Shown one piece after another: positions 1-64,000 of a stretch of DNA of 64,000 nt. Location of the stretch: contig NZ_CP061281.1 in the NCBI RefSeq assembly GCF_014621695.1, positions 682,001 to 746,000 on the forward strand, read 5' to 3'. The translations under genes were made by a program, and so were the position numbers. A model generated the notes under the pieces. It made no database searches, was not told where the DNA came from, and worked only from the letters and a program-made list of their open reading frames with translations. This stretch comes from Streptomyces xanthii. GTDB lineage: Bacteria; Actinomycetota; Actinomycetes; Streptomycetales; Streptomycetaceae. How positions within the stretch are numbered: position 1 is the first letter of the stretch; each line of letters opens with the position of its first letter.

Positions 1-139
1 TGCAGTGGCACACGGGGTCCGCGAGCGTGCGCAGCCCCCAGTGCCGTAGATGTGCGGCGAGAATGCGCTCGACCTGCCCGATCTGCTCCGGGCCGACCTC
101 CACGTCGAGGTGGTAGTGGCGGGAGAGCGTGGGTTCCAT
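1..139 (-). CDS. N-terminal part of a HATPase-like regulatory protein (partial)
   Basis: The first 46 codons of a leftward gene are visible, starting with ATG at 137-139; the rest lies left of the window. The visible protein begins MEPTLSRHYHLDVEVG, followed by a helix (EQIGQVERILAAHLRHWGL) and LADPVCHC. This resembles the N-terminus of Streptomyces RsbW/anti-sigma-type HATPase proteins, in which a short strand and helix precede the N-box. The ATP-binding residues themselves are outside the window, so the assignment rests on resemblance alone. It points away from the glg operon. Confidence 0.5.
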   Translation of the reverse strand, partial: MEPTLSRHYHLDVEVGPEQIGQVERILAAHLRHWGLRTLADPVCHC

Positions 140-455
140 GGTTCTGGCTCCTCTCGGCGAAGCCTGCTGCCCGTCGCACCGGCAGCGGCACGGGGTCCCG
201 GACACGGAGCGTGAGCAGCAGTCGCTCCTGGGTCACTCCAGCCTGGGAGGACCACCGCCGGCGCGCAACAGGAACCACGCCCGCCCCACGCGTCGCCGAA
301 TCCCCAGACGCGCGTCGTTGAATCCCCAACAGGACGCAGGGTGTTCGTGCATGCACTATGAGTGAGGCGAACTCCCTTCCGCGTGGACCGACCCCCGGTT
401 CGCGCGCGCCACGGTTCGGCATTGAGCCACGTGCGGGGAGCACGCCCCGACAAGA
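140..455. other. Intergenic region, no gene recognised
   Basis: This stretch separates the leftward partial gene from the rightward DUF5133 gene and must hold divergent promoters. Short open frames here have arginine/proline-rich translations typical of random GC-rich DNA. I saw no convincing hairpin, RNA gene or operator. Confidence 0.5.
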
Positions 456-713
456 ATGGTGACCCCCGTGGTGATCATGCCCGCCAAAACCGAGGTCGCG
501 CGTCATCTGAGGTACTACCGGGCGTGGGAACGGCTCACGCTCGCCCACCCCGCCGACCGGGCCATCCGCATGCGCTTCGAGGACAGTGCGTACACCTTGT
601 GCGTGCTGATGGGCGAGTGCCAGGCCCGGACGGCCGCCGACGCCGCCGAGCAGTACCTGCGTCACGGCACCGTCCGGCCCGCGCGGCCGGGTCCCGTGAA
701 CGCGCCTTTGTGA
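456..713 (+). CDS. DUF5133 family small protein
   Basis: The 85-residue product carries the Streptomyces DUF5133 signature: PAKTEVARHLRYYRAWERL near the N-terminus, then FEDSAYTLCVLMGE and a C-terminal helix ADAAEQYLR. Function is unknown; members are small, soluble and common beside regulatory genes. Starts at 471 (GTG) or 477 (ATG) are equally possible, because none has a clear ribosome site and family members usually begin just before the PAK motif. It lies 70 bases upstream of glgE on the same strand, but I see nothing that ties it to glucan metabolism. Confidence 0.7.
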   Translation: MVTPVVIMPAKTEVARHLRYYRAWERLTLAHPADRAIRMRFEDSAYTLCVLMGECQARTAADAAEQYLRHGTVRPARPGPVNAPL

Positions 714-783
714 TCCGCACCCAAGCATCCGCGTCGATGAATCCGCGTCCTTGGCCCCACGCAGGACCGGCGAGGAGAAACCG

Positions 784-2784
784 ATGTTGTCAGCCTTGGC
801 AGAAGGCTCCGTACTGACCGCCACCGTGCTGGTACGGGACGTCCAGCCGCTCGTCGACTGCGGCCGGCGCCCGGCGAAGGCGGTACCCGGCGAGACCTTC
901 GAGGTCACCGCCACCGTGTTCGCCGAGGCGGGGACCGCGGTCGGCGCCGATGTCGTGCTGCGCGGTCCGGACGGCCGCGCGGGTCCCTGGACCCCGATGC
1001 GCGAGCTGTCCCCCGGCACCGACCGCTGGTCCGCGGAGGTCACCCCGGACGCCGAGGGCCGCTGGACGTACCGCGTGGAGGCCTGGACGGATCCGGTGAC
1101 CGACTGGCGGCGGGCCGCCGAGGTCAAGGTCCCGGCCGGTATCGACAGCGGGCTGATGCTGGAGGAGGGCGCTCTCCTGTACGGGCGGGCGGCGCTGGGT
1201 GTTCCGCCGGGGGCAGAGCGCCGGGTGCTGCTGGCCGCCGCGGAGGCCCTGCAGGACGAGGAGCGGACCCCGGCCGAACGGCTCGGGGCCGCGCTGACTC
1301 CGGAGGTGACGGCCGTCCTTGCCCGGTATCCCCTGCGCGAGCGGATCACCCGCTCCCCCGCCCTGCCGCTGCTGGTGGAGCGGGAGCGGGCCCTGTACGG
1401 GTCCTGGTACGAGTTCTTCCCGCGCTCCGAGGGCGCGGTCGTCGAGCCCGGCAGGCCGCCGGTCAGCGGCACGTTCGCGACGGCGGCCGAGCGGCTGCCC
1501 GCGATCGCCGCGATGGGCTTCGACGTCGTCTACCTCCCGCCCGTCCACCCCATCGGCACCACCCACCGCAAGGGTCCGGACAACTCCCTGACCCCCGGCC
1601 CGCACGACGTCGGCGTCCCCTGGGCGATCGGCTCCCCGGAGGGCGGTCACGACGCGATCCATCCGGACCTGGGCACGCTCGACGACTTCGACGCATTCGT
1701 GGCGCGAGCCCGCGAGCTGGGCCTGGAGATCGCCCTCGATTTCGCGCTCCAGTGCTCCCCCGACCACCCCTGGGTGGAGAAACACCCGGAGTGGTTCACC
1801 CATCGCGCCGACGGGACGATCGCGTACGCGGAGAACCCGCCGAAGAAGTACCAGGACGTCTATCCGATCGCCTTCGACCGGGACCTGCCCGGGATCGTCG
1901 CCGAGACGGTGTGCCTGCTGCGGCACTGGATGGCGCACGGGGTACGGATCTTCCGGGTCGACAACCCGCACACGAAGCCGGTGGCGTTCTGGGACGCGGT
2001 GCTCGCCGACATCAACGGCACGGACCCGGACGTCGTCTTCCTCGCGGAGGCCTTCACCCGGCCTCCCGTGATGCGGGCGCTGGCGCAGGCCGGCTTCCAG
2101 CAGTCGTACACGTACTTCACGTGGCGGGAGACGAAGCGGGAGCTGACCGAGTACCTGACCGAACTCTCCACCGAGACCGCCGCCTTCCTGCGGCCGAACT
2201 TCTTCGTGAACACGCCGGACATCCTGCCCGGCCACCTCCAGGAGGGCGGGCGCCCCGCGTTCGAGGCCCGGGCCGTGCTGGCGGCGACGCTGGCACCGAG
2301 CTGGGGCGTGTACGCCGGGTTCGAGCTGTGCGAGAACACCGCGGTGCGGTCCGGCAGCGAGGAGTACCTCCACTCGGAGAAGTACGAACTGCGGCCCAGG
2401 GACTGGGAGTCGGCCGGGCGGGAGGGCCGCACGATCGCCCCGCTGATCACCCGGCTCAACGAGATCCGGCGGGCCCATCCGGCGCTGCGCTTCCTCAGGA
2501 ACCTCCGCTTCCACGAGGCCGACAACGACGCGGTGCTCGTCTACAGCAAGCGCGAGGGCGACGACACGGTCCTGGTCGTCGTGAACCTGGACCCGCACCA
2601 CACCCAGGAGGCCACGGTCTCCCTGGACATGCGTCACCTGGGACTCGCCCCGGACGCCACCGTCCCCGTACGGGACGAACTGACCGGCGAGACCTACCAC
2701 TGGGGCCGGTCCGCGTACGTGCGCCTCGAACCGGGCCGCGCGCCCGCGCACGTCCTCGCGGTCGGCGACCGTCCGCACCACTGA
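784..2784 (+). CDS. glgE: Alpha-1,4-glucan:maltose-1-phosphate maltosyltransferase GlgE
   Basis: GlgE (GH13) transfers maltosyl units from maltose-1-phosphate to growing alpha-1,4-glucan in the cytoplasm. The 666-residue length is normal. An N-terminal beta-sandwich (about residues 15-110) precedes the catalytic barrel. Visible barrel motifs are [22 protein letters not shown] with nucleophile Asp393, LAEAFTRP with acid/base Glu422, and NTPDILPGH with Asp479; these sit one residue below the published Streptomyces coelicolor numbering. The ATG at 784 is chosen because GAGGAGA lies five bases upstream. It is first in an operon with treS, mak and glgB. Confidence 0.96.
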
Positions 2785-2800
2785 CCGGAGGGTCACCCGC

Positions 2801-4537
<1,737 letters not shown>

Positions 4538-4550
4538 AAGGACATCGCTC

Positions 4551-5897
4551 ATGCTGATCACCGCACCGCACGACGTCAGCCTCAGCCCGCCGCAGCACCT
4601 CGCGTCCGTGGCCGGGCTGCTCGAGGGGTGGCTGCCCGAGCAGCGCTGGTTCGCGGGCAAGGGGCTGCCGCTCACCGACCTGTCGGTGGTGTCGCTGACG
4701 GAGCTGTACCCGGGCTGCCTGCACCTGCTCGTGCGGGCCTCGCACGCGGGCGCGCACAGCGGCTGCTACCAGGTCCTGCTGGGGGTGTCCGAGGGCCTGC
4801 CGGCCCGGCTGCGGCCGGCCGTCATCGGGCGTCCCGCCGTCGGCCCGCTGCGGGGGCTCACCGTGTACGACGCCCTGCACGACCCCCGGGCCACGGGGAC
4901 GCTGCTGGAACGGCTGCGGGCGCCGGGCGCGGCGGGCCCGCTGCGCTTCGAGCGCGACGGGCGGACCGACGTGCCGGCGGGGCTGCGCCCCCGCCTCCTG
5001 GACGGGGAGCAGTCCAACACCTCGCTGGTGTACGGCGACGCGTTCATCCTCAAGCTGTTCCGCCGCGTCCAGTACGGCGTCCACCCCGACCTGGAGGTCC
5101 CCTCCGCGCTGTCCCGGGACGGCTGCGCCCGGGTCCCGGCGCCCGTCGCCTGGTTCTGGACCACCGAGCCGCGCCGCGCGACGCTCGGCGTGCTCCAGCC
5201 GTTCCTGCGCGGCGCGACGGACGGCTGGAGCCTGGCCCTCGACTCCCCCACCGGCGAGGACCTCGCCGAGACCGCGTTCGAACTGGGACGGGCCACCGCC
5301 GAGGTGCATCTGGCGCTGGCGCGCGCCTTCCCGCCCGACGAGCCGGGACGGGACGCCGGCTCCGCCGACGGGCTCGCGGCGGCAATGTCCGCCCGGCTTG
5401 ACGCGACGGCCCGTCAGGTCCCGGAGCTGGCGCGGCACGTGCCCCGGCTGCGGGCCGTCTACCAGGCCGCGGCGGGGCACCGTTCGCACCCGGCGGACCA
5501 GCGGATCCACGGCGATCTGCACCTCGGCCAGGTCCTGCTCGACGGGCGCCGGTGGCGGATCATCGACTTCGAGGGTGAGCCGTCCCGCCCGCTCGCCGAA
5601 CGCCGGCGTGTGCAGTCCCCCGCCAGGGACGTCGCCGGGATGCTCCGCTCCTTCGACTACGCGGCGCACGCCCGCGGGCCGGGGCACACCGAGTGGGCCC
5701 GGCGCTGCCGCGACGCCTACCTGGCGGGATACGCCCGGGAGGCGCCGTGGGACCCGCGCGAGCACACGGCGCTCGTCCGCGCCCACGAGACGGACCGCGC
5801 CGTGTACGAGGTCCTGTACGAGGCCAGGCACCGTCCGGACTGGCTGCCCGTTCCGATGGCCGCGATAGCGCGCCTTGCGGAGGAGTCCCGATCGTGA
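4551..5897 (+). CDS. mak: Maltokinase (Mak/Pep2)
   Basis: Maltokinase phosphorylates maltose with ATP to give maltose-1-phosphate, the GlgE donor. The 448-residue product has the aminoglycoside-phosphotransferase-like kinase fold: a lysine-containing strand ([10 protein letters not shown]), the catalytic loop [10 protein letters not shown] with Asp322, and the metal-binding strand RIIDFEGEP with Asp339. [11 protein letters not shown] near the N-terminus is characteristic of the Mak/Pep2 group. AAAGGA precedes ATG 4551, 13 bases after treS. Its stop codon overlaps the GTG of glgB, indicating translational coupling. Confidence 0.95.
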
Positions 5898-8122
5898 CGT
5901 CCACCGAACCGATGCCGACGCGGACCCCGGCGAACACGCCGCCGCCGCTCGACGCCGACACCCGCAAGCGCCTGCTGGCGGGGACCCATCACGACCCGCA
6001 CGCGGTGCTCGGGGCGCACCCCGCGCCGGGCGGGGTGACCGTCCGCGTCCTGCGCCCCTACGCGCGGGCGGTGTCGCTCCTCGTGGAGGGCCGGACCGTG
6101 GAGCTGGCGGACGAGGGGGACGGCCTGTTCTCCGTCCTTCTGCCGCTCGCCGAGGCTCCCGCGTACCGGCTGCGGATCACGTACGACGGCCGGGACTCGG
6201 AGACCGAGGACCCCTACCGGTTCCTTCCGGCGCTCGGTGAGCTCGATCTGCACCTGATCGCCGAGGGCCGGCACGAGGAGCTGTGGACGGCGCTCGGCGC
6301 GCACCCCATGACCCACCAGGGCGTCACCGGCACCCGCTTCACCGTGTGGGCGCCGAACGCCCTGGGCGTGCGCGTGTGCGGGGAGTTCTGCTGCTGGGAC
6401 GGCACCGCCCACCCCATGCGCTCCCTCGGTTCGTCCGGGGTCTGGGAGCTGTTCGTGCCCGGGATCGGCGAGGGCGCGCTCTACAAGTTCGACATCACCC
6501 GGCCGGACGGCACGCACACCGTGCGCGCGGACCCGATGGCCCGCCGGACGGAGGTGCCGCCCGCGACCGCCTCCGTGGTCACGCGCTCGGCGCACGTCTG
6601 GACGGACGACGCGTGGATGTCCCGGCGCGCCGAGCACCCCGCGCACCGGTCGCCGATGTCGGTGTACGAGGTCCATCTGCCGTCCTGGCGGCCCGGTCTG
6701 GGCTACCGCGAGCTGGCCGGGGAACTCACCGCGTACGTGACCGACATGGGGTTCACGCACGTGGAGTTCATGCCGGTCTCCGAGCATCCCTTCGGCGGGT
6801 CCTGGGGGTACCAGGTCACCGGCTTCTACGCGCCGACCTCGCGCCTCGGCACCCCGGACGACCTCCGGTACCTGATCGACACGCTGCACCGGGCGGGCAT
6901 CGGCGTGATCATGGACTGGGTCCCGGCCCACTTCCCGAAGGACGACTGGGCGCTGGCCGAGTTCGACGGCCGTCCGCTGTACGAGCCGGGGGACACACGG
7001 CGCGCCGAGCACCCCGACTGGGGCACCCTCACCTTCGATTACGGCCGCACGGAGGTCCGCAACTTCCTGGTGGCGAACGCGAGTTACTGGTTCGAGGAGT
7101 TCCACGTCGACGGCCTGCGCGTGGACGCGGTCGCCTCGATGCTCTACCTCGACTACTCGCGCGAGGAGGGCGGCTGGACGCCGAACGAGCACGGCGGCCG
7201 GGAGAACCTCGACGCGGTCGCGTTCCTCCAGGAGATGAACGCGACCGTCTACCGGCGCTACCCGGGCATCGTGACGCTCGCCGAGGAGTCGACCGCGTGG
7301 GAGGGCGTCACACGGGCCACGCACCACACCGGCTCGGACGGCTTCGGCGGGCTCGGCTTCGGGCTGAAGTGGAACATGGGCTGGATGCACGACTCGCTGG
7401 AGTACATCCGGCACGAGCCGGTGCACCGCCAGTACCACCACGGCGAGTTGACCTTCTCCATGGTCTACGCGTACAGCGAGAACTATCTGCTGCCGATCTC
7501 CCACGACGAGGTCGTCCACGGCAAGCAGTCCCTCGTCTCGAAGATGCCCGGCGACTGGTGGCAGCAACGCGCCAACCACCGCGCCTACCTCGCCTACATG
7601 TGGGCCCACCCGGGCAAGCAACTCCTGTTCATGGGCCAGGAGTTCGCCCAGGGCGCCGAGTGGTCGGAGGCGCACGGCCCCGACTGGTGGCTGCTCGACC
7701 CGGCGTACGGCGCGGAGCCGGACCACCGGGGCGTGCGCGACCTCGTCCGGGATCTGAACCTGCGCTACAGCGCGACGCCCGCCCTGTGGGAGCGGGACAC
7801 CGACCCGGGGGGATTCCGGTGGGTCGAGGCGGACGCGGCGCAGGACAACGTGCTGGCCTTCCTGCGCTTCGGGACCGACGGTGCGCCGCTGCTCGCGGTG
7901 AGCAACTTCTCCCCCGTGGTCCGGCACGGGTACCCGGTGGGGGTGCCCAGGGCGGCCGGTGCGTGGCGGGAGGTGCTCAACACGGACGCGGCCCGGTACG
8001 GCGGCGGTGACGTCGGCAATCCCGGGGCGCTCAGCGCGCTCCCCGGCCCGCTCGGCGCGTTCCCGGCCCGGCTGCTCCTGACCCTTCCGCCGCTGGCCAC
8101 GGTGTGGCTGCGCCCGGAGTGA
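5894..8122 (+). CDS. glgB: 1,4-alpha-glucan branching enzyme GlgB
   Basis: GlgB introduces alpha-1,6 branches into the glucan made by GlgE. The 742-residue protein has an N-terminal extension with two CBM48-like beta domains, then the GH13_9 barrel. Visible catalytic motifs are [15 protein letters not shown] with Asp411, [11 protein letters not shown] with Glu464, and [12 protein letters not shown] with Asp538. The GTG at 5894 is preferred over upstream in-frame starts because GGAGGAG (5878-5884) precedes it and it overlaps the mak stop codon (GTGA), as is usual in this operon. It completes the glgE-treS-mak-glgB set. Confidence 0.96.
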
Positions 8123-8184
8123 TGGCCGGCGGGACGGCGGGTACCCGTACGCCCTCATGGACACCGCGGAGCCGAGGAGGAACG

Positions 8185-8454
8185 GTGCAGGACCGACGAT
8201 CAGGAACACCGGATCCCGAGAAGGGCGAGGCCGGCGAGCCCACGCCGAGGGACATGCCGGACCAGCAGGCCGACCCGGACGGGCCTGGGGAGGACCCCTG
8301 GGAGCCCGACGGCGACACGACCGGCGAGCAGGAGCGGGCCCGGCCCGATCCGGCGCTCCCCGACACGGACGAGGCCGGGACGGGACGCCGGGGCGCACCG
8401 CACGCGGCGAGCCCCAACCCGGAGCACCCCGTGCCGGACGAGCCGGCCGACTGA
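8185..8454 (+). CDS. Small acidic, proline-rich disordered protein
   Basis: An 89-residue product starts at GTG 8185, five bases after a strong GAGGAGG. It is almost wholly charged or small residues, with repeated Pro, Asp, Glu and Gly (for example EDPWEPDGDTTGEQERARPD) and no hydrophobic core, signal peptide or membrane segment, so it should be intrinsically disordered. I do not recognise a family. The strong ribosome site and a well-formed terminator downstream (8500-8533) argue that it is expressed. Confidence 0.6.
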   Translation: MQDRRSGTPDPEKGEAGEPTPRDMPDQQADPDGPGEDPWEPDGDTTGEQERARPDPALPDTDEAGTGRRGAPHAASPNPEHPVPDEPAD

Positions 8455-8499
8455 TCGGCGGGCCCGGACACAGAAGGACACAGAAGGATGGGCAAGAGG

Positions 8500-8533
8500 G
8501 AGAGGCGGCCTCGTGACGCGGAGGCCGCCTCTT
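8500..8533. terminator. Bidirectional hairpin terminator
   Basis: Arms GAGAGGCGGCCTC (8500-8512) and GAGGCCGCCTCTT (8521-8533) pair over 12 of 13 positions around an eight-base loop. It lies between the rightward small-protein gene and the leftward DUF6479 gene, so it probably ends transcription from both sides. Confidence 0.75.
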
Positions 8534-8540
8534 GATCCTC

Positions 8541-8655
8541 TTTCGGGGTGATGCTTTTCCGGGTGACGCCTTTCGGGGCGACGCTTTTCCGGGTGACGCC
8601 TTTCGGGGCGACGCTTCTCCGGGTGATGCCTTTCGGGGTGATCCTTTCTGGGGAT
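8541..8655. repeat. Tandem repeat, about 3.8 copies of a 30-bp unit
   Basis: Units begin at 8541, 8571, 8601 and 8631, each opening with TTTCGGGG. Each 30-bp unit is two diverged 15-bp halves of the type TTTCGGGGYGAYGCY and TTYTCCGGGTGAYGCC. Copies differ by a few C/T changes, and the last is partial and degenerate. The array ends eight bases before the stop codon of the leftward DUF6479 gene, so it lies in that gene's 3' untranslated region, between it and the terminator. Confidence 0.85.
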
Positions 8656-8662
8656 TGCCGCC

Positions 8663-9031
8663 TCAGATCCTGCCGAGGCCGCCACTGCCGAAGGAGCCGC
8701 TGGCACCCGGAGTCCACTTCTTGGGGTGCTGGTCCTTGCTCCGCTTCGTGCGGGCCGGATGCAGCTGGTACGGCATGAGGCGTTCGCTCTCGTCGTGGGC
8801 CAGCGGCACCTCGTCCGGCTCACGCACCTCCCGCTCCTCGTGCACCGGCCATTCCTTGGGCAGCTTCGGCTGTTCGTCCGGCCTCGGCCGCCTCGACTCC
8901 CGCTCGACCACTCTCTTCCCGAACTTGAACGCCACGATCAGGAACCCGGCGATGAACAGGCCTCCGACGAAGGCCCCGACAGCGGAGAGCACGGTATTCG
9001 CTGCAGCCAATTCGAAGAATGTCTCGTTCAT
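8663..9031 (-). CDS. DUF6479 family single-pass membrane protein
   Basis: The 122-residue protein has one membrane span near the N-terminus (about residues 12-36, AVGAFVGGLFIAGFLIVAF) followed by a positively charged, proline-rich tail with the family segment RPDEQPKLPKEWP. The predicted topology is N-outside with a cytoplasmic tail. Function is unknown; the family is confined largely to Streptomyces. A short-period tandem repeat begins immediately after its stop codon. Confidence 0.75.
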   Translation of the reverse strand: MNETFFELAAANTVLSAVGAFVGGLFIAGFLIVAFKFGKRVVERESRRPRPDEQPKLPKEWPVHEEREVREPDEVPLAHDESERLMPYQLHPARTKRSKDQHPKKWTPGASGSFGSGGLGRI

Positions 9032-9062
9032 ACCCTTTTGGTACCCCGAACGGGCCCATTTC

Positions 9063-9416
9063 TCACTGCAAACGGACTCTGTCTTCCGACACAGGGGCTC
9101 CGTCTTCCGCGTGTTCCGCGTCGTGCCGCGCCAGCATGCCCAGGAGGTCCGACACGGTCAGGCCCGCCTCGGCCGGATGGCGGAGAATCGTGCCGTCGGA
9201 GACGCGGTAGGTGTTCGAGCGACCACGCCGCGTATGGGTGAGATAGCCGTCCTTCTCCAGGTCCGCGAGGATCTTCTGGACGGCCCGCTCGGTGAGCCGG
9301 CAGTGGGCGGCGATGTCCCGGATGCGCAGGGTCGGCTCGATCGCGACCGCGGACAGGACGCGAGCGTGGTTGGTGAGGAAGGTCCAACCGGTGTGCGGTT
9401 CCGGTGCTGCAGTCAT
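9063..9416 (-). CDS. Winged-helix (MarR/ArsR-like) transcriptional regulator
   Basis: The 117-residue product has a compact winged helix: LRIRDIAAHCRLTERAVQKILADLEKDGYL supplies the helix-turn-helix and TRRGRSNTYRV the wing, followed by a short C-terminal helix (TVSDLLGML). The start is placed at ATG 9416 and not 9452, because a TAGCCT box (complement of 9424-9429) lies seven bases upstream, the arrangement of leaderless Streptomyces genes. It is divergent from the STAS-ANTAR gene, and the shared interval has direct repeats that could be its operator. Confidence 0.75.
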   Translation of the reverse strand: MTAAPEPHTGWTFLTNHARVLSAVAIEPTLRIRDIAAHCRLTERAVQKILADLEKDGYLTHTRRGRSNTYRVSDGTILRHPAEAGLTVSDLLGMLARHDAEHAEDGAPVSEDRVRLQ

Positions 9417-9438
9417 GTACGCCAGGCTAGGCTCTTTG

Positions 9439-9477
9439 ATTCCGGCATTCAAAAGGACGAATTACAATTCCGGTATC
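9439..9477. promoter_or_regulatory. Direct repeats in a divergent promoter region
   Basis: ATTCCGGCATTC (9439-9450) recurs as ATTCCGGTATC (9467-9477), 28 bases apart. They sit upstream of both the winged-helix regulator (leftward) and the STAS-ANTAR gene (rightward), which suggests a binding site for that regulator. This is inferred from position and repetition only. Confidence 0.45.
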
Positions 9478-9555
9478 ACTTGACGTGCATAGTGGCCGGG
9501 GTCGACTCTGGAGGCACGGCAGAAGACGGACCGACCTCTCCCTGGAGTGACCGGC

Positions 9556-10212
9556 ATGTCAGCACGTGCATCCCTGTTGGGCGTCGAGACGAGGCATCGG
9601 GGCGACCGCACGCTCGTGGCGCTCTCCGGCCCCCTCGGTGCCGGCACCGAACAGGCCCTCCTCGAGAACCTGACGCAGTTCCTGCGCACCTCGGGGACCG
9701 GCCTCGACCTGGACCTGAGTCAGGTGGACCACTGCGACTGCGCCGGGCTGAACGTCCTGCTCAGCACCCGCCGCCGCGCCCTGGACGAGGGGAAGAGCAT
9801 CTCCTTGCACGCCTCCAGTCCCGCCGTGCGCGGCGTGCTCCTGGACACCGACACGCTGCCCCTGTTCACCGGGGCGGGCAGCGCCGCCCGGCTCACCGGC
9901 TCGACGCCGGGCGCGGACGACGAGGACGTGCGGGCCGAGATCGGCCAGCTCCGCGAGGCGATGCAGACCCGGCCCGTCATCGACCTGGCCCGAGGGACAC
10001 TGATGGCCTCCTTCCGCCTCACACCCGAGGACGCCTGGACGGTCCTCGTCGCCGTCTCCCAGCGCACGAACACGAAGCTGCGACAGGTCGCCCACGATCT
10101 CGTGCACGCGGTCACGGGCGAAGGCCTCCCCGACGACACGCGCCGGCAGCTCGCCGTGGCCGTGGCCGAGGTGCGCCGGGCACCCTCCGCCTCCGGATCG
10201 ACGGCGGATTGA
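9556..10212 (+). CDS. STAS-ANTAR fusion: anti-sigma antagonist with RNA-binding output
   Basis: The 218-residue protein joins two signalling domains. Residues about 1-110 are a STAS domain (GDRTLVALSGPLG, then LDLSQVDHCDCAGLNVLL); a Cys takes the place of the Ser/Thr usually phosphorylated in SpoIIAA-type proteins (DCAGL instead of DSAGL). Residues about 125-205 are ANTAR (QTRPVIDLARGTLMASF, then AWTVLVAVSQRTNTKLRQVA), which binds paired RNA stem-loops to prevent termination. ATG 9556 is preferred because CTGGAG lies seven bases upstream; GTG 9547 is the alternative. Targets are unknown. Confidence 0.85.
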   Translation: MSARASLLGVETRHRGDRTLVALSGPLGAGTEQALLENLTQFLRTSGTGLDLDLSQVDHCDCAGLNVLLSTRRRALDEGKSISLHASSPAVRGVLLDTDTLPLFTGAGSAARLTGSTPGADDEDVRAEIGQLREAMQTRPVIDLARGTLMASFRLTPEDAWTVLVAVSQRTNTKLRQVAHDLVHAVTGEGLPDDTRRQLAVAVAEVRRAPSASGSTAD

Positions 10213-10242
10213 CCGCCCGCCGAACCGGGAACCCGGCTGCCC

Positions 10243-11751
10243 ATGCCCCCTGACATCGACCACTCCCAGGCCCCGGTCCTCGAAGCGCTGGCCGAGCACC
10301 ACAGGCTGCACCGGCTCGGCTTCACGCCACCCGGCCACAAACAGGCCCGGGGCGCGGACCCGGCGGTGCGGGCGGTGCTCGGCGACGCCGTGTTCCAGGG
10401 CGACGTCCTCGCCTCGGGCGGACTCGACGACCGGCGCACCCGCGGGCGCGTCCTGGAGCGCGCCGAGGAGCTGATGGCCGATGCCGTGCACGCCGAGCAC
10501 ACGTTCTTCTCCACCTGCGGCAGCTCGCTGTCGGTCAAGGCGGCGATGCTCGCTGTCGCGGGCCCGCACGAGGAGCTTGTGATCGGGCGCGACGCACACA
10601 AGTCGGTGGTGTCGGGGCTGATCCTCTCCGGGATCCGGCCGGTGTGGGTCGAGCCGCGCTGGGACGCCGAGCGGCATCTCGCCCACCCGCCGGGCGCCGA
10701 GGACTTCGAGGAGGCGTTCCGTGCCCACCCCGACGCCAAGGGCGCCCTGGTCACGAGCCCGACCCCGTACGGGAGCTGCGCCGATCTGCGCGGCATCGCG
10801 GAGGTCTGCCATCGCCGCTCCCGGCCGCTGATCGTGGACGAGGCCTGGGGCGCGCACCTGCCGTTCCACTCCCGGCTGCCGTCCTGGGCGATGGACGCGG
10901 GCGCCGACATCTGCGTCACTAGCATCCACAAGATGGGCAGCGGCCTGGAGCAGGGCTCGGTCTTCCACCTGCGGGGCGAGCTGATCGACCCCGCCGTGCT
11001 GAGCTCCCGGGCCGATCTGCTCGGCACCACCAGTCCGTCCGTGCTGATCTACGCGGGCCTGGACGGGTGGCGGCGGCAGATGGCGCTGCGCGGAGCGGAC
11101 CTGATGGGGCACGCGCTCGACCTGGCCGGCGACGTGCGGACCGCGATCGAGAAGATCGAGGGGCTGCACGTGAACGACCGGGACGACTTCTGCGGCCCCG
11201 GACTCTCGGACGACTTCGACCCGCTGCCCGTCGTCATCGACGTCGAGGGCCTCGGCACCACGGGGTACGCGGTGGCCGACCGGCTGCGCGCGCACCACGC
11301 GGTCGACGCCCACCTGGCCGACCACCGCCGCATCAGCACCCAGATCACCCACGGCGACGACCGCGACACGGCCGACGCGCTCCTGGAGGCGCTGGAGGCC
11401 GTGGCCCGGTCCGGCGCGGAGCTGCGTCCCGCGCCGCGCGTCGACGTGCCCGCTCCGGCGGAGCTCCGCCTCGAACAGGTCCGGTTGCCGCGCGACGCCT
11501 ACTTCGGGCCCTTCGAGGACATGCCGCTCGCGCGGGCGGCGGGGCGCGTCGCGGCCGAGATGCTGACGCCGTACCCGCCCGGCATCCCGGCGGTGCTCCC
11601 CGGGGAGCGGCTCGACGCGCCCGTGCTGCGGTACCTGCGGACCGGGATCGCGGCGGGCATGTACGTGCCGGACGCGGCGGACCCCGGTCTCGGCACCGTG
11701 CGCGTGAGCCGCGCAGAGGGCGACAACTCGCCCATATCCGATGGAAGTTGA
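10243..11751 (+). CDS. Orn/Lys/Arg-type PLP-dependent decarboxylase
   Basis: The 502-residue protein has the fold-type I PLP layout of the group 3 decarboxylases. Visible features are GFTPPGHKQARG at the N-terminus, TFFSTCGSSLSVKAA binding the cofactor phosphate, LIVDEAWGAH with the Asp that contacts the pyridine nitrogen, and TSIHKMGSGLEQG with the PLP lysine, Lys230. It lacks the receiver-like N-terminal wing of long E. coli enzymes, as is usual for the short biosynthetic type. The substrate (ornithine, lysine or arginine) cannot be decided here. It follows the STAS-ANTAR gene by 30 bases. Confidence 0.85.
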   Translation: MPPDIDHSQAPVLEALAEHHRLHRLGFTPPGHKQARGADPAVRAVLGDAVFQGDVLASGGLDDRRTRGRVLERAEELMADAVHAEHTFFSTCGSSLSVKAAMLAVAGPHEELVIGRDAHKSVVSGLILSGIRPVWVEPRWDAERHLAHPPGAEDFEEAFRAHPDAKGALVTSPTPYGSCADLRGIAEVCHRRSRPLIVDEAWGAHLPFHSRLPSWAMDAGADICVTSIHKMGSGLEQGSVFHLRGELIDPAVLSSRADLLGTTSPSVLIYAGLDGWRRQMALRGADLMGHALDLAGDVRTAIEKIEGLHVNDRDDFCGPGLSDDFDPLPVVIDVEGLGTTGYAVADRLRAHHAVDAHLADHRRISTQITHGDDRDTADALLEALEAVARSGAELRPAPRVDVPAPAELRLEQVRLPRDAYFGPFEDMPLARAAGRVAAEMLTPYPPGIPAVLPGERLDAPVLRYLRTGIAAGMYVPDAADPGLGTVRVSRAEGDNSPISDGS

Positions 11752-11898
11752 CGTACTCCACGCCGGGCGCCGGTGCAGTGCGGCGCGCAGGTGTGTGATC
11801 GACCGTCATGGGTACCCGGCGCCGCGTCCGAACCCTCGACCCCCGACACCCGCCCATCCCCTCGGCCGCCGGCACGGCGGAAGATTGCGAGGCACGCC

Positions 11899-12339
11899 AT
11901 GACGCACCTGATCAGCGACGTGATGACGGAGGGCGTGATCGCGGTCCGGCCCGACACGCCCCTGACCCAGGCAGCACAGTTGATGCGCGACGAGGACATC
12001 GGCACGGTCATGGTCACCGACGGCGGACGCCTCCTCGGACTGATCACCGACCGGGACATCGCCCTGCGCGCGGTGGCCGACGGCGCGGACCCCCGCGTGG
12101 TCGAGGTCGCCGATCTGTGCACGACGGACCCCGTGTGCGTGAGCCCCGAGGAGGAGACCGCCCGCGCGGTCGCCCTGATGCGACAGCACTCCGTCCGGCG
12201 ACTGCCCGTGACGAGCGGAGGCCGGCCCGTCGGCATGGCCAGCCTCGGCGACCTGGCCGAGACGCACGACCCCGAGTCGGCGCTCGGCGAGATCAGCAAG
12301 GTCTCCCCCACGCCCGACCAGGGCTCCGCCCCGCACTGA
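11899..12339 (+). CDS. Tandem CBS-domain protein
   Basis: The 146-residue protein consists of two CBS motifs. The first is ISDVMTEGVIAVRPDTPL...LLGLITDRDIALRAVADG (about residues 4-60), the second VADLCTTDPVCVSPEEETARA...PVGMASLGDLAE (about 70-130). Stand-alone CBS pairs of this type bind adenine nucleotides and modulate partner proteins. ATG 11899 follows a GAGG motif by six bases. It may be transcribed with the upstream decarboxylase, although a gap of 147 bases leaves room for its own promoter. Confidence 0.88.
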   Translation: MTHLISDVMTEGVIAVRPDTPLTQAAQLMRDEDIGTVMVTDGGRLLGLITDRDIALRAVADGADPRVVEVADLCTTDPVCVSPEEETARAVALMRQHSVRRLPVTSGGRPVGMASLGDLAETHDPESALGEISKVSPTPDQGSAPH

Positions 12340-12370
12340 GCGTCGCCGTCCCGATCGTGAGGAGCGACCG

Positions 12371-12474
12371 ATGACCGACCCCGAACGGCCGGCGGTGCGG
12401 GCATGACCGGCGTGCGCAGGCCCCCCGTCCCGCTCGGCGCCGCCTTGCCGAGTCCCCACCGACCAAGGGCGTGA
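12371..12474 (+). CDS. Two overlapping tiny ORFs (11 and 23 codons), possible leader peptides
   Basis: ATG 12371 opens an 11-codon frame (MTDPERPAVRA) with GAGGAGC well placed upstream. Its TGA (12404-12406) overlaps ATG 12403, which opens a 23-codon frame (MTGVRRPPVPLGAALPSPHR...) ending at 12474, six bases before the SsgA-like start. The strong ribosome site with an ATGA junction is the same coupling seen in real operons here. Coding status is unproven; alternatives are a leader peptide or the remnant of a gene. Confidence 0.3.
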
Positions 12475-12480
12475 TCCGCC

Positions 12481-12930
12481 GTGTCCGAACCCCTCACCCA
12501 CGTGTCGGTGCATCCGCACCGGACCGCCACCCTCCTCCACGACGCCGTGCTGCTCCGGGACGGGCTGCGTCCGCTGCCCCTGGGCCTCGAACTGCACTAC
12601 ACCTCGCTGGACCCCTTCGCCGTCCGCGTCACGCTGGAGGTGGAGGGGGCGCAGGTCCGCTGGGTCCTGTCGCGGGAGACGCTCCTGCTCGCCCGCAGCC
12701 GGCGCACGGGGACCGGCGAGGTGGCCGCCTGGCCCGTGCCCGGCGCGGCCGACGCGCCGCCCGCGCTGCGGATCCGGCTCGGTCCGGTCGAGGGCTGCGC
12801 CGTGGTGGAGACGGAGCGCGACGTGGTGTCCGAGTGGCTGGACGTCACGGCGCGGCTGGTCCCGCCGGGCGAGGAGTCGTCGCACATCGACTGGGACGGC
12901 TTTCTCACCGGCCTCTCCGACGACGCCTGA
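12481..12930 (+). CDS. SsgA-like sporulation/cell-division protein (SALP)
   Basis: SsgA-like proteins control septum placement and peptidoglycan remodelling in actinomycete sporulation. The 149-residue product has family length and pattern: LELHYTSLDPFAVRVTLEV near the N-terminus, then VRWVLSRETLLLA and, at the C-terminus, DWDGFLTGL. The start is GTG 12481. Which paralogue (SsgA to SsgG) it matches cannot be judged without alignment; it lacks the neighbours I would expect for ssgA or ssgB. Two tiny coupled ORFs lie immediately upstream. Confidence 0.85.
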   Translation: MSEPLTHVSVHPHRTATLLHDAVLLRDGLRPLPLGLELHYTSLDPFAVRVTLEVEGAQVRWVLSRETLLLARSRRTGTGEVAAWPVPGAADAPPALRIRLGPVEGCAVVETERDVVSEWLDVTARLVPPGEESSHIDWDGFLTGLSDDA

Positions 12931-12994
12931 CGCGCCTCCCGCGCCCGCCCGCCGTCGGATGGAAGAGTTCACCCACCCGTACAAGGAGCGCGAC

Positions 12995-13366
12995 ATGCCT
13001 GTTGCCCGGTACTGCCTGGTCGCCGTGGACTGTCCCGACCCCGCCGCACTGGCCGGCTTCTACGCCGCGCTGCTCGGCGGCGAGGTCCGGCAGGACGGTG
13101 AGGACTGGTACGACCTGTACGCGCCCGGCGACCACCGCATCGCCTTCCAGCGCGCCGCGGGCCACCGACCGCCCGAGTGGCCCCGCGCCGACGAGAACTC
13201 CCAGCAGCTGCATCTGGACCTGAAGGTCGACGACATGGCGGACGCCGAGGCGCAGGTCCTGGCCCTGGGCGGCATGCCGCTGGACCTGGACGACGAGGAC
13301 GGCAAGCGCGGCTTCCGGGTGTACGCGGATCCGGCCGGGCATCCGTTCTGCCTGGTCCGCGCCTGA
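12995..13366 (+). CDS. VOC-superfamily (glyoxalase/bleomycin-resistance-like) protein
   Basis: The 123-residue single-module VOC protein opens with ARYCLVAVDCPDPAALAGFY, continues with QQLHLDLKVDDMADAEA and ends with RVYADPAGHPFCLVR, the conserved last strand. Usual metal positions (His in QLHLD and a terminal acidic residue) are only partly conserved, so catalysis is uncertain. ATG 12995 is chosen over 12959 because AAGGAG sits about seven bases before it. It ends seven bases before the Mrp operon, probably by chance. Confidence 0.8.
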   Translation: MPVARYCLVAVDCPDPAALAGFYAALLGGEVRQDGEDWYDLYAPGDHRIAFQRAAGHRPPEWPRADENSQQLHLDLKVDDMADAEAQVLALGGMPLDLDDEDGKRGFRVYADPAGHPFCLVRA

Positions 13367-13373
13367 GCCGCCG

Positions 13374-13556
13374 ATGGACGGACGGCTGGGCGCCGGCGCG
13401 GAGTTCCTGGCCTGGTGGGCGGTGCTCGTCGTGCTGTGGCTGGTGCTGGTGAGCACCGTCGACGTGCTGGAGCTGGTCGTGGGCGTGTGCTGCGCCGCGG
13501 CGGGCGCCCTGGCGGCGACGGCGGCGCGGCGCGCGGCGCGTGAGGAGCCCCGGTGA
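13374..13556 (+). CDS. Short MrpE-like subunit of Na+/H+ antiporter
   Basis: A 60-residue protein with two hydrophobic helices (FLAWWAVLVVLWLVLV and VVGVCCAAAGALAATAA) opens the Mrp operon. Its place in the operon and the WLVLVSTVDVLELVVG pattern resemble the N-terminal membrane part of MrpE/MnhE, but full-length MrpE is about 160 residues and has a C-terminal domain that is missing here. It overlaps the next gene by four bases (GTGA), so the frame is likely real. Whether it is a minimal or a degenerate subunit is unclear. Confidence 0.6.
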   Translation: MDGRLGAGAEFLAWWAVLVVLWLVLVSTVDVLELVVGVCCAAAGALAATAARRAAREEPR

Positions 13557-14032
13557 ACGCGTGGTCCGCGTGCGGCGCCGCGCTCCTGGCCTTCGGAATG
13601 CTGCCGGTGATCTGGCGCGTCTCGGTCGGCCCGCTGTCCGGGCGGCTGCTGGCCCAGAACGCGGGGAGCACGGTCGTCGCCCTGGCGTTCCTGCTGCTGG
13701 CACAGGGCTACGGGCGGCCCTCGTACGTGGATCTGTCGCTGGTCCTGAGCCTGCTCGGACCGGTCGGCACGCTGGTGTGCGTGCGGCTGCTCGACGACGA
13801 CCTGAAGGACGGCTCGCCGCGCGGGAGCACGGCCGTGACGGTGGGGTGTGTCGCCGCCGCGGCTGCGGTGACGGCCGCCGTGTGCGCGGCCACGCCGCCC
13901 GGCCGGGCGCTGGTGGAGGCGCTCCTGATCGGTGTGCTGGTGGCGGTCGGCAATGTCGTCGCGACGCGTGCCCTGTCGGTGGGCGTGGTGCGGGAGCCGG
14001 GCGCGGAGCGGGAAGGCGGTGGGGCGCGGTGA
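13553..14032 (+). CDS. mrpF: MrpF-like subunit fused to a short MrpG-like segment
   Basis: The first 85 or so residues match MrpF: three helices with RVSVGPLSGRLLAQNAGSTV and the acidic YVDLSLVLSLLGPVGTL motif found in this subunit. After a charged linker (DDDLKDGSPRG) come two further helices (about residues 100-145), in the position and with the approximate topology of MrpG, but without its usual length. The gene begins at GTG 13553 and its TGA overlaps the next GTG. The MrpF part is confident; the MrpG reading is an inference from topology. Confidence 0.75.
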   Translation: MNAWSACGAALLAFGMLPVIWRVSVGPLSGRLLAQNAGSTVVALAFLLLAQGYGRPSYVDLSLVLSLLGPVGTLVCVRLLDDDLKDGSPRGSTAVTVGCVAAAAAVTAAVCAATPPGRALVEALLIGVLVAVGNVVATRALSVGVVREPGAEREGGGAR

Positions 14033-14307
14033 ACGGCGACGAGGTGCTGATCGCGGTGTGTCTCGTCCTGGTGGCGGTGTCCGCGACGGTCGCGGTCGCG
14101 GTGCGGGAGCCGGCCCGGCAGGCCCTGGTGCTGTCGGTGCTCGGCCTCGCGCTGGCCGCGCTGTTCACGGTGCTCCAGGCGCCGGACGTGGCGCTGTCCC
14201 AACTGGCCGTGGGCTCCGCGCTGACCCCGCTGCTGATCCTGCTGTCGGTGCGCAAGGTCCGCCGCCGCGGGCGCCGCACGGGCGAGGACGAGGAGGCGGG
14301 GCGGTGA
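14029..14307 (+). CDS. MbhD/DUF4040-like antiporter subunit (MrpA C-terminal module)
   Basis: The 92-residue protein has three helices and the signature LQAPDVALSQLAVGSALTPL, characteristic of the MbhD/DUF4040 module that forms part of the C-terminus of full-length MrpA. Here it is a separate polypeptide. GTG 14029 overlaps the upstream stop and its own TGA overlaps the next GTG (14304). It contributes to the membrane-embedded ion path in the Mrp and Mbh complexes. Confidence 0.82.
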   Translation: MNGDEVLIAVCLVLVAVSATVAVAVREPARQALVLSVLGLALAALFTVLQAPDVALSQLAVGSALTPLLILLSVRKVRRRGRRTGEDEEAGR

Positions 14308-15059
14308 GCCACACGCTGCGGCGGTGGATCCTCGCGCTCGGCGTCGCGGGCCTGGCCGCGCTGTTCACCGCCGCGTTCCTGGAACTCCCCGACTTCGGCC
14401 GGGGCGGGCACCCGTACGGCGACCGGTCGGTCGCGGAGTCCCTCGGGCGCCACACGGCGAACGTGGTGTCGGCGGTCAACTTCGACCAGCGGTCCTTCGA
14501 CACCCTGGGCGAGGAGTCGATCCTCTTCACCGCCGTGCTCGGGACGGTCGTCCTGTTGCGTCAGACCCGTGACGAGGACCGGCTGCCGCCCCGGCCCGCG
14601 CGGGTCGACCCCTGGGTGCGGCGCTACGCGCTGGCGCTGCTGCCGGTGGCGCTGGTGTCGGGCCTGTACGTCGTCGCCCACGGGCAGTTGAGCCCGGGCG
14701 GCGGCTTCCAGGGTGGTGTCATCGTCGCCACGGCCGTGCACCTGCTGTACATCGGGGTGGACTACCGGGCGCTCGAACGCGTCCGGCCCGTCGGCCCGTA
14801 CGAGGTGGGGGACGCGGTCGGTGAGGCGGCCTATCTGCTGCTCGGCGTGGCCGGTCTCGTCGCCGGGGCCTCCTTCCTGGCGAACACGCTGCCGTACGGC
14901 ACGTTCAACACGCTGGCCTCGGGCGGCACCGTGCCGCTGCTGAACGCGGCGGTCGGCATCGAGGTGGCCAGCGCCGTCGTCGTTCTGGTGAGCCGCTTCC
15001 TGGACCAGGCGGTGGAGATCACCGACGCCGACGGGGCCGGGGAGGAAGCCGCCCGATGA
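14304..15059 (+). CDS. mrpB: MbhE-MrpB fusion subunit
   Basis: The 251-residue membrane protein combines an MbhE-like N-terminal part (one helix, then HTANVVSAVNFDQRSFDTLG, normally found at the MrpA C-terminus) with a full MrpB/MnhB domain from about residue 95. The MrpB part shows the diagnostic SPGGGFQGGVIVA motif in the second half, and ends with LASGGTVPLLNAAVGIEVAS. Its stop codon overlaps the next ATG. Together with the preceding gene it supplies what is normally the C-terminal end of MrpA. Confidence 0.9.
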   Translation: MSHTLRRWILALGVAGLAALFTAAFLELPDFGRGGHPYGDRSVAESLGRHTANVVSAVNFDQRSFDTLGEESILFTAVLGTVVLLRQTRDEDRLPPRPARVDPWVRRYALALLPVALVSGLYVVAHGQLSPGGGFQGGVIVATAVHLLYIGVDYRALERVRPVGPYEVGDAVGEAAYLLLGVAGLVAGASFLANTLPYGTFNTLASGGTVPLLNAAVGIEVASAVVVLVSRFLDQAVEITDADGAGEEAAR

Positions 15060-15406
15060 TGCACGTCCTGCCCTACGTCGTGTCCGGCTGGATCTTCCTG
15101 GTCGGCTGCTACGGCCTCGCGACCAGCCGGCATCTCGTGCACGCCGTCGGCTGTCTCTCGGTGTGCCAGGTTGCCACGTACGTGCTGCTGCTCGCCGTCG
15201 GCTACCGCGAGGGCGGCACCGCGCCGGTCCACTCCGATCTGCGTCCGCACTCCCGGCCGCTCGTCGACCCCGTGGTCCAGGCACTCGCCCTCACCGACGT
15301 GGTCGTGGGCGCCACCGTCACCGCGCTGCTGCTCGCGCTCGCCATCCAGGTCGCCAAGCACCACGGGACCGCCGACCCGGACGAGCTGTCGGAGCTGCGC
15401 GGATGA
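15056..15406 (+). CDS. mrpC: Na+/H+ antiporter subunit MrpC
   Basis: The 116-residue, three-helix protein matches MrpC/MnhC, a NuoK homologue. DPVVQALALTDVVVGATVTALLLAL is the family's conserved third helix, in which the PxxQALxLTxIVI pattern is typical. It overlaps mrpB and mrpD by four bases on each side (ATGA), implying fixed stoichiometry through coupled translation. Confidence 0.93.
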   Translation: MMHVLPYVVSGWIFLVGCYGLATSRHLVHAVGCLSVCQVATYVLLLAVGYREGGTAPVHSDLRPHSRPLVDPVVQALALTDVVVGATVTALLLALAIQVAKHHGTADPDELSELRG

Positions 15407-17148
15407 GCCGTCTGCTGCCGCTGGTCGTGGCGGGGCCGCTGCTCGGCGCCGCGTTCCTCGTCGCCTTCGGCCGGCTGCTGCCGCGGATCGCCACGGACGC
15501 GGTGGCCGCCGTCGTGGCGGCCGGCACGACGGCGCTGTCCGTCCTCCTGCTGACCCGGTCCTCGCCCGTCGCGACGGAGTGGGTCGGCGGCTGGGAGCCG
15601 GTCGCGGGGCGGAGCGTGGGCATCGTCCTCGTCGGCGACGCGGCCGGTACCGGACTGGCCACGCTCGTCTGTCTGCTGACGGTGGCCGTGCTCGTCTACT
15701 CCTGGCGCTACTTCGAGGAGGTCCCGCACAAGAACCCCGGCGCGTTCCCCGCGCTCGTGCTGCTCTTCCAGGCGGGCATGTGCGGCTTCTCGCTGACCGG
15801 GGACCTGTTCGACGCGTTCGTCTTCTTCGAGCTGATGGGCGTCGCCGCGTACGCGCTGACCGGCTACCGGGTGGAGGATTCCAAGGCCGTCCAGGGCGCC
15901 CTCACCTTCGGGGTCCTCAACTCCCTGGGCGCGTACGCGACGTTGATGGGCATCGGGCTGCTGTACGCGCGCACGGGCGAGCTGGGCATGCGGCAGATCG
16001 GGGCGCGCCTGGACGGCCAGGGGCCGGCGGACGCGCTGGTCGTGACCGCGTTCGTGCTGGTGGCGAGCGGGCTGCTGGTGAAGGCGGCGGCCGTCCCGTT
16101 CCATTTCTGGCTGCCCGACGCGCACGCGGTGGCGCCGAGTCCGGTGTGCATGCTGCTGTCCGGGGTCATGGTCGAGCTGGGTGTGTACGGGGTGTGGCGC
16201 GTGCACACGTTCGTGTTCGCGGGGCCGGGCGGGGTGCCGTCCGCCGATGTGGGCCTGTGTCTGGTCGTGCTGGGCTCGGTGACCGCCGTACTGGGCGCGC
16301 TGCTGTGCTGGCAGCAGCACCATCTCAAGCGGCTGCTCGCGTACTCGACGATCGCGCACACCGGGCTCTTTCTCGTCGGGGTCGGGCTGCTGCGCCCCGA
16401 ATCGACCGCCGGGGTCGCCCTGTACGTCGTCGGCCATGCCGGCGCCAAGGCCGCCCTGTTCGCCTGCACGGGCATCCTGCTCGACCGGTACGGGAGCGTG
16501 GACGAGCACGAGCTGTTCGGCCGGGCGACCGGGCTGCGGCTGGTCGGCGTGCTCTACACGGTGGCGGCCCTCGCGCTCGCGGGGCTGCCGCCTTTCGGCA
16601 CGGCGCTCGGCAAGGGCACGGTCGAGGAGGCCTCGGGGTTCGCGGGGACGATGCTGTTCACGGTGGTCTCCGCGCTCACCGGCGCGGCGGTGCTGCGGGT
16701 CGCGGCGCGCGTCTTCCGGGGCCTCGGGCCGCGCCCGCGCCGGGCGTCGGAGCAGGAGACGAAGGGCGGTGACGAGGAGCCCGAGACCCGGGGACGGCTG
16801 TCGCGGGTGCCGCTGCCGATGGTGGCGGTGCCCGTGGCGCTGCTGGCCGGGTCGCTCGCCTTGGGGGCCTGGCCGGGGCTCGGCGAGCGGGCCGGTGCCG
16901 GGTTCGGCGGCCCCCCGGAGCTCGCCCCGCACTGGACGCTCGCCTCGGTCCTGACGGGCCTCGTGTCGGTGGCGTGCGCGGCCGGCTGCGCCGTCCTGGC
17001 CCTGCGCCGGGACACGCCTCAGGAGCCGTACGCGTGGACGGAGCCGCTGCGCCGGCTGCACTCGGGGCACATCGGGGACTACGTGGCGTGGTTCGTGCTC
17101 GGCGTCGCTCTCCTCGGCGCGCTGGCGTTCTCCGGTTCCCTGCTCTGA
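15403..17148 (+). CDS. mrpD: Proton-translocating antiporter subunit MrpD
   Basis: This 581-residue, roughly 14-helix protein belongs to the NuoM/NuoN-like antiporter family. Visible family features include DAFVFFELMGVAAYALTGY with the conserved membrane glutamate, LLVKAAAVPFHFWLPDAHA with the Lys and the HFWLPDAH loop, and HHLKRLLAYSTIAHTG. A variable hydrophilic loop with Arg/Glu (about residues 440-465) precedes the last helices. It is the only large antiporter-like subunit in the operon; no MrpA N-terminal domain is encoded. It is the last gene of the block. Confidence 0.93.
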   Translation: MSRLLPLVVAGPLLGAAFLVAFGRLLPRIATDAVAAVVAAGTTALSVLLLTRSSPVATEWVGGWEPVAGRSVGIVLVGDAAGTGLATLVCLLTVAVLVYSWRYFEEVPHKNPGAFPALVLLFQAGMCGFSLTGDLFDAFVFFELMGVAAYALTGYRVEDSKAVQGALTFGVLNSLGAYATLMGIGLLYARTGELGMRQIGARLDGQGPADALVVTAFVLVASGLLVKAAAVPFHFWLPDAHAVAPSPVCMLLSGVMVELGVYGVWRVHTFVFAGPGGVPSADVGLCLVVLGSVTAVLGALLCWQQHHLKRLLAYSTIAHTGLFLVGVGLLRPESTAGVALYVVGHAGAKAALFACTGILLDRYGSVDEHELFGRATGLRLVGVLYTVAALALAGLPPFGTALGKGTVEEASGFAGTMLFTVVSALTGAAVLRVAARVFRGLGPRPRRASEQETKGGDEEPETRGRLSRVPLPMVAVPVALLAGSLALGAWPGLGERAGAGFGGPPELAPHWTLASVLTGLVSVACAAGCAVLALRRDTPQEPYAWTEPLRRLHSGHIGDYVAWFVLGVALLGALAFSGSLL

Positions 17149-17260
17149 TCGGGGGGCTCGCGCGGTCGGTGCGGATCGGTGCCTTTGCGTGACCTGAGGG
17201 TGGGTACCCGGCGGTCCCCGGCGAGGGTGTCCGATCCGACGACGCGAGGACGGTGTCCGT

Positions 17261-20200
17261 ATGCACGCATCCCAGGCCGCGCCGGCCGGCCTCCGCGGCC
17301 TCGAGTCCGCGTTGCGCGAGACGGTCGCGGGTGAGGTCCGCTTCGACGCGGGCAGCCGGGGCGCGTACTCCACGGACGGCTCGAACTACCGCCAGGTGCC
17401 GATCGGGGTCGTCGTGCCGCGTTCCGTGGAGGACGGGGCGCGGGCGGTCGGGGTGTGCGCGCGGTTCGGGGCTCCCGTGCTCTCGCGCGGCGGCGGCACC
17501 AGCCTGGCGGGGCAGGCGACGAACGCCGCGGTGGTCCTCGACTGGACCAAGTACTGCGACGCGCTGGCCTCGGTCGATCCGCGGGCCCGTACGTGCGTGG
17601 TGGAGCCCGGGATCGTCCTGGACACGCTCAACGGGCGGCTCGCGGAGCACGGGCTGCGGTTCGGCCCCGAGCCCGCCACGCACACTCACTGCACGCTCGG
17701 CGGGATGATCGGGAACAACTCGTGCGGCGCGTCGGCGCAGGCCTACGGCAAGACCGCGGACAACGTGCGCCGGCTCGAGGTCCTGACGGCGGACGGCACC
17801 CGCATGTGGGTGGGTCCGGCCGGCCGGGCCGAGCGCGCCCGGATCGCCGCCGGGGGCGGGCGCCGGGCGGAGATCCACGCGGGTCTCGAACGGCTCCGGG
17901 ACACGTATCTGGCGGACATCCGCCGCTCCTTCCCCGACATCCCGCGCCGGGTGTCGGGCTACAACCTCGACGCGCTGCTGCCCGAGAACGGCTTCGACGT
18001 GGCGAAGGCCCTGGTCGGCAGCGAGGGCACGCTCGTGACGGTGCTGCGCGCCGAGCTGGACCTGGTCCCCGTGCCGCCCTGCCAGTCCCTGCTCGTCCTC
18101 GGCTACGAGGACATCTGCCGGGCCGCCGACGAGGTGCCCGAACTGCTGCGGCACTGCTCCCCCGCCCAACTGGAGGCGCTCGACGGCCGCATGGCCGAGC
18201 TGATGCGCGAGGAGGGCGCCCACCTCGACGCGCTCGACGCCCTCCCGGCGGGCGACAGCTGGCTGATGCTGCAGTTCGCCGGAGACACCCGCGAGGAGGT
18301 CGACGAGCAGGCCTACGCGCTGCTGCGGGATCTGGGCCGCGGCGAGGACGACGACACCGTCGCTTTCTCGGACGAGCCGGAGCGCGAGCACCGCATGCTG
18401 AAGGCGCGGGAGGCCGGGCTCGGGGTGACGGCCCGCCCGCCCGACGACCGGGAGACGTGGGAGGGCTGGGAGGACTCGGCGGTGCCGCCCGACCGGCTCG
18501 GCGCCTATCTCCGCGACCTGAAGAGCCTGTTCGCCGAGTTCGGCTACGACCACCCGTCGCTGTACGGGCACTTCGGGCACGGCTGTGTGCACACGCGGAT
18601 CCCGTTCGACCTGCGCGGCGCGGGCGGGATCGCGGACTTCCGCCGGTTCCTGGAGCGCGCCGCCGACCTCGTCGTGTCGTACGGCGGTTCGCTGTCCGGG
18701 GAGCACGGGGACGGGCAGGCGCGGGGCGAACTGCTGACGCGGATGTTCGGGGAGCGGATCGTCGCCGCGTTCGGCGAGCTCAAGGCGCTGTTCGATCCGG
18801 ACGGACTGATGAACCCGGGCAAGGTCGTCGACCCGCGGCCGGTCGACGGTCAGCTCCGCCTGGGTTCCGCGTGGCGCCCCGCGGACCCGGAGACCCGCTT
18901 CGCGTACCCCGACGACGAGCACTCCTTCGGGCGGGCCGTCCTGCGCTGTGTCGGCATCGGCAACTGCCGCAGCGCGCACGGCGGCGTCATGTGTCCCTCG
19001 TACCGTGCGACGAAGGAGGAGGAGCACTCCACGCGCGGCCGGGCCCGGCTCCTGTTCGAGATGCTGGACGGGCACGCGGACTCGGCGATCATGGACGGCT
19101 GGCGGTCGACGGAGGTCCGTGACGCGCTGGATCTGTGCCTGTCCTGCAAGGGCTGCCGCTCGGACTGCCCGACCGGCGTCGACATGGCCACGTACAAGGC
19201 CGAGTTCCTCTCGCACCACTACGCGGGACGGCTGCGTCCGATGGCGCACTACTCCCTGGGCTGGCTCCCGGTGTGGGCGCGTCTGGCCCGGCTGTCGCCG
19301 CCGCTGGTCAACGCGGCGCTGCACGCCCCCGGTCTCGCCCGGGCCGGCAAGCGCCTCGCCGGTGTCGACACCGCCCGGCCCGCGCCGGTCTTCGCGCGGC
19401 GCACGTTCACGCAGGCGTGGCGGGAGCGGGGCGGCCCGGCGCCGGACCCGGCCGATCCGCGCACGGTGGTGCTGTGGCCCGACACGTTCACCGACTCCTT
19501 CCATCCGGCGATCGCGCACGCGGCCGTCCGGGTCCTGGCGGACGCGGGCTTCCGGGTCGCGGTGCCCGAGCGGCCGGTGTGCTGCGGGCTGACCTGGATC
19601 TCCACCGGCCAACTGGGCGTGGCGCAACGGGTGTTGCGACATACGCTCGACGTCCTGCGCCCCTACGTCGAGGCGGGCACCCCGGTCGTCGGCCTGGAGC
19701 CGTCCTGCGCGGCCGTCTTCCGGTCCGACGCCCCCGAGCTGCTGCCCGGTGACGAGGACGTGCGGCGCCTGGCCGGTCGGTTCCGGACGTTCGCCGAGCA
19801 GATGGTGGACCACGCCCCGGGCTGGCGGCCGCCGGCCCTGAACCGGCGGGCCACCGTACAGACGCACTGCCACCAGCACGCGGTCCTGGGCGACGACGCC
19901 GACCGCGAACTGATGCGCCGCGCCCATCTCCTGGCCGACATCCTCGACGAGGGCTGCTGCGGGCTCGCCGGGAACTTCGGCTTCGAGCGCGGCCATCACG
20001 AGGTGTCCGCGGCGGTCGCGGAGCAGGGGGTGCTGCCCGCCGTGCGCGCCGCCTCCCCCGGCAGCCTGCTGCTCGCCGACGGGTTCAGCTGCCGTACGCA
20101 GATCGAGCAGGGCGGCACCGGGCGGCGGGCGCTGCACCTGGCCGAGGTCCTCGCGCTGGGCCTGGACGGGAACCTGCCGAGCGAGCGCCCCGAGCGGCTC

Positions 20201-20317
20201 GCCGACCGGCCGTCCGGACCCTCCCCGGCGGCCCGCCGGGCCCCGGCCGTCGCGGCGGGCGCGCTCGCCGCGGGTGCGGGCCTCGCGGGGGCCCGGATGC
20301 TGCGCCGCCGCCCCTGA
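17261..20317 (+). CDS. FAD-binding and (Fe-S)-binding oxidoreductase (GlcD-GlcF type fusion)
   Basis: A 1018-residue flavoprotein of the D-lactate/D-2-hydroxyacid dehydrogenase type. Residues about 25-260 form the FAD_binding_4 (PCMH) domain: VLSRGGGTSLAGQATN and THCTLGGMIGNNSCG. A FAD-oxidase C domain follows (HFGHGCVHTRIPFD, GGSLSGEHGDGQARG). Iron-sulfur motifs come next (CVGIGNC and CLSCKGCRSDCPTG), then two CCG-type heterodisulfide-reductase-like motifs (RPVCCGLTW and EGCCGLAGNF). A short hydrophobic stretch ends the protein (AAGALAAGAGLAGARML). It oxidises a 2-hydroxy acid and passes electrons to a quinone or protein acceptor; the substrate cannot be read from sequence. Confidence 0.88.
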   Translation: MHASQAAPAGLRGLESALRETVAGEVRFDAGSRGAYSTDGSNYRQVPIGVVVPRSVEDGARAVGVCARFGAPVLSRGGGTSLAGQATNAAVVLDWTKYCDALASVDPRARTCVVEPGIVLDTLNGRLAEHGLRFGPEPATHTHCTLGGMIGNNSCGASAQAYGKTADNVRRLEVLTADGTRMWVGPAGRAERARIAAGGGRRAEIHAGLERLRDTYLADIRRSFPDIPRRVSGYNLDALLPENGFDVAKALVGSEGTLVTVLRAELDLVPVPPCQSLLVLGYEDICRAADEVPELLRHCSPAQLEALDGRMAELMREEGAHLDALDALPAGDSWLMLQFAGDTREEVDEQAYALLRDLGRGEDDDTVAFSDEPEREHRMLKAREAGLGVTARPPDDRETWEGWEDSAVPPDRLGAYLRDLKSLFAEFGYDHPSLYGHFGHGCVHTRIPFDLRGAGGIADFRRFLERAADLVVSYGGSLSGEHGDGQARGELLTRMFGERIVAAFGELKALFDPDGLMNPGKVVDPRPVDGQLRLGSAWRPADPETRFAYPDDEHSFGRAVLRCVGIGNCRSAHGGVMCPSYRATKEEEHSTRGRARLLFEMLDGHADSAIMDGWRSTEVRDALDLCLSCKGCRSDCPTGVDMATYKAEFLSHHYAGRLRPMAHYSLGWLPVWARLARLSPPLVNAALHAPGLARAGKRLAGVDTARPAPVFARRTFTQAWRERGGPAPDPADPRTVVLWPDTFTDSFHPAIAHAAVRVLADAGFRVAVPERPVCCGLTWISTGQLGVAQRVLRHTLDVLRPYVEAGTPVVGLEPSCAAVFRSDAPELLPGDEDVRRLAGRFRTFAEQMVDHAPGWRPPALNRRATVQTHCHQHAVLGDDADRELMRRAHLLADILDEGCCGLAGNFGFERGHHEVSAAVAEQGVLPAVRAASPGSLLLADGFSCRTQIEQGGTGRRALHLAEVLALGLDGNLPSERPERLADRPSGPSPAARRAPAVAAGALAAGAGLAGARMLRRRP

Positions 20318-20392
20318 TCCGGCCCGCCGGACCTCGGGTCCGGCCCGGACCGCACCTGACCTCACCGGACCTCATAGGAAAGGACCGTTCTC

Positions 20393-22207
20393 ATGGCCAC
20401 GAAGGTCTCCGACCACATCCTCGAACGTCTGCGGGACTGGGAGGTCGAGCACGTCTTCGCGTATCCCGGCGACGGCATCAACGGTCTGCTCGCCGCCTGG
20501 GGCCGCGCCGACAACAAGCCCGCGTTCGTGCAGTCCCGGCACGAGGAGATGTCCGCGTTCGAAGCGGTCGGCTACGCGAAGTTCTCCGGCCGTGTCGGCG
20601 TGTGCGCCGCGACCTCCGGGCCCGGCGCGATCCACCTCCTCAACGGCCTGTACGACGCCAAGCTGGACCACGTGCCCGTCGTCGCGATCGTCGGGCAGAC
20701 GAACCAGAGCGCCATGGGGGGTTCCTACCAACAGGAGGTCGACCTCCTGAGCCTCTACAAGGACGTCGCCTCCGACTTCTGCGCCATGGTCACGGTCCCC
20801 GAGCAACTGCCCAACGTCCTCGACCGGGCCATGCGCACGGCGATGGCCCGGCGCACGGTGACGGCCGTCATCGTCCCCGCCGACGTGCAGGAACTCGACT
20901 ACTCGGCGCCCGAGCACGCCTTCAAGATGGTGCCGTCCAGCCTGGGCCTGTCCGCGTACGCGCCGCTCCCGGCCCCCGACGAGGTGGAGCGCGCGGCGGC
21001 GCTGCTCAACGAGGGCGAGAAGGTGGCCGTGCTCGTCGGGCAGGGGGCCAGGGGCGCCCGCAGGGAGGTCATGGAGGTCGCCGACCGGCTCGGCGCCGGG
21101 GTCGCCAAGGCACTGCTCGGCAAGGACGCGCTGGACGACGACCTGGCGTACGTCACGGGCTCGATCGGGCTGCTGGGCACGCGCCCCTCGTACGAGCTGA
21201 TGCGGGACTGCGACACCCTGCTCGTCGTCGGGTCGAGCTTCCCGTACACGCAGTTCCTGCCGGAGTTCGGCCAGGCGCGCGCCGTACAGATCGACATCGA
21301 TCCGCACATGGTGGGGATGCGCTACCCGTTCGAGATCAATCTCGTCGGCGACGCCCGCAGGACGCTGCGGGCGCTGCTGCCGCACCTGGAGCAGAACAAG
21401 CACACCGACTGGCGCAAGAAGATCGAGAAGGCCACCGCGCGCTGGTGGGAGGTCATGGAGCGGCGCGCGGCCGTGGACGCCGATCCGATCAACCCGGAGT
21501 ACGTCGCCCATGTCCTGAACGACTCGCTGCCCGACGACGTGATCCTGGCCGCCGACTCCGGCTCCGCCGCGAACTGGTACGCGCGGCACCTGCGGCTGCG
21601 CGACGGCATGCGGGGTTCCCTGTCCGGGACGCTGGCGACGATGGGGCCGGGCGTGCCGTACGTGATCGGGGCGAAGTTCGCCCACGGCGGCCGGCCCGCG
21701 GTGGCGCTCGTCGGCGACGGCGCGATGCAGATGAACGGCATGGCGGAGCTGATCACGGTCGCCAAGTACTGGGAGCAGTGGGCCGATCCGCGGCTCGTCG
21801 TCGCGGTCTTCAACAACCAGGACCTGAACCAGGTGACGTGGGAGATGCGGGCCATGTCCGGGGCGCCGCAGTTCCTGCCCTCGCAGTCGATCCCGGACGT
21901 CGGGTACGCGGACTTCGCGCGTTCCCTGGGGCTCGGCGGGCTGCGTGTGGAGAAGCCGGAGCACGTGCGGGGCGCGTGGGAGGCAGCGCTGTCCGCGAGC
22001 CGCCCGTTCGTCCTCGACTTCCGGACGGATCCGGCCGTGCCGCCGATCCCGCCGCATGCGACGCTCGACCAGATCGAGGCGGCGGCCGCCGCGGTCCTCA
22101 AGGGCGACAGCGACCGCGCGGCGATGGTGCGGCAGGGCTTCAAGGCGAAGGTGCAGGAGATGCTGCCGGGCCGTCACCACCGGGGCGACGACGGGGACAA
22201 GCGGTGA
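20393..22207 (+). CDS. Thiamine-diphosphate-dependent enzyme, PoxB-like (pyruvate:quinone oxidoreductase type)
   Basis: The 604-residue protein has the three-domain acetolactate synthase/pyruvate oxidase architecture. SRHEEMSAFEAVGYAKFSG carries the cofactor-activating Glu51; SGPGAIHLLNGLYDAKLDHVP is the N-terminal domain signature; the C-terminal ThDP/metal motif is GDGAMQMNGMAEL (Gly441-Gly443) ending at VVAVFNNQDLN (Asn474). ATG 20393 follows GGAAAGGACC. Its TGA overlaps the GTG of the enolase remnant. Pyruvate oxidase activity is the likeliest role, but related enzymes act on other 2-oxo acids. It follows the FAD/Fe-S dehydrogenase. Confidence 0.85.
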   Translation: MATKVSDHILERLRDWEVEHVFAYPGDGINGLLAAWGRADNKPAFVQSRHEEMSAFEAVGYAKFSGRVGVCAATSGPGAIHLLNGLYDAKLDHVPVVAIVGQTNQSAMGGSYQQEVDLLSLYKDVASDFCAMVTVPEQLPNVLDRAMRTAMARRTVTAVIVPADVQELDYSAPEHAFKMVPSSLGLSAYAPLPAPDEVERAAALLNEGEKVAVLVGQGARGARREVMEVADRLGAGVAKALLGKDALDDDLAYVTGSIGLLGTRPSYELMRDCDTLLVVGSSFPYTQFLPEFGQARAVQIDIDPHMVGMRYPFEINLVGDARRTLRALLPHLEQNKHTDWRKKIEKATARWWEVMERRAAVDADPINPEYVAHVLNDSLPDDVILAADSGSAANWYARHLRLRDGMRGSLSGTLATMGPGVPYVIGAKFAHGGRPAVALVGDGAMQMNGMAELITVAKYWEQWADPRLVVAVFNNQDLNQVTWEMRAMSGAPQFLPSQSIPDVGYADFARSLGLGGLRVEKPEHVRGAWEAALSASRPFVLDFRTDPAVPPIPPHATLDQIEAAAAAVLKGDSDRAAMVRQGFKAKVQEMLPGRHHRGDDGDKR

Positions 22208-22344
22208 CGGACGTGCCGACGGTGGACTCGGTGCGCACGTCCGTGTACCGGGTGCCCACCGACCACCCGGAGGCGGACGGCACCCGCTGCGCCGGCGTCA
22301 CGGTGTGGGCGCGCGACCAGAAGCGGTTCCACGACGTGGCGTGA
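22204..22344 (+). pseudogene. Internally deleted enolase-superfamily (mandelate racemase-like) gene
   Basis: GTG 22204 overlaps the stop of the TPP enzyme and opens only 46 codons. Residues 1-28 (VDSVRTSVYRVPTDHPEADG) look like the N-terminal strand of mandelate racemase/muconate-lactonizing enzymes. The last 15 residues (VTVWARDQKRFHDVA) look like the very C-terminus of the same family (a pattern such as GMxxxxxDAxRFxV). About 300 central codons, including the whole barrel, are missing, so the product cannot be an enzyme. The frame is open across the join, which suggests one in-frame deletion. Confidence 0.6.
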
Positions 22345-22360
22345 AAGGAGGCCCGCACCC

Positions 22361-24172
22361 ATGAACACGACGTCGTCCTCCGGGGGCAACGGCTCCCCGG
22401 CGGTCTTCCCGCCGCACGCCCTGCACGACTACGCGTTCCTCGGCGACGGCGAGCGCGGGGCGCTGGTCGGGCCGGACGGGGCCGTCGGCTGGCTGTGCGC
22501 CCCGTCCTGGCACGACGACGCGGTCTTCGCGTCGCTGATCGGCGGGCGCGGCGTGTACGCCGTCACCCCGCGCGGCCCGTACGTGAGCGGCGGCTACTAC
22601 GAGGACGGCAGCCTGGTCTGGCGCAGCCGCTGGGTCGGCACCGACGGCATCGCCGAGTGCCGCGAGGCGCTCGCCTTCCCCGGCGAGCCGACCCGCGCCG
22701 TACTGCTGCGGCAGGTGCGCGCCATCGACGGGCCCGCGCGGCTGCGGGTGGTGCTCGCCCCGCACGCGGACTACGGCCGCGCGCCGCTGCGGGACGTGCG
22801 GCGGCTCGACGACGGGGTGTGGGAACTGCGCAGCGGCGACCGGCGGTTGCGCTGGCAGGGCGGCGCGGACGCCGTGGCCGGCGAGCAGGGACTGACGATG
22901 GACCTCGACCTCGCGCAGGGGGCCCGGCACGACTTCGTCCTGGAGTGCTCCGGCGGGCCGCTCCCCCGCGAACTGCCGCGCCCGGGCCCGGCCTGGGCGG
23001 CCACCGAGAGCGCCTGGCGCCGGGCCGTCCCGTCGCTCACCGGCACGGCGACGCCCGAGGACGCGCGGCGCAGCTGCGCCGTGCTGCGGGGGCTGACCTC
23101 GCGGGGCGGCGGCATGGTGGCGGCCGCGACGACCAGCCTGCCCGAGCGGGCCGAGGAGGGCCGCAACTACGACTACCGCTACGTGTGGCTGCGCGACCAG
23201 AGCATGGCGGGGCAGGCGGCCGCCGCGGCCGGTGCCCACGACCTGCTCGACGACGCGGTGCGGTTCACCACGGAGCGGCTGCACGCGGACGGGCCCCGGC
23301 TGGCGCCCGCCTACACCGTCCACGGCGAACGCGTCCCCGACCAGGAGGCGCTGGACCTGCCCGGCTACCCGGGCGGCTTCGACCGGGTGGGCAACCGGGT
23401 GCACGGGCAGTTCCAGCTCGACGTGCTCGGCGAGTGTCTGCTGCTGTTCGCTGCGGCGGCGCGTGCGGGGCGCCTGGACGACGCGGGGTGGGAGGCGGTC
23501 GGGGTCGCGGTGCGGGCCGTCTCGGCGCTCCGGCGGCGGCGTGACGCGGGGATCTGGGAGCTGGAGAACCGGAGGTGGACGCACAGCCGGCTGATCTGTG
23601 TCGCCGGTCTGCGGGCCGTCGCCCGGGCGGCGCCCCGGCATCCGCTGACGGTGGAGTGCGCGCGGCTGGCCGACGCGCTGCTCGCGGCGACGTCCCGCGA
23701 CTGCGTGCATCCGGACGGGTACTGGCAGCGGGCGCCGGAACTTCCGCAGGTGGACGCCTCGTTGCTGCTGCCGGCGGTGCGCGGCGCGCTGCCCGCGGAC
23801 GATCCCCGTACCCGGGCCACGCTCGCGGCCTGCCGCCGCGATCTCGCGCACGATCACTTCCTGTACCGGTTCCGGCACGACGAGCGGCCGCTGGAGGACG
23901 CCGAGGGCGCGTTCCTGCTGTGCGGGTTCGTCATGGCGCTGGCCGAGCACCAGCAGGGCGACCTGGTGGCCGCGTTCCGCTGGTTCGAGCGGAACCGGGG
24001 AGCGTGCGGCGCCTCGGGGCTGTTCGCGGAGGAGTTCGACATCGCCCAGCGGCAGTTGCGCGGGAATCTGCCGCAGGCGTTCGTCCACTCGCTGCTGCTG
24101 GAGTCCTCGGCGCGGCTGGCCGAACCGCCTCGTCCTGCGAAGGGAGCCGACCATGGAACCGACCCGGTCTGA
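22361..24172 (+). CDS. Glycoside hydrolase family 15 (glucoamylase/trehalase-like) protein
   Basis: The 603-residue cytoplasmic protein has an N-terminal beta-sandwich (residues about 15-240; LHDYAFLGDGERGALVGPDG) and an (alpha/alpha)6 barrel. RNYDYRYVWLRDQSM is the GH15 signature, and the C-terminal GLFAEEFDIAQRQLRGNLPQ segment contains the second acidic catalytic candidate. AAAGGAGG (22343-22350) precedes ATG 22361. Actinobacterial members cleave trehalose or short alpha-glucans, so a link to the glg operon 14 kb away is possible but unproven. The next gene starts inside its last 20 bases. Confidence 0.87.
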   Translation: MNTTSSSGGNGSPAVFPPHALHDYAFLGDGERGALVGPDGAVGWLCAPSWHDDAVFASLIGGRGVYAVTPRGPYVSGGYYEDGSLVWRSRWVGTDGIAECREALAFPGEPTRAVLLRQVRAIDGPARLRVVLAPHADYGRAPLRDVRRLDDGVWELRSGDRRLRWQGGADAVAGEQGLTMDLDLAQGARHDFVLECSGGPLPRELPRPGPAWAATESAWRRAVPSLTGTATPEDARRSCAVLRGLTSRGGGMVAAATTSLPERAEEGRNYDYRYVWLRDQSMAGQAAAAAGAHDLLDDAVRFTTERLHADGPRLAPAYTVHGERVPDQEALDLPGYPGGFDRVGNRVHGQFQLDVLGECLLLFAAAARAGRLDDAGWEAVGVAVRAVSALRRRRDAGIWELENRRWTHSRLICVAGLRAVARAAPRHPLTVECARLADALLAATSRDCVHPDGYWQRAPELPQVDASLLLPAVRGALPADDPRTRATLAACRRDLAHDHFLYRFRHDERPLEDAEGAFLLCGFVMALAEHQQGDLVAAFRWFERNRGACGASGLFAEEFDIAQRQLRGNLPQAFVHSLLLESSARLAEPPRPAKGADHGTDPV

Positions 24173-25169
24173 GATTGTCGTCATCACCGGAGCGAGCGCG
24201 GGGGTCGGGCGGGCCACGGCCCGGCTGTACGCCCGGCGGGGCGCCTGGATCGTCCTCGTCGCCCGGGGCCGGGACGGTCTGCGGGCCGCGGCCGAGGAGG
24301 TGGAGGCGCTGGGCGGGCGCGCCCTCGTCCAGCCGGCGGACGTGTCCGACGCGCGGCAGGTGGAGGCCGTGGCGGAGGCGGCCGAGGAGGCTTTCGGGCC
24401 GATCGACGTCTGGGTCAACTGCGCGTTCGCGACGGTGTTCGCGCCGTTCGCGGAGATCACCGCGGAGGAGTACGCGCGCGTCACCGACGTCGCCTATCAC
24501 GGCTTCGTCAACGGTACGCGGGCCGCGCTCGCCCGCATGCTGCCCCGCGACCGGGGCACCGTCGTGCAGGTCGGTTCGGCGCTCGGCGAGCGGGCGATCC
24601 CGCTCCAGTCCGCGTACTGCGGCGCCAAGCACGCCGTCAACGGCTTCACGTCCGCCGTCCGCACCGAACTTCTCCACCGTCACAGCCGGGTGCGCGTCAC
24701 GGTCGTCCAGCTGCCGGCGGTGAACACGCCGCAGTTCTCCTGGGTACGGTCCCGGCTGCGCGGCCATCCGAGCCCGGTCCCGCCGATCTACCAGCCGGAG
24801 GTGGCCGCCCGCGCGATCGTGCACGCCGCCGGCCACCCCGGCCGCAAGCAGTACCTCGTGGGCGCCGCCACCTGGGCCACGATCTGGGCGAACCGCCTGG
24901 CCCCGGCCGCCCTGGACCGCTACCTGGCCCGCACGGCCTTCGACACCCAGCAGACGGACGCCCGCCCGGAGTCACCCCCCGGCGGCAACCTCTTCACCCC
25001 CTCCGACGACCTGCCCGGCACGGACGCGGGCGCCCACGGCGTCTTCGACACGTGCTCCCACCCCCACTCCTGGCACGCGGCGCTGAGCCGGCACCGCGGG
25101 ACGGTGACGGCGGCCGCGACGGCAGCAGCGGGGGCGGCGGTCCTGGCGGTCCGATCCCTCAGACGCTGA
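24153..25169 (+). CDS. Short-chain dehydrogenase/reductase
   Basis: A classical SDR core occupies residues about 6-245: VVITGASAGVGRA binds the dinucleotide, and the catalytic set is Ser142 (VQVGSALGE), Tyr155 and Lys159 (SAYCGAKHAVNG). The protein is long (338 residues). An extra C-terminal region ends in a hydrophobic helix (VTAAATAAAGAAVLAV) and basic residues, so it may be membrane-tethered. It overlaps GH15 by 20 bases. Its 3' end overlaps the convergent nickel-binding gene by 11 bases. The substrate is unknown. Confidence 0.88.
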   Translation: MEPTRSEIVVITGASAGVGRATARLYARRGAWIVLVARGRDGLRAAAEEVEALGGRALVQPADVSDARQVEAVAEAAEEAFGPIDVWVNCAFATVFAPFAEITAEEYARVTDVAYHGFVNGTRAALARMLPRDRGTVVQVGSALGERAIPLQSAYCGAKHAVNGFTSAVRTELLHRHSRVRVTVVQLPAVNTPQFSWVRSRLRGHPSPVPPIYQPEVAARAIVHAAGHPGRKQYLVGAATWATIWANRLAPAALDRYLARTAFDTQQTDARPESPPGGNLFTPSDDLPGTDAGAHGVFDTCSHPHSWHAALSRHRGTVTAAATAAAGAAVLAVRSLRR

Positions 25170-25407
25170 GCGGCACCGGGTGGATCTCGTCGGCCTTGTG
25201 CCCGGCGCGTTCGTGGATGCGCTGGACGGCCTCGGCCGACGGGGCCTCGGAGAGGCAGTACACCGTGCCGGACTTCGGGTCCGCCCACGCCCTCTCGAAG
25301 TGAACGCCTTCCTCCTTCTCGATGGCGAGGTCGGCCTTGTGCGCCTGCATCAACTGGTCGGCAGTGATGTCCTTCATCCCGTGGTGGACGTCCATGAACT
25401 GGGACAT
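25159..25407 (-). CDS. SCO4226-type nickel-binding protein (DUF4242)
   Basis: The 82-residue ferredoxin-like protein matches the family founded by S. coelicolor SCO4226, shown to bind nickel. Conserved segments are FMDVHHGMKDITADQL at the N-terminus, with the paired histidines expected at the metal site, and VHFERAWADPKSGTVYCLSEAPSAEAV in the middle. It is a small soluble protein, probably oligomeric. Ribosome site AGGAGGTG lies just upstream of ATG 25407. It faces the SDR gene with a short overlap, so the two transcripts could be mutually antisense at their ends. Confidence 0.9.
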   Translation of the reverse strand: MSQFMDVHHGMKDITADQLMQAHKADLAIEKEEGVHFERAWADPKSGTVYCLSEAPSAEAVQRIHERAGHKADEIHPVPLSV

Positions 25408-25537
25408 GGCGTCGCACCTCCTTCCGCCGTACGGGGTCGGACGTTCGGAGCCGCCGAAGTGCAGCGCGGCTCCGATTCCGCTAACTCAATCCTGCGCCCA
25501 TCGGCCCACGCGGTCGACCGGACGGGGCGGGCCCGTG

Positions 25538-26515
25538 TCAGACCAGCGCGTTCTTGTAGAAGATGCTGGAGCGCCGGTCGCCCTCGTAGCCCGTCGCGAA
25601 GCCGATGAACAGGCGGGCCTCGCCGGCGTCGGTGCGGTAGACCGCGAGGCCCTCGGGCTCGCGGAAGTGCAGCGTGGAGCCGGCCTTGGTGAGGACCGGT
25701 CCCTGCGTGACGGTGCCGGTGTTGATGTCGATGCTGGTGACGTACGTGTTGCCGTCCCCGGTGGGGGTGCCGTCGCCCGGGTACGCGTCACCGGTCAGGA
25801 AGTACATGTACGAGCCGTAGAGGGCGTAGCCCTGTGCGGTGCCGGCGATCGCCGGCTGCTTGAAGTCGACGAGCGGCGTGCCGAAGGTCCGGTTCTGGAA
25901 CGCGGAGAGCGGGTAGACGGCGATCCGCTTGCCCGCACTGGTGTGGTAGCGGACGATCATGCGCTGGTAGACCGGGTCGACGGAGCAGGTGTACTCGCTC
26001 GCCCCGGAGATCGGCTGGAACGCGGCCGAGGCGGCGGGCGAGCCCAGCGTGGTGTTCGGGGTGTAGCGGATGGGCGCGAGCGCGGTGCCGTACCCGTTGG
26101 TGTTCGTGGCGCACTCGATCCACAGCTCCGTGCCGGAGCCGTCGGGCAGCGCGGCGAAGGCGACGCCGTGGCCGAACCCGTCGAGATGCATGTACGACAG
26201 GTAGTTCCCGTCGAAGTCCATCTTGTTGATGCACAGGTCACCGGCGGACTCGGAGCTGCCGTCCCGCTTGGTCGCCACGTACAGGAACTTGTTCACCCAG
26301 TCGAAGGCGAAGCTCTGCTGGACGCGCGGACCGTGCGTGTCCTTGTCCCGGAACAGGTCGTACGAGGGCTGCGTGAGGTCGAACCGCTTCGTGGCGGAGA
26401 CGGCGGCGGAGGCGCTGGGCGCCCCCAGCCCGAGCCCGAGGGCGGCGAGCGAGGCTCCGGCACCGGTGCGTATGAGACCGCGGCGGGAGAGGGGGAGGCC
26501 GGCGGTGCGGTTCAT
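25538..26515 (-). CDS. Tat-exported beta-propeller-like protein (teichoic acid biosynthesis protein C-like)
   Basis: The 325-residue precursor begins with a Tat signal peptide (SRRGLIRTGAGASLAALG...APSASA, twin Arg near residues 11-12). The mature part has repeated strands such as FAFDWVNKFLYVATK, GYALYGSYMYFLTGDAY and EPEGLAVYRTDAGEARLFIGF, fitting a propeller-like fold. The family is variously named teichoic acid biosynthesis protein C or phage baseplate protein in Streptomyces; neither name has clear support from this sequence. The start at 26515 is preferred over 26527 because GGAGTC is well placed before it. Confidence 0.7.
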   Translation of the reverse strand: MNRTAGLPLSRRGLIRTGAGASLAALGLGLGAPSASAAVSATKRFDLTQPSYDLFRDKDTHGPRVQQSFAFDWVNKFLYVATKRDGSSESAGDLCINKMDFDGNYLSYMHLDGFGHGVAFAALPDGSGTELWIECATNTNGYGTALAPIRYTPNTTLGSPAASAAFQPISGASEYTCSVDPVYQRMIVRYHTSAGKRIAVYPLSAFQNRTFGTPLVDFKQPAIAGTAQGYALYGSYMYFLTGDAYPGDGTPTGDGNTYVTSIDINTGTVTQGPVLTKAGSTLHFREPEGLAVYRTDAGEARLFIGFATGYEGDRRSSIFYKNALV

Positions 26516-26658
26516 GAGCGACTCCATGGACGCGTGTGGAGGGAAGGGGCACGTGATGTTATCCGTGCGCGCGGAGGGTGCGGACGGCCCCATCCCCTCG
26601 TAGTCGACGGGCAGTTGGCAGGCGCGCAGGGCCGCACCCACCCCGACCCGCAACCCAC

Positions 26659-26705
26659 GGGTTGCACTACCCGCCTTCTTGTGCAACCTTGGAGTTGCAG
26701 GTTGA
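26659..26705 (+). promoter_or_regulatory. Inverted-repeat operator candidate upstream of SRPBCC-ArsR operon
   Basis: GGTTGCAC (26660-26667) and GTGCAACC (26681-26688) form a perfect eight-base inverted repeat, 13 bases apart. Further half-sites (GAGTTGCAG and GGTTGAAC, through 26705) follow, and CAACCCACGGGTTG overlaps the left arm. The sites lie 30-80 bases before the SRPBCC start, in a promoter position. The natural candidate ligand is the ArsR-type repressor encoded second in the operon. Confidence 0.55.
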
Positions 26706-26736
26706 ACTCGTCCGCGACACCGCCACGGAGGACACC

Positions 26737-27228
26737 ATGAGCGACACCACGTACACCGCAGCCGAGCTGGACGCCCTGGACAGGATCGCCCGGCAGGTCG
26801 ACATCGACGCCCCGGCCGACCGCGTCTGGGACCTGGTCGCACGGCCCGGCTGGTACATCAACGACGGCGACGTCGAGGCCGAGCCCGACCTCACCCACGA
26901 GGCCGACGGCGTCGCGGTGGTCCGCCACCCGAAGCTCGGCGAGTTCCGCTTCCGCACCGTCGCGCTCGACAAGCCCCGTTACGCGGCGTTCCGCTGGATC
27001 GGCACCCCGTACCGCGACGAGTCGAGGCCGTCCACGCTGGTCGAGTTCTGGATCGACGAACGCGACGGTGGCGGTGTGACCCTGCGGGTCGTCGAGAGCG
27101 GGTTCAGCGGCCTGTCCAAGGACCCGGCAGCCTGGCTCGAGGAACGCGAGGGAAACGACAAGGGCTGGCACGTGGAGCTGGAGGCCGCGAAGGCCTTCGT
27201 CGAGGCCCCCGAGGCGGCCCGGCCGTGA
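26737..27228 (+). CDS. SRPBCC (AHSA1-like) domain protein
   Basis: The 163-residue protein has the START/Bet v1-like AHSA1 pattern: IARQVDIDAPADRVWDLVARPGWY at the N-terminus, then STLVEFWIDERDGGGVTLRVVESGF, ending in a long helix (GWHVELEAAKAFVE). Such proteins bind hydrophobic ligands. In actinobacteria they are commonly paired with an ArsR regulator, as here (GTGA overlap with the next gene). CGGAGGAC precedes ATG 26737. Confidence 0.88.
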   Translation: MSDTTYTAAELDALDRIARQVDIDAPADRVWDLVARPGWYINDGDVEAEPDLTHEADGVAVVRHPKLGEFRFRTVALDKPRYAAFRWIGTPYRDESRPSTLVEFWIDERDGGGVTLRVVESGFSGLSKDPAAWLEEREGNDKGWHVELEAAKAFVEAPEAARP

Positions 27229-27569
27229 CCGCTCCCCCGCCCACCACGCTCCCCGGACTGTGCGCGGCCCTCGGCGACCCGATGCGCTGGGAGATCCTCA
27301 CCCGGCTCGGGGAGGGTCCGATGTCGGCGTCCGCGCTGGCCAGGGAGCTGCCGGTGAGCCGGCAGGCGATCGGCAAGCATCTGGAGGTGCTGCGCGAGGT
27401 CGGTCTCGTCGAGTCGGAGCAGCGCGGCCGCGAGGTCCTCCACCTCGCGGTCGGCGCCCGCCTCGGCGCCCTGGCCCGCGAGCTGGACCGCATCGGCCGC
27501 TCCTGGGAGACCCGTCTGCTCCGTATCAAGGACCTGGCGGAACGCCCCGCCCAGGCCCCGGACGCGTAG
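27225..27569 (+). CDS. ArsR-family winged-helix repressor
   Basis: The 114-residue protein carries the ArsR pattern LCAALGDPMRWEILTRLGEGPMSASALARELPVSRQAIGKHLEVLREVGLV, then the wing SEQRGREVLHLAVG. No cysteine-rich metal site is visible, so this is the non-metal ArsR type that accompanies AHSA1 proteins. GTG 27225 overlaps the SRPBCC stop. It probably autoregulates the operon through the inverted repeats upstream of 26737. Confidence 0.88.
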   Translation: MTAPPPTTLPGLCAALGDPMRWEILTRLGEGPMSASALARELPVSRQAIGKHLEVLREVGLVESEQRGREVLHLAVGARLGALARELDRIGRSWETRLLRIKDLAERPAQAPDA

Positions 27570-27646
27570 CCCCTCCGGCCTGACACCCCGTCAAGATCCG
27601 TGCGGGATAGCCGTCATCCCCGCCCGCGCCTGCCTACACTCGGCTC

Positions 27647-28114
27647 ATGGTCAGGACCGATCGTGTCAGCCGGATCATCGCGGCGCCGCAGGCGGCCGTC
27701 TACGACGCTCTCCTGCGGCGCGAGGCGCTGGAGGCATGGCTGCCGCCGGACGGCATGCGGGGGCGCGTCGAGCGGTGGGACCCGCGGCCCGGCGGCGGGT
27801 TCCGGATGGTGCTCACGTACCTCGATCCCACCGGCGGCCCGGGGAAGTCCTCGGCCGGCGAGGACGTCGTCGACGTGGGCTTCGGCGAGCTGGTGCGACC
27901 CCGGCGGGTCACCCAGCAGGCGGTGTTCGAGTCCGACGACCCCGCCTACGCGGGCACGATGACGATGACCTGGGACCTGGTCCCCGTCCGCACGGGAACC
28001 GAGGTGACGGTGACCGCCACGGACGTGCCCCCGGGCATCGACCAGGCGGTCCACGAGGCGGGCATCGCCTCGTCGCTGGCCAACCTGGCGTCCTACGTCG
28101 AGGCCCGGCCCTGA
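27647..28114 (+). CDS. SRPBCC (AHSA1-like) domain protein, second copy
   Basis: A second AHSA1-type protein of 155 residues: TDRVSRIIAAPQAAVYDALLRREALEAWLPP is the family's N-terminal strand-helix, and MTMTWDLVPVRTGTEVTVTATDVPPGI the central strands. It has only modest resemblance to its neighbour at 26737, so it is not a recent duplicate. TACACT (27635-27640) lies six bases before ATG 27647 and there is no ribosome site, so the mRNA is probably leaderless. The ligand is unknown. Confidence 0.85.
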   Translation: MVRTDRVSRIIAAPQAAVYDALLRREALEAWLPPDGMRGRVERWDPRPGGGFRMVLTYLDPTGGPGKSSAGEDVVDVGFGELVRPRRVTQQAVFESDDPAYAGTMTMTWDLVPVRTGTEVTVTATDVPPGIDQAVHEAGIASSLANLASYVEARP

Positions 28115-28130
28115 GCGCAGGACCGGGCGG

Positions 28131-28790
28131 TCACGTGCGCGGGGTTCCGCCGACGGCCCTCAGAACGAAGGGCAGGAAGCGGTCGGCCTCGGCGCGCGCC
28201 GCGTCGGCCGGCACCCGCTCCGGCGGATCCGGGGTCAGCAGGAACCTGCTCATCACCGGCCCGACCACGATCTCGCCGAGCAGGTCCGGGTTCTCGACCG
28301 GGGGGATCTCGCCGCGCTCCACGGCGCACCGCACGACCTCGGCCACCCGCCGGTACACGGGCTCCAGGAAGGCGACGGTGAGCGCCCCGGCCAGCACGGG
28401 GTTGCAGGCCGCCTCCCCCACGAGCGCGCGCATCAGCCTGCCGCTCTCGCCGGTCATGACGGCGGCCTTGTCCCGCAGCACGACCCGCAGGTCGCCTTCG
28501 AGGCTGCCGGTGCCCGGCGGATCGCAGGGGCCTTCGGTGACCGTGGCGGCCGCGGCGACGACGAGGTCCTCCTTCGAGGACCAGCGCCGGTAGAGAGTCG
28601 CGGTCGAGACGCCCGCGCGGGCGGCCACGGCGGCCGTGGTCAGCCCTCGGTACCCGCTCTCGGCGAGCACGGCCAGCGTGGCCTCCAGGAGCGCCCGGTC
28701 CCGGGCGGCGTCGCGGGGCCGCCCCCGGCGCGGCGCGGACGACACCTCGGCGGATGCGGTACCGGCGCCGGGGCCTGTGGTGCGGGTCAT
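28131..28790 (-). CDS. TetR-family repressor
   Basis: The 219-residue protein has the TetR helix-turn-helix at residues about 33-68 (LLEATLAVLAESGYRGLTTA, then AGVSTATLYRRWSSKEDLV), preceded by a flexible basic arm (RRGRPRDAARD). The C-terminal ligand domain resembles the TetR_C_16/C_11 group. It is divergent from the aldehyde dehydrogenase and separated by 59 bases that hold a near-perfect palindrome, its evident operator. A TACGGT box six bases before its ATG suggests a leaderless transcript. Confidence 0.9.
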   Translation of the reverse strand: MTRTTGPGAGTASAEVSSAPRRGRPRDAARDRALLEATLAVLAESGYRGLTTAAVAARAGVSTATLYRRWSSKEDLVVAAAATVTEGPCDPPGTGSLEGDLRVVLRDKAAVMTGESGRLMRALVGEAACNPVLAGALTVAFLEPVYRRVAEVVRCAVERGEIPPVENPDLLGEIVVGPVMSRFLLTPDPPERVPADAARAEADRFLPFVLRAVGGTPRT

Positions 28791-28808
28791 GCCCGAACCG
28801 TAACAGGA

Positions 28809-28837
28809 AAACGAAACGAAACGCTTTCGTTTTGTTT
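28809..28837. promoter_or_regulatory. TetR operator palindrome
   Basis: AAACGAAACGAAA (28809-28821), spacer CGC, TTTCGTTTTGTTT (28825-28837): the arms match at 12 of 13 positions. It covers the space between the two divergent genes and abuts the TATGCT box (28837-28842) of the aldehyde dehydrogenase, so binding would block both promoters. Its A/T-rich composition stands out from the surrounding DNA. Confidence 0.8.
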
Positions 28838-28849
28838 ATGCTCGAGCGC

Positions 28850-30262
28850 ATGACCGCTTCCACGATCCGGACCACACCCGCCCCGGCGGACGACGACGCG
28901 GCAGCGACCGTCGCCCGTCTGCACGCGGCCTTCGCCGACGGCCGCACCAAGCCACTGGAGTGGCGCAAGGAGCAACTGCGCGCGCTGCGCCGCCTGCTGG
29001 TCGAGCAGGAGGACGCCTTCGTCGCCGCACTCCGCGCCGATCTCGGCAAGAGCGCCACGGAGGCCTACACGACCGAGATCGGGTTCACGCTCAACGAGAT
29101 CGACCACACCCTGCGCCATCTCGACCGCTGGCTGCGCCCCCGCCGCGTCTCCGTGCCGCTCGCGCTGCGCCCGGCCCAGGCCCGTACGGTGCGCGAGCCG
29201 CTCGGCACGGTGCTGGTCATCGCCCCGTGGAACTATCCGCTGCAGCTCGCCCTCGCCCCGATGGTCGGCGCGATCGCCGCGGGCAACAGTGTGGTCGTCA
29301 AACCGAGCGAGCTCGCCCCGGCGACCTCCGCGGCGCTCGCCCACTGGCTTCCCCGTGCGCTCGACCCGCAGGCGGTGGCCGTCGTCGAGGGCGGCGTCCC
29401 GGAGACCACGGCGCTGCTCGAGCAGCGTTTCGACCACATCTTCTACACGGGCAACGGCGCGGTCGGCCGTGTCGTCATGGCCGCCGCGGCCCGCCATCTC
29501 ACCCCGGTCACCCTGGAGTTGGGCGGGAAGAGCCCGGCGATCGTCGAGCCGGGCACGGATCTGGCCACGGCCGCCCGCCGCATCGCCTGGGGCAAGTTCA
29601 TGAACGCGGGGCAGACCTGCGTCGCCCCCGACTACCTCCTCGCGATCGGCGAGGCCGCCACGGAGATCGAGCCGCATCTGACGGCCGCGATCCGCGAGAT
29701 GTACGGGGCCGAACCCGCGCGGAGCGCCGACTACGGCCGCGTCGTGAACGAGCGCCACTTCGACCGTCTGACGGCGCTCCTCGACAGCGGCCGGATCGTC
29801 ACCGGCGGCGCCCACGACCGGGCGGACCGCTACCTGGCCCCGACCGTCCTCGCGGACGTGGACCCGGACGCGCCGGTGATGCGCGAGGAGATCTTCGGCC
29901 CGGTGCTGCCGATCCTGCGCGTCCCGGACCTGGACACCGCGATCGCCTTCGTCAACGCGCACGACAAGCCGCTGGCCCTGTACGCCTTCACGGACTCCGC
30001 CGTCACCAAGCGCCGCCTGACGACGGAGACCTCATCGGGCGCCCTGTCCTTCGGCGCCCCGAACGCCCATCTCGCCGTCCCCGGCCTGCCCTTCGGCGGT
30101 GTCGGCGAGAGCGGAATCGGCGGCTACCACGGCGAGCACAGCATCGACACGTTCAGCCACACCAAGCCGATCCTCGACAAGCCCCTGATCGGCGACCCGC
30201 TCCGCGTGGCCTACCCGCCGTTCAACCGCGTCAAGTCCGGCCTCCTGCGCCGCTTCCTCTGA
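28850..30262 (+). CDS. Aldehyde dehydrogenase family protein
   Basis: The 470-residue NAD(P)-dependent enzyme oxidises an aldehyde to its acid. Visible motifs are VIAPWNYPLQLALAP, KPSELAPATSAA for cofactor binding, VTLELGGKSPAIV with Glu223, and GQTCVAPDYLL with nucleophile Cys257. The length and the C-terminal FNRVKSGLLRRFL resemble class 3 (fatty/aromatic aldehyde) enzymes. ATG 28850 is preferred to 28838 because TATGCT ends seven bases earlier, the leaderless arrangement, while 28838 lies at the edge of the operator. Regulated by the divergent TetR gene by inference. Confidence 0.92.
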   Translation: MTASTIRTTPAPADDDAAATVARLHAAFADGRTKPLEWRKEQLRALRRLLVEQEDAFVAALRADLGKSATEAYTTEIGFTLNEIDHTLRHLDRWLRPRRVSVPLALRPAQARTVREPLGTVLVIAPWNYPLQLALAPMVGAIAAGNSVVVKPSELAPATSAALAHWLPRALDPQAVAVVEGGVPETTALLEQRFDHIFYTGNGAVGRVVMAAAARHLTPVTLELGGKSPAIVEPGTDLATAARRIAWGKFMNAGQTCVAPDYLLAIGEAATEIEPHLTAAIREMYGAEPARSADYGRVVNERHFDRLTALLDSGRIVTGGAHDRADRYLAPTVLADVDPDAPVMREEIFGPVLPILRVPDLDTAIAFVNAHDKPLALYAFTDSAVTKRRLTTETSSGALSFGAPNAHLAVPGLPFGGVGESGIGGYHGEHSIDTFSHTKPILDKPLIGDPLRVAYPPFNRVKSGLLRRFL

Positions 30263-30289
30263 CCGCGCCCGGGCGGGGAGCGACCGCCG

Positions 30290-30715
30290 TCAGCCGGCCT
30301 GCGGCCAGGGCCAGCCCAGCTGGAGGAACAGGCCGAGCCGGTCGCTCACCGCCCGGATCTCCGTGATCCTCCCCGCGGTCACGGTGAAGATCCAGATCGC
30401 CTCGTTCTCGAAGGCGCGGCCGGTCGGCTCCGGCATCCGCGCGTGCACACCGCCGTGGACGCCCCGCTGGGTGACCCGGGCGACCACTCGGTCGCCCTCG
30501 CCGATCAGTTCGTCCACCTGGACGGTGAGCGGGTCGAACGCGGCCAGTTGCTGACGCAGGCCCTCGAAGGCCGCCCCCGGCTCGTCGGCCTCCCCGTGAA
30601 TGATCTTGTTGTGGTCCACGACGCCGTCCGCCAGGAACCTCGGCAGGTCCTCCGGCCGGCGCGCGCTGACGGCCTCGAAGAAGCCCGCGACCACCTTCTT
30701 GTTGTCCTCCACCAC
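30290..30715 (-). CDS. SnoaL-like / NTF2-fold protein
   Basis: The 141-residue protein has the SnoaL ester-cyclase-like pattern: NKKVVAGFFEAVSARRPEDLPRFLADGVVDHN, then EGLRQQLAAFDPLTVQVDELIGEGDRVVARV and ENEAIWIFTVTAGRITEIRAV. NTF2-fold proteins of this size are cyclases, isomerases or ligand-binding proteins; the substrate is unknown. GTG 30715 (or 30712) is chosen because GGGGGAG lies five to eight bases upstream; the longer frame to 30793 has no such signal. Confidence 0.78.
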   Translation of the reverse strand: MVEDNKKVVAGFFEAVSARRPEDLPRFLADGVVDHNKIIHGEADEPGAAFEGLRQQLAAFDPLTVQVDELIGEGDRVVARVTQRGVHGGVHARMPEPTGRAFENEAIWIFTVTAGRITEIRAVSDRLGLFLQLGWPWPQAG

Positions 30716-30846
30716 GTCAACTCCCCCAGTCCGGTCGTGATTCGGCGCGAGCCTACTCAGGGGCCGTCGTGCGGAGTCCCAGTTTTCGATCAAGCAGTCG
30801 TCAGCATCCGGTCAAGCCGGGCACGGGCTCGGGTCGCGGGGCCCGG

Positions 30847-31908
30847 TCAGGGGTGCACGAGGATCTTCACGTGGGCGTCACGGCCCGCGCCGAGCAGGCT
30901 CTCGTAGCCGTCCTCGACCACCCGTTCCAGCGGGATGCGGGAGGTGATGAAGGGGGCCGCGTCGATCGTGCCGCGGGCCAGCGCGGCGATGACGGACGGG
31001 AAGTCCGTGCCCGCGTAGCCGATGCTCGACGTGTACGAGGTCTCGCTCATCATGAACTGTCCCGGCGTGATCGCCGCCGGCTGCTCCCACATGGCCAGGT
31101 TGACCAGGGTGCCGCGCTTGCGGAGGGAGCCGAGCGCGGTGTCGAGGGTGACCTGGAGGCCGGACGCGTCGAAGGCGGCGTCCACGCCGAGCCCGTCCGT
31201 CAGCTCCCGCACGCGGGCGAGGACGTCGTCCCGCGTGGGGTCGAGCACGGCCCCGGCGCCCAGGCGCTCCGCCAACTCCTTGCGCGCCGCGCTGAGTTCG
31301 CTGACCGCGACGAGACGGGCGCCGGTCGCGTTCAGCGCGGACAGCAGACCCAGACCGATGGGTCCCGCGCCCACGACCAGCGCGGCGGCGCCGGGCGGGA
31401 GGGCGGCACGGCGCACGGCGTGCCAGGCGACGGCGAGGGGTTCGACGAGGGCGCCGACGTCGGTGCCGACGCCGTCGGGCAGCCGGTGCACCATGCGGGG
31501 CGGCAGCACGACGTACTCGGACAGGCCGCCGCCCCAGCCGTTGATGCCGACGAATCCGCACCGCTGACAGAGGTTGTAGTCGCCGTGCCGGCAGTACGCG
31601 CAGGTGTCGTCGTAGATCTCCGGCTCGACGCACACGGCGTCGCCGACGGCGAGTCCGGTGACGCCCTCGCCGATCTCGGTGACGTGGCCGGCGAACTCGT
31701 GCCCCATGACGGCGGGGGCCTGTTCGCCGGTCAGCGGGTGCGGGTGGTCGAGGCCGAACGCGGCCGGTCCCGCCTGGTAGAGGTGCAGGTCGGAGCCGCA
31801 GATCCCGCACCAGTCGACTTTGATCTTGACGGTGCCGGGCCGCAGTTCGGGCTCGGGGATGTCCTCCAGGCGGAGGTCCTTCGGTCCGTGCAGGCGCAGT
31901 GCGCGCAT
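30847..31908 (-). CDS. Zinc-binding alcohol dehydrogenase (2,3-butanediol dehydrogenase-like)
   Basis: The 353-residue MDR enzyme shows the catalytic-zinc motif CGICGSDLHLYQ, GHEFAGHVTEIGEG, the structural-zinc cysteines in CAYCRHGDYNLCQRC, and the NAD site VVGAGPIGLGLL. EPLAVAWHAVRR is typical of the 2,3-butanediol/sorbitol dehydrogenase branch. GAAAGGA lies 11 bases before ATG 31908. It is downstream of the VOC gene on the same strand with a gap of about 20 bases, so the two form an operon read away from the PadR gene. Confidence 0.9.
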   Translation of the reverse strand: MRALRLHGPKDLRLEDIPEPELRPGTVKIKVDWCGICGSDLHLYQAGPAAFGLDHPHPLTGEQAPAVMGHEFAGHVTEIGEGVTGLAVGDAVCVEPEIYDDTCAYCRHGDYNLCQRCGFVGINGWGGGLSEYVVLPPRMVHRLPDGVGTDVGALVEPLAVAWHAVRRAALPPGAAALVVGAGPIGLGLLSALNATGARLVAVSELSAARKELAERLGAGAVLDPTRDDVLARVRELTDGLGVDAAFDASGLQVTLDTALGSLRKRGTLVNLAMWEQPAAITPGQFMMSETSYTSSIGYAGTDFPSVIAALARGTIDAAPFITSRIPLERVVEDGYESLLGAGRDAHVKILVHP

Positions 31909-31928
31909 GGTCGCCGGGTCCTTTCCGG

Positions 31929-32474
31929 TCAGGGAACGGTGATCTCGCGGACGGGGTCGCTGCCGTCCCAGCCGGCCGCGGCCGCCCGGATCGCGTCGAA
32001 GAAGCCGCCCCACTGGGCGGTCTCGATGACCTCGACGACGGTGCCGCCGTGCTCCTCGGTGGGCAGATAGGCGAATCGGCTGCCGGGGCCCGAGTCTCCG
32101 TGGTGGTAGGGCTCGACGTCGGCCTCGGCGAAGCGGGCGAGGAACGCGTCGTAGGTGTCGTCGCCCTCGCCCGTGACGAAGTGCCCGACGTGGTGCAGGC
32201 CTTCGCCGCGCTCCTCGAGGAAGTCGCGGTAGGCGCTGGGGGCCTGCGGGTTGAGCTGCTGGATGAGCTCGATCTGCACGTCGCCCGCCTGGGCGATGCC
32301 GACGGCGATGCGGGCGTCGGTGGGCTCGCCCAGGTAGAAGGTCCGGCCGACGGCGGCCTGCGGGAAGTAGAAGAAGGGGCCGACGCCGAGGTTCGTCGTC
32401 CAGTGCCGCATGGCGGCCTCGACGTCCTTCACGACGTAGCCGAGCTGGTCTATCGATCCGATCGAGGGGGGCAC
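31929..32474 (-). CDS. VOC-superfamily protein
   Basis: The 181-residue protein has one or two VOC beta-alpha modules: DQLGYVVKDVEAAMRHW at the start, GDVQIELIQQLNPQAPS and HHVGHFVTGEGDDTYDAF in the middle, and GGTVVEVIETAQWGGFFDAI at the end. His and Glu at the expected metal positions are present. Similar proteins include methylmalonyl-CoA epimerase-like enzymes and lactoylglutathione lyase relatives. GTG 32474 is selected because AGGAGG is four bases upstream. It is the first gene of the operon divergent from padR. Confidence 0.85.
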   Translation of the reverse strand: MPPSIGSIDQLGYVVKDVEAAMRHWTTNLGVGPFFYFPQAAVGRTFYLGEPTDARIAVGIAQAGDVQIELIQQLNPQAPSAYRDFLEERGEGLHHVGHFVTGEGDDTYDAFLARFAEADVEPYHHGDSGPGSRFAYLPTEEHGGTVVEVIETAQWGGFFDAIRAAAAGWDGSDPVREITVP

Positions 32475-32583
32475 CTGTCCTCCTGAGCGAGGGTGCGGAG
32501 ACGGAGGGGAGAGCACCGGACCGGGTGCGCTCCGATGACGGGGCCGCTGCCGGTGGTTCACGGACCGGCAGCCCAGTAGGTTG

Positions 32584-32608
32584 CCTATATATATGGAAGA
32601 TATATAGG
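32584..32608. promoter_or_regulatory. A/T-rich palindrome, PadR operator candidate
   Basis: CCTATATAT (32584-32592) and ATATATAGG (32600-32608) are perfect inverted arms around seven bases. The site lies between the divergent VOC and padR genes, its right end touching the padR ribosome site, so binding would repress padR itself. In 72% GC DNA an 18-base A/T-rich palindrome is very unlikely by chance. Confidence 0.75.
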
Positions 32609-32620
32609 GGAGGCAAGACC

Positions 32621-33154
32621 TTGGCGAGGACCGAACTGACGGCGACGGCCTGGACCGCCCTCGGCTTCATCGCCGTGCGCCCGCGTTCCGGCTACGAGAT
32701 CAAGCGGGCCTGCGCGGAGACGGTGGACGCCTTCTGGGGGGTGAGCTACGCCCAGCTGTATCCGCAGCTCAAGCGCCTCCAGGAGGAAGGGCTCATCACG
32801 GGTCAGGAGTCCTCGGGCGGCCGTCGGCAGGTGATCTGGCAGGCCACCGAGAAGGGCCGGCGGGCCCTGGACGAGTGGCTGGTGCAGCCGCCCGCGGCGC
32901 CGCAACTGCGTGACGAGGCGCTGCTGAAGCTGCTTTTCGTGCAGTCGCTCAGTCCGGCGCACGCCCTGCCGCTGATCCGCGCCAAGCGCCGCGAGTTCGA
33001 GGCCTGGCTCGCCCGGTTCACCCCCGAGGAGACGGAGGGCTCGCCGGGTCCGGCCGATCTGCTCCACTCGTACGCGCTGACCATGGCCCGGGCGGGCCTG
33101 ACCTGGTGCGACACGGCCGAGCAGGCACTGACCGGGGCGCCCGGGAACCCGTAG
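32621..33154 (+). CDS. PadR-family transcriptional regulator
   Basis: The 177-residue protein has the PadR winged helix (AWTALGFIAVRPRSGYEIKR, then FWGVSYAQLYPQLKRLQEEGLI with SSGGRRQVIWQATEKGRRALDEWL as the wing) and a C-terminal Vir_act_alpha_C dimerisation helix. The start is TTG 32621, the only start in frame with GGGGAGG at 32607-32613, seven bases upstream. It is divergent from the VOC/dehydrogenase operon, and its promoter holds the palindrome at 32584-32608. Confidence 0.88.
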   Translation: MARTELTATAWTALGFIAVRPRSGYEIKRACAETVDAFWGVSYAQLYPQLKRLQEEGLITGQESSGGRRQVIWQATEKGRRALDEWLVQPPAAPQLRDEALLKLLFVQSLSPAHALPLIRAKRREFEAWLARFTPEETEGSPGPADLLHSYALTMARAGLTWCDTAEQALTGAPGNP

Positions 33155-33402
33155 CCCGCCGCCGGGTCTCCCCCGATCTCCCTCGGTCTCCCACTGAGCG
33201 GGAAGACGGGCTTGTTGCTCCCCGGCCCTCGGATGGAACGTTCAGGGACTCCCGCAGGGCCAGGGAGACAGGGCGCGTCACCGGCATCGCCGGCACGGAT
33301 CGGACCGGGTCCACGCCCCGCCGCCCGAGCGCACGCCTGAAGACCCCCTCTTGCGGCGCGCGCCTCGGCCACAGCTCGGTTTCAGTGAAGGGAACAGTCA
33401 CA

Positions 33403-35052
33403 GTGGACTGGGATCACGAGTACGACGTAGTGGTGGTCGGTTCCGGTGGAGGCGGCCTGACCGCCGCGATCACCGCGCAGCTGCACGGCATGTCCGCCCT
33501 GGTGGTGGAGAAGACCGACCGGTACGGCGGCTCGACCGCACTGTCCGGCGGCGGTCTGTGGATACCCGACAACCTGTATCTCCAGCAGGCGGGTGAGGTC
33601 GACACGTTCGACAACGCCATGGACTACCTGGACGCCACCGTGGGCGACCAGGTCAGCCGGGAACGCAAGGCGGCCTATCTGACGCGCGGCCCGCAGATGC
33701 TGCGCTTCCTGCACGAGCGCACGGACTGGGTGCGGTTCAAGTACGTGCCCGGGTACGCGGACTACTATCCCGAGCGCAAGGGCGGCAGGCCGCGCGGCCG
33801 GACCATCGAGCCGGAGACGCTGGACCTGCGCAAGCTCGGCCCGGAGCGGGAGAAGCTGCGCACCAACGAGCTGCCCACGTACGGCCTGACCATCACACAG
33901 TACGACTTCCGGTTCCTGAACATGGCGGCCCGCACGTGGAAGGGCCGCAGGACGGCGGTGAAGATGGCGGCGGCCGCCGCCAAGAACCTCCTCGCCGGCA
34001 AGAAGATGGCGGCGCTCGGCACCGCGCTCGTCGGCCGGCTGCGGCTCGCGCTCGCCGCGTCCGGCGGCGGCCTGTGGCTCGACTCTCCGTTCCGTGAGCT
34101 GGTGCTGGAGGACGGCAAGGTCGTCGGTCTGCGCGTCGAGAGGGACGGCCGCACGGTGACCGTGCGGGCGCGGCGCGGTGTCCTGTTCGCCGCCGGCGGC
34201 TTCTCGCACAGTCAGGAGCTGCGCGAGAAGTACCTGCCGCGGCCCACGTCCGCGGACTGGACGCACTCGTCGCCCGGCCAGGTCGGCGAGGTGCTCACGG
34301 CGGGCATCGAGGCGGGCGCCGCGCTCGCCCTCATGGACAAGGTGTGGGGCGCTCCGTCCACGCCGGTCCCGGGCGGCGGGCTGTTCTTCCTGGTCGCCGA
34401 CCGCGCGATCCCCGGCATGGTGATCGTGAACGGTGACGGCGAGCGGTTCGTCAACGAGGCCGCTCCGTATCACGAGTTCGTGGACCGCATGTACGCGAGC
34501 CCGAGCGCGCCCGAGAACTCGTGGATCATCCTCGACTCGGTCGCCCGCAAGCGCTACCCGTTCCTCGGTCTGGTCCCCGGGCAGAAGTTCCCGAAGGCGT
34601 TCGAGGAGGAGGGCATTCTCAAGACGGCCGACTCGGTGCGCGAGCTGGCCGGCAAGATCGGTGTCCCGGCCGACCGGCTTGAGGCGACGCTCCAGCGCTT
34701 CAACTCCCTCGCGCAGCAGGGCCGTGACGCCGACTTCGGCCGCGGCGACAGCACGTACGACCGCTACTACGGCGACCCGACGCTGCCGAACCCGAACCTG
34801 CACCCGCTCACCCAGGGCCCGTACTACGCCCTGCCGGTGAAGCCCGGCGACCTCGGCACCAAGGGCGGTCTGCTCACCGACGAGCACGCCCGCGTCCTGC
34901 GCGAGGACGGCTCACCGATCGACGGCCTGTACGCCACCGGCAACTGCTCGGCGGCCGTCATGGGCGACACCTACCCGGGCCCCGGCTCCACCATCGGCCC
35001 CTCCATGACCTTCGGCTACGTCGCCGCGACCCACATGAAGGACGCCTCATGA
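33403..35052 (+). CDS. kstD: FAD-dependent 3-ketosteroid Delta-1-dehydrogenase family protein
   Basis: The 549-residue flavoprotein starts at GTG 33403 after GAAGGGA. YDVVVVGSGGGGLTAAITA is the Rossmann FAD motif, followed by EKTDRYGGSTALSGGGLWIPDN, diagnostic of the KstD/fumarate-reductase-like family. The C-terminal YPGPGSTIGPSMTFGYVAA contributes to the FAD pocket. KstD inserts a 1,2 double bond in ring A of 3-keto-steroids. The steroid role is supported by the coupled KshA-like gene downstream (ATGA overlap); the exact steroid substrate is not readable. Confidence 0.85.
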   Translation: MDWDHEYDVVVVGSGGGGLTAAITAQLHGMSALVVEKTDRYGGSTALSGGGLWIPDNLYLQQAGEVDTFDNAMDYLDATVGDQVSRERKAAYLTRGPQMLRFLHERTDWVRFKYVPGYADYYPERKGGRPRGRTIEPETLDLRKLGPEREKLRTNELPTYGLTITQYDFRFLNMAARTWKGRRTAVKMAAAAAKNLLAGKKMAALGTALVGRLRLALAASGGGLWLDSPFRELVLEDGKVVGLRVERDGRTVTVRARRGVLFAAGGFSHSQELREKYLPRPTSADWTHSSPGQVGEVLTAGIEAGAALALMDKVWGAPSTPVPGGGLFFLVADRAIPGMVIVNGDGERFVNEAAPYHEFVDRMYASPSAPENSWIILDSVARKRYPFLGLVPGQKFPKAFEEEGILKTADSVRELAGKIGVPADRLEATLQRFNSLAQQGRDADFGRGDSTYDRYYGDPTLPNPNLHPLTQGPYYALPVKPGDLGTKGGLLTDEHARVLREDGSPIDGLYATGNCSAAVMGDTYPGPGSTIGPSMTFGYVAATHMKDAS

Positions 35053-36200
35053 GCTCGTTCCACACGATCAGGACCGGCGCGATGCCGGACCGCTTCGCCC
35101 GCGGCTGGCACTGCCTGGGCCTCGCGGACAGTTTCAAGGACGGCAAGCCGCACCAGATCGAGGCCTTCGGCACCAAGCTCGTGGTGTTCCAGGGCGAGAG
35201 CGGCGAGCTGCACGTCCTCAACGCCTACTGCCCGCACATGGGCGGAGACCTGAGCCAGGGCAGCATCAAGGGGGACGCGGTCGCCTGCCCGTTCCACGAC
35301 TGGCGCTGGTCGGGCGACGGCAAGTGCGCCGCGATCCCCTACGCGCGCCGCGTGCCGCGCACGGCCAGGACCCGGAGCTGGGCCACGCTGGAGGAGAACA
35401 AGCAGCTCTTCGTCTGGCACGACCCGCAGGGCAATCCGCCGATCCCCGAGCAGGCGATCCCGAGGATCGAGGGCGCGTTCAGCGACGAGTGGAGCCAGTG
35501 GACCTGGAACCAGATCCTCATCGAGGGCTCGCACCCGCGCGAGATCGTCGACAACAACTCGGACATGGCGCACTTCTTCTACGTGCACTACTCCTTCCCC
35601 ACGTACTTCAAGAACGTCCTCGACGGGCACACGGCGGCCCAGCAGATGAACTTCGAGTACCGTCAGGACTACGACCTCGGCATGGTCCCGCCGGGCACGG
35701 AGCCCGCGGTGAACCGCTCCGAGGCCGCGTACTACGGCCCCTCCTACATGATCGACTACCTGTGGAGCCCGGTCGGCGGCGGCCAGGAGCTGGAGGCGGT
35801 CCTGATCAACAGTCACTACCCGGTCCGCCAGGACGCGTTCATGCTGCAGTTCGGCGTGATCGTGAAGAAGCTGCCCGGAATGGACAACGAGGCGGCGAAC
35901 GCGGCGGCCCGGCAGTTCGGCGCCGGCGTCGAGATCGGCTTCCGCCAGGACGCGGAGATCTGGCAGAACAAGGCCCGCGTCGACAACCCGCTCCTCACCG
36001 AGGAGGACGGCCCGATCTACCAACTGCGCCGCTGGTACCAGCAGTTCTACGTCGACGTGGAGGACATCACCCCGGAGATGACCAACCGCTTCGAGTTCGA
36101 GCTGGACACCAGCCGCGCCGACAAGGTCTGGCGCGAGGAGGTAGCGGAGAACCTGGCGGCGGGCCGCACGGTCTCCCACACGAGCACCATCTCCTCCTGA
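35049..36200 (+). CDS. kshA: Rieske oxygenase, 3-ketosteroid 9-alpha-hydroxylase oxygenase (KshA-like)
   Basis: The 383-residue protein has a Rieske domain with Cys61-x-His63 and Cys80-x2-His83 (CPHMGGDL and CPFHDW), then a catalytic iron domain with SDMAHFFYVHYSFPTYFKN, which holds His175 and His180. That motif is characteristic of KshA, which hydroxylates C9 of steroids and, together with KstD, opens ring B. It starts with ATG overlapping the kstD stop. The reductase partner KshB is not encoded nearby, so electrons must come from elsewhere. Confidence 0.85.
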   Translation: MSSFHTIRTGAMPDRFARGWHCLGLADSFKDGKPHQIEAFGTKLVVFQGESGELHVLNAYCPHMGGDLSQGSIKGDAVACPFHDWRWSGDGKCAAIPYARRVPRTARTRSWATLEENKQLFVWHDPQGNPPIPEQAIPRIEGAFSDEWSQWTWNQILIEGSHPREIVDNNSDMAHFFYVHYSFPTYFKNVLDGHTAAQQMNFEYRQDYDLGMVPPGTEPAVNRSEAAYYGPSYMIDYLWSPVGGGQELEAVLINSHYPVRQDAFMLQFGVIVKKLPGMDNEAANAAARQFGAGVEIGFRQDAEIWQNKARVDNPLLTEEDGPIYQLRRWYQQFYVDVEDITPEMTNRFEFELDTSRADKVWREEVAENLAAGRTVSHTSTISS

Positions 36201-36210
36201 CCCGCACACT

Positions 36211-36248
36211 CCCTCATGGCCGCCTCGGTACGGTGGCGGTCATGAGGG
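36211..36248. terminator. Bidirectional hairpin terminator
   Basis: CCCTCATGGCCGCC (36211-36224) pairs with GGCGGTCATGAGGG (36235-36248) at 13 of 14 positions around a ten-base loop. It separates the rightward kshA gene from the leftward HIT-like gene, so it can end both transcripts. Confidence 0.75.
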
Positions 36249-36261
36249 ATGTGCGCGTGGT

Positions 36262-36894
36262 TCAGGCCGTGGGCGTGCCGGACGCCTCGGCCGCCGTACG
36301 TGTGCCGCCGGCGGACTTGAGGAGGGACTCGGCCACCTGGTCCGCGTCCGCGTCCGCGAGGTCCGCCGGGTATTCGGGGAGCAGGTCGTCCCAGACGGGG
36401 AGCCAGGAGCCGTACATCTGGGTCTGGCCCTCGGGGCGGGCGAAGAACCAGATGTGCAGGTGGGCGCCGCCGTCGCCGATGCGGTAGACGTGGGCGCGGG
36501 AGATGTGCGGCAGGGCCTGTACGTGGCGGACGATGTGGGTCGTCAGTACGCCCAGTTCGGCGGCCAGTTCATCGGGCAGGTCCGCCATGTCGTAGTGGTC
36601 GCGCGGGTGCAGCATGAGGACCAGGGGAACGCCGACCTCCTGGACGCGGGTCAGGCGCCAGCGTTCGTTGAACCAGATGCCCTGGTCGCGGCGGCCGCAC
36701 GAGCCGCACTCCGCCGGGTCCTCACCGTGCCGCGGGGGCTCCGGGACGACCGGCGGGCGCAGCGGCGTGACGCTCAGGCCCTCCTGTTCGAAGGGGCTGA
36801 TCTCCCACCCGGTCATCCGGGCCAGGGGGAGGCGGTGCGCGTCGTCGGTGGCGGCGAGCGCGTGCTCGTAGAACTCATCAGGTGTCATGGCCAT
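36262..36894 (-). CDS. HIT-like (histidine triad-related) protein
   Basis: The 210-residue protein shows a HIT-like core: VPLVLMLHPRDHYDMADLPDELAAELG, then the histidine motif GDGGAHLHIWFFARP near residue 150. A CGSCG pair (about residues 65-69) may bind zinc, as in some galactose-1-phosphate uridylyltransferase relatives. The third histidine of a classical triad (HxHxHxx) is replaced by hydrophobic residues, so nucleotide hydrolysis is not assured. It lies 15 bases downstream of the Mrr-like gene on the same strand. ATG 36888 is an alternative start. Confidence 0.72.
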   Translation of the reverse strand: MAMTPDEFYEHALAATDDAHRLPLARMTGWEISPFEQEGLSVTPLRPPVVPEPPRHGEDPAECGSCGRRDQGIWFNERWRLTRVQEVGVPLVLMLHPRDHYDMADLPDELAAELGVLTTHIVRHVQALPHISRAHVYRIGDGGAHLHIWFFARPEGQTQMYGSWLPVWDDLLPEYPADLADADADQVAESLLKSAGGTRTAAEASGTPTA

Positions 36895-36909
36895 GCGGCG
36901 AAGATTAGT

Positions 36910-37602
36910 TCAGGCCGTCGAGCGTCTTTTCGTCCTGCCGTCGCCCTGGCCGTTGAGCGGGATCAGGGTGTCGAGGTGGGCGCCCTTGACCCAGGCGCCG
37001 AGCAGGTCGCGGTGCAGGGCGACGACGTCCTGGCGCGAGGCGAGACCCTGCGCGGCCTTGGTGAACGTACGGCAGGTGGTGACGAACAGGGCGACGTCCG
37101 CGCCGTGTTCGGGCCGGGCGGTGCCGACGAACTTCTGCATGTCCTGGGAGGACACGCTGCGGTCGGGCGCGTACTTCTTGCACTGGACGACGAGTTTGCG
37201 CCCGTCGGGGAGCCGGCCGACGACATCGGCGCCGAGGTCTCCGCTCTTGCCGCTGACGACGACCTTCGTGCAGCCGTCCCGGCGGCACAGCTCGGCGACG
37301 TACTGCTCGAACTCCTGCCAGGACAGCGCGTCGACCTCCGTCATCGACCGTTCCCTGGCCTTCTCCGCCTCCTCCTCTCGCCAGAGACGGTCCTGGCCGA
37401 CCGCGTTCCGGTGGGCCCGCCACAGGGCCCAGCCGACGCCGCCCGCCACGACGACCCCGGCGACGGCCGCGGCCACGGGCCACACCTGGTCCCAGTTCAC
37501 CGCCAGCCACACGGCGGCGATCGCGGCCGCGCCCGCTCCGAGGCCCTGCAGCTTGCGGCGCGTGCCCTTGGGTAACCGGCCGCGCCCTCGACGTGCTGCC
37601 AT
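36910..37602 (-). CDS. Membrane-anchored Mrr-like (PD-(D/E)xK) nuclease
   Basis: The 230-residue protein starts with a basic segment and two adjacent hydrophobic helices (GAGAAAIAAVWLAVNW and VAAAVAGVVVAGGVGWALW). A charged linker follows, and then an Mrr_cat nuclease domain (from about residue 90). The active-site pattern is visible: WQEFEQYVAELC with Glu, GDLGADVVGRL with Asp, and VVQCKKYA with the QxK signature. Mrr enzymes cleave modified DNA; the membrane anchor is typical of a subgroup of unknown role. GGGGGAG lies about 11 bases upstream of ATG 37602; GTG 37605 is possible. Confidence 0.82.
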   Translation of the reverse strand: MAARRGRGRLPKGTRRKLQGLGAGAAAIAAVWLAVNWDQVWPVAAAVAGVVVAGGVGWALWRAHRNAVGQDRLWREEEAEKARERSMTEVDALSWQEFEQYVAELCRRDGCTKVVVSGKSGDLGADVVGRLPDGRKLVVQCKKYAPDRSVSSQDMQKFVGTARPEHGADVALFVTTCRTFTKAAQGLASRQDVVALHRDLLGAWVKGAHLDTLIPLNGQGDGRTKRRSTA

Positions 37603-37848
37603 CACCGCACCACTCCCCCACTCCGCTTCCACGCGCTCCGCCCCGTGGTCCGCAGTGTGAAAGGCCTGCCCGGGCCCCGCAAGAGTGCCTTCCGCGCCGC
37701 GCCGCCCCCGGCTCCGGTCGACGCCGCCATACCGGTGAAACTCCCGGCGGCCCCAGGCACCGTCGGCCGCCGGGATGGCGCGATCGAGCAGTATGCGGGC
37801 AGCGGGCCCCCGGACGCCGGGCCTCCCGAGTCGACATGTGGAGCTGTG

Positions 37849-38370
37849 ATGAGGCGTATGCGCCTGGCCGTCGTGGGAACGGCCGCGTTCCTGACGATCG
37901 CCGCGACGAGCGGCTGTTCCGACGACAACGGGGGTGGCGGTTCCTCGTACGCGTCCCCGTCGTCGTCGACCAGCAAGAGCCCGAGCAGCGCTCCGGCCGG
38001 CGCCGCGGCCGAGGTGAAGACGGCGAAGGTCGGCGACCTCGGCACGGTTCTCGTCGACGGCAAGGGCCGCACCCTGTACCTGTTCGAGGCGGACAAGTCG
38101 ACGAGCTCCACGTGCAAGGGCGGCTGCGCGACGGCCTGGCCGCCGCTGCTGACGGAGGGCAAGGCGTCGGTGGGCGGCTCGGCGCAGGACAAGCTGCTCG
38201 GCACGACGAAGCGGGACGACGGCAAGACCCAGGTCACGTACCACGGGCACCCGGTCTACGGGTACGCGGGCGACACGAAGCCGGGCGACGCGAACGGCCA
38301 GGCCCTCAATCAGTTCGGCGCCGAGTGGTACGTGCTCGACGCCGACGGGAACAAGGTCGACAAGGACTGA
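37849..38370 (+). CDS. Secreted lipoprotein with COG4315 repeats
   Basis: The 173-residue precursor has a lipoprotein signal (MRRMRLAVVGTAAFLTIAA, lipobox TSGC), a Ser/Pro/Gly-rich spacer and two copies of the COG4315 module: TVLVDGKGRTLYLFEADKS with CKGGCATAWPPLL, and VTYHGHPVYGYAGDTKPGD with GAEWYVLDADG. These extracytoplasmic modules are common in Streptomyces and are often found with membrane cytochrome-like proteins. A paired Cys-x3-Cys is present. ATG 37849 follows GTGGAG. It ends three bases before the DUF6529 gene. Confidence 0.85.
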   Translation: MRRMRLAVVGTAAFLTIAATSGCSDDNGGGGSSYASPSSSTSKSPSSAPAGAAAEVKTAKVGDLGTVLVDGKGRTLYLFEADKSTSSTCKGGCATAWPPLLTEGKASVGGSAQDKLLGTTKRDDGKTQVTYHGHPVYGYAGDTKPGDANGQALNQFGAEWYVLDADGNKVDKD

Positions 38371-38373
38371 CCG

Positions 38374-38916
38374 GTGGCCACCACGACTCCGGCCCGGGCC
38401 GTCGCGGTCGCGCTCGGCGCGGTGCTGCCCGTGGCCGTCGGGGTGGCGATCTGGCTGACCGGCCGGCACCACTCCCCCGAGTACACGACGAGTCTGTTCG
38501 GCGCTCACGGCGCCGACGCGGTCACGCTCAAGGCCCGCCTGGGGTCGGCCCTGTTCGGTCTCGCGGTCGTCCAGGTCCTGCTCGCGCTGTGGATGTACGG
38601 CCGCGCCCGGCCCGGCCGGGTCCGCCCGGCCCACCGCGCCGTCGGCTGGCTGGCCTTCCTGCTGTCGGTGCCGATCGCCTTCCACTGTGTGCGCACCTAC
38701 GGCGTGGAGACGTCGAGCACCCGTGTCTTCCTGCACTCGGTCGCGGGCTGCGCGCTGTACGGGGCCTTCGTCACGAAGGTGCTGGTCGTGCGCAGCCGCC
38801 GGCTGCCGGGCTGGACGCTGCCGGTGGCGGGCGCCGCGCTGTTCGCCGCGATCGGGCTGCTCTGGTACTCGGCCGCGCTGTGGGCCCTCAACGGGTTCAC
38901 CGTCCCGGGCCTGTAG
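38374..38916 (+). CDS. DUF6529 family multi-pass membrane protein
   Basis: The 180-residue protein has four to five membrane helices. Histidines lie within or at the ends of helices: PAHRAVGWLAFLLSVPIAFH and RVFLHSVAGCALYGAFVTK. This spacing resembles cytochrome b561-type di-haem proteins, suggesting haem binding, but that is inference. The GTG at 38374 follows the lipoprotein gene by three bases, so they are co-transcribed. I recognise the family as DUF6529 but know no established function. Confidence 0.75.
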   Translation: MATTTPARAVAVALGAVLPVAVGVAIWLTGRHHSPEYTTSLFGAHGADAVTLKARLGSALFGLAVVQVLLALWMYGRARPGRVRPAHRAVGWLAFLLSVPIAFHCVRTYGVETSSTRVFLHSVAGCALYGAFVTKVLVVRSRRLPGWTLPVAGAALFAAIGLLWYSAALWALNGFTVPGL

Positions 38917-38939
38917 CGGCGGCCGTCTAGGCTCGCCGT

Positions 38940-39869
38940 ATGCGACGCGGCGATGTCACCGAGGACGACGGCACGTGGGTGGGGCTCTCCCTGGACCTGC
39001 GGGACCGTCTGCGTCCGGGGCTGTGCGTGTACAGCGCCGGGAACCGGCTGCTGATCTCCCAGGGGGACGCGCCCGTCCTGCTCGCCGTGATCGATCCGGG
39101 GTACGCGGGCGTCGACTTCTGGCGTACGGACGCGTACCGCTCGATCGTCCCGCCGCTGCGCGCCGACGAGGCACGCGCCCTGGCGGGCAGCACGCAGCGG
39201 TGGGCGCACCGCTTCGCCCGCTTCCTGGCCGACGCACCGGACGGACCGCTGCACGAGGGCCGCTGGCTGCTCTCGCCCGAGGGCCGGCTCCGTGGCCGCG
39301 ACGCCGGGGTCCCGCTCGCGGAGCACTGGGGCGAGCTGCTCGTCGAAGGGCATCCCGACGGGTACATCGACTGGTTCGTCCACTCCGGGTCCTGGGAGGT
39401 CCTGCCGTCGCGGCCGATGCCGGACGCCGGCGACAGCCGGGTCAAGGCGTACCGCAAGCAGGCCAGGGACGGGACGCTCCCGCCGGTCCTGACGTGGTGG
39501 ATCAGCGGCCTGGACTGCCATCTGATCCTCGACGGGCACGCACGCCTCGCCGCGGCGATCGCCGAGTCCGTGGAGCCCGCGCTCCTGGAGCTGCGCCGCG
39601 TGACGCCCCGCGACGAGCTGTCCGCGCGGGTCGACGAGGCGGTGGGCGCGTACACGTCGGAAATCGCCCGCTTCGCCGGGCTCCGCGCCACCCGGAGCCC
39701 CTCCGTCCCCGACGGCGCCGCACTCATGGGCCCGGTCCTCGCCCGCCGCCTCCGCGCCCTCGACACGGCGGGCCGCCCGACCTGGTCCTGGCCGCTGCCG
39801 GGCGGCGCCGCACGGTGGGACCGCATCGTGGAAGAGGTCACGAACAGCCGTGACTGGCCGCCGAGTTGA
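38940..39869 (+). CDS. Unrecognised 309-residue protein with a ParB-like DGHxR segment
   Basis: I do not recognise a characterised family. The protein is soluble with no signal peptide. Residues about 180-220 contain LPPVLTWWISGLDCHLILDGHARLAAAI, reminiscent of the ParB/sulfiredoxin-like segment in which a substrate-contacting DGxHR follows a hydrophobic strand. The C-terminus has a conserved-looking PTWSWPLPGGAARWD. TAGGCT (38928-38933) lies six bases before ATG 38940 and no ribosome site is present, so the mRNA is likely leaderless. Confidence 0.7.
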   Translation: MRRGDVTEDDGTWVGLSLDLRDRLRPGLCVYSAGNRLLISQGDAPVLLAVIDPGYAGVDFWRTDAYRSIVPPLRADEARALAGSTQRWAHRFARFLADAPDGPLHEGRWLLSPEGRLRGRDAGVPLAEHWGELLVEGHPDGYIDWFVHSGSWEVLPSRPMPDAGDSRVKAYRKQARDGTLPPVLTWWISGLDCHLILDGHARLAAAIAESVEPALLELRRVTPRDELSARVDEAVGAYTSEIARFAGLRATRSPSVPDGAALMGPVLARRLRALDTAGRPTWSWPLPGGAARWDRIVEEVTNSRDWPPS

Positions 39870-39907
39870 CGGCTCATTCAGGGCGGGCGAAGCAGGACGA
39901 GTACCCG

Positions 39908-40753
39908 TCACGGGGCAACGGACGGCGTCGCGCTCTGGTGCCGGCGCAGTTCCACGGGGTCGTGCGCCGAGAAGATCCTGATCTCGTCCCCGCTGGTCCG
40001 CGCCAGTTCCAGCAGCCGCTGCTGGTTGTGCAGCCGGGGCGACCCCTCGGTCTCCACGAGGGACTGGAACAGGCGCAGGCCCGCCGTCGAGCGGGGGTCG
40101 GCGGGGTCGACCTCGCCGTGGAAGAAGTAGGCGTCGCCCGCGTGCAGCAGCCAGCCGTCGCCGCTGTCCACCGCCACGCCGGTGTGCCCCCTGGTGTGGC
40201 CGGCGAGCGGCACCAGGAGGATCTCCGGGGGAAGTCCGATGAGCCCGCGCACGGCGTCGAAGCCGAACCAGGATTCGCCGACCGCCTCATAGGTCTCCCA
40301 GTCGGGGCCGTGCGCCCGCTGCGCGGCGGGGTAGCGGATCCGCTCGGCGCGCGTCCCGGCCGACAGCGCGGCGTCGAGCTCGGTCCGCAGCACGTGGACC
40401 TTGGCGCGGGGGAAGTCGCGCAGTCCGCCGGCGTGGTCGAGATCCAGGTGGGTGAGGACGATGTGGCGCACGTCCTCGATGTCGTAGCCGAGCGCGGCCA
40501 CTTGACGCACGGCGGTCTCGTCCGGGTCGAGCACGGGCCTGGCCACGACCCGGAACCCTCGGCCCAGCGACTCCGACGGCCGCGCCACGTCGTCGAGCCC
40601 GACACCTGAGTCGACGAGTACGAGGCCCTGCTCGGTCTCGATCAGCAGGCAGTGGCAGACCATCTCGCCGGCACCGAACGGGCTGCCCGTCCCGTTGACC
40701 AGCCGGCGTCCGAACGGTCGCATGGTGCCGCAGTTCAGATGGTGGATCCTCAT
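39908..40753 (-). CDS. Metallo-beta-lactamase fold lactonase-like hydrolase
   Basis: The 281-residue protein has the AHL-lactonase-type MBL pattern: VNGTGSPFGAGEMVCHCLLIET, LVLVDSGVGLDD, the metal motif LTHLDLDHAGGLRDFP, VPLAGHTRGHTGVAV and LLHAGDAYFF. The substrate could be a lactone or another ester. The start ATG 40753 overlaps the stop of the upstream TetR gene (ATGA), so regulator and enzyme are translated together from one transcript. Confidence 0.88.
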   Translation of the reverse strand: MRIHHLNCGTMRPFGRRLVNGTGSPFGAGEMVCHCLLIETEQGLVLVDSGVGLDDVARPSESLGRGFRVVARPVLDPDETAVRQVAALGYDIEDVRHIVLTHLDLDHAGGLRDFPRAKVHVLRTELDAALSAGTRAERIRYPAAQRAHGPDWETYEAVGESWFGFDAVRGLIGLPPEILLVPLAGHTRGHTGVAVDSGDGWLLHAGDAYFFHGEVDPADPRSTAGLRLFQSLVETEGSPRLHNQQRLLELARTSGDEIRIFSAHDPVELRRHQSATPSVAP

Positions 40754-41328
40754 CGCACAGCCTCCGCAATACTCCGTCGCAGGTGGGCGCCCACCGCGTG
40801 GAGCGGCGCGACGTCCCGTCGGGTCTTCGCCAGCAGGAGCGCGCCCTCGATCGAGGCGACAAGGACGACGGCCAGGGCCGCCGAGCGGTCGGCGGCGACG
40901 CCGTGTCCGACGAGGTGGTCGCTGATCGTGTCGGTCCAGGACGCGTAGACGCGCTCGCACGCGGTTCTGATCGCCTCGCTGTCCCCGGCGGCGTCGAGCG
41001 CGACCGTCGCGACCGGGCACCCCGCGGTGAAGTCCGAGGCCTCCAGGGCGTCGGCGAGCGCCTGCAGCACGGCCCCGACGGCGGCCTCGGGCTCGTCGGC
41101 CGCGTCGAGGGCCGCCTTGATCAGGTCGCACATCTCGCCGCCGGACAGCGCGAGCGCCTCCGAGGCCAACTGCTCCTTCCCGCCCGGGAAGTGGAAGTAG
41201 AGCGACCCCTTCGGCGCCCCGCCCTCGGCGAGCACCTGATTGAGGCCGGTGGCGTGGTACCCCTGCGTCTGGAACAGCGTGGCCGCAGCGCGAAGTACCC
41301 GTTCCCTGGTGTCAGTTCGGCGTGGCAT
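40750..41328 (-). CDS. TetR-family regulator (LmrA/YxaF-type)
   Basis: The 192-residue regulator has its helix-turn-helix at residues about 8-50 (RERVLRAAATLFQTQGYHATGLNQV, then GAPKGSLYFHFPGGKEQLA). The GSLYFHFPGGKEQL segment is typical of the LmrA/QacR-related group. The palindrome AGACTGGTCT (41343-41352) stands upstream, next to a TATATT box that lies seven bases before the ATG. This implies autoregulation of a leaderless mRNA covering the lactonase gene as well. Confidence 0.9.
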   Translation of the reverse strand: MPRRTDTRERVLRAAATLFQTQGYHATGLNQVLAEGGAPKGSLYFHFPGGKEQLASEALALSGGEMCDLIKAALDAADEPEAAVGAVLQALADALEASDFTAGCPVATVALDAAGDSEAIRTACERVYASWTDTISDHLVGHGVAADRSAALAVVLVASIEGALLLAKTRRDVAPLHAVGAHLRRSIAEAVR

Positions 41329-41342
41329 GACTTTTAATATAC

Positions 41343-41352
41343 AGACTGGTCT
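41343..41352. promoter_or_regulatory. TetR operator candidate
   Basis: AGAC-TG-GTCT is a perfect inverted repeat extended by near-symmetric TA-rich flanks. It overlaps the upstream side of the leftward TATATT -10 box (complement of 41336-41341). AGACnnGTCT cores are typical for this TetR branch. Confidence 0.65.
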
Positions 41353-42074
41353 AGTAAGAACAAGAGGCTGTCAGACCGCCAGAGACGCCCTGGGCTCGGC
41401 GCATCTCGTCGGCGTGTGCGTGCACGGTTCGGCTGTGCTGGGCGGATTCCGGGCCACGCGCAGCGACTTGGACGTGCTGGCTGTCGTCGCGGGGGCGACT
41501 GGCCAGGCCGAACAGCGGGATCTGGGCGAGGAGTTGGCAGCCACGGCGGCGCACTGCCCCGGCACGGGGCTGGAGTTGAGTGTCGTCACGTCGGCCACGG
41601 CGGCGGACCTCGGTGCCTGCCCGTTCGAGGTCCATGTCCGGGCGAGCGCGGAGGAGCGGGTCGTCGTGCCGGGGGCGGGTCACGCCGGGGACCCCGATCT
41701 CGTCCTGCACTGCGCCGTGTGCCGCGATCACCCCTACGCCGTCTGCGGTCCCCCGGCGTCCGAGGTGTTCGGCCCGGTGCCCGCCGAGCGCGTCGTGACC
41801 GCGATGCTGGACGAGCTGCGGTGGGGGCTCGATCAGGCCGATTCGACCTACGCGGTGCTCAACGCGTGCCGCGCGCTCCGTTTCGCCGAGGGCGGAGGGC
41901 TGTGCTCGAAGGTCGGCGGCGGACGGTGGTACCTGTCCCGGCACGGGGGGCATACGACGGTTGCCGCCGCCCTCTCACATCAGCTCGGGTGCGGGCCCCG
42001 GCCGGCGTCGGCCGATGCCGCGGTGTTCGTGGAGAGCGCCTCCCGACTGCTCACCCCGGGTCCGCCCTCGCCGA

Positions 42075-42109
42075 CTCCCGCCCGCCGGAGGGCTTCCGGC
42101 GGGCGGGAG
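42075..42109. terminator. Strong hairpin terminator embedded in the 3' end of a frame
   Basis: CTCCCGCCCGCCGGA (42075-42089) and TCCGGCGGGCGGGAG (42095-42109) are perfect 15-base inverted arms around a five-base loop. It lies inside the nucleotidyltransferase reading frame, just before the stop of the convergent acyl-CoA ligase at 42124, and can serve both. Confidence 0.85.
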
Positions 42110-42123
42110 TGCGGGCCCCGGCT

Positions 42124-43725
42124 CTAGACCCGTGCGGCCGCTTCCTCCGCCAGCCTGCGCAGCAGCTTCTTGTCCGGCTTGCCGGCGTCGGTCAGCGGGA
42201 GCGCCGGCAGGAAGGTGATGTGCGCCGGTTCGTACATCGCGCCGCGCTCCTCGCGCACCGCCGCCCGCAGCTCCTCCGCCGTCACGCCGGAGCCCGGCAC
42301 GGGGACGACCGCGGCGTGCACCCGCTCCATGCGGTCGGCGTCGCGCACGCCGTACACGGCGCTCTGGCGCACCTTCGGGTGCGCGTTGACGAGGTCTTCC
42401 AGTTCGGTGGTGTACACGTGGCCGCCGACGACCACGATCATGTCCTTGAGCCGGTCGACCACCGTGATGTAGCCGTCCGCGTCCAGGAACCCGATGTCGC
42501 CGGTGCGCAGCCAGCCGTCACGCAGCACCTCGGCGGTCAGTCCGGGCTGCTTCCAGTAGCCCGTCATCACACCCTCGGAGCGGACGCAGATCTCGCCGAG
42601 TTCACCGACGGGCAGGTCCCGGCCGTCGGGGGCACGGACGGCGACGTCCACGCCGGGCAGCACCCTGCCGGCGGACCGCAGCCGTTCGGGCCGCTCCGGG
42701 TCGTGGTCGTCGGCGGTGAGCACACTGATCCCGCCGGCCTCGTTCTGCCCGTAGAACTGCACGAGCACGGGCCCGAGACGGCATACGGCGTCCGCGATGC
42801 GCGCGGGTGAGGCCTGACAGCCTCCGTACGTCAGGCCACGCAGGCTGCTCAGGTCGCGCCGCGCGAACTCCGGGTGGTCGAGCAGCTCGTAGAGGAGCGG
42901 CGGCAGCAGGAACAGGCGGGTGACGCGTTCGCGCTCGATGGTGGCGAGCACCTCGCCCGCGTCGAAGTCGTCGTGCAGCACGACGGTGCCGCCGGAGCGG
43001 ATCACGATGTCCGCCAGCAGGCCCGCGGCGTGCGCGAGGGTGGTGCAGGCGAGTTGGCGGGGCGCCGGTTCCCCAGGGCGGACCGCGGTCGCCATGCGGT
43101 TCATCCGGGCGACCTGCTCGAAGGTGGTGACGATGCCCTTGGGGTGGCCGGTGGTGCCGCCGGTGTGCCGGATGGTGCAGATGTCTTCGGGCCGGGCCCG
43201 GGAGACGAACGCGTCGTCCGGCTGCCCGGCGGCGAGTGCCGTCAGATCCGGCCCTGTCGAACCCCCGCCCCCGCCGAGGACGAACACGTGCGGCACGGGC
43301 ACGCGGTCCGTGATCTCGGCCGCACGGTCCGCGTACCGCGGGTCCACCATCAGGACCCGCGTCTCGACGTCCTGGACGATCGTCGCCTGCACGTCGGCGG
43401 ACAGCTTGTTGTAGAGGTGGTTGACGCGGCAGCCCAGCAGGTTGGCGGCGTACCGGGCCGCGACGGCCTCGGGCAGATTGCCGCTGAGCAGGGTGACGGT
43501 GGTGGCCCGCTCGACGCCGGCGGCGGCGAGGGCGTGGGCCATTCCGTGGACCAGCGCGTGGAATTGACGGGACGTCATGCGGTGTTCGCCGTGGACCAGC
43601 AGTTCGCGGTCCGGGGCGGCCCGGAGGGCGTCGAGGCTCTCCTCGACGAAAGTACGGAAGAGTGGGGGGTCTTGGCGGGTGGTGCGCGTGGGGGTGGCTA
43701 CGGCTGCGGATGCCTCGGCGGGCAT
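42124..43725 (-). CDS. AMP-dependent acyl-CoA synthetase/ligase
   Basis: The 533-residue ANL-superfamily enzyme adenylates a carboxylic acid and transfers it to CoA. Motifs are the P-loop-like RHTGGTTGHPKGIV, LTYGGCQASPARIAD, VQFYGQNEAGG, the hinge DGWLRTGDIGFLDADGYITVVDRLKDMI, and the C-terminal lysine in LPLTDAGKPDKKLLRRL. Usual family sequence SSGTTG reads HTGGTTG here, an acceptable variant. AGGAGG lies seven bases before ATG 43725. The substrate is unknown. An inverted repeat in its upstream region (43859-43879) suggests a dedicated regulator. Confidence 0.9.
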   Translation of the reverse strand: MPAEASAAVATPTRTTRQDPPLFRTFVEESLDALRAAPDRELLVHGEHRMTSRQFHALVHGMAHALAAAGVERATTVTLLSGNLPEAVAARYAANLLGCRVNHLYNKLSADVQATIVQDVETRVLMVDPRYADRAAEITDRVPVPHVFVLGGGGGSTGPDLTALAAGQPDDAFVSRARPEDICTIRHTGGTTGHPKGIVTTFEQVARMNRMATAVRPGEPAPRQLACTTLAHAAGLLADIVIRSGGTVVLHDDFDAGEVLATIERERVTRLFLLPPLLYELLDHPEFARRDLSSLRGLTYGGCQASPARIADAVCRLGPVLVQFYGQNEAGGISVLTADDHDPERPERLRSAGRVLPGVDVAVRAPDGRDLPVGELGEICVRSEGVMTGYWKQPGLTAEVLRDGWLRTGDIGFLDADGYITVVDRLKDMIVVVGGHVYTTELEDLVNAHPKVRQSAVYGVRDADRMERVHAAVVPVPGSGVTAEELRAAVREERGAMYEPAHITFLPALPLTDAGKPDKKLLRRLAEEAAARV

Positions 43726-43858
43726 GTGCGTTCCTCCTGAACCCACGGGCGCCCTCGTCCCTGGGTGCGCCCGTGGTGGTGCTCGATCGGTCACGGAGGT
43801 CCGGGGCCGCCCACGCATGCGGGCGCGCCCGGAGGGGGTGGGGCCCACCCCGGGCAAT

Positions 43859-43879
43859 TTGGTTGCCCCAGACAACCAA
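43859..43879. promoter_or_regulatory. Inverted repeat upstream of acyl-CoA ligase
   Basis: TTGGTTG (43859-43865) and CAACCAA (43873-43879) are perfect seven-base arms spaced by seven bases, about 135 bases upstream of the ligase start. The architecture fits a dimeric repressor site, but no regulator gene adjoins it; the nearest candidate is a truncated LysR fragment. Confidence 0.5.
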
Positions 43880-43959
43880 TCTCAGGCTAACCTGCCGTCC
43901 CGTCAGTTCGCGCCTCAGATCAAGCCATATGCGCCCGCTTGACTCCTTCTTTTCCTTGA

Positions 43960-44290
43960 TCACATACGCATTTGACCATCGGACCCTTGCCGGGCGGCGG
44001 GCTCGCGCATCAAGTCGACGATCAGGCGGATGTCGTCCGGGGTCGTCGCCGGGTTCACGATCGCGAGGCGGGTGCAGGGGCGGCCGCGGTGGCTGGTGGG
44101 GGTGACGAAGGCCTGTTGCGCGTCGAGCAGGGCGCGGCTCCAGCGGGCGTAGTCCGCGTGGTCCCAGCCGTGGCGCTCGAAGACGAGGACGGACAGCTCG
44201 GGTTCGACGAGCAGGTCCACGCGGCCGGCGGCGCGGATCAGCTCGGCGCCGGCCCGCGCCGTGGCAAGTGTCCGCTCCACGGCGTCGCGG
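43960..44290 (-). pseudogene. C-terminal remnant of a PLP-dependent decarboxylase
   Basis: About 105 codons of the C-terminal domain survive, ending at TGA 43960-43962. They read DAVERTLATARAGAELIRAAG, VEPELSVLVFERHGWDHADYARWS and TRLAIVNPATTPDDIRLIVDLM, characteristic of group II PLP decarboxylases (aspartate/DABA/aromatic amino acid type). The PLP lysine and all N-terminal sequence are missing. Upstream in frame, the translation is unrelated because the DNA there belongs to a LysR fragment on the other strand. Confidence 0.75.
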
Positions 44291-44499
44291 TTGTGACGGC
44301 GGCGCACGGGTTCAGCCCCCGCCTCCAGCATCACGTGGACAGCCTCGACCTGGCGGCACGGCTCATCGCGGCGGGCCTGGGCACCGCCTTCGTGGCCGCC
44401 GACGGCCCCCGCCACCCCGGCGTGCGCGCGCTCCCCCTTCACGGGCTGGCCGGAACCCGCCGCAGCTACGCCCTGACCCGCCCCGGCCGCGCGGCATGA
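44285..44499 (+). pseudogene. C-terminal remnant of a LysR-family regulator
   Basis: Around 70 codons of a LysR effector-binding domain survive: HHVDSLDLAARLIAAGLGTAFV, then VRALPLHGLAGTRRSYALTR before the stop. The helix-turn-helix and the first half of the effector domain are absent. The left boundary abuts the decarboxylase remnant on the opposite strand at about 44285-44300. The two fragments point away from each other. Confidence 0.7.
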
Positions 44500-44644
44500 C
44501 CGGCGCATGCCGCCGTGATCGCGGCCGTCGCCGGAGCCGCACCGGATTCCGCGGCCGCCGCGCACTGAACACGCGTGCGGGGGTACCGGCCACGACGGGC
44601 CGGTACCCCCGCACCTCATACCTCCGTGCCGGACGCCGTTGCGC

Positions 44645-45139
44645 TCAGTCGAAGACGAGCGGGCCCGGGGCCTGCGCGGAGGTCGCCGTACAGGTCGCCG
44701 TGATGCCGAAGACGACCACCTTCAGGGACGTCGCCTCCAGGCTGTCGCCGGAGGCGACCGTCCCGGTGAGCGGGCCGGTCGACACGGGGCTGCCGGCCGG
44801 GATCGCGGGGTTGGAGTTGCCGGTGAACTGGACCGCGCCCGTGCCGTGGTTGGTGAGAGTGAGGGTGGAGTTCACGGAGCCCGCGCCGACATTGATCGGA
44901 GCGGTGATGGCGGAGGTCGACACCTCGATGGTCGCGGCGGTGCCGTTCTGCGCCGCAGTGAGGGTGGCGCTGCCGGAGCCCCAGGTGCCGCAGTCGAAGG
45001 AGATCGTGGCGGTCTGCGGCGCGACGGCGCCGGCCGCGGGAGCCAGTGCCAGTACGCCGGCCGCGAGGCCGGCGCCGAGCGCCGCGGTCAGCCCGGCGCG
45101 CCGGGGAGCGGAGAAGGAGATACGGGGGTTTCGTCGCAT
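44645..45139 (-). CDS. Secreted beta-rich protein of unknown function
   Basis: The 164-residue precursor has a Sec signal peptide (RRAGLTAALGAGLAAGVLALAPAAGAVA, cleavage near residue 39). The mature domain is rich in Thr, Ser, Ala and Gly with alternating hydrophobic strands (ATISFDCGTWGSGSATLTA, then TLTLTNHGTGAVQFTGN). It contains two cysteines, FDCG and TATCTA, probably a disulfide. No family is recognised. Its long 5' leader (45140-45400) holds two palindromes. Confidence 0.75.
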   Translation of the reverse strand: MRRNPRISFSAPRRAGLTAALGAGLAAGVLALAPAAGAVAPQTATISFDCGTWGSGSATLTAAQNGTAATIEVSTSAITAPINVGAGSVNSTLTLTNHGTGAVQFTGNSNPAIPAGSPVSTGPLTGTVASGDSLEATSLKVVVFGITATCTATSAQAPGPLVFD

Positions 45140-45186
45140 GGGGGTACCCTGTGCCCTTCGTGTGGGGGGAAGGTCGCACCGGTGGC

Positions 45187-45306
45187 CTGACGGTCTGTCA
45201 GCCGTGGTGAGTGGGCCCATTGAGGCACGCCCCTCTTGAGACGACAAGGCACGGTCACGCTTCTTTTGGCATGCACCGTTCAATTCGCGCCGTGGTCGAA
45301 CCACGG
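45187..45306. promoter_or_regulatory. Two palindromes upstream of the secreted-protein gene
   Basis: CTGAC-GGTCT-GTCAG (45187-45201) and CCGTGGT-CGA-ACCACGG (45290-45306) are perfect inverted repeats with arms of five and seven bases. They lie in the intergenic region between the leftward secreted-protein gene and the tRNA-like RNA. They may be operators or RNA hairpins; nothing identifies a binder. Confidence 0.4.
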
Positions 45307-45427
45307 GCAGGGAGTCCCGGACACCCTCGCCGCGGCAGGACTTCGTCATCGGCCGACAAATCGATCGCCCCGCACAGGTCCGATCTCTATCCTGCGGTGA
45401 GCGGAATCGCGCGGTTCCGCAGGTCGG

Positions 45428-45546
45428 GGCGCCGTGGCAGAGCGGCCCATTGCGATCGGCGTGAGCGGTGCCTCGCTCACGCCGACTGGAGGAGAGGGGC
45501 GGGCACGCCCGTCTCCATCCCGCGGGTTCGAATCCCGTCGGCGTCC
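45428..45546 (+). ncRNA. tRNA-like RNA with long variable arm and no normal anticodon loop
   Basis: The element folds as a class II tRNA. A seven-pair acceptor stem joins 45428-45434 with 45539-45545; a three-pair D stem (45437-45439 with 45451-45453) encloses a loop with GG at 45444-45445; a five-pair T stem (45522-45526 with 45534-45538) carries the loop TTCGAAT; and a long variable arm runs from 45491 to 45516. In place of a five-pair, seven-base anticodon arm there is an 11-pair helix (45457-45467 with 45474-45484) closed by the six-base loop GTGCCT. The acceptor helix continues outward to 13 pairs (45422 with 45551), so the discriminator position is paired. No CCA is encoded. Confidence 0.6.
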
Positions 45547-45558
45547 CGACCGCCCCGG

Positions 45559-45577
45559 CGGCTCCCTGTGTGAGCCG
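45559..45577 (+). terminator. Small hairpin 3' of the tRNA-like RNA
   Basis: CGGCTC (45559-45564) and GAGCCG (45572-45577) form a six-pair stem with a seven-base loop, 14 bases after the tRNA-like domain. A matching small hairpin (GCGGAA with TTCCGC, 45401-45420) precedes the RNA. It may mark the 3' end, or be part of the leader of the downstream hydrolase mRNA. Confidence 0.35.
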
Positions 45578-45634
45578 ACGCGGCGGCGGGTAGGCGCGGG
45601 CACGTCAAGTGTCCCTCCGGCCCCAGGAGTTCCC

Positions 45635-46723
45635 GTGCCGCTGCCCGCGCTCAACCGCACCACGACCACCGTCGGCGTCGCCGCCCTCGCCCTCCTCGGC
45701 GGGATCGTCATCGGCGGCACCGGCGCGGTGAGCGCGAGCCCCCCGGCCGAGCCGAAGGTGCAGAACACGTTCGACTCCCTCGGCGCCGACGTGCGCGCCG
45801 CGAAGCTCCCCTCGGGCCGCACCGCCCACTACACCGACTCGGGCCCGGCCGACGGCACTCCGGTGCTCTACATCGGCGGCACCGGGACCAGCGCCCGGGC
45901 CGTCCACATGACCGACTTCCTGCGCACGACCCGGCAGAACCTGGGCCTGCGCATGATCACGGTCGAACGGAACGGCTTCGGCGACACCGCCTACGATCCG
46001 GAACTGGGCCGCGCCGACTACGCCGAGGACGTGCTCCAGGTCCTCGACCGGCTCGGCGTAAGGGAGTTCAAGGTGATCGCGATATCCGGCGGCGGCCCGT
46101 ACGCCGCCGAGATCGCCTCCCGCGCCCCCGAGCGGATCAGCGCCCTGCACCTGGCGGCCGCGCTCCCGCCCTTCGGCGCGAAGCCGGCGTACTGCGCCCT
46201 GTCCGACGAGCAGCTCTCCGCCGCCGTGAAGGACCAGATCAGGGACCCGCGGGTGTGGTGGGCCTTCCCCGCCGACAGCCCGGTCCGGTCGATCCCCGGC
46301 TTCGCCGACACGGCGTACGAGGAGGGGGCGCGGACCTACAACCAGCGCGGCCAGCAGGCGGATCCGGCGCCGCAGGTGCACGAGCAGCGGCTGTACTGCG
46401 AGCGCCCCGGCCCGGACGCGTCGAAGCTGACGGCGCCCGTGTTCCTGTACCACGGCGACAAGGACACCACCGTGCCCGCGAGCACCCTGGCCACGTGGCG
46501 CGAGCAGTTCGCCCCCGGCCAGGTGCGGACCCGCACGTACGCGGACTCCGGGCACGACGTCCAGTACCGCCACTGGGACCAGATCCTCGTCGACCTGGCG
46601 GGCCGGGCGGACCGGACGGTGGTCTGCCGGGACGAGCACACGCGGGCGCTGCCGGCCCGGGAGGCGGACGCGCTGGTCGGCAAGGGGAAGGCGACGCTGG
46701 GCAGTTGCGCCTGGAACGGCTGA
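45635..46723 (+). CDS. Exported alpha/beta hydrolase
   Basis: The 362-residue protein starts at GTG 45635 after AGGAG. A signal anchor or signal peptide (TTVGVAALALLGGIVIGGTGAVSAS) precedes an alpha/beta-hydrolase domain. VLYIGGTGTSARA is the oxyanion strand, VIAISGGGPYAAEIA the nucleophile elbow with Ser (Ala replaces the first Gly of GxSxG), LYHGDKDTTVPAS the Asp, and YADSGHDVQYRHW the His. The substrate is unknown. Its transcript ends at a very strong hairpin (46729-46764). The start lies 90 bases beyond the tRNA-like RNA. Confidence 0.85.
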   Translation: MPLPALNRTTTTVGVAALALLGGIVIGGTGAVSASPPAEPKVQNTFDSLGADVRAAKLPSGRTAHYTDSGPADGTPVLYIGGTGTSARAVHMTDFLRTTRQNLGLRMITVERNGFGDTAYDPELGRADYAEDVLQVLDRLGVREFKVIAISGGGPYAAEIASRAPERISALHLAAALPPFGAKPAYCALSDEQLSAAVKDQIRDPRVWWAFPADSPVRSIPGFADTAYEEGARTYNQRGQQADPAPQVHEQRLYCERPGPDASKLTAPVFLYHGDKDTTVPASTLATWREQFAPGQVRTRTYADSGHDVQYRHWDQILVDLAGRADRTVVCRDEHTRALPAREADALVGKGKATLGSCAWNG

Positions 46724-46728
46724 GCCGA

Positions 46729-46764
46729 CCGCCCGCGGCCGGCTCGGGTTCCGGCCGCGGGCGG
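46729..46764. terminator. Strong hairpin terminator between convergent genes
   Basis: CCGCCCGCGGCCGG (46729-46742) and CCGGCCGCGGGCGG (46751-46764) are perfect 14-base arms around an eight-base loop, between the rightward hydrolase and the leftward HbpS-like gene. Confidence 0.85.
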
Positions 46765-46780
46765 TGGCGGTTCACGGGGG

Positions 46781-47344
46781 TCAGTGCCCGAGCGCGTCGG
46801 CTCCCGCCTTGGCGAACTTCTCGTCGAGGTCGCCCGAGGGCGCGCCCGCGACACCGATACCGGCGATCGGGGCGCCCTTGGCGGTGACCGGGTAGCCGCC
46901 GCCGAGGAAGAGCGTGCCGGGGATGTCCTTGAGCGTCGGGGCGTTCGCGAGGCGCTTGACCAGCTCGGAGGTCGGGGCGTTGAAGGAGACCGCGGTGAAC
47001 GCCTTCTTCTCGGCGGACTCGTACGACTGCGGGCCGGCGCCGTCGCCTCTCAGGGTGACGACCGTGTTGCCGTTGCGGTCGACGACCGCGACGGACACGC
47101 GCTGGTTCTCCTTCTCGGCGGCGTCGAGCGCGGCCTGCGCCGCTCTGGTGGCGGCGTCGATCGACAGGTGCGTGGTCTGGATCAGGTTCTTGTTCGACGC
47201 GTCGGTCCGCACCGTGGTCGTGGCCGGCGCGGCCGGGGACGAAGCGTTGGCGCTGTACACGCCCAGGCCCCCGAGGGCGACGGCGGTGAGGGCGGCGCCG
47301 GCCATGAGGCGGGCGCGCCGGGAGGACATGGCGTGGGACTTCAT
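46781..47344 (-). CDS. Secreted haem-degrading/haem-binding protein (HbpS/GlcG family)
   Basis: The 187-residue precursor has a signal peptide (ARLMAGAALTAVALGGLGVYSANAS). Its DUF336/GlcG domain shows LSIDAATRAAQAALDAAEKENQRVSVAVVDRNGNTVV, a motif region TSELVKRLANAPTLKDIPG, and FLGGGYPVTAKGAPIAGIGVAGAPSGDLDEK. HbpS is the secreted haem-binding redox sensor of Streptomyces that pairs with the SenS/SenR system; those genes are not in this window, so this may be a paralogue. AGGAG precedes ATG 47344. Confidence 0.85.
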   Translation of the reverse strand: MKSHAMSSRRARLMAGAALTAVALGGLGVYSANASSPAAPATTTVRTDASNKNLIQTTHLSIDAATRAAQAALDAAEKENQRVSVAVVDRNGNTVVTLRGDGAGPQSYESAEKKAFTAVSFNAPTSELVKRLANAPTLKDIPGTLFLGGGYPVTAKGAPIAGIGVAGAPSGDLDEKFAKAGADALGH

Positions 47345-47665
47345 CGGGTGCTCCTGTGCCGGACGGAGACCGCGGGGACACCGACGGGGCCGGTGCGCCC
47401 CACAGAGCCTGGTGCGATCCAAGCTGGCCCGGACGGTATCCCATTTGCCGCCCATCGGGGACCCGTCCCGGAGATTCAGAAATGCCCCGCCCGCGGCCCG
47501 GCCTTCAGTCCCGCCGCGCACCGCACCGACCACACACTTCAATCACCCACCTGAACTGGGAAGATGGCGAATCCCTCCGCGCCGCCCACCCCGATCCGCC
47601 GATGATCCGGGCGCGGTCGCGACGATGGATGCTTCGACCACCCACATACGTGCGGTATACCAATA
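47345..47665. other. Intergenic region between MFS gene and HbpS-like gene
   Basis: About 320 bases lie between the stop of the leftward MFS exporter and the start of the leftward HbpS-like gene. It should contain the HbpS-like promoter. Frames here give low-complexity translations, and no hairpin or repeat of note was seen. Confidence 0.5.
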
Positions 47666-49159
47666 TCAGTGACGCCGGGCGTCCTCGCCGGGCTCCAGCG
47701 CGGGGGCCGTGACGCCCAGGTGGGCGCGGCACTGGGGACGCGGCGCCTCGGCCAGGCGCGGGCGCACCGTCCGGGGACGGACGAAGACCGCTGCCAGCAC
47801 GGCGCTCAGGACGAACAGGCCCGCACAGCCGTACGCGGCGCGGTGGAAGGACGTGTTCACGGCGTCGGGCCGGGTGTACGCCTCGCCGGACAGTCCCACG
47901 GCGAGCGGCAGCGCGGCGACGACGAGCAGTTGCGCGACGCGGGCCGCGGTGTTGTTGACCCCGCTGGCGAGCCCGGCGCGCTCGGGTTCCACGGAGGCCA
48001 GGACGGTCGCGGTCAGCGGTGCCACGAACGTGGCCATGCCGAGACCGAGCACGCCGACCGCGGGCAGCACGTCGGCCGCGTACGAGGAGCCGGGGTGGAT
48101 CCGCAGCATGAGCAGGACGCCGGCCGCGGCCACGAGCGGTCCGGTCACGAGGGGGACGGTCGGGCCGACGCGGCGGGCGAGGTCGCCCGAGCGGGCGGAG
48201 AGGAGCAGCATCAGGACGGTGATCGGCAGGGTCGCCACCCCGGCCTCCAGCGCGTTGTAGCCGAGGGCCACCTGGAGCTGCACGGGCAGCAGGAACAGGA
48301 TGCCGCCGATACCGGCGTAGAGGCAGAGGGTCATGCCGTTGGTGGCGCTGAAGAGGCGGGAGCGGAACAGGGACGGCGGCAGCATCGGCGCGGCCCTGCG
48401 CCGCTCGACGAGGACGAAGGCGACTCCGGCCGCGACACCGAGCACCGCCGCGAGCGCGGTGCCGCCGGCCGGGACACCGCCGGACGCGCCGATCAGGGCG
48501 TAGCTGACACCGGCGAGACAGAGCGCGGCGAGGGCCGCTCCTAGCTGGTCGAAGGGGGTGTCGGCCGCGGCCGGGTCGCGACTCTCGGGCACGTGGCGCA
48601 GGGCGATGGCGAGGACGACGGCGGCGAGCGGCACGTTGATGAGGAAGATCCAGCGCCAGCCGGGCCCGTCGATGAGCCAGCCGCCGAGGAAGGGCCCCAG
48701 CGCGCCGGCGACCCCGGTCAGACCCGACCACGCGCCGACCGCCCGCGCCTGGTCGTCGGGGTGGTACACGGCTCGTACGAGGGCCAGTGAGCCCGGGGTG
48801 AGGAGGGCGCCGCCGACGCCTTGCAAAGCCCGGGCCGCGATGAGCGTCCCCTCGTCGGGGGCGAGGCCGCACAGCGCGGAGGCGACGGCGAACCAGGCGA
48901 CGCCGAGGACGAGGGTGCGCCGCCGCCCGATCCGGTCGCCGAGGGCTCCGCCCCACAGGAGCAGCGCGGACAGCGTCAGCATGTAGGCGTTGACGACCCA
49001 CTGGAGGGTGGAGAGGGAGGCGTCGAGGTCGCGGCCCATCTTGGGCAGTGCGACGTTCACGACGGTTCCGTCGAGCATGGCCATGCCGGAGGCGAGCACG
49101 ACGCACGCGAGGATCCAGCGCCCGCGCGCCGAGGACAGCCTTACATCCATGCCCGCCAT
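47666..49159 (-). CDS. MFS multidrug exporter, DHA2 (14-helix) family
   Basis: The 497-residue transporter has 14 predicted helices. Motif A is GDRIGRRRTLVLGV in the loop 2-3 region, and motif C-like GLTGVAGALGPFLGGWLID lies in helix 5; MAMLDGTVVNVALPKMGRDL is the motif D1 region of DHA2/EmrB-QacA proteins. It exports drugs or other small hydrophobic compounds with protons. ATG 49150 (MDVRL) is an alternative start. No regulator is adjacent. Confidence 0.9.
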   Translation of the reverse strand: MAGMDVRLSSARGRWILACVVLASGMAMLDGTVVNVALPKMGRDLDASLSTLQWVVNAYMLTLSALLLWGGALGDRIGRRRTLVLGVAWFAVASALCGLAPDEGTLIAARALQGVGGALLTPGSLALVRAVYHPDDQARAVGAWSGLTGVAGALGPFLGGWLIDGPGWRWIFLINVPLAAVVLAIALRHVPESRDPAAADTPFDQLGAALAALCLAGVSYALIGASGGVPAGGTALAAVLGVAAGVAFVLVERRRAAPMLPPSLFRSRLFSATNGMTLCLYAGIGGILFLLPVQLQVALGYNALEAGVATLPITVLMLLLSARSGDLARRVGPTVPLVTGPLVAAAGVLLMLRIHPGSSYAADVLPAVGVLGLGMATFVAPLTATVLASVEPERAGLASGVNNTAARVAQLLVVAALPLAVGLSGEAYTRPDAVNTSFHRAAYGCAGLFVLSAVLAAVFVRPRTVRPRLAEAPRPQCRAHLGVTAPALEPGEDARRH

Positions 49160-49336
49160 TCTGCTCCGGACTGCGCCGGCGCACCGGGCGGCGGCCGCAC
49201 GGGGTCCGCAATGTCACGGGCTGCCGATGAATTTCTGTACGTGCGGGAACAGGGCACCATATGTGCGGGCTCGGGGGCCCGGGTGTAACACGCCGGCAAT
49301 TGCGCGGCGCTGAAGGGGAGAAAGGCCAAGCGTCAG

Positions 49337-49705
49337 ATGGGATTTCTTGTGAACGGCACCGGCCACCCCACACCCGGATACCAGTCGTACGAGCGGCCCC
49401 CGGAGCCCGACCGCTCGGAGCGCACCGCGCGCACGGCCCGCAGGACGGCCCTCACGATCTCCACGATCGCCGACGTCGCCGCCGGTTTCCTGGGCCTCTG
49501 GATCGTTCTGTACCTCCTGGAGGCCAACGGGGCGAACCCGTTCGTCTCGTTCGTGCACTCGACTGCCGACTGGCTCTCCGGGTGGGCACAGGACATTTTC
49601 ACGATGGACACAGAATTCCTGCGGATCATTCTCAATTTCGGCCTTCCGGCGTTGATCTATTTGGCGGTGGGCCATGGGATCGCGGCTCGGATCAATCGCG
49701 CCTGA
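49337..49705 (+). CDS. Small two-helix membrane protein
   Basis: The 122-residue protein has a hydrophilic N-terminus with many charged residues (PEPDRSERTARTARRT), then helix 1 (IADVAAGFLGLWIVLYLLEA) and helix 2 (FGLPALIYLAVGHGIAARI). Between the helices lies a moderately hydrophobic region (FVSFVHSTADWLSGWAQDIF). It is not recognised beyond resembling conserved hypothetical proteins. AAGG lies about 12 bases upstream, a weak ribosome site. Confidence 0.7.
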   Translation: MGFLVNGTGHPTPGYQSYERPPEPDRSERTARTARRTALTISTIADVAAGFLGLWIVLYLLEANGANPFVSFVHSTADWLSGWAQDIFTMDTEFLRIILNFGLPALIYLAVGHGIAARINRA

Positions 49706-49787
49706 CGGTTCGGTGAACGCCGATGGATACCGGTGAATGCCGCAGCACGGCGAAACGGCGGGCAAGGGCAGCGGAAGGAGTAATGAG

Positions 49788-49985
49788 GTGACACGTACGC
49801 ACGGCGCCGGAAACGGTCTCGCGCCCATTTATGAAGAACTCGTGCGAGAGCGGGGTGACGTCATGACCGAGGCGCAGCGGGCGGCGGCGCACGCGCGGCA
49901 TCAGGAGGCGGCCCTGCTGCCCGGACCGGTTCCCGCGGGTCCGCCCGCGCCTGCGTCGGCGGGCCCGCAGGGAAACGGACAGTAG
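49788..49985 (+). CDS. Small soluble protein of unknown function
   Basis: The 65-residue product starts at GTG 49788, seven bases after GGAAGGAG. It has a helical N-terminal half (GLAPIYEELVRERGDVMTEAQ) and a Pro/Ala/Gly-rich tail (PGPVPAGPPAPASAGPQG). Such a charged helix with a disordered tail is seen in many small actinobacterial proteins. The longer frame from 49737 has no ribosome site. It follows the two-helix membrane protein on the same strand. Confidence 0.6.
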   Translation: MTRTHGAGNGLAPIYEELVRERGDVMTEAQRAAAHARHQEAALLPGPVPAGPPAPASAGPQGNGQ

Positions 49986-50140
49986 ACCGGGCGACCCGGA
50001 GCGCATCGTTTCTGCGTCCCGCTCGTTGCACAGGACACCGCGGGTCCGGGGACGCGCACTCCCCCTCGGGCCCGCAGCACAGAGCCCAGTTGTCGGCACC
50101 GTAGGTCACACCGCACGCCGGTGTGCTGGTGCGTTCCGAC

Positions 50141-50179
50141 GGGTGCGGGACCGGCCCCCCTCCTTCCGGTCCCGCACCC
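50141..50179. terminator. Hairpin terminator between convergent genes
   Basis: GGGTGCGGGACCGG (50141-50154) and CCGGTCCCGCACCC (50166-50179) are perfect 14-base arms with an 11-base loop containing a run of C and T. It ends the rightward small-protein transcript and the leftward PP2C-MASE1-VOC operon. Confidence 0.85.
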
Positions 50180-50282
50180 GCCTTGCCGTCCCCCGAGGGC
50201 ACACCCGTATCTGTGCGCACCACGGCGGCGATCAACCCCACGGGCCGGTTGGCACAGGCGTGCTCCCCTTCCCCCGTTCGGG

Positions 50283-50723
50283 TCAGGCCAGGTCTTCGGC
50301 GAGGCCCACGATGATGCCCTCGGGACCGCGCACGTAGGCGAGCAGGAAGGTGTCCTCGAAGCGCTCGATCGTGCCGACGAGTTCGGCGCCGTGGGGGCGC
50401 AGGCGGGCGACGGTGTCGTGGAGGTCGTCGACGGCGAACATGATCCGGCGCAGGCCCAGGGTGTTCGACGGGGCGGCCTGCGGTTCCGGGACGACGGGGG
50501 CGGGGCGGTGGAACCGGGCGAGCTCGACCCGTCCGGGGGCGCCCGGGACGCGCAGCATGGCGACGTCCTGGCGCACGTCGTCGACGCCGATGACACGCTC
50601 GGCCCAGCGCCCTTCGAGCGGGAACCGGCCCTCCAGTTCCATGCCGAGTTCGACGAAGAACGCGATGACGGCGTCGAGGTCCTCGACGACGATCAGGACG
50701 TTGTCCATCCGCCGGATGCTCAT
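50283..50723 (-). CDS. VOC-superfamily protein (operon-terminal)
   Basis: The 146-residue VOC protein begins MSIRRMDNVLIVVEDLDAVI, continues LGMELEGRFPLEGRWAE and RIMFAVDDLHDTVARLRPHG, and ends VRGPEGIIVGLAEDLA, giving the two-module fold. Its ATG overlaps the stop of the MASE1 gene (ATGA), so it is translated with the sensor operon. The metabolic role is unknown. Confidence 0.85.
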   Translation of the reverse strand: MSIRRMDNVLIVVEDLDAVIAFFVELGMELEGRFPLEGRWAERVIGVDDVRQDVAMLRVPGAPGRVELARFHRPAPVVPEPQAAPSNTLGLRRIMFAVDDLHDTVARLRPHGAELVGTIERFEDTFLLAYVRGPEGIIVGLAEDLA

Positions 50724-51736
50724 GCGGGGTCTCCTTCGGCCCGTGACGGGTCCGGCAGGTGCCGGGGCGGCACCTCCGGCGGCATCTCGCCCGCGGCCAG
50801 ATGGTCCAGGACCTCGGCGAGTTCGTCGCAGGCGCTCTGCACCGAGCGGCGGGTCGCGATCTGTTCGGTGACGAGCGCCGAGAGCAGCAGGGCGGTCAGG
50901 GCGGTGGCGCCGTTGAACGCCTGCAGCTTCACCATGATCTCGACCTTGGACAGATTGAGGAAGGCCCCCTTGCCGGTGTTCGCGGCGTACGTGGTCAGGA
51001 CGGAGGAGAACAGCGCGCACAGCGTGCTGCCGGCCAGCTGGAAGCGGAGGGCCGCCCAGATCAGCAGCGGGAAGACGAGGAAGAGCAGGCTCGTCTCGCC
51101 GAGCGCGCCGAGCGGCACGATGACGAGCGCGGCCACGGCCAGGCAGGCGGCCTCCAGCCAGCGGCGGCCCCACGGGGCGCGGCCGACGCCCACGAGGAGG
51201 AGCAGCAGCGGGGTGACCAGGAGGACGCCCATCGCGTCGCCGACCCACCAGGACAGCCAGACGGCCCAGAACTCGCCCCGGTCCAGGTCTCCATTGACGG
51301 CCTGGACGCCGACGCCGATCGTCGCGCTGATCAGCATGGCGCCGAGCCCGCCCAGGAAGACCAGGGCGAGCCCGTCGCGCAGCCGTGAGATGTCGAGCCG
51401 GAAGCCGATCCTGCGCAGGCAGTAGTAGGCGCACAAGGGGGCGAGGGTGTTGCCCGCGACGTTGACGAGCGTGGTCATCTGCGGGGTGACGATGGAGGCG
51501 ATGACGAGGAAGGAGCCGAGGGCGATCCCCGGCCACACCTGTACGCCGAACATGAGCAGGGCCGCGACGGCGACGCCGGTCGGGGGCCAGATGGGGGTGA
51601 CGACGACGCCCTCGACGACGACCTGGCTCAGCAGACCGATGCGGCCGGCCACGTAGTAGCAGGCGGCCACGACCAGGAGCTTGAGGGCCGCCTCCACGGG
51701 CGGCAGCAGTCGCCGAGTCACCACCACAGCAGTCAT
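50720..51736 (-). CDS. Stand-alone MASE1-domain membrane sensor protein
   Basis: The 338-residue protein has about eight membrane helices matching MASE1: LLVVAACYYVAGRIGLLSQ at the N-terminus, then VTPIWPPTGVAVAALLMFG and NVAGNTLAPLCAYYCLRRIGF. A cytoplasmic tail (residues about 300-338; RRSVQSACDELAEVLDHLAAGEMPPE) has no output domain, unlike most MASE1 proteins, which carry kinase, GGDEF or PP2C domains. Its start overlaps the stop of the PP2C gene (ATGA), suggesting that sensing and output are split across two coupled proteins. Confidence 0.85.
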   Translation of the reverse strand: MTAVVVTRRLLPPVEAALKLLVVAACYYVAGRIGLLSQVVVEGVVVTPIWPPTGVAVAALLMFGVQVWPGIALGSFLVIASIVTPQMTTLVNVAGNTLAPLCAYYCLRRIGFRLDISRLRDGLALVFLGGLGAMLISATIGVGVQAVNGDLDRGEFWAVWLSWWVGDAMGVLLVTPLLLLLVGVGRAPWGRRWLEAACLAVAALVIVPLGALGETSLLFLVFPLLIWAALRFQLAGSTLCALFSSVLTTYAANTGKGAFLNLSKVEIMVKLQAFNGATALTALLLSALVTEQIATRRSVQSACDELAEVLDHLAAGEMPPEVPPRHLPDPSRAEGDPA

Positions 51737-52656
51737 CAGACACCGGGCGGACCGGATCGGCCAGACGAGGGCGTCCGGCCGGGGCCGCGCGAGGAGCCGC
51801 CCGGGGTGGGGGGCAGCTTGGGTGCCGGGTACCAGGGCACGCCGACGTCGTGGCCGATGACGAGCACGGCGGCGTCGTCCTCGTGCCCGACCGTGTCGGC
51901 CAGCTTCATCACGCCGCCGACGAGCGCGTCGATGCCGAGGCTGGCCCCGGCGGTGATCTCGGCGAGCCGTCTGACCTGGCCGAGGCCGTCGTCGATGTGC
52001 AGGGAGGGGCCCTCGACGACGCCGTCCGTGACCAGGACGAGGACGCCGCCGACGGTCAGCCGGTGGCATGCCACGGGGTACTCGGCGCCGCGCATCACGC
52101 CGAGCGGGGGCCCGACCTCGCCGTCGTCGATGCCGGAGCGGCCGTCGGCGGTGGCCCAGATGTGCGGGATGTGTCCGGCCCGCGCACACTCCAGGACGCC
52201 GGTGGCGGGGTCCAGGCGCAGGAACGTGCAGGTGGCGAAGAGGTCGGCGTTGAGGGAGATCAGCAGGTCGTTCGTCCGGCCGAGCAGCCGGCCGGGGTCC
52301 TCGGTGACCGAGGCCAGCGCGCGCAGGGCCACCCGGACCTGGCCCATGAAGGCGGCCGCCTGGGCGTTGTGGCCCTGGACGTCGCCGATGGAGATGCCGA
52401 TGCGGCCGTCGGACATGGGGAAGGCGTCGTACCAGTCGCCGCCCACGTTGAGCCCGTGGTTGGCCGGCATGTAGCCCACGGCGATCCGTACGCCCGGGGG
52501 GCGCGGCAGGTCGCGGGGCAGCATGCCGTGCTGCAGGGCCACCGCCAGCTCGACCCGGGAGCGCTGCATCTCGGCCAGCTCCCGGGCCCGGGCGGTCAGC
52601 GCGCCGAGCCGCTGAAGCAGCTCGTCACCGCCGTCGGCGGACCCACTGCGGAACAT
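51736..52656 (-). CDS. PP2C-family serine phosphatase (SpoIIE/RsbU type)
   Basis: The 306-residue protein has a coiled helix (LTARARELAEMQRSRVELAVALQHGML) followed by the SpoIIE domain: VGGDWYDAFPMSDGRIGISIGDVQGHNAQAAAFM with metal-binding Asp residues, ECARAGHIPHIW, and VLVTDGVVEGPSL. The Pro/Gly-rich C-terminal tail is low complexity. Such phosphatases act on STAS anti-sigma antagonists to free sigma factors. It heads the PP2C-MASE1-VOC operon and likely receives its signal from the coupled MASE1 protein. Confidence 0.9.
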   Translation of the reverse strand: MFRSGSADGGDELLQRLGALTARARELAEMQRSRVELAVALQHGMLPRDLPRPPGVRIAVGYMPANHGLNVGGDWYDAFPMSDGRIGISIGDVQGHNAQAAAFMGQVRVALRALASVTEDPGRLLGRTNDLLISLNADLFATCTFLRLDPATGVLECARAGHIPHIWATADGRSGIDDGEVGPPLGVMRGAEYPVACHRLTVGGVLVLVTDGVVEGPSLHIDDGLGQVRRLAEITAGASLGIDALVGGVMKLADTVGHEDDAAVLVIGHDVGVPWYPAPKLPPTPGGSSRGPGRTPSSGRSGPPGV

Positions 52657-52839
52657 CGCTCACTCCGGTCCCACGAGATCCCCTCGCACCAGCCCACTCT
52701 GTGGGGTTTCCCTTGTGAATCATCCTGAACGGCTTTTCGTACCGAACGACATAAATCGCCCCCTCACTCTGCCCAAAGTCGGGGGCGGCCGCACCTTGTC
52801 GGCCTTCGGGCCCGCTGCCGAACGGTCGCCGCGTCCGCG

Positions 52840-53676
52840 TCAGGCGCTGAGCACACCCGCGCCGAGCAGGCCGAACAGGGCCAGGCCGATGACCACACGG
52901 TAGACGACGAAGGCGTTGAAGGAGTGGCGGGCCACGAACTTCAGCAGCCAGGAGATCGAGACGTACGCGACGACGAAGGAGACGGCCGTGCCGGCCACGA
53001 TGGGGGCCGCGCCCGCGCCGCTGCCCACGGCGTCCTTCAGCTCGTACAGGCCGGCGCCGGTCAGGGCGGGGATGCCGAGGAAGAAGGACAGGCGGGTCGC
53101 GGCGACCCGGTCGAGGTCGAGCAGGAGCGCGGTGGACATGGTCGCCCCGGAGCGCGAGAAGCCGGGGAAGAGCAGAGCGAGGATCTGCGAGCAGCCCACG
53201 AGCATGGCGTCCTTGAACGAGGTGTCGTCCTCGCCGCGCTTGTGCCGGCCCATCCGGTCGGCCACCCACATGACGCCCGATCCCGCGACGAGGGACCCCG
53301 CGACCACCCACAGGGAGGCGAGCGGGCCCTCGATGAGCGGCTTCGCGGCGAGGCCGACGACCACGATCGGGATCGTCGCGCAGATCACCCACCAGGCGAA
53401 CTTGTAGTCGTGGTGGTAGCGCTCCTCCTTGTCGCGCAGACCGCGGCCCCACGCGGTGACGATCCGCACGATGTCCTTGAAGAAGTAGACGAGCACGGCG
53501 GCGATCGCGCCGACCTGGATGACCGCGGTGAAGCCGACCACGGCGGGGTCGTTCACCGGGATGTCCATGAGTCCCTCGGCGATCTTGAGATGGCCGGTGG
53601 AGGATACGGGCAGGAACTCGGTGACGCCCTCGACGACGCCGAGGATCACCGACTGCCCGAGGCTGATGGCACTCAT
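52840..53676 (-). CDS. uppP: Undecaprenyl-diphosphatase UppP (BacA)
   Basis: The 278-residue membrane protein recycles undecaprenyl pyrophosphate to its monophosphate for cell-wall synthesis. Motifs are VVEGVTEFLPVSSTGHL (with the Glu-rich and SSTGH segment) and LLFPGFSRSGATMS, which together form the active site. Eight helices are predicted. ATG 53676 (MSAISLGQ) matches the family N-terminus; the frame upstream is extra. Over-expression of this family confers bacitracin resistance, relevant to the BlaI-type regulator that is divergent from it. Confidence 0.94.
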   Translation of the reverse strand: MSAISLGQSVILGVVEGVTEFLPVSSTGHLKIAEGLMDIPVNDPAVVGFTAVIQVGAIAAVLVYFFKDIVRIVTAWGRGLRDKEERYHHDYKFAWWVICATIPIVVVGLAAKPLIEGPLASLWVVAGSLVAGSGVMWVADRMGRHKRGEDDTSFKDAMLVGCSQILALLFPGFSRSGATMSTALLLDLDRVAATRLSFFLGIPALTGAGLYELKDAVGSGAGAAPIVAGTAVSFVVAYVSISWLLKFVARHSFNAFVVYRVVIGLALFGLLGAGVLSA

Positions 53677-53729
53677 CTGTTGTCCGTTGTCCGTTCCGTT
53701 CGGGCGCATGGCACACTGAGGCACACCAG

Positions 53730-53768
53730 CTTCTACACCGGTGTCGAACTTCTACACGACTGTAGAAG
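53730..53768. promoter_or_regulatory. Two adjacent BlaI-type operators
   Basis: CTTCTACA-CGAC-TGTAGAAG (53749-53768) is a perfect palindrome. CTTCTACA-CCGG-TGTCGAAC (53730-53749) is a second, imperfect copy, with start points 19 bases apart. TACA/TGTA cores are the known signature of BlaI/MecI operators. They lie just before the BlaI-like gene and between it and the divergent uppP. Confidence 0.8.
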
Positions 53769-53791
53769 GTGACGGAAGGAACGCCAAACCC

Positions 53792-54169
53792 ATGGGCTCC
53801 CAGCTGCCGGACAGCGGCCCCAAGCGGCCCAACGGCGCGCGCGAGGCCGAGATCCTCGCCCTGCTGCAGGAGGCCGGTGCCGCCCTGACACCGGGCGAGG
53901 TCACCGAACGCCTCGGCGGCGAGCTGACGTACAGCAGCGTCGTGACGATCCTCACCCGCATGCACTCGAAGGAGCTGCTGAGCCGCACCCGGCGCGGGCG
54001 GGCGTACGCGTACGCGCCGGTGACGGACGACGCCGGGTTCGCCGCGCGCCGGATGCACACGGTGCTGGCCGAGCGGCGGGACCGACAGACCGTCCTCGCC
54101 CGTTTCGCGGACGACCTGTCCAGCTCCGACGCCGAGCTGCTGCGCCGGCTGCTCGACCAGGCCCCCTGA
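53792..54169 (+). CDS. BlaI/MecI/CopY-family repressor
   Basis: The 125-residue repressor has the Penicillinase_R winged helix: PNGAREAEILALLQEAGAALTPGEVTERL, then LTYSSVVTILTRMHSKELLSRTRRGRAYAYAP, and a C-terminal dimerisation helix pair. ATG 53792 follows GGAAGGA by 11 bases; GTG 53741 would extend the protein into the operator. It probably autoregulates through the two operators and is inactivated by the M56 peptidase encoded downstream, as in the bla/mec systems. Confidence 0.88.
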   Translation: MGSQLPDSGPKRPNGAREAEILALLQEAGAALTPGEVTERLGGELTYSSVVTILTRMHSKELLSRTRRGRAYAYAPVTDDAGFAARRMHTVLAERRDRQTVLARFADDLSSSDAELLRRLLDQAP

Positions 54170-54183
54170 GGACGCGCCGCCCG

Positions 54184-55125
54184 ATGCACATCGCCGTCTA
54201 CCTGCCGCTGTTGCTGCCCCTGCTCGCGCCGCTGTTCGCCCGGCCGCTCGCCGAGCGGTGCGAGCCCCGCCTCGCCACCTGGCTGCTGACCGCGACCTCG
54301 CTGGTCCTCGGCGCGGCGAGCACGCTCTCGCTGGGCGCGCTCGCCGTCGCGGGGCTGCTCCGGCTGCCGTTCCTGGCCGGGCTCGGGCACTGGTCGGCCG
54401 GTACCGCGCAGCGCGACGACCCGATCGAGCTGTCCGTCTCGCTGGCCGCCGGGCTCCTGCTCGGCGGGGCGGTCGTCATGGCCGTGCGCATGCTCTGGCG
54501 CCGGGCCCGCACCCTCGCGGCCGCCGCGGTGGAGGCCGCCTGCATGCCGGCCCGTGACGGCGTGGTCGTGATCGAGGACGACGCGCCGGACGCGTTCGCG
54601 CTCCCGGGGCTGCCGGGGCGCGTCGTCGTCTCCACGGGCATGCTCGACACCCTCGACCGGACCGAGCACGGCATCCTGCTCGCGCACGAGCGGGCCCATC
54701 TGGCCGGGCACCACTACGCGTTCGTGGCACTGGCCCAGCTCGGCGCCGCCGCCAACCCGTTCCTGCGCCCGCTCGCCCGGTCCGTGACGTACACGGTCGA
54801 ACGCTGGGCCGACGAGCGCGCCGCCGCCGCGACCGGCGACCGCGGCCGGGTCGCGCGCGCCGTCGGCAAGGCGGCGCTCGCCTCCCGGCCCGCCGCGCGC
54901 CGCCCCCTGGGCGCCGCGCTCGGCATCCTCGGCCTCGCCCGGCGCACCGGGCTCGCGGCCGCCGGACCCGTGCCGCGCCGCGTCGCCGCGCTCCTCGCCC
55001 CGCCGCTCGGCCGCCATCCGCTGCTCGCCGCGGCGACCTCCGCCGTCCTGACCGCCGCGACGCTGTCCAGCGCGGAGGCGGCCCACGACCTGCACCGCCT
55101 CCTGGAGGCCGTCGGCGCCTCGTAG
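54184..55125 (+). CDS. M56-family (BlaR1-like) membrane metallopeptidase
   Basis: The 313-residue integral membrane protein has four predicted helices and the zinc motif AHERAHLAGHH with His168, Glu169 and His172. Unlike BlaR1 and MecR1 it has no penicillin-binding sensor domain, so its signal is unknown. It begins 15 bases after the BlaI gene. In the paradigm the peptidase cleaves the paired repressor on receiving a cell-envelope signal. A helix-rich Ala/Leu tail ends the protein. Confidence 0.88.
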   Translation: MHIAVYLPLLLPLLAPLFARPLAERCEPRLATWLLTATSLVLGAASTLSLGALAVAGLLRLPFLAGLGHWSAGTAQRDDPIELSVSLAAGLLLGGAVVMAVRMLWRRARTLAAAAVEAACMPARDGVVVIEDDAPDAFALPGLPGRVVVSTGMLDTLDRTEHGILLAHERAHLAGHHYAFVALAQLGAAANPFLRPLARSVTYTVERWADERAAAATGDRGRVARAVGKAALASRPAARRPLGAALGILGLARRTGLAAAGPVPRRVAALLAPPLGRHPLLAAATSAVLTAATLSSAEAAHDLHRLLEAVGAS

Positions 55126-55165
55126 CCGACGCCGGGCCGGTCCCGGCCCCCGACCGCGGGGCCGC

Positions 55166-55205
55166 ACGGCGGCGTACGGCTGCATACGGCGGCGTACGGC
55201 TGCGC
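55166..55205. repeat. Two copies of a 20-bp direct repeat
   Basis: ACGGCGGCGTACGGCTGC occurs at 55166-55183 and again at 55186-55203, with period 20. It lies between the M56 gene and the sulfur operon. Slippage duplication is the likely origin. Confidence 0.75.
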
Positions 55206-55267
55206 CGTGCGCGGGGTCCGCAGCACAACCACGCACTCGCCTCACACCCCTCGCCCCACCGCGAAAA

Positions 55268-55317
55268 ATACCCCCGGGGGTACCTGTGCTACGGTTTTTC
55301 TATACCCCGGGGGGTAC
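55268..55317 (+). promoter_or_regulatory. Two CsoR/CstR-type operators
   Basis: TACCCCCGGGGGTA (55269-55282) is a perfect palindrome, and TACCCCGGGGGGTA (55303-55316) is a near-perfect copy whose centre lies 34 bases away. G/C-tract dyads flanked by TA are the known sites of CsoR-family proteins, including the persulfide sensor CstR. The second copy ends about 20 bases before the GTG of the persulfide dioxygenase gene. No csoR gene lies in the window. Confidence 0.78.
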
Positions 55318-55337
55318 TTCGCGAAAGGGAATGAACC

Positions 55338-56693
55338 GTGTTCTTCATCGACACCATCGAGCTCGAAGGGCTCGGCAACCGGCACTACCTGGCGGGCGGG
55401 ACGCGGACGGCGGTGGCGGTGGATCCGCCGCGCGACTTCGACCAGGTCCTCGCCGCGGCGGCGCGGCGCGGGGTGCGGATCACGCACGTCGTGGAGACCC
55501 ACATCCACAACGACTACGTGACCGGCGGTCTGGAGCTGGCCCGTGTGACGGGCGCCGCCTATCTGGTGCCGGCCGGGGCGCACGTGTCCTTCGCGCGGGT
55601 GCCGGTGGCGGACGGTGACACGGTCACGGTCGACGCCGGACTCACCCTGCGCGCCGTCGCCACCCCCGGCCACACCCCGCACCACACCGCGTACGTGCTC
55701 CAGGAGCAGGGCACGCCCGTGGCCGCGTTCACCGGCGGTTCCCTGCTGATCGGCACGGTGGGCCGCCCCGACCTGGTCGAGCCCCGGCTGACCGAGGAGC
55801 TCGCCCGCGCCCAGCACGCCTCGGCGCACCGCCTCGCGACCGAACTGCCGGACGAGACCGCGGTGCTGCCGACACACGGCTTCGGCAGCTTCTGCTCCTC
55901 CGCGCAGGCCGAGGGCGAAGCCACCACGATCGGCCACGAGAAGGCCGCCAACGCGGCGCTCACCACCGACGTCGACACCTTCGTCGCCGCGCTCCTCGAC
56001 GGGCTCGACGACATCCCCGCGTACTACGCGCACATGGGCCCGGCCAACGCGAGCGGCCCCGCCCCGCTGGACCTGACGCCTCCCGCCGTCGCGGACGCCC
56101 GCGAGATCGCCGCCCGGCTCGCGGCCGGCGAGTGGGTCGTGGACCTGCGCAACCGGGTCGCGTTCGCGGAGGGCCACGTCGCGGGCACCTTCAACTTCGA
56201 GGCGGACGGCAAGATCGCCACGTATCTGGCCTGGATGATCCCGTGGGGCAAGCCGGTGACGCTGCTCGCGGACTCCCCCGGCCAACTCGCCGACGCGCAG
56301 CGGGAGCTGGTCCGGGTCGGCATCGACCGCCCGGCGGCCGCCGCGACCGGCGCCCCGGAGGACTGGACCGTCGACGGCGCCCTGGCCTCCTTCCCGCGCT
56401 CCACGTTCGCCGGGCTCGCCGAGCGCGGCACGGACGGCGTCGTCGTGCTCGACGTGCGGCGCGCGTCCGAGCGGGCCGGCGGACACATCGCGGGCTCGGT
56501 GCACATCCCCGTGCACGAACTGCACGGACGGCTCGGCGACATCCCGGCCGGCACCGTGTGGGTGCACTGCGCCGGGGGCATGCGGGCGGGCATGGCCGCG
56601 TCGCTCCTCGACGCCGCGGGCCGGGACGTCGTGGCCGTCGACGACGGGTTCGACGCGGCCGCCGAGGCCGGCCTGGCCGTCGTCGCCGCCTGA
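55338..56693 (+). CDS. Persulfide dioxygenase-rhodanese fusion (MBL fold, CstB/BlhA-like)
   Basis: The 451-residue protein couples an ETHE1-like persulfide dioxygenase to rhodanese modules. The N-terminal metallo-lactamase fold has VETHIHNDYVTGGLEL with the metal histidines, GHTPHHTAYVL, and PTHGFGSFCSSAQAEGE. Residues about 255-345 look like an inactive rhodanese (no active-site Cys). The C-terminal rhodanese has WVHCAGGMRAGMAAS with Cys411. GTG 55338 follows GAAAGGGA. The enzyme oxidises glutathione- or bacillithiol-type persulfide to sulfite and can transfer sulfane sulfur. Confidence 0.88.
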   Translation: MFFIDTIELEGLGNRHYLAGGTRTAVAVDPPRDFDQVLAAAARRGVRITHVVETHIHNDYVTGGLELARVTGAAYLVPAGAHVSFARVPVADGDTVTVDAGLTLRAVATPGHTPHHTAYVLQEQGTPVAAFTGGSLLIGTVGRPDLVEPRLTEELARAQHASAHRLATELPDETAVLPTHGFGSFCSSAQAEGEATTIGHEKAANAALTTDVDTFVAALLDGLDDIPAYYAHMGPANASGPAPLDLTPPAVADAREIAARLAAGEWVVDLRNRVAFAEGHVAGTFNFEADGKIATYLAWMIPWGKPVTLLADSPGQLADAQRELVRVGIDRPAAAATGAPEDWTVDGALASFPRSTFAGLAERGTDGVVVLDVRRASERAGGHIAGSVHIPVHELHGRLGDIPAGTVWVHCAGGMRAGMAASLLDAAGRDVVAVDDGFDAAAEAGLAVVAA

Positions 56694-56738
56694 GCCCCGC
56701 CACCCCTCCCCCCCCAACTCCCCTTGAAAGGCTGCGAG

Positions 56739-57104
56739 ATGTCCTCCTTCCCTGACGGAGCGCGCCGCGTCACCGTCGAAGCGGCCCACCGGTGTACCGC
56801 CGGCGCCGACGCCCCGGCCGTCCTCCTCGACGTACGCGAACAGGAGGAGTGGGACGCGGGGCACGCGCCCTGGGCCGTCCTCGCGCCGCTGTCCGCGCTG
56901 GCCTCGGGGGACGCGCTGCCCGCCGCCGCGCTGGGGCGGCCCCTCGTGGTGATCTGCCGCAGCGGCAACCGTTCGCGGCGCGCCGTGGATCTGCTGCGCG
57001 AGCGCGGGGCCGAAGCCGTGGACGTCGTGGGCGGGATGCAGGACTGGGCCTCCTCGGGTCACCCCGTCGTCGACGCGCGCGGGAGCGACGGTTCACCGGC
57101 ATGA
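56739..57104 (+). CDS. Single-domain rhodanese sulfurtransferase
   Basis: The 121-residue protein is one rhodanese domain: PAVLLDVREQEEWDAGHAP at the N-terminus and the active loop VVICRSGNRSRRAVDLL with catalytic Cys and following Arg. GAAAGG precedes ATG 56739. Its stop overlaps the start of the TauE/SafE gene (ATGA). It shuttles sulfane sulfur between the dioxygenase fusion and other acceptors. Confidence 0.9.
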   Translation: MSSFPDGARRVTVEAAHRCTAGADAPAVLLDVREQEEWDAGHAPWAVLAPLSALASGDALPAAALGRPLVVICRSGNRSRRAVDLLRERGAEAVDVVGGMQDWASSGHPVVDARGSDGSPA

Positions 57105-57844
57105 CCGCGCTCCTCCTCGCCCTCGCCGCGGGGGCGGTCGTCGGTCTGGCCCTCGGCGGGCTCGGCGGTGGCGGCAGCGTCCTCGCGGTGCCCGCCCTGA
57201 TCTACGCGCTCGGTCTCTCCCCCACGGCGGCGATCACCACCAGCCTCGTCATCGTCACCGTCACCTCGCTCACGGCCCTCGCCGGCCACGCCCGCGACGG
57301 GAACGTCGCCTGGCGCACCGGACTCCTGTTCGCGGCGGCGGGCATCGTCCCCGCGATGCTCGCGGGCGCGGTCGCCGGCCGTGTGCCGCAGACCGTGCTG
57401 ACCCTCGCCTTCGCCGGTGTCGCGGCACTCGCGGCGGTACGGATGCTGCGCCCCGCCGAGACCGGGGCACCCGGCCCGGTCCATCCCGGCAAGGCCGGGG
57501 TCGCCGGTTCCGGGCTCGGCGCGGTCACGGGGTTTTTGGGTGTCGGCGGCGGATTCCTCGCCGTGCCCGTCCTGGTGGGCGTGCTGAGCCTGCCCATGCG
57601 GCGGGCCGTCGGCACCAGCCTGCTGGTCATCACGGTCAACTCCCTGGCCGCGCTCGGTGCCCGGGCCGGCAGCGGGACCCATCTGGACCTCGCCGTCGTC
57701 GCCCCCTTCACCGCGGCCGCGATCCTCGGCGCGTGGGACGGCAAGCGGCTGTCCCGGAAGCTGACGGGGCGCACCCTGCAACGCGTCTTCGCCTATGTCC
57801 TGTTGGCGGTGGCGGCGCTCATGGCCGCCGACGCGGTGCTCTGA
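57101..57844 (+). CDS. TauE/SafE-family sulfur compound permease
   Basis: The 247-residue protein has seven to eight membrane helices with the TauE/SafE pattern: GLALGGLGGGGSVLAVPALIYALG in the first half, then its repeat VTGFLGVGGGFLAVPVLVGVL. These permeases carry sulfite, sulfonates or related anions; in cst operons they are thought to export sulfite or thiosulfate. It is the third gene of the operon controlled by the two CsoR-like boxes. Confidence 0.9.
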   Translation: MTALLLALAAGAVVGLALGGLGGGGSVLAVPALIYALGLSPTAAITTSLVIVTVTSLTALAGHARDGNVAWRTGLLFAAAGIVPAMLAGAVAGRVPQTVLTLAFAGVAALAAVRMLRPAETGAPGPVHPGKAGVAGSGLGAVTGFLGVGGGFLAVPVLVGVLSLPMRRAVGTSLLVITVNSLAALGARAGSGTHLDLAVVAPFTAAAILGAWDGKRLSRKLTGRTLQRVFAYVLLAVAALMAADAVL

Positions 57845-58155
57845 CCGCGCCCCTGCGACGGCCCGATGACGTCCCGGCGCGTGCCGCGCGGGGGCCGTCT
57901 CGTGAAGACGGCGTGCGCAGCGCGTGAGGATGCGCGGCACACCGTCAATTCGCGCCCCCTGTGCCACAACGCGCCCGATCTTGCTTCGTTGTGTGGCACG
58001 TCCGGATACGCGCGATTGCGCAGCGCGGGTGACCTGCACGCACCATTTCCGGACGCCGGGTTGCCCGGCCCCACCGTTCCGCGAGCCACGGTCCGGCCGG
58101 CCGGGCAACCCCACGCCCACGATCGAGGCGGCGGCGCCCTGTAGCCTCCGGCTCC
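57845..58155. other. Intergenic region with two inverted repeats
   Basis: About 310 bases without a recognisable gene. It holds GTGCCACAACG (57961-57971), partly inverted at 57987-57999, and the long hairpin 58058-58111 listed separately. Open frames here have no sensible translation. Confidence 0.5.
58058..58111. terminator. Long hairpin, likely terminator of the sulfur operon
   Basis: GGGTTGCCCGGCC (58058-58070) and GGCCGGGCAACCC (58099-58111) are perfect 13-base arms. An inner ACCGT (58073-58077) with ACGGT (58088-58092) adds more pairing. It lies just upstream of the leaderless glutaredoxin-like gene, 214 bases after the TauE stop. Confidence 0.6.
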
Positions 58156-58593
58156 ATGACCCGCGCCTGGATCGCCCCGTCGCTCATCGCCCTCTGCGGC
58201 GCCGCCCTCGCCACCGTCCAGGTGCTCGAGGACAGTCCGGGGGCGGCGGTCGGCGTCCTCCTGCTGTTCCTGGCACTCGCGGGCGCCACCTCCCCGCTGG
58301 TCTTCCCGAGGTCCGTCGGTGCGGCGGAGGCACAGCGGCGCAGCGCGGCGGACGGCCGGCCGGTCGTCTACTGGCGGCCCGGCTGTGCGTACTGCCTGCG
58401 GCTGCGGGCCCGGCTGGGCCGTGAGGCGCGCCGGGTGCACTGGGTCGACATCTGGCGGGACCCGGAGGGCGCGGCGGCGGTGCGCGCGGTGAACGGGGGC
58501 GACGAGACGGTGCCGACGGTCGTCGTGGCCGGGCGCGCCCGCACCAATCCCGACCCTGAGTGGGTGCGCGAGCAGATCGCAGCGCACCACTGA
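58156..58593 (+). CDS. Membrane-anchored glutaredoxin/mycoredoxin-like protein
   Basis: The 145-residue protein has two N-terminal helices (WIAPSLIALCGAALATVQVL and AVGVLLLFLALAGATSPLVF), then a short thioredoxin-fold domain with YWRPGCAYCLRLRARLG and the cis-Pro region GDETVPTVVVAG. The CxxC (CAYC) reads as a mycoredoxin-type redox site, probably acting on mycothiol mixed disulfides. TAGCCT (58142-58147) lies eight bases before ATG 58156 with no ribosome site, so it is likely leaderless. Confidence 0.88.
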   Translation: MTRAWIAPSLIALCGAALATVQVLEDSPGAAVGVLLLFLALAGATSPLVFPRSVGAAEAQRRSAADGRPVVYWRPGCAYCLRLRARLGREARRVHWVDIWRDPEGAAAVRAVNGGDETVPTVVVAGRARTNPDPEWVREQIAAHH

Positions 58594-58696
58594 TCCGAAC
58601 CCGCAGGAGCCTCCGCAGGCGTTGCGATCCTGACTGATGCGAAAGTCAGAAGCACAACATCGCAGCTCACGGGGGAACAGCAGGGCAAAATCCAGA

Positions 58697-58725
58697 CCAC
58701 GTGTTGAGTTCTTCTCAACACGTGG
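58697..58725. promoter_or_regulatory. Perfect 29-bp palindromic operator of the XRE-TetR regulator
   Basis: CCACGTGTTGAG (58697-58708), spacer TTCTT, CTCAACACGTGG (58714-58725): both arms match exactly. It lies 15 bases before the likely regulator start and covers the promoter region, so autoregulation is expected. Such a length of exact symmetry is very unlikely by chance. Confidence 0.85.
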
Positions 58726-58739
58726 TTAGGGTCGTGCCC

Positions 58740-59624
58740 GTGGAAACCGACGACGTCACCGGTGGCGTGCCCGCCGCCGACACCGCCGCCCGCGTCCGTG
58801 AGGTCATCACGGCCGCGGGGGTCAGCCAGCGCGAGTTCGCGCGCCGCATCGTCATGGATCCGTCCAAGCTGTCCCGGTCGCTGAGCGGCACCCGCCGCTT
58901 CACGGCCGCCGAGCTGGCGCGGATCGCCGACGAGGGACGGGTGGACGCGGGCTGGCTGCTCGGGGCACGGCATCGGGAGCACGCCGAGCCCGCGCCGGAC
59001 GCCGGGCCGGCCGCCGCCGTGCCCGTCGAGGGCGGGCGGCCGCTGCAGATCGTCCGCGAGACGGTCCGGCTGATCGCCGAGCACGGTTTCCACGCGGTGC
59101 GGGTCGCGGACATCGCCCGCGCCTGCGCCACGAGCAGCGCCGCGATCCACTACCACTTCCCCGGCCGCGCCGACCTCCTGGAGGCCTCGGTGCGCTGGTG
59201 CATGGACGAGGACACGGCGCGCCGCGCCGCCCGGCTCGCCGAGGCGGACGACGCGGCGGCGGAACTGCGCCAGCTCATCGAACTGCAGACGCCGCGCACC
59301 GCGCAGCAGCGACGGCAGTGGGCGGTCTGGCTCGACCTGTGGGCCGAGGCCGCCCGGTCCACGGCGGTGGGCCGGCTGCACACCGAGTACTACCGCCAGT
59401 GGCGGGAGACCGTCGCCGACGTCGTCCGCCGGGGGATCGAGCAGGGCGTGTTCCGCTCGTCCGCCGACCCCGAGTCCGCCGCGCTGACCCTGACCGCGCT
59501 CATCGACGGTCTGGCGACGCAGGTCCTGGCCGCCGGGACGGAAGGCACCGGCGCCGAGAGCGCCGGCGCGGACGCCATGCACGCCGCGCTCCTGGCCCAC
59601 GTACGCACGACCCTGCTGGCCTGA
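58740..59624 (+). CDS. XRE-TetR fusion regulator of the carnitine operon
   Basis: The 294-residue protein has two DNA-binding domains. Residues about 12-75 are an XRE-type helix-turn-helix (REVITAAGVSQREFARRIVM, DPSKLSRSLSGTRRFTA). Residues about 100-145 are a TetR helix-turn-helix (IVRETVRLIAEHGFHAVRV, then ATSSAAIHYHFPGRADLL), with a TetR-like ligand domain to the end. GTG 58740 is preferred because AGGG lies nine bases upstream; frames opening at 58701 start inside the operator. It is followed on the same strand by the three carnitine genes. Confidence 0.85.
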   Translation: METDDVTGGVPAADTAARVREVITAAGVSQREFARRIVMDPSKLSRSLSGTRRFTAAELARIADEGRVDAGWLLGARHREHAEPAPDAGPAAAVPVEGGRPLQIVRETVRLIAEHGFHAVRVADIARACATSSAAIHYHFPGRADLLEASVRWCMDEDTARRAARLAEADDAAAELRQLIELQTPRTAQQRRQWAVWLDLWAEAARSTAVGRLHTEYYRQWRETVADVVRRGIEQGVFRSSADPESAALTLTALIDGLATQVLAAGTEGTGAESAGADAMHAALLAHVRTTLLA

Positions 59625-59705
59625 GCCGCTCCCAGGCCCGCCGACTCGGCACCCCCTGCCGAGACCCCCCCACACCCAGTCCCCAACGGAACGGGAGGCC
59701 CCCAC

Positions 59706-60608
59706 ATGCCCCTGCACGAGAGCACCATCATCACCTGCGCCCTCACCGGCGCCGGTGACACCGTCCGACGGAGCCCGCACGTCCCCGTCACCCCGGAGCA
59801 GATAGCCCGGAACGCGGTGGAGGCCGCCGAGGCCGGTGCCGCCGTGGTCCACATCCACGTACGCGATCCCGAGACCGGCGACCCGTCGCGCGACCCGAAG
59901 CTGTACCGCGAGGTCGTCGAGCGGGTGAAGGAGACCGGCACCGACGTCGTCATCAACCTCACCGCCGGCATGGGCGGCGACCTGGTGATCGACCCGGACC
60001 GCCCGCTGGAGGGCTTCCCGCTGCGCGGCTCCGACCTGGTCGGCGGCCTGGACCGGCTGCCGCACGTCGAGGACCTGCTGCCCGACATCTGCACCCTGGA
60101 CTGCGGTTCGCTGAACTTCGGCGACGGCTCGAACCTGTACGTGTCGACGCCCGACATGCTGCGCGCGGGCGCCCGGCGCATCCAGGAGCTGGGTGTGCGG
60201 CCGGAGTTGGAGATCTTCGACACGGGTCACCTCTGGTTCGCCAAGCAGATGCTCGCGGAGGGGCTGCTCGACGACCCGACCGTGTTCCAGCTGTGCATGG
60301 GCATCCCGTGGGGCGCGCCGGCCGACCCGGGCGTACTGCAGTCGATGGTCAACATGCTGCCGGAAGGCGCCCGTTGGGCGAGTTTCGCGCTGGGACGGAT
60401 GCAGATGCCGTGGGTCGCGCAGTCGATCCTGCTCGGCGGCCACGTCCGCGTCGGCCTGGAGGACAACCTGTACCTCGGCAAGGGCAACAAGGCGACCAAC
60501 GCCCAGCTCGTCGAGCGTGCCGTGACCATCACCGAGTCGCTCGGCGCCCGCGTCGCGACGCCCGACGAGGCCCGCGAGATCCTCGGCCTGCACAAGAAGG
60601 GCGCCTGA
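59706..60608 (+). CDS. BKACE-family beta-keto acid cleavage enzyme, likely 3-dehydrocarnitine-specific
   Basis: The 300-residue TIM-barrel enzyme uses acetyl-CoA to cleave a beta-keto acid. [17 protein letters not shown] holds metal His49 and His51; [10 protein letters not shown] and [18 protein letters not shown] are further family motifs, the latter near the CoA site. In this gene context the expected reaction is 3-dehydrocarnitine plus acetyl-CoA to betainyl-CoA and acetoacetate. Specificity is inferred from the neighbours, not from residues. Confidence 0.88.
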
Positions 60609-60610
60609 TC

Positions 60611-61570
60611 ATGCGTACCGCACCCGAGAACGTCCGCCGCGTCGCCTGTGTCGGCGCCGGTGTCATCGGCGGCGGCTGGGTCGCCCACTTCCTGGCGCGT
60701 GGCTACGACGTCACGGCCTGGGACCCGGCGCCCGACGCCGAGCAGAAGCTGCGCCGCCTGGTCGACGCCGCCTGGCCCGCGCTGACACAGCTGGGGCTCG
60801 CCGAGGGCGCGTCCGCCGACCGGCTGACGGTCGTCGCGACCCTCGAAGAGGCCGTGGTCGACGCCGAGTTCGTGCAGGAGAGCGCGCCGGAGAAACTGGA
60901 GCTGAAGCGGGACCTGCTGACCCGGCTCGACGCGGCGGCGCCGGCCGGCGTCGTCATCGCCTCGTCCACGTCGGGCTACCCGATGACGGACATGCAGACC
61001 ACGGCCGCGGACCCCTCGCGCCTGGTCGTCGGCCACCCGTTCAATCCGCCGTACCTGATCCCGCTGGTCGAGGTCGTCGGCGGCGAGCGCACCGCCGAGG
61101 ACGCCGTCACGTGGGCGTCGCGCTTCTACGAGGTCGCGGGCAAGTCCGTGATCACCATGAACCGCGAGGTGCCGGGCTTCATCGCGAACCGCCTCCAGGA
61201 GGCCCTGTGGCGCGAGGCGCTGCACATGGTCGCCAACGGCGAGGCCACGGTGAAGGAGATCGACGACTCGATCACCGAGGGCCCCGGCCTGCGCTGGGCG
61301 TTCATGGGCCCGATGCTGACGTTCGCGCTGGCGGGCGGGGAGGGCGGCATGGCGCACATGCTGGACCACTTCGGTCCGTCCCTGAAGTCGCCGTGGACCC
61401 GTCTGGAGGCGCCCGAGCTGGACAAGGCGCTGTACGACGCCGTGGTCGAGGGCTGCGACGAGGCGGCGGACGGGCGCACGATCGCCGACCTGGTGGCCGA
61501 GCGCGACCGGGGCGTCATCGACGTCCTGCGCGCGACGGGCCGCCTGCCGCGGCAGGAGGACCCGCGATGA
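60611..61570 (+). CDS. 3-hydroxyacyl-CoA dehydrogenase family, L-carnitine dehydrogenase-like
   Basis: The 319-residue NAD-dependent enzyme has VRRVACVGAGVIGGGWVAHFL as the Rossmann motif, VIASSTSGYPMTDMQ, and GHPFNPPYLIPLVEVV with the catalytic His, all typical of the family. The lack of a CoA-binding partner and the flanking BKACE and thioesterase genes point to L-carnitine dehydrogenase (carnitine to 3-dehydrocarnitine). In many bacteria this enzyme is fused to the thioesterase; here they are separate but overlapping (ATGA). ATG 60611 is two bases after the BKACE stop. Confidence 0.87.
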   Translation: MRTAPENVRRVACVGAGVIGGGWVAHFLARGYDVTAWDPAPDAEQKLRRLVDAAWPALTQLGLAEGASADRLTVVATLEEAVVDAEFVQESAPEKLELKRDLLTRLDAAAPAGVVIASSTSGYPMTDMQTTAADPSRLVVGHPFNPPYLIPLVEVVGGERTAEDAVTWASRFYEVAGKSVITMNREVPGFIANRLQEALWREALHMVANGEATVKEIDDSITEGPGLRWAFMGPMLTFALAGGEGGMAHMLDHFGPSLKSPWTRLEAPELDKALYDAVVEGCDEAADGRTIADLVAERDRGVIDVLRATGRLPRQEDPR

Positions 61571-62058
61571 CCACGACGACGGCCTCCGTGCCGCTGCTGC
61601 ACCGCACGGTCCGCCCCGAGTGGATCGACTACAACGGCCACATGAGCGAGGCGTTCTACGTCCTCGTCTTCGGCCACGCCACCGACGCCCTGATGATCGA
61701 GACGGGCCTGCACTCGGGCTACCGCGAGTCCACGGGCTGCTCCCTGTACACGGTCGAGTCGCACCTGCGCTATCTGCGGGACGTGCCGGAGGGCGCCCAT
61801 CTCGCGGTCCGCACCCGGGTGTTGGGCGCGGCGGGCAAGAAGGCCCGCTTCACGCACGAGATGTACGTGGTCGCCGACGCGGACGGCGAGCCGGAGGCGG
61901 ACGCCGCGCCCGTGGCGACGACGGAGCTGATGGCGGTGCACGTCGACCAGGAGGCGGGGCGCGCGGTGCCGCTGCCCGACGCGGTCCTCGCCCGGTTCGC
62001 CGAGTTCACCGAGCAGGCCCCGGAGTGGGCGGGCCGGTCGATCGCGCCGGTGGGCTGA
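61567..62058 (+). CDS. Hotdog thioesterase, likely betainyl-CoA thioesterase
   Basis: The 163-residue 4HBT-fold protein shows VRPEWIDYNGHMSEAFYVLVFG with the Asp and His of the hotdog active site, then ESHLRYLRDVPEGAHLAVRT and KKARFTHEMYVV. Position after carnitine dehydrogenase (ATGA overlap) fits a betainyl-CoA thioesterase releasing glycine betaine and CoA. This would make the operon a route from carnitine to betaine. Confidence 0.85.
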   Translation: MTTTTASVPLLHRTVRPEWIDYNGHMSEAFYVLVFGHATDALMIETGLHSGYRESTGCSLYTVESHLRYLRDVPEGAHLAVRTRVLGAAGKKARFTHEMYVVADADGEPEADAAPVATTELMAVHVDQEAGRAVPLPDAVLARFAEFTEQAPEWAGRSIAPVG

Positions 62059-62125
62059 CGCCCGTACGCCACGCAGGACGCGAGGGGCCTCACGGATGCG
62101 TCCGTGGGGCCCTTCCCGCGCGCCG

Positions 62126-62527
62126 TCACTCCGCCGGTGTGGAGCGGGCCACGACCGCCGCCTCCAGCAGGGCCCAGCCGTCGCGCTCGACGAGGCCGCG
62201 TTCCGACGCGTCCCAGCCGGAGGCGCGGGCCGCGTCGAGCAGGGCGCGCACCGCACCCGGTTCGTGCAGGTTCAGGGTGCTGCCGTGGACGTAGCCCACG
62301 TCCCCGGAGCCCAGGGGTGCTCCGCCGGGGACGAAGCGGTCGGAGCCCTCGGCGAAGACGATCCGCAACGGGCCGCCCGTACCGGCCGGTTGGGGGTACA
62401 GCGTGAGGGTCTGCCGGCAGTCCGCGGACCGGCCGCTGTCCAGGACGCGGTGCTGGTGACGCAGCGTCCACAGGTACACGCGTCCGTCGGCGACCAGGCG
62501 CCGTGGCTTGTTCTGATGACGGGGCAC
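62126..62527 (-). CDS. Conserved hypothetical protein
   Basis: The 133-residue protein begins VPRHQNKPRRLVADGRVYLWTLRHQHRVL, a pattern I associate with a conserved Streptomyces hypothetical family, with RIVFAEGSDRFVPGG and GSTLNLHEPGAVRALLDAARASGWD downstream. No catalytic motif is visible. GTG 62527 is placed where the family N-terminus starts; the frame continues to 62560 without a ribosome site. It is convergent with the carnitine operon. Confidence 0.72.
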   Translation of the reverse strand: MPRHQNKPRRLVADGRVYLWTLRHQHRVLDSGRSADCRQTLTLYPQPAGTGGPLRIVFAEGSDRFVPGGAPLGSGDVGYVHGSTLNLHEPGAVRALLDAARASGWDASERGLVERDGWALLEAAVVARSTPAE

Positions 62528-62728
62528 GGGGTGAGGGTACGCGCAGCGGCCCGCCCGCATCGGACACCCCCTCCGGAGCGACGCGTTCCGCCGCGACGGC
62601 GCGCCTGCCCGCGAAATCCGCCCTCATGAGGAAACGTTCCTTCTGCGAGGTGGTTCCCGGGCGGGACGCACGCGGCAGGCATGCGTGCCGCGTGCGTCTC
62701 CCGGCCCGGCCGGGTGCAGGGAGTCGTG

Positions 62729-62896
62729 GTGAACGCGCAGGACCGACAGGCGTCCGGCTGGCCCGAGTACCGCCGGTACCTGGACCACCTGATGGACTGC
62801 GCGGAGTGCGCGCGGCTCCCCAAGCGGTGCGCGGTCGGGGAGCGGCTGCGGCGCGAGCACCGGGCGGCGGGACGGGGACAGGGGTCCGCCTCCTGA
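62729..62896 (+). CDS. Small cysteine-containing protein of unknown function
   Basis: The 55-residue product (VNAQDRQASGWPEYRRYLDHLMDCAECARLPKRC...) starts at GTG 62729 after CAGGGAG. Cys spacing CAEC followed by a third Cys eight residues later could bind zinc. The Cys-x2-Cys lies in a predicted helix-turn, so a small zinc-binding adaptor is one possibility. GTG 62726 and an upstream ATG at 62681 are alternatives. I do not recognise a named family. Confidence 0.5.
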   Translation: MNAQDRQASGWPEYRRYLDHLMDCAECARLPKRCAVGERLRREHRAAGRGQGSAS

Positions 62897-62966
62897 GCGT
62901 CCCGGTTCCCGAAGTCCCGCCGGTCGAGAGCCGTCTCCGGCAGAACGTGGGCGTCGCCGGTCCGGG

Positions 62967-64000
62967 TCAGAACCAGTGCAGGCAATGCGGGGCACGCTCC
63001 GTGCGGAACAGGGTGTCCGCGAGCTCGGGGGCTTCGGCGTGATGGGCCTTGATGTGGCCGGCGCGGACGAGGGTGCTCGGAGTGGTGCCGCCGAGGTAGA
63101 CCGAGCCGAGATCGCTCACGTCGAGGGACAGGTCGGGGGCCCGGTCGGTGCGGACGCAGTCGGCCTTGCCGTCGCGGACCGACAGGAGGTGGCGCTCGGG
63201 GCCGGAGCCGAGGAACGGGTCGGTGACCTCCAGGACGAGGTCGCCGTCCGTACGCCAGCCGCGCGCGGTCAGGGCCCGGGGCACGTCCAGGATCCGCACC
63301 CACAGCCAGTCGCCGTCGGGGCCGGTCTCCGCGGCGCGGAAGTCGGCGAACTGCCAGCGCAGCGGGTGCCCGGCCGGGACGTGCTTGATGACGATCTCGC
63401 CGACGAGGTCGTGCTCGAGCACGTGACGGGCCAGGGCGGTGTACGCGGCGTCGTCCACGGCGATGATCTCGTCGACCTTGAGGACGTCGGGATCGCTGAT
63501 CGCATAGCTCACGTACCCGTCGGGGGTGCCGTGCGCGTCGCGATGCACGGCGATGTGACGCGGGGCGGGGGCGATCGGCGGCTGGCCCGCCCCCGCTTTC
63601 CACCAGTGGCCCGGCCGGGACAGGGCGCCGGGCTGGACGCGGCGGTAGCGGTCGTAGATCTCTTCGAGCAGGGCGCGGCACCGGTCGCTGCGCAGCACTT
63701 CGACGGATCCGGCGTCGGCGCCGCCTTCGCCGCCTGCCCGGGGAGCGGCGAAGGCGGCGCGGTGGCGGGGCACGGTGAGCCGTCCGCTGTAGGTCGCCGG
63801 TCCGTAGCCGAACCGGCGGTAGATCATCGCCTCGGAGGCGAGCAGTACGGAGAGGATCTCGCCGCGCGCCCGCAGTTCGGTGAGCTGGTGGCGCATCATC
63901 GCGCTGAGCACGCCCCGGCGCCGGTGCGAGGGCACGACGCCGACGGCGGTCACTCCGGCGGCCGGGACGAGCGCGCCGCCGGGCAGCGTCAGTTCGAAGG
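62967..64000 (-). CDS. Eis-like GNAT acetyltransferase (5' end outside window)
   Basis: At least 344 codons are visible; the N-terminal part lies beyond 64000, where the frame continues (FELTLPGGALVPAAGVTA). GVVPSHRRRGVLSAMMRHQL is the acetyl-CoA-binding R/QxxGxG/A motif. The middle and C-terminal regions match the Eis family three-domain layout, with a final sterol-carrier-like domain (LVRAGHIKAHHAEAPELADTLF) and C-terminal HCLHWF. Eis enzymes acetylate amines, including aminoglycosides at several positions. The gene is complete at its 3' end. Confidence 0.88.
   Translation of the reverse strand, partial: FELTLPGGALVPAAGVTAVGVVPSHRRRGVLSAMMRHQLTELRARGEILSVLLASEAMIYRRFGYGPATYSGRLTVPRHRAAFAAPRAGGEGGADAGSVEVLRSDRCRALLEEIYDRYRRVQPGALSRPGHWWKAGAGQPPIAPAPRHIAVHRDAHGTPDGYVSYAISDPDVLKVDEIIAVDDAAYTALARHVLEHDLVGEIVIKHVPAGHPLRWQFADFRAAETGPDGDWLWVRILDVPRALTARGWRTDGDLVLEVTDPFLGSGPERHLLSVRDGKADCVRTDRAPDLSLDVSDLGSVYLGGTTPSTLVRAGHIKAHHAEAPELADTLFRTERAPHCLHWF

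Follow-up and report, generated by a model that had tools for sequence, protein, structure and literature searches.

We report a predicted RNA gene in Streptomyces xanthii which, as comparison across its family shows, is predicted to have the body of a class II tRNA with a 12-bp hairpin in place of the anticodon arm and an acceptor helix closed over 13 bp. The element lies within a stretch of 64,000 nucleotides (contig NZ_CP061281.1, positions 682,001 to 746,000), hereafter referred to as the window, and all coordinates given below without a locus name are positions in this stretch. Our data make it fairly probable that the element is a stand-alone, non-decoding tRNA mimic that acts in trans through its shape. 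Non-coding RNAs that mimic tRNA are known; new in the present case are the replacement of the anticodon arm, its joining to the variable arm by loop-loop pairing and the existence of a mobile branch.

The initial annotation of this DNA described a tRNA-like RNA in which a hairpin replaces the anticodon arm, and this observation was confirmed. Specifically, the class II elbow (GG in the D loop, the TTCGAAT T loop, a long variable arm and an acceptor stem) was located in the window (Table 1), the anticodon arm is replaced by an uninterrupted hairpin with a six-base loop, which has 11 bp, or 12 if the outer T-A pair is counted, and the 13-pair acceptor helix that includes a paired discriminator is present. 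The folding energy corresponds to z = -5.31 for positions 45400-45580 and z = -5.63 for positions 45421-45556, and 0 of 200 shuffled sequences folded as well. Small hairpins had also been annotated on both sides; the one on the 5' side is conserved in most of the family, and the one on the 3' side is not (z = 0.6 in the window, and z < -2 in 6 of 81 copies vs 5 of 81 control stretches).

Table 1. Positions of the predicted RNA element, its parts and the neighbouring gene in the window. Percentages are the share of alignment cells that are paired.
Feature	Position	Strand	Remarks
-10-like box, TATCCT	45388..45393	+	Predicted; expected start ≈45400 (5' hairpin base)
Whole element	45401-45551	+	Structured RNA, from family-wide comparison
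5' hairpin, self-complementary loop CGCGCG at 45408-45413	45401..45420	+	94.3% paired; two-sided changes in 3 of 6 pairs
Acceptor helix, 13 bp, 5' strand	45422..45434	+	Usual 7 pairs plus 6 extra outer pairs
U8 and D arm (3-bp stem, A14, G15, G18, G19, A21)	45435..45453	+	U8 45435; stem 45437-45439/45451-45453; G18 and G19 45444-45445
Anticodon-replacing hairpin, 12 bp, loop GUGCCU at 45468-45473	45456..45485	+
Kissing loop, strand 1, GUGCCU	45468..45473	+	Partner is 45501-45506
Long variable arm	45488..45520	+	Two helices, 92.5% and 95.1% paired
Kissing loop, strand 2, GGGCAC	45501..45506	+	95.8% paired
T arm, loop TTCGAAT	45522..45538	+	100% paired; no pair with two-sided changes
Acceptor helix, 3' strand	45539..45551	+	No CCA; discriminator position paired
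Alpha/beta hydrolase gene (neighbour, outside the element)	45635..46723	+	Pfam Abhydrolase_1, E 4.5e-15

The secondary structure was evaluated in an alignment (A2) of 29 of the 30 copies first seen; copy L025 is not part of it, as its T arm did not match the search pattern. In these 29 sequences the 51 pairs of the structure are formed in 96.3% of the cells, while versions of the structure slid along the alignment reach 38-54% (maximum 54.2%). Changes on both sides of a pair were found in 19 pairs vs 8.8 in shuffled alignments, none of which (0 of 500) gave as high a number. The 5' hairpin, the acceptor helix including its six extra pairs, the D stem, the anticodon-replacing hairpin and both parts of the variable arm have such changes; in the T stem the variation is one-sided only, and the two-sided changes are thus present in six of the seven helices. 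For the acceptor helix 98.1% of the cells are paired with two-sided changes in 4 of 13 pairs, and for the anticodon-replacing hairpin the corresponding values are 96.6% and 6 of 11. The search for compensatory changes across Streptomyces relatives that the initial annotation called for hence gave covariation in support of the acceptor helix, the anticodon-replacing hairpin, the variable arm and the 5' hairpin. The discriminator pair forms in 28 of the 29 rows, as C-G in 26 and as G-C in one, the window, which shows that it is the pairing and not the identity of the bases that is kept. The D-stem pair A12-U23 is C-G in two of the 29 rows and unpaired in three. RNAalifold proposed a GGC/GCC alternative to the D stem, which was rejected because A12-U23 becomes C12-G23 in two rows. 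Moreover, in the alignment of 85 rows there are 162 G-U cells vs 11 A-C cells, and this excess indicates that the RNA is the plus strand and that the constraint acts on RNA.

The six-base loop of the anticodon-replacing hairpin and the variable-arm loop are complementary (GUGCCU and GGGCAC, respectively, in the window), and this complementarity is maintained with other sequences elsewhere in the family: GGGUCC/GGACCC in L119, AGACUC/GGGUCU in L113, AGGUUC/GAACCU in L126 and AGGUCC/GGACCU in others. The pairing was scored in the 85-row model alignment (84 distinct rows), where the model itself does not contain these pairs and the columns were chosen by eye after looking at the same sequences. 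In this alignment 95.8% of the cells pair, compared to at most 67.4% for slid versions of the pairing. Two-sided changes are seen in five of the six pairs, in 32 cells; the shuffles gave 7.4, and none of the 500 reached 32. All six pairs are formed in 67 of the 85 rows, the other 18 including gaps and misaligned rows; the most variable column is unpaired in 12 of 84 rows, and some rows, e.g. L091, have one mismatch. By comparison, then, the hairpin loop is shown to covary as the partner of the variable-arm loop, which corresponds to a predicted internal kissing loop. A contact between these two loops is not known to us from any tRNA or tRNA mimic, and we found no example in the open-licence literature. 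While the initial annotation identified the hairpin, it noticed neither this kissing loop nor the -10-like box, the family and the mobile lineage that are described below.

The positions that build the tRNA core, i.e. U8, A14, G15, G18, G19, A21, base 48, U54, U55, C56, purine 57 and A58, are kept in 82-85 of the 85 rows, the T-loop positions in 84-85, and position 57 is always a purine. With respect to canonical tRNA, the elbow and core tertiary positions are accordingly present at the sequence level (as positions only), a 12-bp hairpin with a six-base loop is found where there would be a seven-base anticodon loop on a five-bp stem, and in place of an unpaired discriminator followed by CCA the discriminator is paired, with no CCA there in the window. 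In the sampled genomes the nearest sequence relatives of the element are tRNASer genes: when 36 loci with weak hits of the family models (28 from the class and phylum samples and eight from the family sample) were analysed with ARAGORN, tRNASer was found at 35, and these score 38-67 bits with the family models. The remaining locus, L087 1501-1659 (genome G570), is a weak match of 39.9 bits, is not a tRNA according to ARAGORN and may be a more distant family member. The element and tRNASer have the D arm, the long variable arm and the T arm in common; the element differs in that it lacks the seven-base anticodon loop, the free discriminator and CCA, and in that it has the 13-bp acceptor helix and the kissing loop. 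Ordinary tRNASer genes with UGA, CGA and GCU anticodons are present in the source genome, and the window copy is therefore not needed for those codons.

Seryl-tRNA synthetase is not known to read the anticodon. The kinship with tRNASer (35 of the 36 checked weak hits) would thus be consistent with an RNA that is charged by this enzyme and used outside translation as a serine donor. However, the discriminator is base-paired, and is swapped as a pair in the window, CCA is absent, and the variable arm appears to be held by the kissing loop. Since the end is closed in a helix, charging with serine is unlikely, and we consider a serine donor very improbable.

Standard annotation tools do not recover the element. 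ARAGORN predicted no tRNA in the window and no tmRNA either, a class that is within its reporting, and neither the window nor six other loci gave an Rfam match at gathering scores. The check with Infernal and Rfam suggested by the initial annotation, done with cmscan on positions 45300-45700 and E up to 10, resulted in five weak matches, with no tRNA family and no Y RNA among them. These matches were rejected as chance (Scr4115 on the minus strand with 20.5 bits vs a gathering score of 58, and four others). Among 59 relatives analysed with ARAGORN two were called at the element, L107 7058-7150 as tRNA-Asn (ATT) and L142 7054-7150 as tRNA-Val (GAC); public annotations may contain false tRNAs of this type. 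In four plasmid records with the element no feature is listed beneath it, the gene table being one without RNA genes. We found no description of the RNA in the open-licence literature, which does not in itself show that it is absent from print.

A conserved TANNNT box precedes the D arm by 44-50 bases and thus directly adjoins the 5' hairpin on its upstream side. When the interval x-60..x-38 relative to the D arm was searched, 75 of 79 copies had the box vs 0.8% of 2167 control stretches (excluding L150, which is at the same place as L102, L143-L145, which are without the conserved 5' hairpin, and L146 and L127, in which the 5' part is absent or unrelated), and its conservation places the predicted transcription start at the base of the 5' hairpin. 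The 5' hairpin stretch contains GCGC or CGCG in 74 of 84 copies vs 32% of 2225 control stretches. In L108 and L138 the place of these motifs is taken by CACGTG, which is also self-complementary, and all three motifs are absent from this stretch in L186, L117, L118 and L142-L146. A script that scored the predicted loop found the self-complementary GCGC/CGCG stretch in 53 of 84 copies, another hairpin often being picked in the rest. These data suggest that the self-complementary 5' loop may serve in dimerisation of the RNA or, at the DNA level, as an operator. One branch (L143, L144 and L145, around position 7000) has the tRNA-like body without the conserved 5' hairpin; the 5' hairpin is therefore dispensable, and its lack of conservation in L144/L145 points to the tRNA-like body as the core. 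On the 3' side we looked for a downstream terminator as a family feature and found none that is conserved and would define the 3' end.

Comparison of orthologous places suggests purifying selection on the element, above that on the adjoining stretches. When a syntenic group of seven genomes was compared in 40-base bins, identity was 77-89% in the element and 31% and 39% in the adjoining bins; farther out the identity is 38-66% upstream, and 87-96% in most bins of the downstream gene at 160-480 bases. For L144/L145 the element is 93-97% identical vs 25% and 50% in the adjoining bins. Two other small groups are less informative: the upstream gene equals the element in conservation in L108/L113/L138, and L110/L137 have 70-97% identity in the bins downstream. 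Since one flank is conserved in several groups, only the bins adjoining the element argue for selection.

These findings bear on the possibility of a tRNA pseudogene without function. Resemblance to tRNA combined with the loss of the anticodon loop is what such a pseudogene would display, but in the element six of seven helices, and also the kissing loop, have two-sided changes and the -10-like box is conserved, which argues against a pseudogene to the extent that we give it practically no weight. The initial annotation had offered a retired tRNA as one of its readings: in the sense of a functionless relic this is contradicted by the compensatory changes, while in the sense of a former tRNA that no longer decodes and is maintained for its shape it comes close to the evidence. 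Another of its readings, a non-coding tRNA mimic, is supported by the covariation, the conserved elbow, the promoter-like box and the conservation above the adjoining stretches. A pseudo-tRNA of Bacillus cereus, tRNAOther, is outlined in PMC3399842 as not functional in translation and proposed to reside inside a regulatory RNA. It is alike in being a tRNA-like element without a function in translation; that account concerns one strain, whereas we describe a family with a remodelled anticodon arm.

The position of the window copy raised the question of whether the element is a cis-acting, riboswitch-like 5' element of the downstream gene, like the tRNA-like yjdF riboswitch. With the hydrolase start taken as GTG 45635, the gene begins 83 bases past the helix and 234 bases past the start of the 5' hairpin, on the same strand, and the downstream gene is on the same strand also in 14 of the 22 repeat-bearing copies (opposite in eight; see below for the repeats). 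An mRNA 5' element, as put forward in the initial annotation, nevertheless fails as a general role: among the 61 copies without repeats and with a called downstream gene, this gene is on the same strand in only 26, the hydrolase of the window included, and on the opposite strand in 35. These counts were made with a rough frame finder, not a gene caller, and frames running through the element were trimmed. Outside the syntenic groups no neighbouring gene family recurs at one place, so that there is no downstream gene that is both on the same strand and conserved in kind. As the downstream genes point either way, a 5' leader is not supported, and we regard a cis-acting role as improbable. The yjdF riboswitch is, according to the description in PMC9142559, a cis element related to tRNALys, with a D-loop/T-loop elbow and no decoding role; the present element is likewise a non-decoding tRNA homologue with an elbow, but it is serine-like and not consistently in cis.

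In a divergent branch (L121, L123-L126, L128 and L129, around position 7000) the element occupies one conserved place, flanked by two genes that, judged from sequence, are secreted peptidase-like (upstream) and glucosidase-like (downstream).

The family was found in a minority of Streptomyces genomes. When 392 genomes were searched at the DNA level, 71 had a match at E 0.001, with many short matches and some long ones. A covariance model constructed from 29 copies matches 53 of the 392 genomes at E <= 0.001 and 46 (12%) at 70 bits or more, four of these with two such copies. The seven remaining genus matches have 38-54 bits, a score range like that of tRNASer genes. The family sample gave matches in 29 of 249 genomes, representing 6 of 17 sampled genera; 21 genomes have at least 66 bits and the eight weak ones correspond to seven tRNASer genes and L087. 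An exact pattern of 25 bases was present in 35 stretches of the GTDB contigs, all from Streptomyces, Kitasatospora, Embleya and Actinacidiphila; Streptomyces sp. SirexAA-E and S. noursei are among the carriers. For a broader model applied to the class (345 genomes) and the phylum (149 genomes), scores outside Streptomycetaceae are at most 67 bits among the matches listed. All 28 extra-family loci that were checked in the class and phylum samples have an ordinary tRNASer at the hit, and among the sampled genomes the element is therefore found only in Streptomycetaceae. No association with phages was found in a phage collection or with one exact pattern in viral contigs.

Part of the family is bounded by inverted repeats of the ISL3 type, which were found on both sides in 14 of 85 scored copies, on one side in eight and on neither in 63, compared to 0 of 85 for control stretches 600 bases farther out. 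This count left out L116, L162 and L180 (contig or stretch ends), skipped 11 duplicate stretches and has L150 among the 63 copies without repeats, which correspond to 62 distinct places. A unit with repeats on both sides measures ≈315 bp, and in 6 of 14 cases such a unit is flanked by perfect 8-bp target duplications. Eight ISL3-type units (L092, L093, L098, L101, L133, L148, L179 and L185) are 313-317 bp long, extend ≈130 bases to the left and 187 bases to the right of the D-arm start and have perfect duplications in six cases. In L219 a near-identical repeat is located beside a gene with ISL3 transposase domains. In a FastTree tree (midpoint root, without support values), from which L061, L116, L127 and L146 were excluded and which lacks L185 and L186, as these are not in alignment A3, the repeat-bearing copies (13 of the 14 with both repeats and seven of the eight with one) fall in one nested part, mixed with copies without repeats. 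The window copy has no inverted repeats and branches outside this part, and the RNA therefore seems older than its mobile form. One lineage was secondarily taken up between ISL3-type ends and then spread by transposition. With ISL3-type MITEs this lineage shares such ends and the 8-bp target duplications; the repeat-bearing units differ from them by carrying a structured RNA gene, and the window copy is not such a unit. Units of ≈143 bp with ISL3-type repeats at both ends were also seen (L222 1501-1643, and L223 1501-1643 and 2388-2530); they are too short for the tRNA-like RNA, and genomes G054 and G030 have more than one such unit.

A selfish RNA, which would secure only its own spread in small transposable units and do nothing for the host, would account for the repeats and target duplications, the adjoining transposase domains in L219 and the patchy presence in the genus. 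The same applies to the location of the copies, since on contigs > 7 Mb 13 of 19 copies lie within 1 Mb of the contig end, where 4.5 would be expected, although contig ends may differ from chromosome ends. Against this, the repeat-bearing copies form a single nested part of a tree without support values, 63 of the 85 copies, including that of the window, have no repeats, and copies at syntenic places keep their structure above the adjoining bins. We therefore regard a purely selfish RNA as unlikely, while giving it appreciable weight.

An RNA in which the anticodon has been swapped for a hairpin probably imitates tRNA rather than reads the genetic code. As a tRNA mimic acting in trans, the RNA would be transcribed from the -10-like box, its hairpin and variable arm would be clamped together through the kissing loop, and it would neither decode nor carry an amino acid. 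It could then, possibly as a dimer formed through the 5' hairpin, present a rigid tRNA shape and so be a bait or an adaptor for an elbow-recognising protein, with a tRNA-modifying enzyme, RNase P, seryl-tRNA synthetase, PNPase and a tRNA-cutting toxin as candidate partners. The loops of the tRNA body appear to be used internally, in the elbow and in the kissing contact, which makes an ordinary antisense RNA unlikely and favours protein binding; the main free loop left is that of the 5' hairpin.

The closest precedent for this way of working would be YrlA, whose tRNA-like domain, as outlined in PMC8394870, is placed on PNPase and whose closing stem is placed on the Ro60-like protein Rsr. The two RNAs follow the same plan, in that both are non-decoding, have D, T and acceptor arms resembling those of tRNA and are closed by a large stem that joins the 5' and 3' ends (PMC8394870), and the element might accordingly be a divergent bacterial Y RNA that tethers Ro60 to PNPase via its tRNA-like domain. 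It differs from YrlA in its class II variable arm and loop-loop pairing, and it gave no Rfam match at gathering scores in any of the loci searched. Nor is it associated with a Ro60-like protein: TROVE matches were found in 80 of 150 Streptomyces genomes, in 8 of 18 carriers vs 72 of 132 other genomes (Fisher P 0.46), and that in the source genome is 5.35 Mb from the element. The matches cover ≈63 of 442 profile positions in frames of ≈480-1090 residues and may not represent true Ro60, which leaves the lack of association unaffected. A Y RNA is therefore improbable, marginally less so than a cis-acting element.

Taking the non-decoding mimic as the preferred reading, we see about an even chance that the family constitutes an undescribed class of RNA: derived from tRNASer, without anticodon, not aminoacylated, clamped by a kissing loop, probably dimerising, and controlling or diverting a machine that binds the tRNA elbow, with a secondary existence as transposon cargo. 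To our knowledge, few bacterial RNAs imitate tRNA without decoding, and each of these has revealed a new job for the tRNA shape. With 84 distinct variants, covariation, a predicted start and both carrier and non-carrier species available, the structure, the partner and the phenotype are directly testable. If true, the class would be a bacterial parallel to SINEs, with a tRNA-derived RNA as the cargo of a DNA transposon. The family also illustrates how a tRNA body that has lost the anticodon can acquire a new tertiary contact and be taken up as transposon cargo.
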